Of a stretch of 20,760 bases of DNA, positions 1 to 20,760 are shown one piece after another. Origin of the DNA: a virus. The stretch spans positions 1 through 20,760 of IMG/VR virus record IMGVR_UViG_3300020477_000165. One strand, 5' to 3'. Position 1 is the stretch's first letter. Each line of letters starts with the position of its first letter. The notes under the pieces were generated by a model. The model had not been told where the DNA came from, searched no databases, and was given only the letters and a program-made list of their open reading frames with translations. A program made the translations under genes and the position numbers.

Positions 1-2
1 TG

Positions 3-686
3 ATCGGACACTATGCTCTGGTCGATGGTCGAACAGTTTGGCAGGACGGGCCAGTAACAATGGCAATGGAACGTGGTGCAACTCTCCTTCTGGATGAGGT
101 TGACCTCGCATCCAATAAGATTATGTGTCTCCAGCCTGTTCTGGAAGGAAATCCACTTCTCATCAAAAAAGAAGGAAGGATTGTTCGTCCTAAAGCTGGT
201 TTCACAGTTATGGCGACTGCGAACACTAAAGGTAAAGGTTCTGAAGATGGTCGATTTATTGGTACAAACATCCTCAATGAGGCTTTCCTTGAGAGATTCC
301 CTATTACAGTTGAGCAAGAGTATCCTTCAATTGCAGTTGAAAAGAAGATCATCATTAAGTTGATGGAAAATCTTGGATGTCTTGATGAAGAATATGCTGG
401 GAAACTGGTGGATTGGGCAGATCTGATTCGTAAAACTTTTTATGATGGTGGAGTTGATGAAATTATTGCCACTCGCCGTCTGGTGCATATCATTCACGCA
501 TTTTCGATTTTCAAAGATAGAATGAAAGCGATTGCAATGTGTGTTGCAAGGTTTGATGATCAGACCAAAGATACTTTCATGGACTTGTATTCCAAGTTGG
601 ATGAGAAAGTTTCTTTACCTTCTGATGAAGAAGAAACAGTTCTCGATACAGCGGAAGAAAAAGAAGAGGATTTTCAGCCGTTCTAA
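3..686 (+). CDS. cobS: CobS-like AAA+ ATPase (5' end outside window)
   Basis: The reading frame is open from base 3, so the start lies upstream; 227 residues are visible. Seen: a Walker B motif TLLLDEVD (visible residues 27-34), a sensor-1 region TVMATANTKGKG (69-79) with Asn, and LNEAFLERF, typical of the MoxR/CobS branch of AAA+ ATPases (AAA_5). The Walker A motif must be upstream of the window. The C-terminus is acidic (EEETVLDTAEEKEED). In bacteria CobS is a subunit of cobaltochelatase, but T4-like marine phages commonly carry a CobS-like ATPase without the chelatase partners, so its phage role is unknown; porphyrin or B12 biosynthesis is only one option. No CobT-like gene is seen here. 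It ends just before a terminator, so it closes its own transcription unit. Family confidence is high; substrate is unknown. Confidence 0.85.
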   Translation: MGHYALVDGRTVWQDGPVTMAMERGATLLLDEVDLASNKIMCLQPVLEGNPLLIKKEGRIVRPKAGFTVMATANTKGKGSEDGRFIGTNILNEAFLERFPITVEQEYPSIAVEKKIIIKLMENLGCLDEEYAGKLVDWADLIRKTFYDGGVDEIIATRRLVHIIHAFSIFKDRMKAIAMCVARFDDQTKDTFMDLYSKLDEKVSLPSDEEETVLDTAEEKEEDFQPF

Positions 687-697
687 ATAAAAGAATA

Positions 698-736
698 AGG
701 GGTCAGGTTAGATTATAATCTGACTCCTATTTTTAT
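698..736 (+). terminator. Rho-independent terminator after the CobS-like gene
   Basis: A nine-pair stem (AGGGGTCAG at 698-706 with CTGACTCCT at 720-728, one G-U pair) encloses a 13-base AT-rich loop and is followed by TATTTTTAT. It lies 12 bases after the stop of the CobS-like gene and ends 21 bases before the next start codon. This is the best classical terminator in the window. Confidence 0.8.
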
Positions 737-757
737 ATGATCTGATGTGGAGATATT

Positions 758-1666
758 ATGCCAGAAGTAAAAATACCTATTGAAGAATTACGAGAAAAAA
801 AGATATTTGTAGCCACACCAATGTATGGTGGAATGTGTTCTGGAATGTATTCAAAGGCGTGTTGTGATCTTGCAACATTATCTACCAAATATCAAATGGA
901 CTTGAAGTTCTTTTATCTTTTTAATGAATCTTTAATTCCAAGAGCTAGAAATTATTTGGTAGATGAATTTTTGAGAGCGGAAGAGTATACACATCTCATG
1001 TTTATTGATGCAGATATTCATTTCGATCCAAATGATGTTCTGACTTTGGCTGCATTGGATAAGGACATTATCGGTGGCCCTTATCCGAAAAAATGTATTG
1101 CATGGGAGAAAGTTCGTAATGCAGTTGATACAGGACTTGCAGATGAAGATCCTACTGTCTTGGAACAATATACTGGTGATTATGTTTTTAATCCAGTAGA
1201 AAATACTCATAAAATTCAAGTTGCAGAACCAGTTGATGTATTGGAAATTGGTACAGGATTTATGTTAATTAAACGTGAAGTGTTTGATGATTTTAAAGAA
1301 GCCTATCCACAATTTACATATACACCAGACCATAATCGTTCAGAACATTTTTCTGGTGATAGAGAAATTCATGCATATTTCGATACTGTAATTGATTCAG
1401 ATGCCTATTTGGGTGAAATTTCTGGTAAAAGTAATCGATATCTTTCAGAAGATTATTTCTTTTGCCAGTTTGTTCGTAGATTGGGGTATAAGATATATCT
1501 TTGCCCTTGGATGAAACTTGGACATATGGGTTCATATGTCTTTTCGGGTTCAATGCAGAGTTTAGCAAATCTTGAGTTTGCAGCTCATGGCATGGACAAA
1601 GAATCAAGAGTGAGTGGTTATGAAAAACGAAAAAGAAATCGTGGAAAACGAAAGAAAAAAGGTTGA
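758..1666 (+). CDS. GT-A-fold glycosyltransferase-like protein
   Basis: 302 residues from ATG at 758, with GGAG about seven bases upstream. Seen: an N-terminal beta-strand opening KIFVATPMYGG, the segment SLIPRARNYLVDEFL, and THLMFIDADIHF with a DxD-type motif (D-A-D), which in GT-A glycosyltransferases binds the metal and nucleotide sugar. Later segments GTGFMLIKREVF and LSEDYFFC are also typical of this fold; the Glu-Asp pair resembles the usual catalytic-site acid. The C-terminus is strongly basic. Similar stand-alone proteins occur in T4-like phages. The acceptor (phage DNA base, virion protein or host surface sugar) cannot be read from sequence. It is the first gene of the replication operon after a terminator, and the next gene overlaps its 3' end by about 47 bases. 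Confidence 0.65.
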   Translation: MPEVKIPIEELREKKIFVATPMYGGMCSGMYSKACCDLATLSTKYQMDLKFFYLFNESLIPRARNYLVDEFLRAEEYTHLMFIDADIHFDPNDVLTLAALDKDIIGGPYPKKCIAWEKVRNAVDTGLADEDPTVLEQYTGDYVFNPVENTHKIQVAEPVDVLEIGTGFMLIKREVFDDFKEAYPQFTYTPDHNRSEHFSGDREIHAYFDTVIDSDAYLGEISGKSNRYLSEDYFFCQFVRRLGYKIYLCPWMKLGHMGSYVFSGSMQSLANLEFAAHGMDKESRVSGYEKRKRNRGKRKKKG

Positions 1667-1958
1667 TTATGTTTTCGATGAGGGCAAATATTTAAGTGAA
1701 ATTTGGGATGCGATAGATAAGACCTATTCTTCTCATTATGCTCAAAACAAAATACAATCAACAGAATTTATTGCAGATGCAGGACATGGTGAAGGTTTTT
1801 GTATCGGTAATATTATTAAATATGCTCAAAGATATGGAAAAAAGGGTGGATTTAATAGAAATGACTTGACAAAAGTCGCTCATTATGTTATTATTATGTT
1901 ATACCTACATGATAATTATTATAAACGTGAATCGGAGAATATAAATGAAAGTAAGTGA
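1620..1958 (+). CDS. DUF3310-family protein (T7 gp1.7-like)
   Basis: 112 residues from ATG at 1620, preceded by AGAG about nine bases upstream; an in-frame GTG at 1614 is an alternative. The core HYAQNKIQSTEFI..., FCIGNIIKYAQRYGKKGG and DLTKVAHYVIIMLYL matches the DUF3310 pattern (conserved HY, GN-IKY, RYG-KGG, DL-KA--Y). The family includes T7 gp1.7, reported as a nucleotide kinase; whether this protein is enzymatic is unknown. It overlaps the upstream glycosyltransferase gene in another frame and overlaps gp45 by 14 bases, so translation of the three is probably coupled. A promoter-like sequence lies inside its 3' half. Confidence 0.7.
   Translation: MKNEKEIVENERKKVDYVFDEGKYLSEIWDAIDKTYSSHYAQNKIQSTEFIADAGHGEGFCIGNIIKYAQRYGKKGGFNRNDLTKVAHYVIIMLYLHDNYYKRESENINESK
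1866..1894 (+). promoter_or_regulatory. Putative sigma70-type promoter inside the DUF3310 gene
   Basis: TTGACA (1866-1871), a 17-base spacer and TATTAT (1889-1894, five of six to consensus) lie about 50 bases upstream of the gp45 start. Two other promoters in this window share the CTTGACA core. It could give the clamp and clamp-loader genes a separate transcript. It lies in coding sequence, so chance similarity is possible. Confidence 0.45.
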
Positions 1959-2616
1959 ACGGACAACTAATCTGTTAAAAAATTATGCGAATATCAATCA
2001 AAGTATTGAATTTCGTGAGGGGAAACATCTCAAAACAGTTTCACCTTTGAATACAATTCTGGCCTCAGTTGAGATAGAAGAAGAATTTTCAAGAACATTT
2101 CCTATCTATGAATTGAATCGTTTCTTGGGAACTCTTTCACTTTTCAATGATCCAGAATTGGATTTTGATGAGAATGGTGTATCAATTAGTGATGATAAAC
2201 ATTCTGCCATCTATCGTTATTGTGGAAGTAGTTCAATGTTTCAAACACCACCAGATAAAGAAATAACATTTCCAGATCCAGAAATACAATTTGAAATGAC
2301 AAAAGAGCATTTCAAAACAACTGTTAATGCAGCCAATACGTTGGGTTTACCAGAAGTAGTGGTTGAAGGAGATGGGTCAAATATTAAACTTGTAGTGTCT
2401 GATACTGGAAATACGAGTTCTGATAAATTTTCTACTATAGTTGGACAAACAGACAAGACATTTCGTATGATTTTCAAAACTGAGAATCTTAATAAAATAA
2501 TGGAAGGGGATTATGATGTTTCACTTTCATCTAAACGTATTTCACATTTTAAAAGAAAGACCGATTCACTTCAATATTGGATTGCATTAGAACAAAATTC
2601 TTCATATGAAGGGTGA
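1945..2616 (+). CDS. 45: Sliding clamp, DNA polymerase processivity factor (gp45)
   Basis: 223 residues, close to T4 gp45 (about 228). T4 gp45 forms a trimeric ring that tethers DNA polymerase and, with gp33 and gp55, activates late transcription. The sequence shows the clamp layout: N-terminal helix and strands (KVSERTTNLLKNYANINQSIEF), the LSLFNDPELDFDENGVSI segment, a central linker and a second repeat-like domain (FEMTKEHFKTTVNAANTLGLPEVVV), ending with SLQYWIALEQNSS. GGAG lies about nine bases upstream of the ATG. It overlaps the previous gene by 14 bases and is followed directly by gp44, the T4 order 45-44-62-regA. In T4 both 45 and 44 are RegA targets, so the same control is expected here. 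Confidence 0.93.
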   Translation: MKVSERTTNLLKNYANINQSIEFREGKHLKTVSPLNTILASVEIEEEFSRTFPIYELNRFLGTLSLFNDPELDFDENGVSISDDKHSAIYRYCGSSSMFQTPPDKEITFPDPEIQFEMTKEHFKTTVNAANTLGLPEVVVEGDGSNIKLVVSDTGNTSSDKFSTIVGQTDKTFRMIFKTENLNKIMEGDYDVSLSSKRISHFKRKTDSLQYWIALEQNSSYEG

Positions 2617-2618
2617 TC

Positions 2619-3560
2619 ATGACAGATTCTTTATTATGGGTTGAGGGTCATAGACCTAGAACCATCAATGATTGTATCTTATCAAATAAGATAAAAAATA
2701 CTTTATCTGATGTAGTCAAAGAAGAGAAGATTCCCAATCTCATGTTTACTGGGCCGTCAGGAGTTGGTAAGACAACTGCAGCACGTGCTATTTGTGAACA
2801 AACAAATTCTGATTACATAGTAATTAATGGTTCAGATGAAGGTAGGATGATTGATACCTTGAGAACCAAATTAACACAGTTCTGTTCGACTATTTCTCTT
2901 GGTGGTGGTCGTAAGGTTGTTATTATTGATGAAGCGGATTATATGAATCCCGATTCAGTACAACCGGCCATGAGAAACTTTATTGAAAAGTTTGCAGAGA
3001 ATTGTTCTTTTATTTTTACTTGTAATTATAAAAATCGAATTATAGATCCGATTCATTCTCGTTGTGCAGTTGTGGATTTCACTCTTGATAAAAAAGAGAA
3101 ACCAGAAATTGCAATGCAGTTTTTAAATCGGTGTGATCAAATACTTACTGAACATAGTATAGTATATGATAAAGATGTAGTTGCAGCTCTAATTAATAAA
3201 CATTTTCCAGATTTTCGGAGAGTGATAAATGAGTTGCAAAGATATTCAACATCTGGTGAAATTAATTCTGGAATTCTTGCAAATATAGGAGAGTTAAATT
3301 TAAATCAATTAATTTCCGCATTACGAGAAAAGAATTTTCAGAATATGAGACAATGGGTCGTAACGAATGTAGATAATGATCCTGCAACTGTATATCGTAA
3401 GATTTATGATAAACTGTATGAAGTATTGGAAAAATCTTCTATACCACAAGCGGTTTTAATTATTGCAGATTATCAATATAAATCTGCATTTGTTGCAGAC
3501 CAAGAAGTTAATCTTGTAGCATGCCTAGTTGAGTTAATGGCAGAATGTGAGTTTGTATGA
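2619..3560 (+). CDS. 44: Clamp loader large subunit, AAA+ ATPase (gp44)
   Basis: 313 residues from ATG at 2619 (T4 gp44 is 319). The start is chosen over GTG at 2613 because GAAGGG sits five bases upstream. Seen: Walker A GPSGVGKTT (45-53), Walker B VVIIDEAD (100-107), sensor 1 FTCNYKN (133-139) and the SRC arginine-finger motif (147-149), all standard for RFC-type clamp loaders. With gp62 it loads gp45 onto primer-template DNA using ATP. The stop overlaps the next start as ATGA (3557-3560). In T4 the next gene is 62; here a 557-residue protein is inserted, which is the unusual point of this operon. Confidence 0.95.
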   Translation: MTDSLLWVEGHRPRTINDCILSNKIKNTLSDVVKEEKIPNLMFTGPSGVGKTTAARAICEQTNSDYIVINGSDEGRMIDTLRTKLTQFCSTISLGGGRKVVIIDEADYMNPDSVQPAMRNFIEKFAENCSFIFTCNYKNRIIDPIHSRCAVVDFTLDKKEKPEIAMQFLNRCDQILTEHSIVYDKDVVAALINKHFPDFRRVINELQRYSTSGEINSGILANIGELNLNQLISALREKNFQNMRQWVVTNVDNDPATVYRKIYDKLYEVLEKSSIPQAVLIIADYQYKSAFVADQEVNLVACLVELMAECEFV

Positions 3561-5230
3561 GTGAAATATTTGAAAAATATGGCAAAGTACCGATTTTTGG
3601 AAAACGTATTTTGCACGTAGCCTCTCCTGTTAGATGGAAGGGAAGTAAGTATGAAGTAGAGAGGTGTTCAAACTGGAAAGTGATGATGGATACAGTTGAT
3701 TTTTTACCAATGTGTCATCATTATATCATGATACCAGAATTGAACACTCTCTCTCCTTCTGATCGTTTGTATTCGATGGATAATGTTACAATGATACCAT
3801 TTCCATATCCACAATCGGTTATGCAAAATCGTGCTAATTTTGATGGTAGAACATTTTGTCGAATTTTTTCTGGTAGACAAAAAGTTGAATTTCGGCCTGG
3901 AGAGTTTATTACATTAGAAACATCTTCAATTGATATTGATTTTGTATTTACTCATCAACCAGAAATTCTTACAAATGTTCTTTGGAATTTGTTGTCAATT
4001 AGATATGGTCAAACCAATACAGATGGATTCTCATTTTTTCATTGGGTTGATTGTACTGCATCAAGTCCTGCACCAGCGTTTCCCCCAACATTCTTTAGAC
4101 AATTTGAAGCCATTGATAGATGTAGTACGATCTTTTTTCATTCTGATGCTAGTACGGATTATATTCTATCCAATTTTAAAAAGAAGGCACGTACAAGACA
4201 AGGAACACCACACGTTTTGAGTCCAGATGAAAAGATTTTGATGGATAAGATTGCAAAAATGCCACTCAAAGCAAAACCACTTCCACAAACAAATGGAGAG
4301 TATTGGAGTCCACCAGAAGGAAAGAAAATAATTGCATTTAATCATAGGTGGAATGACACAACTGGTGCAAGACATCTTCATAAGATGATGGAAGGATTGC
4401 CTGAAGAGTATCAAGTTTTAGTCACCGATGAAAAAGTTAAAAAACCATTGTCTGGATATTCACCAGTTGAAACAACTGGATTGGAAGAATTGGAAGGAAA
4501 TCAAGAAGAGTCCGTATTTGAGCCTGGTAGGTTTAAATATGCATATGAAGGAATTCCTAAATCTCGACTTGGTTCGTTGGAATTGTATTCAGATTTTTTA
4601 AGAGGATCTTATGCTTCGGTTGCATGGATTAAAGGATATGCAACTTGGAATTTATCAGTACAAGATCCAATACAGGTGGGAACACCTACTTTGGTGTATG
4701 ATTCACCTATGATGAGAGAAGTTGTTGGTAATAACTATCCTTACTTTTTCAAAACTAAGGAAGAATTTCAAAGATTGATACAAAATATGCCTAATGATTT
4801 TTCTTATCAAATACCAAAACATGATATGGTATTTAGAGACAATCTTGTGCAAGCCATGATTAATAGTTGGCAACACACTAAGATTCAAGATGTTGAAGGA
4901 TCTTTTTGTAAGCCTTGGTTATATTTCATTCTCAATGATTTAGAATATAAAAAAGATTTCCTATTCCAAACACATCCAAAAATGGTTGATGGAATGGGTG
5001 GTAATTCATGGGAAACTATTCGTAGATGGGTCTTACAATTTGGATTAAAAGATGATCCCACATCTCGCCATACTAAGTTGTTTATTCCAGATGAAACAAT
5101 TAAGTCCAAAATGGAAAAATATTTAGAAGGTTTCGATGGTTCTAAATATTCTTTGGAAGGACATGAAGAATTTCATAGTGAATTAAATAAAACTAAAGTA
5201 AGATCAACCCTTTCGGATTTTATGTCATGA
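3557..5230 (+). CDS. Putative GT-B-like glycosyltransferase inserted between gp44 and gp62
   Basis: 557 residues, with ATGA overlaps at both ends (3557-3560 with gp44, 5227-5230 with gp62). I do not recognise a named family with certainty. The layout suggests a GT-B fold: an N-terminal domain beginning GKRILHVASPVRWKGSKYEVER, a middle part with FFHSDASTDYILSNF, then a second Rossmann-like domain opening with KKIIAFNHRWNDTTGARHL and LPEEYQVLVTDE. Next comes SDFLRGSYASVAWIKGYATW and DPIQVGTPTLVYDSPMMREVVG, the position where GT-B enzymes bind the nucleotide sugar (a Gly-Thr-Pro followed by an acidic or Glu residue). The C-terminal 130 residues are unlike anything I recognise. Possible roles are glucosylation of modified phage DNA, given its place in the replication operon, or modification of protein or cell-surface sugars. 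Function is inference. Confidence 0.55.
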   Translation: MSEIFEKYGKVPIFGKRILHVASPVRWKGSKYEVERCSNWKVMMDTVDFLPMCHHYIMIPELNTLSPSDRLYSMDNVTMIPFPYPQSVMQNRANFDGRTFCRIFSGRQKVEFRPGEFITLETSSIDIDFVFTHQPEILTNVLWNLLSIRYGQTNTDGFSFFHWVDCTASSPAPAFPPTFFRQFEAIDRCSTIFFHSDASTDYILSNFKKKARTRQGTPHVLSPDEKILMDKIAKMPLKAKPLPQTNGEYWSPPEGKKIIAFNHRWNDTTGARHLHKMMEGLPEEYQVLVTDEKVKKPLSGYSPVETTGLEELEGNQEESVFEPGRFKYAYEGIPKSRLGSLELYSDFLRGSYASVAWIKGYATWNLSVQDPIQVGTPTLVYDSPMMREVVGNNYPYFFKTKEEFQRLIQNMPNDFSYQIPKHDMVFRDNLVQAMINSWQHTKIQDVEGSFCKPWLYFILNDLEYKKDFLFQTHPKMVDGMGGNSWETIRRWVLQFGLKDDPTSRHTKLFIPDETIKSKMEKYLEGFDGSKYSLEGHEEFHSELNKTKVRSTLSDFMS

Positions 5231-5619
5231 GCCCTTTTGATTTTATTAACCAAATCAATCATGGTAAAACCAATTTGATTGATGAAAAACCTGAGTTAGA
5301 AAAGGAATATAAACCTTTTATTATTAATCGTGGTTTAAGTTTTAACCATGATACAGTTCTATATGCAAATGAAATGAACTTTCACAACCATGCAGATTCG
5401 AAGCTCCAATTTGACTTTTTTCTAAATAGTATAAGACCTAAAAAAAGGTATGGAAAATGGTTAAAAAGAGATGGTAATGAAGTCCTTGAAAATATCAAGG
5501 AATACTATAAATGCAGTTATACAAAAGCAAGAGAATACATTACTTTACTCAATGACTCGCAATTAGACATTATTAAACAACGAATTGATACAGGTGGTTT
5601 GAAAGGAAAAAATGAGTGA
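5227..5619 (+). CDS. 62: Clamp loader small subunit (gp62)
   Basis: 130 residues, shorter than T4 gp62 (187) but of the size I expect for marine relatives. The best match is the segment HNHADSKLQFDFFLNSIRPKKRYGKWLK, which parallels the T4 sequence around PRGKRYGKWAK, followed by a helix like the T4 region (EVLENIKEYYKCSYTKAREYITLL). gp62 is the single delta-like subunit of the gp44/62 loader. It overlaps the upstream gene as ATGA and overlaps regA by eight bases. In T4, gp62 synthesis is coupled to translation of gp44; here that coupling must pass through the inserted 557-residue gene. Confidence 0.85.
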   Translation: MSPFDFINQINHGKTNLIDEKPELEKEYKPFIINRGLSFNHDTVLYANEMNFHNHADSKLQFDFFLNSIRPKKRYGKWLKRDGNEVLENIKEYYKCSYTKAREYITLLNDSQLDIIKQRIDTGGLKGKNE

Positions 5620-6034
5620 AATAATCATCCAATCGATGATTGAAGTGAGATTAAAAGAGCCTGATGATTTTTTAAAGGTACGAGAAACCCTTACAAGAAT
5701 CGGGATCGCATCACGAAAAGAAAAAACCTTATTTCAATCATGTCATATCCTGCACAAGCAGGGAAAATATTACATAGTACATTTTAAAGAATTATTTGCA
5801 TTAGACGGAAAAACAACCAACTTTTCAGAGAATGATGAAGCAAGACGCAATACTATTGCTAATCTTCTTACAGAATGGGAGTTAATAGATCTAGTAGAAC
5901 CAAATAAATCATCAGAACCTACAGTTCCATTGAGCCAGTTAAAGATCTTGTCTTTTAAAGAGAAAGACGAATGGGATTTAACTCCAAAATATAATATAGG
6001 AAACAAAAGGGATGTTGATGAGAATGTCGAATGA
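5612..6034 (+). CDS. regA: Translational repressor RegA
   Basis: 140 residues. Strong match to T4 RegA (122): MIEVRLKEPDDFLKVRETLT, FQSCHILHKQGKYYIVHFKE, LFALDGKT, ARRNTIANLLTEWELIDLV and the C-terminal KILSFKEKDEWDLTPKYNIGN. RegA binds mRNA around start codons of early genes and blocks ribosome loading; in T4 its targets include 45, 44 and its own message. Start at 5612 is supported by AAAGGA just upstream; the T4-like N-terminus begins at the internal ATG 5636, which lacks a ribosome-binding site, so an eight-residue N-terminal extension is likely. About 15 residues also extend past the T4 C-terminus. Confidence 0.95.
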   Translation: MSEIIIQSMIEVRLKEPDDFLKVRETLTRIGIASRKEKTLFQSCHILHKQGKYYIVHFKELFALDGKTTNFSENDEARRNTIANLLTEWELIDLVEPNKSSEPTVPLSQLKILSFKEKDEWDLTPKYNIGNKRDVDENVE

Positions 6035-6545
6035 TCTTCTATTTTATAAATTAGAGTCAGAGGTAAAAGATCCTCTCCGAGCCACAGAAGGTTCGGCCTG
6101 TTTTGATTTGCACTCTTACTTAGCAGAAGATTCGGTAGTAAGAGTATACATAAATCACCAAGACGAAGACATAGAGATAAGAGAGAGAAAAGTAGTAAAA
6201 GGAAGGGTGCAAATCAATCCAACAGAACGAATGTTAGTTCCTACTGGTTTAATATTTGATATTCCAATGGGACATTCAATTCGTTTATATCCAAGATCGA
6301 GCCTTGCATTAAAACAAGGTTTGACTCTTGCAAATAACGTAGGAATTATTGATTCTGATTATGTACAGCCGGTTTTTATGATGGTATACAATATTAGTGG
6401 TTTTCAACAATTTGTAAAAGACGGAGAACGTATTTGTCAGGCAGAGTTAGTTCAAGAAAAACCATATGTGATGATGGAAGTTCATGAACGGCCCGAAAGA
6501 AAAACTGATAGAGATGGAGGATTCGGATCAACTGGAAAGGGATAA
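6018..6545 (+). CDS. dut: dUTP diphosphatase (dUTPase)
   Basis: 175 residues from ATG at 6018; AAGGG at 6007-6011 gives better spacing for this start than for ATG 6012 or 6024. All five trimeric dUTPase motifs are visible: 1 ACFDLHSY (28-35), 2 YPRSSLALKQGL (91-102), 3 NNVGIIDSDYVQPV (106-119) with the catalytic Asp, 4 DGERICQAEL (135-144), 5 RDGGFGSTGKG (165-175, the mobile C-terminal arm). It hydrolyses dUTP to dUMP and PPi, preventing uracil incorporation and feeding dTMP synthesis. An acidic and basic insert of about 30 residues (36-65) between motifs 1 and 2 is longer than in minimal dUTPases. It overlaps regA by 17 bases. Confidence 0.93.
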   Translation: MRMSNDLLFYKLESEVKDPLRATEGSACFDLHSYLAEDSVVRVYINHQDEDIEIRERKVVKGRVQINPTERMLVPTGLIFDIPMGHSIRLYPRSSLALKQGLTLANNVGIIDSDYVQPVFMMVYNISGFQQFVKDGERICQAELVQEKPYVMMEVHERPERKTDRDGGFGSTGKG

Positions 6546-6547
6546 TC

Positions 6548-6793
6548 TTGGTCTATATTATAGAGAAATGGACGATTGCATCCGTTCAAGTAGTATATTA
6601 TATTCCAGATTATTTGAACATAGTGAACGAATTCGTATGGCAGACAGAAGATCAAAGACCGAAATACCCAAGAATAACTGAATTTCTTGATTATTGGGAT
6701 AAAAACATTGACGGCCCAATCAAAGAGGTTTATATTCATGATCATGATGATGTAAAAATAAGGCATGTGAATAGAAGATATAAAATGAATTAA
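6548..6793 (+). CDS. Small conserved-looking protein of unknown function
   Basis: 81 residues starting at TTG 6548, chosen because AAAGGG (6536-6541) sits six bases upstream and the dUTPase stop lies just before it. The protein is rich in Trp and Tyr (EKWTIASVQVVYYIPDYL, EFVWQTEDQRPKYPRITEFLDYW, NIDGPIKEVYIHDHDD) and reads like a compact alpha/beta domain with strong constraint. No function can be assigned. It is the last gene of the plus-strand replication operon before a late promoter. An ATG-started frame at 6484-6681 competes for this region but has a less protein-like composition. Confidence 0.6.
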   Translation: MVYIIEKWTIASVQVVYYIPDYLNIVNEFVWQTEDQRPKYPRITEFLDYWDKNIDGPIKEVYIHDHDDVKIRHVNRRYKMN

Positions 6794-6804
6794 ATTGCAA
6801 ATAA

Positions 6805-6820
6805 TATAAATATAACTACA
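6805..6820 (+). promoter_or_regulatory. T4-type late promoter
   Basis: An exact TATAAATA octamer at 6805-6812, in an AT-rich intergenic stretch just after the end of an operon and 46 bases before the SleB-like gene. T4-like late promoters consist essentially of this -10 element, read by the gp55 sigma with gp33 and gp45. It is the only exact copy I found in an intergenic region. Confidence 0.65.
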
Positions 6821-6857
6821 ATTTGGTTATATGTTCTATAATATGAAAAAAGGTGAA

Positions 6858-7496
6858 ATGAATGATAAACCAAAACAAGGTACGAATATGGTAGCAAGAG
6901 TAGGAAAATTTCTACTTGCTCTTTTAACTGTAATATTCTTAACCACATCACCTACGAATAGTAATGTCTCAGGAACAAAAATTTCATCGAGTGATTACTA
7001 CTTCAAACCAGTAAAAACTCTTAATTATATTAGATATTCCAATCAAGATGTCGATTGTCTAGCTAAGAATATCTATTTTGAGGCCGGTGTGGAAAGTACG
7101 GCAGGGAAACTTGCAGTTGCAAATGTAACACTCAATCGGATGAATTCTGAACACTATCCGAATAATGTATGTGGAGTAGTTAAAGAGGGCAAACATCGAT
7201 ACAATGCAAAAAAAGACGAATGGTATCCGTTAAGGGATATGTGTCAATTTTCATGGTATTGTGATGGGCGTGGAGATGATCCCAATCCAGGCAGAACATG
7301 GGAAGATGCAAAAGAACTTGCAGTTCTCATAATGCAAAAACATCAACGAAGAATATTAATAGACATAACAGACGGAGCCACACATTATCATGCAAATTGG
7401 ATGGAGCAATATCCAAGTTGGAGTTATCAACACAAAAAGGTGGCATCTATTGATAGACACATTTTTTATAAAGCAAAAACTCGAAATAGGAGATAA
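6858..7496 (+). CDS. SleB-type cell wall hydrolase, probable endolysin
   Basis: 212 residues from ATG 6858 (AAGGTGA directly upstream); ATG 6888 with ACAAGG seven bases upstream is a strong alternative, and earlier in-frame ATGs at 6831 and 6843 are less likely. From 6888 the protein opens with a basic n-region and a hydrophobic segment (FLLALLTVIFLTT), so it is exported by Sec or is membrane-anchored (signal peptide or signal-anchor-release type). The C-terminal domain is Hydrolase_2/SleB: CLAKNIYFEAGVESTAGK with the catalytic-type Glu, AVANVTLNR, VCGVVKEG, CQFSWYCDG and DGATHYHANW. SleB enzymes cleave peptidoglycan glycan strands. Behind a late promoter in a phage, host lysis is the natural role; another Sec-dependent wall-remodelling role is possible. 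Confidence 0.85.
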   Translation: MNDKPKQGTNMVARVGKFLLALLTVIFLTTSPTNSNVSGTKISSSDYYFKPVKTLNYIRYSNQDVDCLAKNIYFEAGVESTAGKLAVANVTLNRMNSEHYPNNVCGVVKEGKHRYNAKKDEWYPLRDMCQFSWYCDGRGDDPNPGRTWEDAKELAVLIMQKHQRRILIDITDGATHYHANWMEQYPSWSYQHKKVASIDRHIFYKAKTRNRR

Positions 7497-7502
7497 AAAA
7501 AC

Positions 7503-7531
7503 TTGACATTAGTGTTTCTATAGGTTATAAT
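7503..7531 (+). promoter_or_regulatory. Consensus sigma70 promoter
   Basis: TTGACA (7503-7508), a 17-base spacer and TATAAT (7526-7531): a perfect match to the bacterial housekeeping consensus. It lies in the gap between the SleB-like gene and the exported protein gene, about 29 bases before the start codon, leaving a leader of about 22 bases with GAGG. Expected to be read early by unmodified host RNA polymerase. Confidence 0.85.
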
Positions 7532-7559
7532 ATAATGTAATCTAAAAGAAGAGGTAATT

Positions 7560-8033
7560 ATGAAGAAATCGATGTCATTTATTCTATTTGGAATTTTGGT
7601 GAGTACATCCGCAATTGCATATGAAGTAAAAACTGAATATATTACAGAGGAAGTTTGTCCAGCAATTGCAGGATGTTGGATGAATCCTAAAACTGGTGAA
7701 TGTCCAGATTGTATTACAATAACACGAAAAGTTGTTGTTGAGAATTATAATACAACTATGACAAAACCAAAAACTGTTGTACATCATGAGAAGAAACCAG
7801 AAAAGAAGAAAAATCGTTCTTGGGTTGGAGTTTTAATGAAATGTGTTTCTGCTTGTGAGAATGGATATAGATATTATTCGGATAGTGCAGGGAATTGGTA
7901 TGATAAAGATATGAATAGAACTGGTTCAACTGGTGCTGGAATAGATTGTAAGGCAACTGGTCTTGAAGAGTGGCCAGTTGGTGATTATTCTTGTGATCCA
8001 TTTAAATTGGTCAGAAGAGTAAAGAAAAGTTAG
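7560..8033 (+). CDS. Exported cysteine-rich protein of unknown function
   Basis: 157 residues, GAGG five bases before the ATG. A Sec signal peptide is clear: MKK, a hydrophobic core SFILFGILVST and a probable cleavage after SAIA (residue 20). The mature part has eight cysteines (33, 39, 48, 51, 95, 99, 130, 145), an even number that suggests disulfides in the periplasm or outside the cell. A Lys-rich linker (about 78-86) separates two Cys-bearing halves, and a CxxC (48-51) is present. I recognise no family. It has its own consensus promoter, so it is probably made early, before lysis. This would suit a host-envelope function such as superinfection exclusion, but that is inference only. Confidence 0.75.
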   Translation: MKKSMSFILFGILVSTSAIAYEVKTEYITEEVCPAIAGCWMNPKTGECPDCITITRKVVVENYNTTMTKPKTVVHHEKKPEKKKNRSWVGVLMKCVSACENGYRYYSDSAGNWYDKDMNRTGSTGAGIDCKATGLEEWPVGDYSCDPFKLVRRVKKS

Positions 8034-8060
8034 TGAATATACATATTGGTAGGAGAGAAA

Positions 8061-8312
8061 ATGCCATATTATGATTACAGTTGCAAGTCATGCAATCATG
8101 AATTTGAAATTAGCATGAGGATTAGTGAAAGAGAGAAACCCACTAAGGAGCCCTGTCCAAAATGCTCCGAAAGTGAAATAATTCTAAAACTTGCCACGCC
8201 TGTGATTGGAGATCCGTGGCATTTTGCAGGAAAGAAACCAGATGAAGGATTTAGAGATAAACTCCGTGAACTTAAAAAACATCATAGGGGAAACACAATA
8301 GATGTACATTAA
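8061..8312 (+). CDS. FmdB-type zinc-ribbon protein
   Basis: 83 residues from ATG 8061 with AGGAGAG four bases upstream. It opens MPYYDYSCKSCNHEFEI and continues with CPKC at about 32-35, giving two CxxC knuckles that should bind one zinc, as in the FmdB/CxxC_CXXC_SSSS family (Zn-ribbon). The rest is short and basic (FRDKLRELKKHHRG). FmdB-like proteins are common in T4-like marine phages, where they are usually called putative regulatory proteins without experimental support. It follows the exported protein gene by 27 bases and probably shares its sigma70 promoter. Confidence 0.8.
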   Translation: MPYYDYSCKSCNHEFEISMRISEREKPTKEPCPKCSESEIILKLATPVIGDPWHFAGKKPDEGFRDKLRELKKHHRGNTIDVH

Positions 8313-8512
8313 TTTCAAATAGAAAGGAGTGTGGCCTATCTACTTCAATAACCCATGCAATGAGAAAAAAGTACAATAATATTAGGAAATATGTAAAAAT
8401 TTTAATGGAGTAAGATTTTATCATAACACCTTTTTCAATTGGAAACTTATTGCATTATCTGCAATGAGTGATTTAATATCGGTGGAGCCTAATAAGTTCC
8501 ACCGATTTGTTT
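8313..8512 (+). other. 200-base gap with two hairpins and no convincing gene
   Basis: No protein-coding frame longer than 17 codons with a good ribosome-binding site is visible. The right third contains ATTGCA/TGCAAT (8449-8465, five-base loop) followed by a longer hairpin at 8478-8506. No tRNA T-arm is present. The stretch could be an untranslated leader of the exonuclease gene, a small RNA, or remnant sequence. Confidence 0.5.
8478..8512 (+). terminator. Strong hairpin abutting the exonuclease start codon, possible terminator
   Basis: A perfect nine-pair stem, ATCGGTGGA (8478-8486) with TCCACCGAT (8498-8506), closed by an 11-base loop and followed by TTGTTT. It looks like an intrinsic terminator of the FmdB unit, but the T-run is short and the next ATG starts at 8513, so it could instead be an RNA structure controlling translation of the exonuclease. 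Confidence 0.55.
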
Positions 8513-9223
8513 ATGAAGACATTTAATTATGATCTACTAGAAAATAAAAAAGATTTAATCGAACAAGACAATACAGGATCAGATAGAGTATATCATGGGC
8601 CGAATGGTACTTATGCATCGGTCACGAATATGTTGTATTATATGATCACTAAACCAGGCATTGATGCATGGAAAGCAAAAATAGGGGAAGAAGAGGCTAA
8701 AAAAATATCAACGAGGGCTGCAAAACGTGGAACTCGTATTCATGGATCTATTGAAAAATATTTACGTGGAGAAGAAAATTATTTTGAAGGCATTCCACAC
8801 GAAAATAGAGAACTCATTAAATTGGGATTATCTGAAATTGATCAAAGAATAGATAATATTCGTGGAATTGAACTTTCTATGTGGTCGGATGATCTCCGTC
8901 TTGCAGGAACTACTGATCTGATTGCAGAGTATAATGGAGAACTGGCCGTCATTGATTGGAAAACTGCAACATATATTAAAAAGGAAGAGTATTTACGTTC
9001 ATATATCCTTCAAGGAACTGCCTACAGTAGAATGTTGTATGAACTGTATGGAATGATCCCCAAGAAGATTGTTATATGTTCGTTTATAAGATTTGATTCA
9101 AAAAAATATAATCATATGATGGATCAAGATATTTTTATTGATTGGAGAGAGTATAATCCATTGGACTATATTCGTGAACTTAAATCGATTTGTGATGCAT
9201 ATCATTTCAAAAACAAGGAATGA
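8513..9223 (+). CDS. PD-(D/E)XK exonuclease (RecB/Cas4-like fold)
   Basis: 236 residues from ATG 8513 (an in-frame TTG at 8507 is also possible). Nuclease motifs in order: RGTRIHGSIEKYL (72-84) supplying the first acidic/His region, LAGTTDLIAEY with Asp135, AVIDWKTA with Asp148 and Lys150 (D-x-K), and LQGTAYSRMLYEL with Gln167. This is the arrangement of Mg-dependent RecB-type nucleases such as the phage YqaJ/Cas4 group. Probable role: DNA end resection in recombination-dependent replication or breakdown of host DNA. No Shine-Dalgarno sequence lies in the usual place; the only purine-rich GGTGGAG is buried in the hairpin 26 bases upstream. Confidence 0.8.
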   Translation: MKTFNYDLLENKKDLIEQDNTGSDRVYHGPNGTYASVTNMLYYMITKPGIDAWKAKIGEEEAKKISTRAAKRGTRIHGSIEKYLRGEENYFEGIPHENRELIKLGLSEIDQRIDNIRGIELSMWSDDLRLAGTTDLIAEYNGELAVIDWKTATYIKKEEYLRSYILQGTAYSRMLYELYGMIPKKIVICSFIRFDSKKYNHMMDQDIFIDWREYNPLDYIRELKSICDAYHFKNKE

Positions 9224-9231
9224 GATAAATA
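9224..9231 (+). promoter_or_regulatory. Possible late-promoter-like element before the tmRNA
   Basis: GATAAATA differs at one base from the T4 late octamer TATAAATA and lies directly after the exonuclease stop, about 10-25 bases before the first tmRNA-like pairing segment. A transcript starting near 9236-9240 would begin at about the right place. AT-rich sequence makes chance matches frequent. Confidence 0.3.
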
Positions 9232-9301
9232 TTTATGGTATTGATGAGGTTGGTGAAATAAACTAGACAGGACGCCAGTTCGATTCTGGCCGCCTCCACC
9301 A

Positions 9302-9411
9302 AATACATAGGAGCAGATGAATGACACAAGTAGATTGGCATTGTGGACATTATTCATCGTTGTAGTTGTTATTTTATTAGAATTTTTAGAAATGCTTACT
9401 GTGTAATTGAT
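9302..9411 (+). other. Intervening spacer of the permuted tmRNA
   Basis: This is the segment between the encoded CCA (ending 9301) and the first base of the 5' acceptor strand (9412). In known permuted tmRNAs this spacer closes the acceptor stem of the precursor and is removed by processing (RNase P at the 5' side of the coding piece and 3' processing at CCA), leaving two RNAs. At 110 bases it contains a complete small reading frame. Confidence 0.8.
9317..9406 (+). CDS. Possible 29-residue membrane microprotein inside the tmRNA spacer
   Basis: ATG 9317 to TAA 9404-9406 lies wholly inside the tmRNA spacer. The peptide starts MNDTSRLALW and continues as an unbroken hydrophobic run (TLFIVVVVILLEFLEML), a plausible single transmembrane helix. 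AGGAG at 9309-9313 is only three bases before this ATG; a second ATG at 9321 in another frame has ideal seven-base spacing but gives only 14 codons. The spacer would be cut from the tmRNA precursor, so the frame could be translated from the precursor, the excised RNA or read-through transcripts. No homologue is recognised, and it may not be translated. Confidence 0.35.
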   Translation: MNDTSRLALWTLFIVVVVILLEFLEMLTV

Positions 9412-9614
9412 GGGGGCGAAAATGGGTGATCGACTGATAGAGATAAAGACCAAAGGAGATACCCAGTTGAGCCACGACTGTGAAAGTGCAACCATAATAA
9501 TCGCAAACAATGCTGATTATACACCCGCATCTTCTTATGCACTTGCTGCATAGTAGATAGCCGAGTTGGTGAAAGCCTGGGGAAGATCACTTGGGAACAG
9601 AAGAATCTTCCCCA
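9412..9614 (+). ncRNA. ssrA: Coding piece of the two-piece tmRNA
   Basis: Runs from the 5' acceptor strand GGGGGCG through the D-loop analogue, PK1 region, resume codon and tag to a ten-pair hairpin, TGGGGAAGAT (9578-9587) with ATCTTCCCCA (9605-9614), with a 17-base loop. The sequence just before the resume codon, TAATC-GCA, parallels TAGTC-GCA of E. coli tmRNA. A P5-like stem, CTTGCT (9542-9547) with AGCCGAG (9559-9565, one bulged C), encloses the tag stop codons, as expected. The true 3' end may lie a few bases beyond 9614. Confidence 0.8.
9503..9556 (+). other. tmRNA tag-peptide frame
   Basis: Starting at the resume codon GCA (9503-9505), the frame encodes ANNADYTPASSYALAA followed by two TAG stops. 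The start AN and the end YALAA match the normal tag form, the latter being the ClpXP/ClpAP degradation signal. At 16 encoded residues it is longer than the ten of E. coli. Confidence 0.88.
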
Positions 9615-9637
9615 CTACACACTTAACGGAAAGTAAA

Positions 9638-10015
9638 ATGGCAACTAGAAAAAACCGAATAGGTGATGATAAAATTAATACTGAAACCGAATTTATTGAT
9701 AGTTCGGAAGAAAAATTATGGGAGCAAAATCCAATGGAAGCATTGAGGTATGAGAAAATTGAAACAAGAAAGAAGTTGAATTGGTGGGCACGTTTTTCTT
9801 TGTCACTTATTGTAGTACTTACTTTTTTGTTTTTAGTATGGTTATTGTTTTATGCAGAATTGCCACAAGCAAGTCGCGATCTAGTGAATATCATGGTTGG
9901 AGCCTACGTAGCTGTTCTTGCTAAGTCAACCGATTACTGGTTTAAAGATAAAGATGATCCTGAGCAAAAGGAAACTGAAAATGTGTCACAAAATGGAAAT
10001 AATGACACAATTTAA
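9638..10015 (+). CDS. Two-helix membrane protein, holin candidate
   Basis: 125 residues from ATG 9638, with GGAAAG seven to eight bases upstream. The N-terminal 49 residues are charged and hydrophilic, followed by a transmembrane helix at about 50-72 (WWARFSLSLIVVLTFLFLVWLL), a short loop and a second hydrophobic segment at about 82-101 (LVNIMVGAYVAVLAKSTDYWF), then a hydrophilic tail. The second segment, with Gly-Ala-Tyr near the middle and Tyr-Trp-Phe at the end, resembles small phage holin-like membrane proteins, but I cannot assign a family. It lies about 2 kb from the SleB-type hydrolase. Lysis is one possibility; another inner-membrane role is equally open. Confidence 0.7.
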   Translation: MATRKNRIGDDKINTETEFIDSSEEKLWEQNPMEALRYEKIETRKKLNWWARFSLSLIVVLTFLFLVWLLFYAELPQASRDLVNIMVGAYVAVLAKSTDYWFKDKDDPEQKETENVSQNGNNDTI

Positions 10016-10016
10016 C

Positions 10017-10044
10017 TTGACAATTTCGTATAATCTGTTATAAT
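10017..10044 (+). promoter_or_regulatory. Sigma70-type promoter upstream of gp33-gp59-gp32
   Basis: TTGACA (10017-10022), a 16-base spacer and TATAAT (10039-10044), both boxes perfect. Transcription should start near 10051, so the GGAG at 10045-10048 would not be part of this message. Shares the ACTTGACA context with the promoter at 7503. Confidence 0.75.
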
Positions 10045-10076
10045 GGAGATATAATAAAGTGAAAGAGTTACTTAAT

Positions 10077-10289
10077 ATGTACACATCTGAAAAATATAAT
10101 GAAGAGATTGAAAAATTGGTTGAAACAACCAGTATGAGTTATCTCGACGCAATGTTATATCATGCAGAAGAAAATGGTCTTGAATCGGAAACAGTCGCAG
10201 GATTGGTTAATACTAAAACTAAAACTAAATTAAGGGAAGAGGCCGAACAGTTGAATTTTATGCCTAAGACAGCAAAACTCCCTATATGA
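10077..10289 (+). CDS. 33: Late promoter coactivator gp33
   Basis: 70 residues from ATG 10077, preceded by AAAGAG nine bases upstream. A GTG at 10059 would add six residues, but its GGAG lies upstream of the predicted transcription start. Sequence YNEEIEKLVETTSMSYLDAMLYHAEENGLESETVAGLV...KLREEAEQLNF resembles the conserved part of T4 gp33 (112 residues), which bridges RNA polymerase beta flap and the gp45 clamp during late transcription. The strongest support is context: gp33, gp59, gp32 in this order is exactly the T4 arrangement. The end LPI and the short length look like marine versions. It overlaps gp59 as ATGA. Confidence 0.78.
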   Translation: MYTSEKYNEEIEKLVETTSMSYLDAMLYHAEENGLESETVAGLVNTKTKTKLREEAEQLNFMPKTAKLPI

Positions 10290-10900
10290 TTTATCAAGTG
10301 ACACCTTTTGAAGTTTATCAGAAATACTTATCACTTAAACAACATTTTAATAAAAAAGATTATGACTTCTTCAAGTTCAATGGAAGAGTTCGTGCAAAAG
10401 AATCTTCATTTGAAAAACGAAGAGACAGACATCATTTCATAAGATTATCGAAGATTTATAAAGATGATGAGATTACAAGATTTTTTGTTTCTAATTTTGT
10501 TAAATCAAAAAATTCTTGGGTTGGTGATCTTACTTCACCAGAAGGTAGACAAAATTATATTACATGGAAGGCAAAGATTCAAGGCCTTCCATATGTATTT
10601 GAAAGTGAAATCGATTCATTGTTTAATGAATATGATGAATTTAATTCACTTTTTGATGTTGTGGGTGGTCAACATCCACCAGTACTTCGCCATGTATTTG
10701 GTGAAGAAGTGTCGTTGGAAACTTTTTTAATATTAGATTCCATACTTCACTTTACCTCTAAATTCAATGAGAAAATAGAGGAATCGGTCATGTGGCCGGA
10801 ACTATATAGTATGTGTAATAATTATGCTCCATTCGTGGTTGTGAATAAGCAGAAATATGTAGACATACTGAAAAAACAAGTAGAATTACATTATGAATAA
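10286..10900 (+). CDS. 59: Helicase loader gp59
   Basis: 204 residues (T4 gp59: 217). Seen: VTPFEVYQKYLSLKQHF at the N-terminus, then SFEKRRDRHHFIRLSKIY, which parallels the T4 segment YQKRRDKYFFQKLSEKY, then FFVSNFVKSKNSWVGDL (T4 FISNLVANQDAWIGDI) and VSLETFLILDSIL (T4 ISFETFILLDSFL). gp59 binds fork DNA and gp32-coated ssDNA and loads the gp41 helicase, coordinating leading and lagging strands. It starts inside the stop codon of gp33 (ATGA at 10286-10289) and is followed 38 bases later by gp32, its protein partner. Confidence 0.92.
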   Translation: MIYQVTPFEVYQKYLSLKQHFNKKDYDFFKFNGRVRAKESSFEKRRDRHHFIRLSKIYKDDEITRFFVSNFVKSKNSWVGDLTSPEGRQNYITWKAKIQGLPYVFESEIDSLFNEYDEFNSLFDVVGGQHPPVLRHVFGEEVSLETFLILDSILHFTSKFNEKIEESVMWPELYSMCNNYAPFVVVNKQKYVDILKKQVELHYE

Positions 10901-10938
10901 AGTGGATAATCCGAAACACGTAGAAATAGGAGAATAAA

Positions 10939-11832
10939 ATGGCAAGTTCATTTGCATCCCTCAAGAAGTCCCGAAAATCCGATCTGGAAAAACTTCAATC
11001 GGAAGTGGACAAAATCAATAACCCTCAAAACAATTTTAGTCGGGAAGATGACCGCTTCTGGAAAGCGGAACTCGACAAATCTGGAAATGGATATGCAGTT
11101 ATCCGTTTTCTTCCTGCACCCAATAATGAAGATATGCCCTATGTGCGTGTTTTCAATCATGGATTTCAGGGCCCAGGTGGGTGGTACATCGAAAATTCTC
11201 TGACAACTCTTGGTCAGAAAGACCCATTGGCGGAGTATAACTCCACTCTTTGGAATTCAGGGATCGAGGCAAATAAAGAAATTGCCCGCAAACAAAAGAG
11301 AAGGTTGACCTACTTCTCTAACATTTACGTTGTTGAGGACAAGGCAAATCCTCAGAACGAAGGAAAAGTTTGTCTTTTCCGTTATGGTAAGAAGATCTTT
11401 GATAAGATCAGTTCCATGGCGAATCCAGAGTTTGAGGATGAGTCACCAGTAGACGTATTTTCCTTTTGGGAAGGTGCGAACTTTAAGTTGAAGATTCGTA
11501 AGGTTGATGGATTCTCCAACTATGATAAGTCGGAGTTCATCACTCCTGCTCCTCTGTCTGAAGATGATTCAAAGATGGAAGAAGTTTGGACTCAACAATA
11601 TGCTCTTAATGAGTTTGTTGATCAGAAAAATTTCAAGACATATGATGAGTTAAAGGCTCGTCTGGATATTGTTCTTGGGAATGTTAAAACTGCCGCAATG
11701 TCGGCACCAACTTCCGTTGATCATTCAGAACCACCATTTGATGGTGGACAACCAATCAACAAACCTTCTTATACAGAAGAAGAAGTACAGGATGAAAATC
11801 TTGATTACTTCAAGAAGTTAGCCGAAGTGTAA
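10939..11832 (+). CDS. 32: Single-stranded DNA-binding protein gp32
   Basis: 297 residues (T4 gp32: 301), with a good AGGAG seven bases before the ATG. Layout: basic N-terminal cooperativity region with LKKSRKS (8-14), equivalent to the T4 LAST motif, OB-fold core (YAVIRFLPAP, GPGGWYIENSLTTLG, LTYFSNIYVVED, LFRYGKKIFDKI, SPVDVFSFWEGANFKLKIRK) and an acidic C-terminal tail (EEEVQDENLDYFKKLAEV) that contacts gp59 and polymerase. The zinc site of T4 gp32 is lost: His74 remains, but the three Cys ligands are replaced (Asn86, and DPLAE in place of CPVC), and the protein has only one Cys (145). Codon choice is richer in G/C than neighbouring genes, consistent with high expression. Confidence 0.95.
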   Translation: MASSFASLKKSRKSDLEKLQSEVDKINNPQNNFSREDDRFWKAELDKSGNGYAVIRFLPAPNNEDMPYVRVFNHGFQGPGGWYIENSLTTLGQKDPLAEYNSTLWNSGIEANKEIARKQKRRLTYFSNIYVVEDKANPQNEGKVCLFRYGKKIFDKISSMANPEFEDESPVDVFSFWEGANFKLKIRKVDGFSNYDKSEFITPAPLSEDDSKMEEVWTQQYALNEFVDQKNFKTYDELKARLDIVLGNVKTAAMSAPTSVDHSEPPFDGGQPINKPSYTEEEVQDENLDYFKKLAEV

Positions 11833-11835
11833 CTT

Positions 11836-13971
11836 CTATCCTACTCTGGTGAGAAAATCACCATACCTGCCGGTCAATTCTGGGCCGGCAGCGTTTATCA
11901 CTCTTGGTGCTTGATTAAGTGTTGACTGTCTAACACTATTATCAATTTGATTTACTACTACAGGTGGTGCAGTTCTTTCACTTGCTGAAATACTTTCCAT
12001 TTGTTGTTGATTCATATATGCACCAGTTTGAGGTGCAATGGTATTCCATTTACTATTATCCCATTTAATTTGTTTTTCCAAATATTTAAAAGATGTTCCT
12101 TCTAATACATTCTTTAATCGTGCTGAAGCTTCATTGTCAAAATAAATTTCTTCACCATGTGCAATAGTTTCCATCGGCTCCCCTTTTTTGCCTGGAACTA
12201 TTCCTCCGTATCGCATACTCAACTTAGTTTTATGCATTTTTTGAGTTAGAGCTATTTTTTCTTCTCTAGACATATTATCTAAATCAGCTCTAGTATGTCC
12301 TAATTGTTCAAGTTTCAATTCATCTTTTAGTTTGCCAGTATCTGTATCTACTTGAATTTGTCGCATCGGATTGTAAATAGAAACTCCGTTATTTTCCCAT
12401 GAAAGTGCTTTATAAAATGCTGCCCAATCTTCATTGTCTCTAGGTTGTCTTGTCAACCATGTTTGAGTGGTTGCTTTACCAGATTTGTCATATGTTGTGA
12501 CTTTGGTTGCTGTTCCTGTTCTAGTAGTTTGTGTTTTACGATATTTTTGAATTGCATCTGGATCATCAAGAGCCGCTCTTTCTTCTTCGAGTCCTTGTAA
12601 TGTTGTTTCTAATCCTGCTGTATCAATTCCTCTCCCTTTTCTGTCTTTTATCATCCTTTGATAATGTTTGATATCGGTATCCAAGTTGTCTTTATCTTCT
12701 TGGAGTTCTTTTTGAAAATCACTTTCATCTTTCTCTTTTAAACCAAGAAATTTCAATATATTATTAAATTTATCTTGAATCCATGCACCAACATCATCAA
12801 TTGCTTTTGCAATTTTATCTCCACCAAAATATCCTAAGATACCACCTAAAATTGCACCACCAATTCCACCTATTAGTGCGCCAACAGGGCCACCCATTTT
12901 TAATCCTATCAAAGCACCAGCGGAACCCATTTTTAATGCATTAAAAGCAGCATTTAATCCACCGCCTTCACCGCCGCCAAGAACTCCACCTAGAATAGCG
13001 GAAAAGTTTGATACTTTCCAATCATCTGCTTTAAAATAACCCAAAAGACCATCAATTAAAAATCCCACAATTGGGACGCCTAAGCCTCCTATTTTAGCAA
13101 ACATTCCTGCACCTTTTAGAACTTTCAATAAGTTTGCTGTTCCTAAAAGGTTCTTGCCTTGTTTTAAGAAAACTGCTTTTAGATTTCTGAATAGATTTGT
13201 CAATAGTCCTTTTTTACCAGTAAAGAGAGAAATCAATCCACCAATTCCTCCCAATTTTCCTGTTAACCAACCTGTCCAAAAACCTGGGCCACCATCTTCT
13301 TCCATCCCCTTTTCTTTTCCAAATTTACCTACAACTGCACCTCCTGCCTTTTTTGTTTTTTGCATTCTAAGTCGTTCTCTTCTCGACTCTGCATCTTCCA
13401 TGTTTTCGGCAATATATTTAACATGATCCCTAATTTCGCCTAAGAGTCCACCTTCACCACCTTGACCAGTTAATTCATCATTTAATTCTGCAACTCCACC
13501 AGCCTGTTCTATTTCTGTAACTTTGGCTTCACCACCATTCTTCTTGGTATTTTCTGAAATAGTTTCAGTAGATTCTTCAACTCCTTTAATTGAATCCAAT
13601 TGAGATTGTGCAACATCAAGTGTGTTTTCCGTAGCTTCAAGGTTGTCTTCATTGTCTTTTGATCGTTTAAACCATCCAGTAGTAAAAGAAGAAACAATTC
13701 CACCTAGAGGCCCAAAAGATTCATTAATGAACCCATCAATGCCACTCATTACCCCATCTTTCATATCTTGGAGATTTTTTACTAAATCACCACCTAAAGA
13801 TCTATCTTGTTTCTTTAAACTTTCAGTAGCTTTTACTAGGGCCAATCTTTGTTTTGCAGATCCTTTTTGTTGCTCAAGGATTTCTGAAATATCCTTTGCA
13901 ATTTCTGCTCTACGTTTTTTTAAATCCTGTTCCACCTCTTCTTGGGCAGATTGTTTATCTATTATAGCCAT
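11836..13971 (-). CDS. Tail tape measure protein (gp29 analogue)
   Basis: 711 residues; ATG at 13971 with AGG overlapping the upstream stop. Architecture: charged coiled-coil N-terminus (about 5-60), a Ser/Glu/Gly-rich middle with further coil (105-210), a hydrophobic Gly-rich region (about 240-390, for example GPVGALIGGIGGAILGGILG) that can form membrane-inserting helices, a second coil (415-470), and a C-terminal SMRYGGIVPG...IAHGEEIYFDNEASARL motif with a Gln/Asn/Val-rich tail. These are hallmarks of tape measure proteins, which set tail length and help DNA cross the inner membrane. It is directly downstream of a gp26-like gene with a frameshift extension, the standard place for a tape measure gene. 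T4 gp29 has 590 residues, so a longer tail is expected. Sequence similarity to gp29 itself is not obvious. Confidence 0.75.
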   Translation of the reverse strand: MAIIDKQSAQEEVEQDLKKRRAEIAKDISEILEQQKGSAKQRLALVKATESLKKQDRSLGGDLVKNLQDMKDGVMSGIDGFINESFGPLGGIVSSFTTGWFKRSKDNEDNLEATENTLDVAQSQLDSIKGVEESTETISENTKKNGGEAKVTEIEQAGGVAELNDELTGQGGEGGLLGEIRDHVKYIAENMEDAESRRERLRMQKTKKAGGAVVGKFGKEKGMEEDGGPGFWTGWLTGKLGGIGGLISLFTGKKGLLTNLFRNLKAVFLKQGKNLLGTANLLKVLKGAGMFAKIGGLGVPIVGFLIDGLLGYFKADDWKVSNFSAILGGVLGGGEGGGLNAAFNALKMGSAGALIGLKMGGPVGALIGGIGGAILGGILGYFGGDKIAKAIDDVGAWIQDKFNNILKFLGLKEKDESDFQKELQEDKDNLDTDIKHYQRMIKDRKGRGIDTAGLETTLQGLEEERAALDDPDAIQKYRKTQTTRTGTATKVTTYDKSGKATTQTWLTRQPRDNEDWAAFYKALSWENNGVSIYNPMRQIQVDTDTGKLKDELKLEQLGHTRADLDNMSREEKIALTQKMHKTKLSMRYGGIVPGKKGEPMETIAHGEEIYFDNEASARLKNVLEGTSFKYLEKQIKWDNSKWNTIAPQTGAYMNQQQMESISASERTAPPVVVNQIDNSVRQSTLNQAPRVINAAGPELTGRYGDFLTRVG
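11847..11891. terminator. Two hairpins at the gp32/tape-measure convergent junction, possible bidirectional terminator
   Basis: TGGTGA-GAAAA-TCACCA (11847-11863) and CTGCCGG/CCGGCAG (11867-11891, 11-base loop) stand side by side, 15 bases after the gp32 stop and within the last codons of the convergent tape measure gene. Neither has a convincing T-run on either strand, so termination is a guess based on position. Confidence 0.35.
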
Positions 13972-13977
13972 TTTTAC

Positions 13978-14166
13978 CTAAGATTGGTTTTGTTGTTTGA
14001 TTCTTTCATTTTCCTCTTGAACCCAATTTTTCAATAACTCAACATATATGTCTCTTTCGTAGGGCATCATATCCTCAAGTTCGGTCAAACTCCATTTGTG
14101 ATGTTGAATCATTGCAAAATTAGTGAGATAATAATTCTCAAGGGAGTTGTGACTCAGGCCTATACG
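13978..14166 (-). CDS. -1 frame extension of the gp26-like chaperone (T-type extension)
   Basis: A 62-codon open segment in the -1 frame relative to the gp26-like gene, from the slippery site to TAG at 13980-13978. Key segment: NYYLTNFAMIQHHKWSLTEL followed by EDMMPYERDIYVELL and a charged end. An aromatic/His segment, then MPYER and a helix, is what is seen in the frameshift (T) extensions of tail assembly chaperones. Alone it could start only at ATG 14112 (44 codons), where no ribosome-binding site is visible. The tape measure start follows seven bases later. Expected frameshift product: 238 + 62 = 300 residues. The smaller product binds nascent tape measure and the T domain recruits tube subunits, by analogy to lambda gpG/gpGT. 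Confidence 0.7.
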   Translation of the reverse strand, partial: RIGLSHNSLENYYLTNFAMIQHHKWSLTELEDMMPYERDIYVELLKNWVQEENERIKQQNQS

Positions 14167-14879
14167 AAAAAAGAGTTTAGTCCTTGTATTGTTGTTTCCT
14201 TATCTTCTCCACAAGTTGTACATTTATACTTTACAGTATGTTTCAATTGAGGCATTGTTTCAAAAAAAGATTGAATTTTTAAAAATTGTTCTGTATTTAA
14301 ACTATCTAAAAAATCATCTAATTCTTTTTCAGAAAACGATCCCTTTTCATGAGTTTCTTTTTCGGTGAAAATCATTTCAATACAAGTTTTAACAATTTCC
14401 ATTCCTGCTGACACACCTATACCAGATTTAATCGTTTCAAGATCGGGATAACTCATTTTAATCCCAACCGAATCATCTAACATAATTTTAGAAGTGTGTT
14501 CTTTATTTTTTTCTACTTTTACTTCTTCTAAATTAATTTCTACTTCAGTTACGTTATTACAAAGTTCTCCATTGTTCTCAGAACAAGGATAAGGTTTTAG
14601 TGCAATAGTACTGGTTTCTCCTACTGATTTGGCTCGCAATCTTAGGAAAAGATATTCAATATCAAAAGATGGTAATTTTTCTACATCTATTTTACTTTGA
14701 ACACAGTTACTAATAATTTGTTTTACCGCAGGAAGAAGTGCCTCTGCATCATCTCCACCTTCTTGCGCTGTTAATAATAGTTTTTCTTCCTTTACTAAAA
14801 AGGGTCTATATTTAATGACTTTCTCAGTTGATGGTAAAATCGTTTCATAAACTGGAATATTCAGTTTTGGCAATGGCAT
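14160..14879 (-). CDS. 26: gp26-like T4 baseplate / tail assembly chaperone
   Basis: 239 residues; ATG 14879 with AGGAG about seven bases upstream. N-terminus LPKLNIPVYETILPSTEKVIKYRPFLVKEEKLLL and C-terminus KCTTCGEDKETTIQGLNSFF are typical of the T4_baseplate family (gp26), which opens with the same proline-rich strand and ends with a CxxC knuckle followed by GL-FF. Cysteines 99, 107, 220 and 223 may bind zinc. In T4, gp26 is a hub/tape-measure assembly factor encoded near 51, 27 and 29. Here the gene lies between the tube-family gene and the tape measure gene and ends in a probable programmed frameshift site, so it behaves like gpG of lambda. Confidence 0.82.
   Translation of the reverse strand: MPLPKLNIPVYETILPSTEKVIKYRPFLVKEEKLLLTAQEGGDDAEALLPAVKQIISNCVQSKIDVEKLPSFDIEYLFLRLRAKSVGETSTIALKPYPCSENNGELCNNVTEVEINLEEVKVEKNKEHTSKIMLDDSVGIKMSYPDLETIKSGIGVSAGMEIVKTCIEMIFTEKETHEKGSFSEKELDDFLDSLNTEQFLKIQSFFETMPQLKHTVKYKCTTCGEDKETTIQGLNSFFV
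14166..14172 (-). promoter_or_regulatory. Slippery heptamer for -1 ribosomal frameshifting
   Basis: On the minus strand the gp26-like frame reads T TTT TTC (plus-strand GAAAAAA at 14166-14172) three codons before its stop. Both tRNAs can re-pair after a -1 slip (TTT, TTT). An AAGGA eight bases upstream resembles the Shine-Dalgarno stimulator of dnaX frameshifting, and a short GAGT/ACTC hairpin lies downstream. Confidence 0.7.
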
Positions 14880-14909
14880 AATAATCTCCTAATTTAATAA
14901 TAAAAAATG

Positions 14910-15548
14910 TTATCCTCTAAATCTTTCTTCGGCATATGGATCGTTTCTGATTCCACTACTTATTACTCTTTGTTCAAATTCTGATCTTGATGCATCGGCT
15001 TGTGGACTGATAGAATTAGTTGTCCAATTTTCGTATGACATTTGAGTAGTTACTCTTAATGTTGCATTTGTAGTAGCACGATTTAAATCTATTGAAGTTA
15101 CTGTTTTAGGCCAAATCTTATGATAATTTATTCTATATCCAGTTAATTCTCCATGTCTGTCTAAGGTAGCTACATTCATTTCTCCTACATAATCATCATA
15201 ATACGCAACATTGAAACCATTAGAAGCCGAAACAATCATATCATTCCATCTATCTAACATAGCTTTTTCTATCATATCTGATGTACACACAAAAGATATA
15301 GTCATTGGTTCATATGATGGCCCATTATATGCAATTTCTCTTCTTAATCCATATTCCATATTCATAGCACTTTGGACTGTTCTTCCTGCAATAGTAATTT
15401 GATCACACATTATAGACAAATGTCTCATGTCCTGTTGATCTCCTACTATATTAGGAATTGATGTAAACATGACTCTAAATTTGTTTGGTGATGCAAGTCC
15501 GTATTTACCTATTCTACTTGAAAAATGTGCAACATCCGATTTGTCCAT
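14910..15548 (-). CDS. Tail tube / tube-initiator family protein (gp19 or gp54 type)
   Basis: 212 residues from ATG 15548, which has AGGA seven bases upstream; a TTG at 15572 would add eight residues but overlaps the preceding stop. It opens RIGKYGLASPNKFRVMFTSIP, then LSIMCDQITIAGRTVQS, then YEPMTISFVCTSDMIEKAMLDRWND, and ends with YRINYHKIWPKTVTSIDLNR followed by LRVTTQMSYENW. This is the beta-rich tube fold: strand, PN-F-V opening, central MTISF strand, GLWP-like turn and a final strand ending in Y-x-W, as in T4 gp19 and gp54. Length exceeds gp19 (163) and is short of gp54 (320). Position next to hub genes favours a gp54-like initiator over the main tube protein, but I cannot separate the two. 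Confidence 0.65.
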   Translation of the reverse strand: MDKSDVAHFSSRIGKYGLASPNKFRVMFTSIPNIVGDQQDMRHLSIMCDQITIAGRTVQSAMNMEYGLRREIAYNGPSYEPMTISFVCTSDMIEKAMLDRWNDMIVSASNGFNVAYYDDYVGEMNVATLDRHGELTGYRINYHKIWPKTVTSIDLNRATTNATLRVTTQMSYENWTTNSISPQADASRSEFEQRVISSGIRNDPYAEERFRG

Positions 15549-15559
15549 ATTTTTTCCTA

Positions 15560-16135
15560 CTATGAGTTCCAAACTTGTGTTTTGGAAGCTTTTCTAAATC
15601 TTTCCAATGGTAAAAATATTGCAAGTTCTTGTTCACTTTCTTCTATTGGAATAACCTTTCTCATTATATGATCATATCGATAGCGTTTCACTACTCTTTC
15701 TATTTCTGGAATTTTTTTAAGACGATTCCATCTTGGTAATCCCCCACCAATTCTTGCAGATACCCTATCTAAGAGAATTGCACGAAGTTTTGGCCTCAAA
15801 TAATGAAAATTTAAACCCAAAAAAGTATCTTGGTCTGCATCAATCAACATCATCATTGGAAACATATCATAATGAGGGAGTGTAAATCTATATTTTGGAT
15901 TATAATAATAACAATATAAATTTCCTAAATTTCCTCTTACTTTAAGAACTCTTGGATTTACTTTTGTTTCTGCTTCTCTGTAAAATTTTGCAGCATTGGT
16001 TGAACTAAATCGATTACGAAGATCTCCTTTTAAACCCTTTAATTTGTCCTGAAACCATCTTGCAGATCGTTTTACTTCTTGACCAACTGTTCCGCTTTTA
16101 ATTGCACCTTGTACTCTATCTAATAAACTTGCCAT
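15560..16135 (-). CDS. Conserved-looking T4-like phage protein, unknown, probably virion-associated
   Basis: 191 residues. Basic N-terminal third with several RxxxF/W helices (RSARWFQDKL), then LGNLYCYYYNPKYRFTLPHYDMFPMMMLID, TFLGLNFHYLRPKLRAILLD and RYRYDHIMRKVIPI. The aromatic tract with LPHYDMFP and FLGLNFHYL-P reads like a protein I associate with hypothetical virion proteins of T4-like marine phages, but I cannot name a function. It lies between gp4 and the tube-family gene, with seven bases to gp4, in a late-gene string. No clear ribosome-binding site precedes the ATG, so coupling to gp4 translation is likely. Confidence 0.6.
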   Translation of the reverse strand: MASLLDRVQGAIKSGTVGQEVKRSARWFQDKLKGLKGDLRNRFSSTNAAKFYREAETKVNPRVLKVRGNLGNLYCYYYNPKYRFTLPHYDMFPMMMLIDADQDTFLGLNFHYLRPKLRAILLDRVSARIGGGLPRWNRLKKIPEIERVVKRYRYDHIMRKVIPIEESEQELAIFLPLERFRKASKTQVWNS

Positions 16136-16142
16136 AATACTA

Positions 16143-16592
16143 TTATTTATCTGGTGTTAGTTGTTTTTCTGTCATTAATTGAAAAGTCCATCCCTGTGCA
16201 TTACATACTGTTTTTGCAGCCTTCCATTTTGCTTCATTTATCAACCAAGTTTTAACAGCCTTGTTGTATCTCCTTTTTTTCTTTAATGTAAGAGTTTCAA
16301 CAACAAGTTTCTTTGGTGGTTTGGTTTCTATTTGAGGTTTAACTTCAATAAGAAACCATCCTTTTGAAGTTTGAATCAAAAAGTCGGGAAAATATCTGTG
16401 TCGTTTATTATCTATGGGGGAAATATAAGGTATGACAATTTCTTCACTACTCCATTGAAGACATTTTTCATCTGAATCACACCATTTCATGAAGCGGTAT
16501 TCCATTAAACTACGATAAATAATATTAGTTGGATTCCCTTTATATTTTTGGGGATTCTTAATTTTAAATTTACCTTTATAGCGTTTTCTCAT
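16143..16592 (-). CDS. 4: Head completion protein gp4 (TnsA-like nuclease fold)
   Basis: 149 residues, the same length as T4 gp4 (150). Matches in order: KGKFKIKNPQKYKGNPTNIIYRS (T4 SGKWVPKNISKYRGDPKKITYRS), E31 and MKWCD, LQWSSEEIVIPYISPIDNKRHRYFPDF, FLIEVKPQIETKPP (T4 FFIEIKPKKETQPP) and a KWKAAKTVCNAQGWTFQLMTEKQL tail. D70 and E83-x-K85 form a PD-(D/E)XK-like site. gp4 is needed for head completion after packaging and before tail joining. The start codon overlaps that of the divergent gp48 gene by two bases, an in-frame stop lies eight codons upstream, and no Shine-Dalgarno sequence is seen. Confidence 0.9.
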   Translation of the reverse strand: MRKRYKGKFKIKNPQKYKGNPTNIIYRSLMEYRFMKWCDSDEKCLQWSSEEIVIPYISPIDNKRHRYFPDFLIQTSKGWFLIEVKPQIETKPPKKLVVETLTLKKKRRYNKAVKTWLINEAKWKAAKTVCNAQGWTFQLMTEKQLTPDK

Positions 16593-17586
16593 GACAGTAT
16601 CATCAAGTAGTAATCATATGAATTTCCCAAGAACAATTGGGACTCAAGTAAGGGCAGGGAGTCATTTTTTATTATTAACATCATTTGAGTCAAAAAATGC
16701 ATTGACTTCAAGACAAACACCAAATCCATCTGGTCAAGGTTTGGTTGATGCTCCTGCGATGTCTTCTATTGCATTATATATTCCCCCAAATTCACTTAAA
16801 ACACAACATTCTGCTAATTATGAAGGAATGGAAGGTGGTGCATTAAGAGCGGGAGCAACTACTGGTACTGAAAATCTTTTAGCTAATTTTAATACGAATT
16901 GGTGGGGTGGAAGTGAAGAAGGTGGTGAAGGAGTATGGGCATCTGGTGGAAGAATAATACAGGGATTGTTGGGTGGTGCTACAAAAATGGCCGCAGGAGG
17001 ATTTGATAAAGCAACTGGTATGTTGTCAGCCGGATCGGGACTTGCAGTAAACAATCATCTTGCACTTGTATATAAAGGCCCATCACAATTTCGTACACAT
17101 GATTTTGTATTTAATTTCTGGATAAAAAATAAAGAAGATGCAGACGAAGTACAAAAAATTATTAAAGATTTGGAGAATGGAATGTTGCCTAGAATGGCGG
17201 GATTGAAAACCAATGAGAGAAAATTAAGTGCTGCATTTTTTCAATCTCCTAGACATTGGACATTGAAGTTTTGTAGGGGAGGTGATACTGCGAATGTAAA
17301 TCCATATTTGTTTCAAATAGGAAAATCTGTAATAAAGGAATTATCAATAAATCATGATCAACAAAGTATGGTTTCATTGTCTAAAGATGGAGCACCAATT
17401 CAAACAACTGTAAATATTACTTTTCAAGAAATAGAATTGAGAATTAGTGATGATAACGCAGATGAACTTCAAAAAGAAAGAGATTCTATTTTGAAACAAG
17501 GAGCCAATGCGGCGGATCTGCAAGAAATTAGTGATAGTTCTGGTGCAGTAAATCCATTTGAAGCTAGAAACAAAGGATTACCATAA
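16591..17586 (+). CDS. 48: Baseplate tail tube cap gp48
   Basis: 331 residues (T4 gp48: 364). N-terminus NFPRTIGTQVRAGSHFLLLTSFESKNAL and IALYIPPNSLKTQHSANYEG, a Gly-rich low-complexity middle (about 75-150), then a tube-like C-terminal domain: FRTHDFVFNFWIKNKEDADEVQKIIKDL, LSAAFFQSPRHWTLKF and SINHDQQSMVSLSKDGAPIQTTVNITFQEIEL. The latter halves match the tail-terminator/tube-cap layout in gp48, which tops the baseplate hub and starts tube polymerisation. ATG 16591 shares bases with the minus-strand gp4 start; an in-frame TAG lies at 16579. ATG 16618 (at NFPRT) is an alternative. Neither has a clear ribosome-binding site. It overlaps gp53 by one base. Confidence 0.75.
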   Translation: MTVSSSSNHMNFPRTIGTQVRAGSHFLLLTSFESKNALTSRQTPNPSGQGLVDAPAMSSIALYIPPNSLKTQHSANYEGMEGGALRAGATTGTENLLANFNTNWWGGSEEGGEGVWASGGRIIQGLLGGATKMAAGGFDKATGMLSAGSGLAVNNHLALVYKGPSQFRTHDFVFNFWIKNKEDADEVQKIIKDLENGMLPRMAGLKTNERKLSAAFFQSPRHWTLKFCRGGDTANVNPYLFQIGKSVIKELSINHDQQSMVSLSKDGAPIQTTVNITFQEIELRISDDNADELQKERDSILKQGANAADLQEISDSSGAVNPFEARNKGLP

Positions 17587-18161
17587 TGGCAAATTATTTT
17601 AGAAACATTCCAAAAATTAAATATGATATTTTTGGCACAGAACCTAATACTTATACAGATGTAACCAATATCACAAAAAGGTTGAGGTTTAAACCAAAAG
17701 TCATAGAAGATATCACAGAATATTACACTTATCGTGTTAAAGACGGAGAACGGCCTGATATCATCTCATATCAAAAATATGGAACAGTTGGGTATGCATA
17801 TTTACTCATGTTAATTAATGACATTCAAGATCCTCTGTTTGATTGGCCTCTTTCTACACAACAATTTGAACAGTATATTGCAAACAAATATGGATCTGTG
17901 GAATCTGCACAAACAACTACAAAATATTATTATCAAACAATTCGTTCAGAAGTTGAGAGAACAGGGACAGCCGAACGAATACCAGAAGTAAAATATATTG
18001 TAGATTCTACTACATATGATTCGTTGGCAGTAGGTTCAAGATCAACTCAAACAGAATATGAGTGGGAAGAAGAGTTGAATGACGAAAAAAGAAATATAAA
18101 AATAATCAATTCAGATTTTATCAAAGAACTTGATTTTGAAGTTAAAAAATCATTTGTATAA
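17586..18161 (+). CDS. 53: Baseplate wedge protein gp53
   Basis: 191 residues, close to T4 gp53 (196). It shows the diagnostic stretch YYTYRVKDGERPDIISYQKYGTVGYAYLLMLINDIQDPLFDWPLSTQQFEQYI, which parallels T4 LRTYYIKGSPRPEELANAIYG...YWVLLMCNDNYDPYYGWITSQEAAYQASI. The C-terminal helix with NIKIINSDFIKELDFEV resembles T4 QIKIIAKSDINSFMNDL. gp53 joins neighbouring baseplate wedges around the hub. The ATG at 17586 shares its first base with the gp48 stop (TAATG), typical of translational re-initiation. Next gene starts six bases after the stop. Confidence 0.92.
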   Translation: MANYFRNIPKIKYDIFGTEPNTYTDVTNITKRLRFKPKVIEDITEYYTYRVKDGERPDIISYQKYGTVGYAYLLMLINDIQDPLFDWPLSTQQFEQYIANKYGSVESAQTTTKYYYQTIRSEVERTGTAERIPEVKYIVDSTTYDSLAVGSRSTQTEYEWEEELNDEKRNIKIINSDFIKELDFEVKKSFV

Positions 18162-18167
18162 TGAATT

Positions 18168-19871
18168 ATGGCAGAAACAGACGTAGACAAAACTTTAAGC
18201 GGAAAAACATTCGGAGTATCCGATACTCCATTAATGGGTGGAGATTTCCGTTTAAATACATTATCAATCATATCACCTAGTACAAATAATACATTACATT
18301 TGGATCATCCATCAGTATTTCAAGAACTCAATATTTATGAGGATTTGTTTTCAAATGTAATAAGAGGTACGTTTTCATTTTTTGACACACAAGGATGGGC
18401 AGAATTAATACCTCTTATTGGTGATGAAACTTTAGTGATATCTTTTCTTACTCCAGGCGCAAAATCAAAATCAATCACAACTGGTGAAGATCCAGATTCT
18501 ATATCTTCAGCAGAAGAAGCTAATACGGAACGATTTAAAGTTTATGATTGTGTTGAAACTGGAACTGCGGACAGAACAAAGATTTATAAAATTTTCTTTG
18601 TGAGTGAAGAGTATGTGTTTAGTAAAAAGATGAAAGTGAGTAAGGGATATAAAGGAAATAAATTTTCTTCTATAGTCAAAGATTTAATGAGTAAGGTGAA
18701 TCAGAAAATGTCGCCAGAATTGTATAAAAGATTATATGTTGAAGATACTAAAACATTACAGAATGTAATTATTCCAAATTGGAATCCTTTTCAAGCAATA
18801 AATTTCTGTGCATCTCGTTCATTATCTTCTGATATTACACCTCTAGATCAAACAATTGATGCTCAACCAATTGCAAGACCAGTTGGTTCATTGTTTGTAT
18901 TTTATGAGAAATTGGGTTCTGGATTTTATTATGAATCCATCGAAAGTATGATCTTAAAACAAAAGGCCGCAGGAAATATTCCTCTGTATCAATATAGACC
19001 AAAAGTAGCCGCACCAATATCAATAGGAGTGGATTATTTCGGTGTAGAAAAATTTCAAATAAAAAGTTCCTTTAAATCATTGGAAAATCTTTCTAATGGT
19101 ATGTTTTCATCAAAATTGATAGCATATGATCCTATTCGTATGAAATATGATGTGGTGAAATATGATTATTATAAGAAAACAACATTTCCCGAAACTGAAA
19201 CATTGAATACACAAACAGGACACACTCAAATAAATTCAAATGTTGATAAGAAAGATGATTCATTAAGAGCACACAGTAATTTTATTGCAACAGATTTAAA
19301 TTCTAGTGGTGTTCCCAATAAGATGATTTCAACACATTCGGATTATTTGGGATCAAATGATTCTGTTATTAAACTTGCAACAACAACTTATGCCCACGAT
19401 GCAATGTTCGTTGCACCACCGAAGGCACAATCCCCAGATTTAACAGAAAGAACTTCTACAATTGGAGTAAAAAATACAACATTTAAAGATCAATCTGCAA
19501 AACCAAATCATGTTGAAAATTGGTTATTGCAAAGACAGGCACAATTATCCGAATTTAAAAATGTTATAGTTACATTTACTGTGCCTGGAAACACATCTCG
19601 ACACGTAGGAGATTTGATTCGGTTTGAAACTCCAACACATATTCCAGAAGATTCTAATGAATATACACCTACATTCGGACATCAACAATATAGTGGTTAT
19701 TATATTGTAAAGAATATAAGACACATAATTACAGTAGATAAACATGAAATGGATCTGGAATTAATTAAAAATACTTTTGCATCTAGAATTCCTGGCCAAA
19801 TTGATAAAACAAATCTTACTGATAAAGAATTTTCAACTGAAGTTGCTGCGGCAGGAGGAATTTTAACTTAA
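18168..19871 (+). CDS. 27: Baseplate hub protein gp27
   Basis: 567 residues, longer than T4 gp27 (391). Recognisable segments: FQELNIYEDLFSNVIRGTFSFFDTQGWAELIPLIGDETLVISF (first hub domain), YKIFFVSEEYVFSKKMKVSKGYKGNKFSSIVKDLM, NVIIPNWNPFQAINFCASRSL, LFVFYEKLGSGFYYESIESM and a C-terminal domain with VIVTFTVPGNTSRHVGDLIRFETP and QQYSGYYIVKNIRHIIT. gp27 forms the trimeric tube-like ring that holds gp5. Extra length lies mainly between 340 and 440, a Ser/Asn/Thr-rich stretch I cannot assign. The gene directly precedes gp5, its partner, with no gap (TAA then ATG). Confidence 0.85.
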   Translation: MAETDVDKTLSGKTFGVSDTPLMGGDFRLNTLSIISPSTNNTLHLDHPSVFQELNIYEDLFSNVIRGTFSFFDTQGWAELIPLIGDETLVISFLTPGAKSKSITTGEDPDSISSAEEANTERFKVYDCVETGTADRTKIYKIFFVSEEYVFSKKMKVSKGYKGNKFSSIVKDLMSKVNQKMSPELYKRLYVEDTKTLQNVIIPNWNPFQAINFCASRSLSSDITPLDQTIDAQPIARPVGSLFVFYEKLGSGFYYESIESMILKQKAAGNIPLYQYRPKVAAPISIGVDYFGVEKFQIKSSFKSLENLSNGMFSSKLIAYDPIRMKYDVVKYDYYKKTTFPETETLNTQTGHTQINSNVDKKDDSLRAHSNFIATDLNSSGVPNKMISTHSDYLGSNDSVIKLATTTYAHDAMFVAPPKAQSPDLTERTSTIGVKNTTFKDQSAKPNHVENWLLQRQAQLSEFKNVIVTFTVPGNTSRHVGDLIRFETPTHIPEDSNEYTPTFGHQQYSGYYIVKNIRHIITVDKHEMDLELIKNTFASRIPGQIDKTNLTDKEFSTEVAAAGGILT

Positions 19872-20760
19872 ATGCAAACAGAATATTTTCAAGGTAAAGA
19901 AGGATATATTTGGTGGCACGGAGTTGTCGAAGATCGTAGAGATCCTTTGATGATTGGGCGGTGTAGAGTTCGGATCTTGGGTTGGCACACCGAAGACAAA
20001 ACAGAACTCCCAACTACAATGTTACCATGGGCTCAACCTTTGATGCCAATCACATCTGCAAGTCAAGTTGGGGTTGGACAAGCACCTATTGGGCCTATCG
20101 AAGGAACTTGGGTGATGGGATATTATCGTGATGGGGAACTTGCACAAGAACCTGTTATGGTAGGAACTTTGCCTGGTATTCCAGAAAATCTTGCAAAAAA
20201 GAATACTGGATTTAATGATTCTCGATTAGATACACCAGACACTAATCGAAACATGAAAAAGAAAGATGGGACACCTCTTCCCGGCGGTAGTCCTTTAAAT
20301 TTAATGTCGTTTCCTTTTCCACCAAAAAATGTTCAAATTATATCTGGTGGAGAAGTTGAAATTACAGAATTTACTCATGAAGAAAGGGCTGCAGGGGGAT
20401 CAGATCTTCTAAGTACGAGTGCAGAATCATATACTTCTTTTTTAAATCCTAGAGAAGTAAATGAACCAACAACTTCCAAATATGCTCGTGGTAATGCAGA
20501 TACATCATCTCAAGTTGAAAAAATTGGAATTTTTGCATTTAAAAATAGGAATCGTCTTGGTGGACAATTATCTTCCAAATACGTATATAACGCTGGATTA
20601 GAACTCCGCGTTCCTTCAACTACCCTTACACAAGCCAAAGCAGTTACAGATGATGTTAAAAAAATAACACAACCAAATTCTGCATACGATGCTGTCTATC
20701 CTTTCAATCATGTTTATGAATCAGAGAGTGGACATCTTGTAGAAATAGATGACACTCCAA
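19872..20760 (+). CDS. 5: Baseplate central spike gp5 (3' end outside window)
   Basis: 296 complete codons are visible, open to the end of the window. The N-terminal domain is the gp5 OB fold: YIWWHGVVEDRRDPLMIGRCRVRILGWH, LPTTMLPWAQPLMPITSASQVGVG, GPIEGTWVMGYYRDGELAQEPVMVGTLPG. From about residue 150 the sequence is a linker rich in Ser, Thr and Asn. At the right edge YPFNHVYESESGHLVEIDDTP begins the spike/beta-helix domain, as in gp5 and VgrG. T4 gp5 has a lysozyme domain of about 165 residues between OB and beta-helix; only about 135 residues are present here and no lysozyme motif is visible, so that domain is absent. gp5 forms the membrane-piercing spike on gp27. Confidence 0.88.
   Translation, partial: MQTEYFQGKEGYIWWHGVVEDRRDPLMIGRCRVRILGWHTEDKTELPTTMLPWAQPLMPITSASQVGVGQAPIGPIEGTWVMGYYRDGELAQEPVMVGTLPGIPENLAKKNTGFNDSRLDTPDTNRNMKKKDGTPLPGGSPLNLMSFPFPPKNVQIISGGEVEITEFTHEERAAGGSDLLSTSAESYTSFLNPREVNEPTTSKYARGNADTSSQVEKIGIFAFKNRNRLGGQLSSKYVYNAGLELRVPSTTLTQAKAVTDDVKKITQPNSAYDAVYPFNHVYESESGHLVEIDDTP

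Follow-up and report, generated by a model that had tools for sequence, protein, structure and literature searches.

Two-piece tmRNAs are already known in marine T4-like phages. They were described in 2022 for phage Melnitz, and 53 two-piece forms were counted among the 402 tmRNA-bearing phages in 18,146 phage genomes (PMC9004378). The permuted gene (Rfam RF04321, tmRNA_permuted, and RF01849, alpha_tmRNA; e.g., Caulobacter ssrA) runs in the order acceptor piece, intervening sequence (IVS), coding piece, with a G3-U70 acceptor stem, P2 pairing, a tag ORF and an alpha-type 3′ hairpin motif, and in the alpha model the IVS is a short linker of ~30 alignment positions. In the parts considered here, a 2025 survey of 97,179 tmRNA sequences describes permuted IVSs with a tRNA-Ala gene or a repetitive element, and homing-endonuclease genes in tmRNAs of the group I intron type, with no mention of a protein gene in a permuted IVS (PMC11915505). 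Nor did we find, in the open-access literature, a permuted-tmRNA spacer described as containing a protein gene.

The DNA analyzed here is a 20,760-base virus record (the window), a T4-like marine phage contig whose permuted tmRNA gene has the order and the elements listed above. Its IVS differs from the alpha linker, and from the hairpins of other phages, in being a 110-nt protein gene. With the intron-type tmRNAs, as those parts of the survey present them, it shares a protein gene in a tmRNA segment that is lost from the mature RNA; however, there the segment is a self-splicing intron in the T-loop with an endonuclease, whereas the phages described here have a permuted-gene IVS, a peptide of 28-60 aa and no intron. 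The tRNA-Ala and repeat cases, as presented there, also have extra IVS content, but this is an RNA gene or a repeat in unique cases, neither a protein gene nor recurrent. The two-piece tmRNA itself is an already known kind in such phages, and the IVS protein gene is the new part. A sequence-only reading of the window had rated the novelty of the tmRNA too high, given the 2022 publication, and its description contained neither the 110-nt spacer (9302-9411) nor the coding content of this spacer.

A permuted tmRNA gene in a T4-like phage

The sequence-only reading had assigned the window to a T4-like phage, and the gene context bears this out. Upstream of the tmRNA lie T4-type gp45, gp44, gp62 and regA, a dUTPase, an endolysin and a PD-(D/E)XK exonuclease (ending at 9223), and downstream lie a protein of no assigned family, gp33 (late transcription coactivator), gp59 and gp32. 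The closest annotated phages by gp32 are marine cyanophages (~56% identity). The gene order matches that of Pelagibacter phage HTVC008M (NC_020484) and Methylophilales phage Melnitz (MZ577097), both of which have a permuted tmRNA in a region with nuclease, gp33, gp59 and gp32 genes, and the position of the window tmRNA between the exonuclease gene and gp33-gp59-gp32 is the same syntenic site. The IVSs differ, HTVC008M having a 49-nt hairpin and Melnitz an unlike ORF in a 142-nt IVS, with no stop before the cut and annotated only as part of SsrA. A DNA similarity search with the tmRNA region against the phage collection gave no match, and a first pattern scan for tmRNA gave none either. Elsewhere in the window, positions 11836-13971 (minus strand) encode a 711-aa protein with no PHROG match and a Pfam RTX match below threshold only; the HTVC008M gene in a comparable position is annotated as a putative tail tape measure.

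Positions 9237-9613 gave a full-length match to the tmRNA_permuted model with 96.2 bits (E 6.5e-18; curated Rfam cut-off 47 bits) and to the alpha_tmRNA model with 66.7 bits (running to 9611; cut-off 50 bits). ARAGORN called a permuted tmRNA* at 9208-9644 with the tag ANNADYTPASSYALAA. Both programs had been named as checks by the earlier reading, which had placed a permuted tmRNA at 9240-9620 with its 3′ half before its 5′ half, and both agreed with it, as did direct reading of the letters.

All elements lie on the plus strand. The acceptor piece (3′ half, 9237-9301) comprises a P2 strand, the T-arm (by direct reading, T-stem 9274-9278/9286-9290), the acceptor 3′ strand CGCCTCC (9291-9297), A73 (9298) and an encoded CCA (9299-9301). 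It is followed by the IVS (110 nt, 9302-9411), which has no counterpart in the mature two-piece tmRNA, and by the coding piece (5′ half, 9412-9613), with the acceptor 5′ strand, D-loop region, P2 strand, tag ORF and 3′ hairpin. The two pieces, of ~65 and ~200 nt, are close to the ~60 and 205 nt expected beforehand. The acceptor 5′ strand GGGGGCG (9412-9418) forms the seven pairs with the 3′ strand that had been proposed, including G3(9414)-U70(9295), and the anticipated P2-type pairing was located between GGUAU (9237-9241) and AUACC (9459-9463). The tag frame, correctly read beforehand as starting from GCA, extends over 9503-9556: it starts at 9503, codes for ANNADYTPASSYALAA to 9550 and ends in a tandem TAG TAG stop (9551-9556). 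A 3′-terminal hairpin, GGGGAAGAT...ATCTTCCCC, was read directly around the alpha-tmRNA-like motif ACUUGGGAACAGAA (9579-9613), in the region into which the alpha_tmRNA match runs. The named tmRNA elements are all present, far above chance expectation, and we conclude that the window gene is a phage-borne permuted (two-piece) tmRNA gene of a T4-like phage.

Two protein-based scans of viral contigs provided 118 loci, including the window itself, and ARAGORN reported 68 permuted tmRNAs in them. The covariance model detected tmRNA in further relatives where ARAGORN gave none, so a missing ARAGORN call was not counted as a missing gene. With further scans, the set grew to 171 distinct permuted tmRNA genes in which the acceptor stem has 7/7 pairs. 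The 5′ strand was placed by best pairing, which favours 7/7, and the evidence is hence the covariation between stem types rather than the 7/7 count: GGGGGCG/CGCCTCC, GGGGCTG/CAGCTCC, GGGGATG/CATCTCC, GGGGGTG/CACCTCC and GGGGCAG/CTGCTCC were all found among the 171 genes. In the T-stem, four of the five positions vary in these genes, with pairing almost entirely kept and many compensatory changes. Tags ending in ALAA or AIAA are conserved among the relatives, and nearly every relative with a contig across this syntenic site has kept the tmRNA there. Loss of the acceptor pairing or of the tag frame in relatives, which would have spoken against the earlier reading, was not what these genes revealed; the acceptor stem, with its compensatory changes, and the tag ends are kept. 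One viral contig (L179:1387-1725) has a match to a standard one-piece tmRNA in place of the permuted form. The scan of genome contigs yielded a single contig, from a Saprospiraceae MAG (L182; DKPS01000154.1, 5545-5976), with a phage-like tmRNA and IVS ORF of the D type described below; the likely explanation is a phage contig that was assigned to the bacterial genome during binning.

Small genes in the intervening sequence

The window IVS is almost exactly one small gene. An ORF with ATG at 9317 and TAA at 9404-9406 (plus strand) encodes 29 amino acids, MNDTSRLALWTLFIVVVVILLEFLEMLTV, with one predicted transmembrane segment (KD19 hydropathy 2.53), and a Shine-Dalgarno (SD) sequence, AGGAG, lies at 9309-9313. 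By itself, such an ORF arises in 4.6% of shuffles and could be due to chance; hence, the case for coding rests on the relatives. In the group to which the window belongs (group A), pN/pS was 0.33 (P 5e-4), compared with 0.60 and 1.12 in the other two frames of the same alignment, and the third-position test gave P 0.038 with interior codons only. A degenerate-pattern scan for the group A peptide (MNDTSRL) revealed that every copy found in viral contigs sits in a tmRNA IVS. A divergent relative with a different acceptor stem (L370) also has a MNDTSRL peptide inside its tmRNA IVS. An open frame filling the IVS, an SD sequence and purifying selection on the protein were all found for the nested gene. 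These results suggest that the IVS of the window is a small protein gene conserved as coding sequence, whose expression and function are predictions.

The same arrangement recurs in related phages. In the T4-like set (loci L001-L182), 45 of the 46 distinct IVSs of at least 80 nt are one full-length ORF, whereas dinucleotide shuffling of these 46 gave 6.0 on average and 12 at most (200 shuffles). In other phage lineages (L183 on), the corresponding count was 23 of 51 IVSs, against 3.4 expected, and 15 of the 23 have no stop before the IVS end. An SD match of at least 4 nt precedes 40 of 68 IVS ORFs (~7% expected). The ATGs lie 3-20 nt after CCA, most of them 7-19 nt, and the stops lie 1-17 nt before G1 of the 5′ piece, the presumed RNase P cut.

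Substitutions counted along minimum spanning trees, and pooled for groups A-F, fell on codon positions 1, 2 and 3 as 159/123/279 (P 8e-16), and as 49/27/101 (P 8e-11) when only interior codons outside the terminal stem were taken; such counts are only approximately independent, and the ORF groups were defined after inspection of the data. The pN/pS values were 0.11 for group C (P 2e-16), 0.19 for group D (MEKKL type) and 0.22 for group B2, and were uninformative for subgroup B1, which has three sequences only. Group G gave 22/10/51 by codon position (third-position P 1.5e-7). In group F the third-position excess was modest (P 0.023; interior P 0.11, MFKWL subgroup).

At least six unrelated peptide groups are found among the IVS ORFs. 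Groups A and B (MNDT.../MDDT...) are perhaps related to each other; C is MDGHDILL..., D is MEK..., E is basic and carries ...HEHFNKDWDADLWD, F is MFKWL...YLSG..., and G is a membrane peptide of 38-47 aa. Hydrophobic peptides with a single predicted span make up groups A-D and G, but not E and F. The group G peptide overlaps a first, acidic ORF, and its stop is 1 nt before G1. In eight loci with IVSs of 159-186 nt (L276, L287, L294, L303, L320, L340, L346 and L359), the IVS apparently contains two ORFs that overlap: one is short and acidic (e.g., MVIEMLGDSDEEPSSKK...), and the other encodes a conserved ..WSICAD.. membrane peptide of 38-47 aa, with its TGA 1 nt before the 5′ piece. When ten IVS peptides were scanned against Pfam and PHROG, no family was matched with a convincing score, and none of the peptides was linked to rescue factors of the ArfA type. 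The Melnitz isolates themselves aside, no IVS peptide was found outside a tmRNA in phage records. Identical tags are paired with different IVS types, e.g., ANFFAANNSDYSPARVALAA with D, with C or with a short IVS, and close relatives have IVSs of 13-26 nt that lack an ORF (the ORF-less spacers of some relatives span 13-50 nt). Hence, gain, loss and exchange of IVS content are not tied to the remainder of the tmRNA.

The ORF of the 142-nt Melnitz IVS, MFKWLSKTRLVVITRDYFRERNRKADAKIPKYLSGTRSVYD, continues past the presumed RNase P site, and the records of all four Melnitz isolates give no annotation other than SsrA for this region. In its relatives with IVSs of 120, 121, 158 and 166 nt the ORF is likewise open across the site, through in-frame length changes. 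This ..YLSG.. ORF runs without a stop into the coding piece at L187:5984-6436 (MZ577097, 45984-46436) and at L188, L194, L205, L207, L213, L218, L296 and L319. Translated from an excised spacer, an ORF of this type would be a non-stop message, which we regard as a lead and not as a result.

Candidate promoter and predicted fold of the precursor

The element GATAAATA (9224-9231, plus strand) immediately follows the stop codon of the exonuclease gene and precedes the 5′ end of the tmRNA by 13 nt. It is a T4-type late-promoter-like element with one mismatch to TATAAATA, the -10 element of T4 late promoters. In the AT-rich window, copies with one mismatch are not significant alone, so the late-promoter assignment relies on the relatives: of 164 distinct regions upstream of phage permuted tmRNAs, 102 have an exact TATAAATA at a fixed distance, compared with 0.3-0.4% of shuffled ones. 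No sigma-70 promoter above chance was found for the window tmRNA. Transcription starting close to 9237 would place the tmRNA and the small gene under one late promoter. Other copies of TATAAATA/GATAAATA in the window (6805-6812, 16514-16521, and 16144-16151 on the minus strand) are a short distance ahead of the endolysin ORF (6831) and, in the tail/baseplate region, of a pair of divergent genes, which fits late promoters. The authors of the Melnitz study placed its tmRNA behind an early promoter (PMC9004378). In the Melnitz sequence, a TTGACA-17-TATAAA overlaps TATAAATA, and early and late promoters could both be used there.

In all 98 IVSs of at least 80 nt, the predicted terminal stem is stronger than that of shuffled ends, and ORF-less IVSs are visibly hairpins too. 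Where an ORF is present, as in the window (fold z -2.4, a prediction), the 3′ end of the ORF is predicted to pair, within this stem, with the SD sequence and often with the start codon as well. Such a location of the SD and start could reduce translation, and the modeled stem suggests that translation and tmRNA maturation may compete.

A proposed shared precursor for a rescue RNA and a small protein

We consider it probable (about 0.85) that, in this permuted tmRNA gene of functional appearance, the spacer has become an exchangeable small-gene site, the precursor serving also as the mRNA of a membrane peptide. The late-type promoter at 9224-9231 would start a transcript at ~9237, the tmRNA halves would pair through the acceptor stem and P2, and RNase P and 3′-end processing would remove the spacer to give a two-piece tmRNA. 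With host SmpB, this RNA would rescue stalled ribosomes and add a tag ending in ALAA, and by inference the phage tmRNA would keep ribosomes recycling, while the precursor or the excised 110-nt spacer would double as mRNA for the 29-aa single-span membrane peptide. A single RNA would thus give rise both to the rescue RNA and to a small, late membrane protein, and related phages would use the spacer as a cargo site that is either without a gene or occupied by one of several small genes unrelated to each other. What the computation shows is the anatomy of the tmRNA, the ORFs with selection on them as coding sequence, and the promoter motif of the relatives; we infer late expression, processing, translation and the membrane location of the peptide. 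A role in lysis, at the membrane or in exclusion would suit a late membrane peptide, and is a guess.

An ordinary phage permuted tmRNA, in which the spacer is an AT-rich linker that does not code and is maintained because of its terminal stem, with ORFs due to chance, would account for the stem in all long IVSs, for ORF-less spacers such as the HTVC008M hairpin, and for the window ORF, which alone is not improbable. It hardly accounts for full-length ORFs in nearly all long IVSs of the T4-like set, the third-position enrichment in interior codons, the SD enrichment and the low pN/pS in several unrelated groups, and we hold it to be very unlikely. Even less credit is due to the proposal that the tmRNA is a remnant of a past gene capture from a host, with the small ORFs as passengers. 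Phages are known to carry tmRNA fragments, and the alpha_tmRNA match suggests an alphaproteobacterial host origin; yet the acceptor, T-arm, tag and stop codons are intact under covariation in 171 distinct genes, the late-type promoter motif keeps a fixed distance, and the gene is held at its site in nearly all relatives that cover it.

An unlikely reading, but one to be taken more seriously than these two, is that the IVS ORF acts mainly as a regulator, with translation and tmRNA maturation mutually exclusive on one RNA. With SD and start 7-20 nt from CCA and the stop adjoining G1, ribosomes on the ORF would block folding and processing, and when free ribosomes are scarce the RNA would fold and mature into tmRNA. 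The ATG-CCA and stop-G1 distances are within a ribosome footprint in all groups, and the SD and start are predicted to pair with the ORF's 3′ end beside the RNase P site. However, the peptides are hydrophobic and their amino-acid sequences are conserved, which argues that the product matters, and the terminal stem is present in ORF-less IVSs too. More tentatively still than the cargo-site reading preferred here, and at low odds, the spacer may be a recurrent cargo site on a two-state precursor that gives peptide when translated and rescue RNA when folded and processed; in this speculative scheme a Melnitz-like excised spacer, with no stop before the RNase P site, would be both a non-stop message and a substrate of its own tmRNA.

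The spacer of phage two-piece tmRNAs was previously treated as waste, and here it emerges as a conserved, exchangeable coding site, so that one precursor would serve as mRNA and as tmRNA. Annotation pipelines overlook such small phage proteins as a class, and do so even for the isolate Melnitz. Coding in the spacer makes translational control of tmRNA maturation a testable question. While these phages infect abundant marine bacteria, rescue of ribosomes may go together with expression of a small protein, in most cases a membrane protein.
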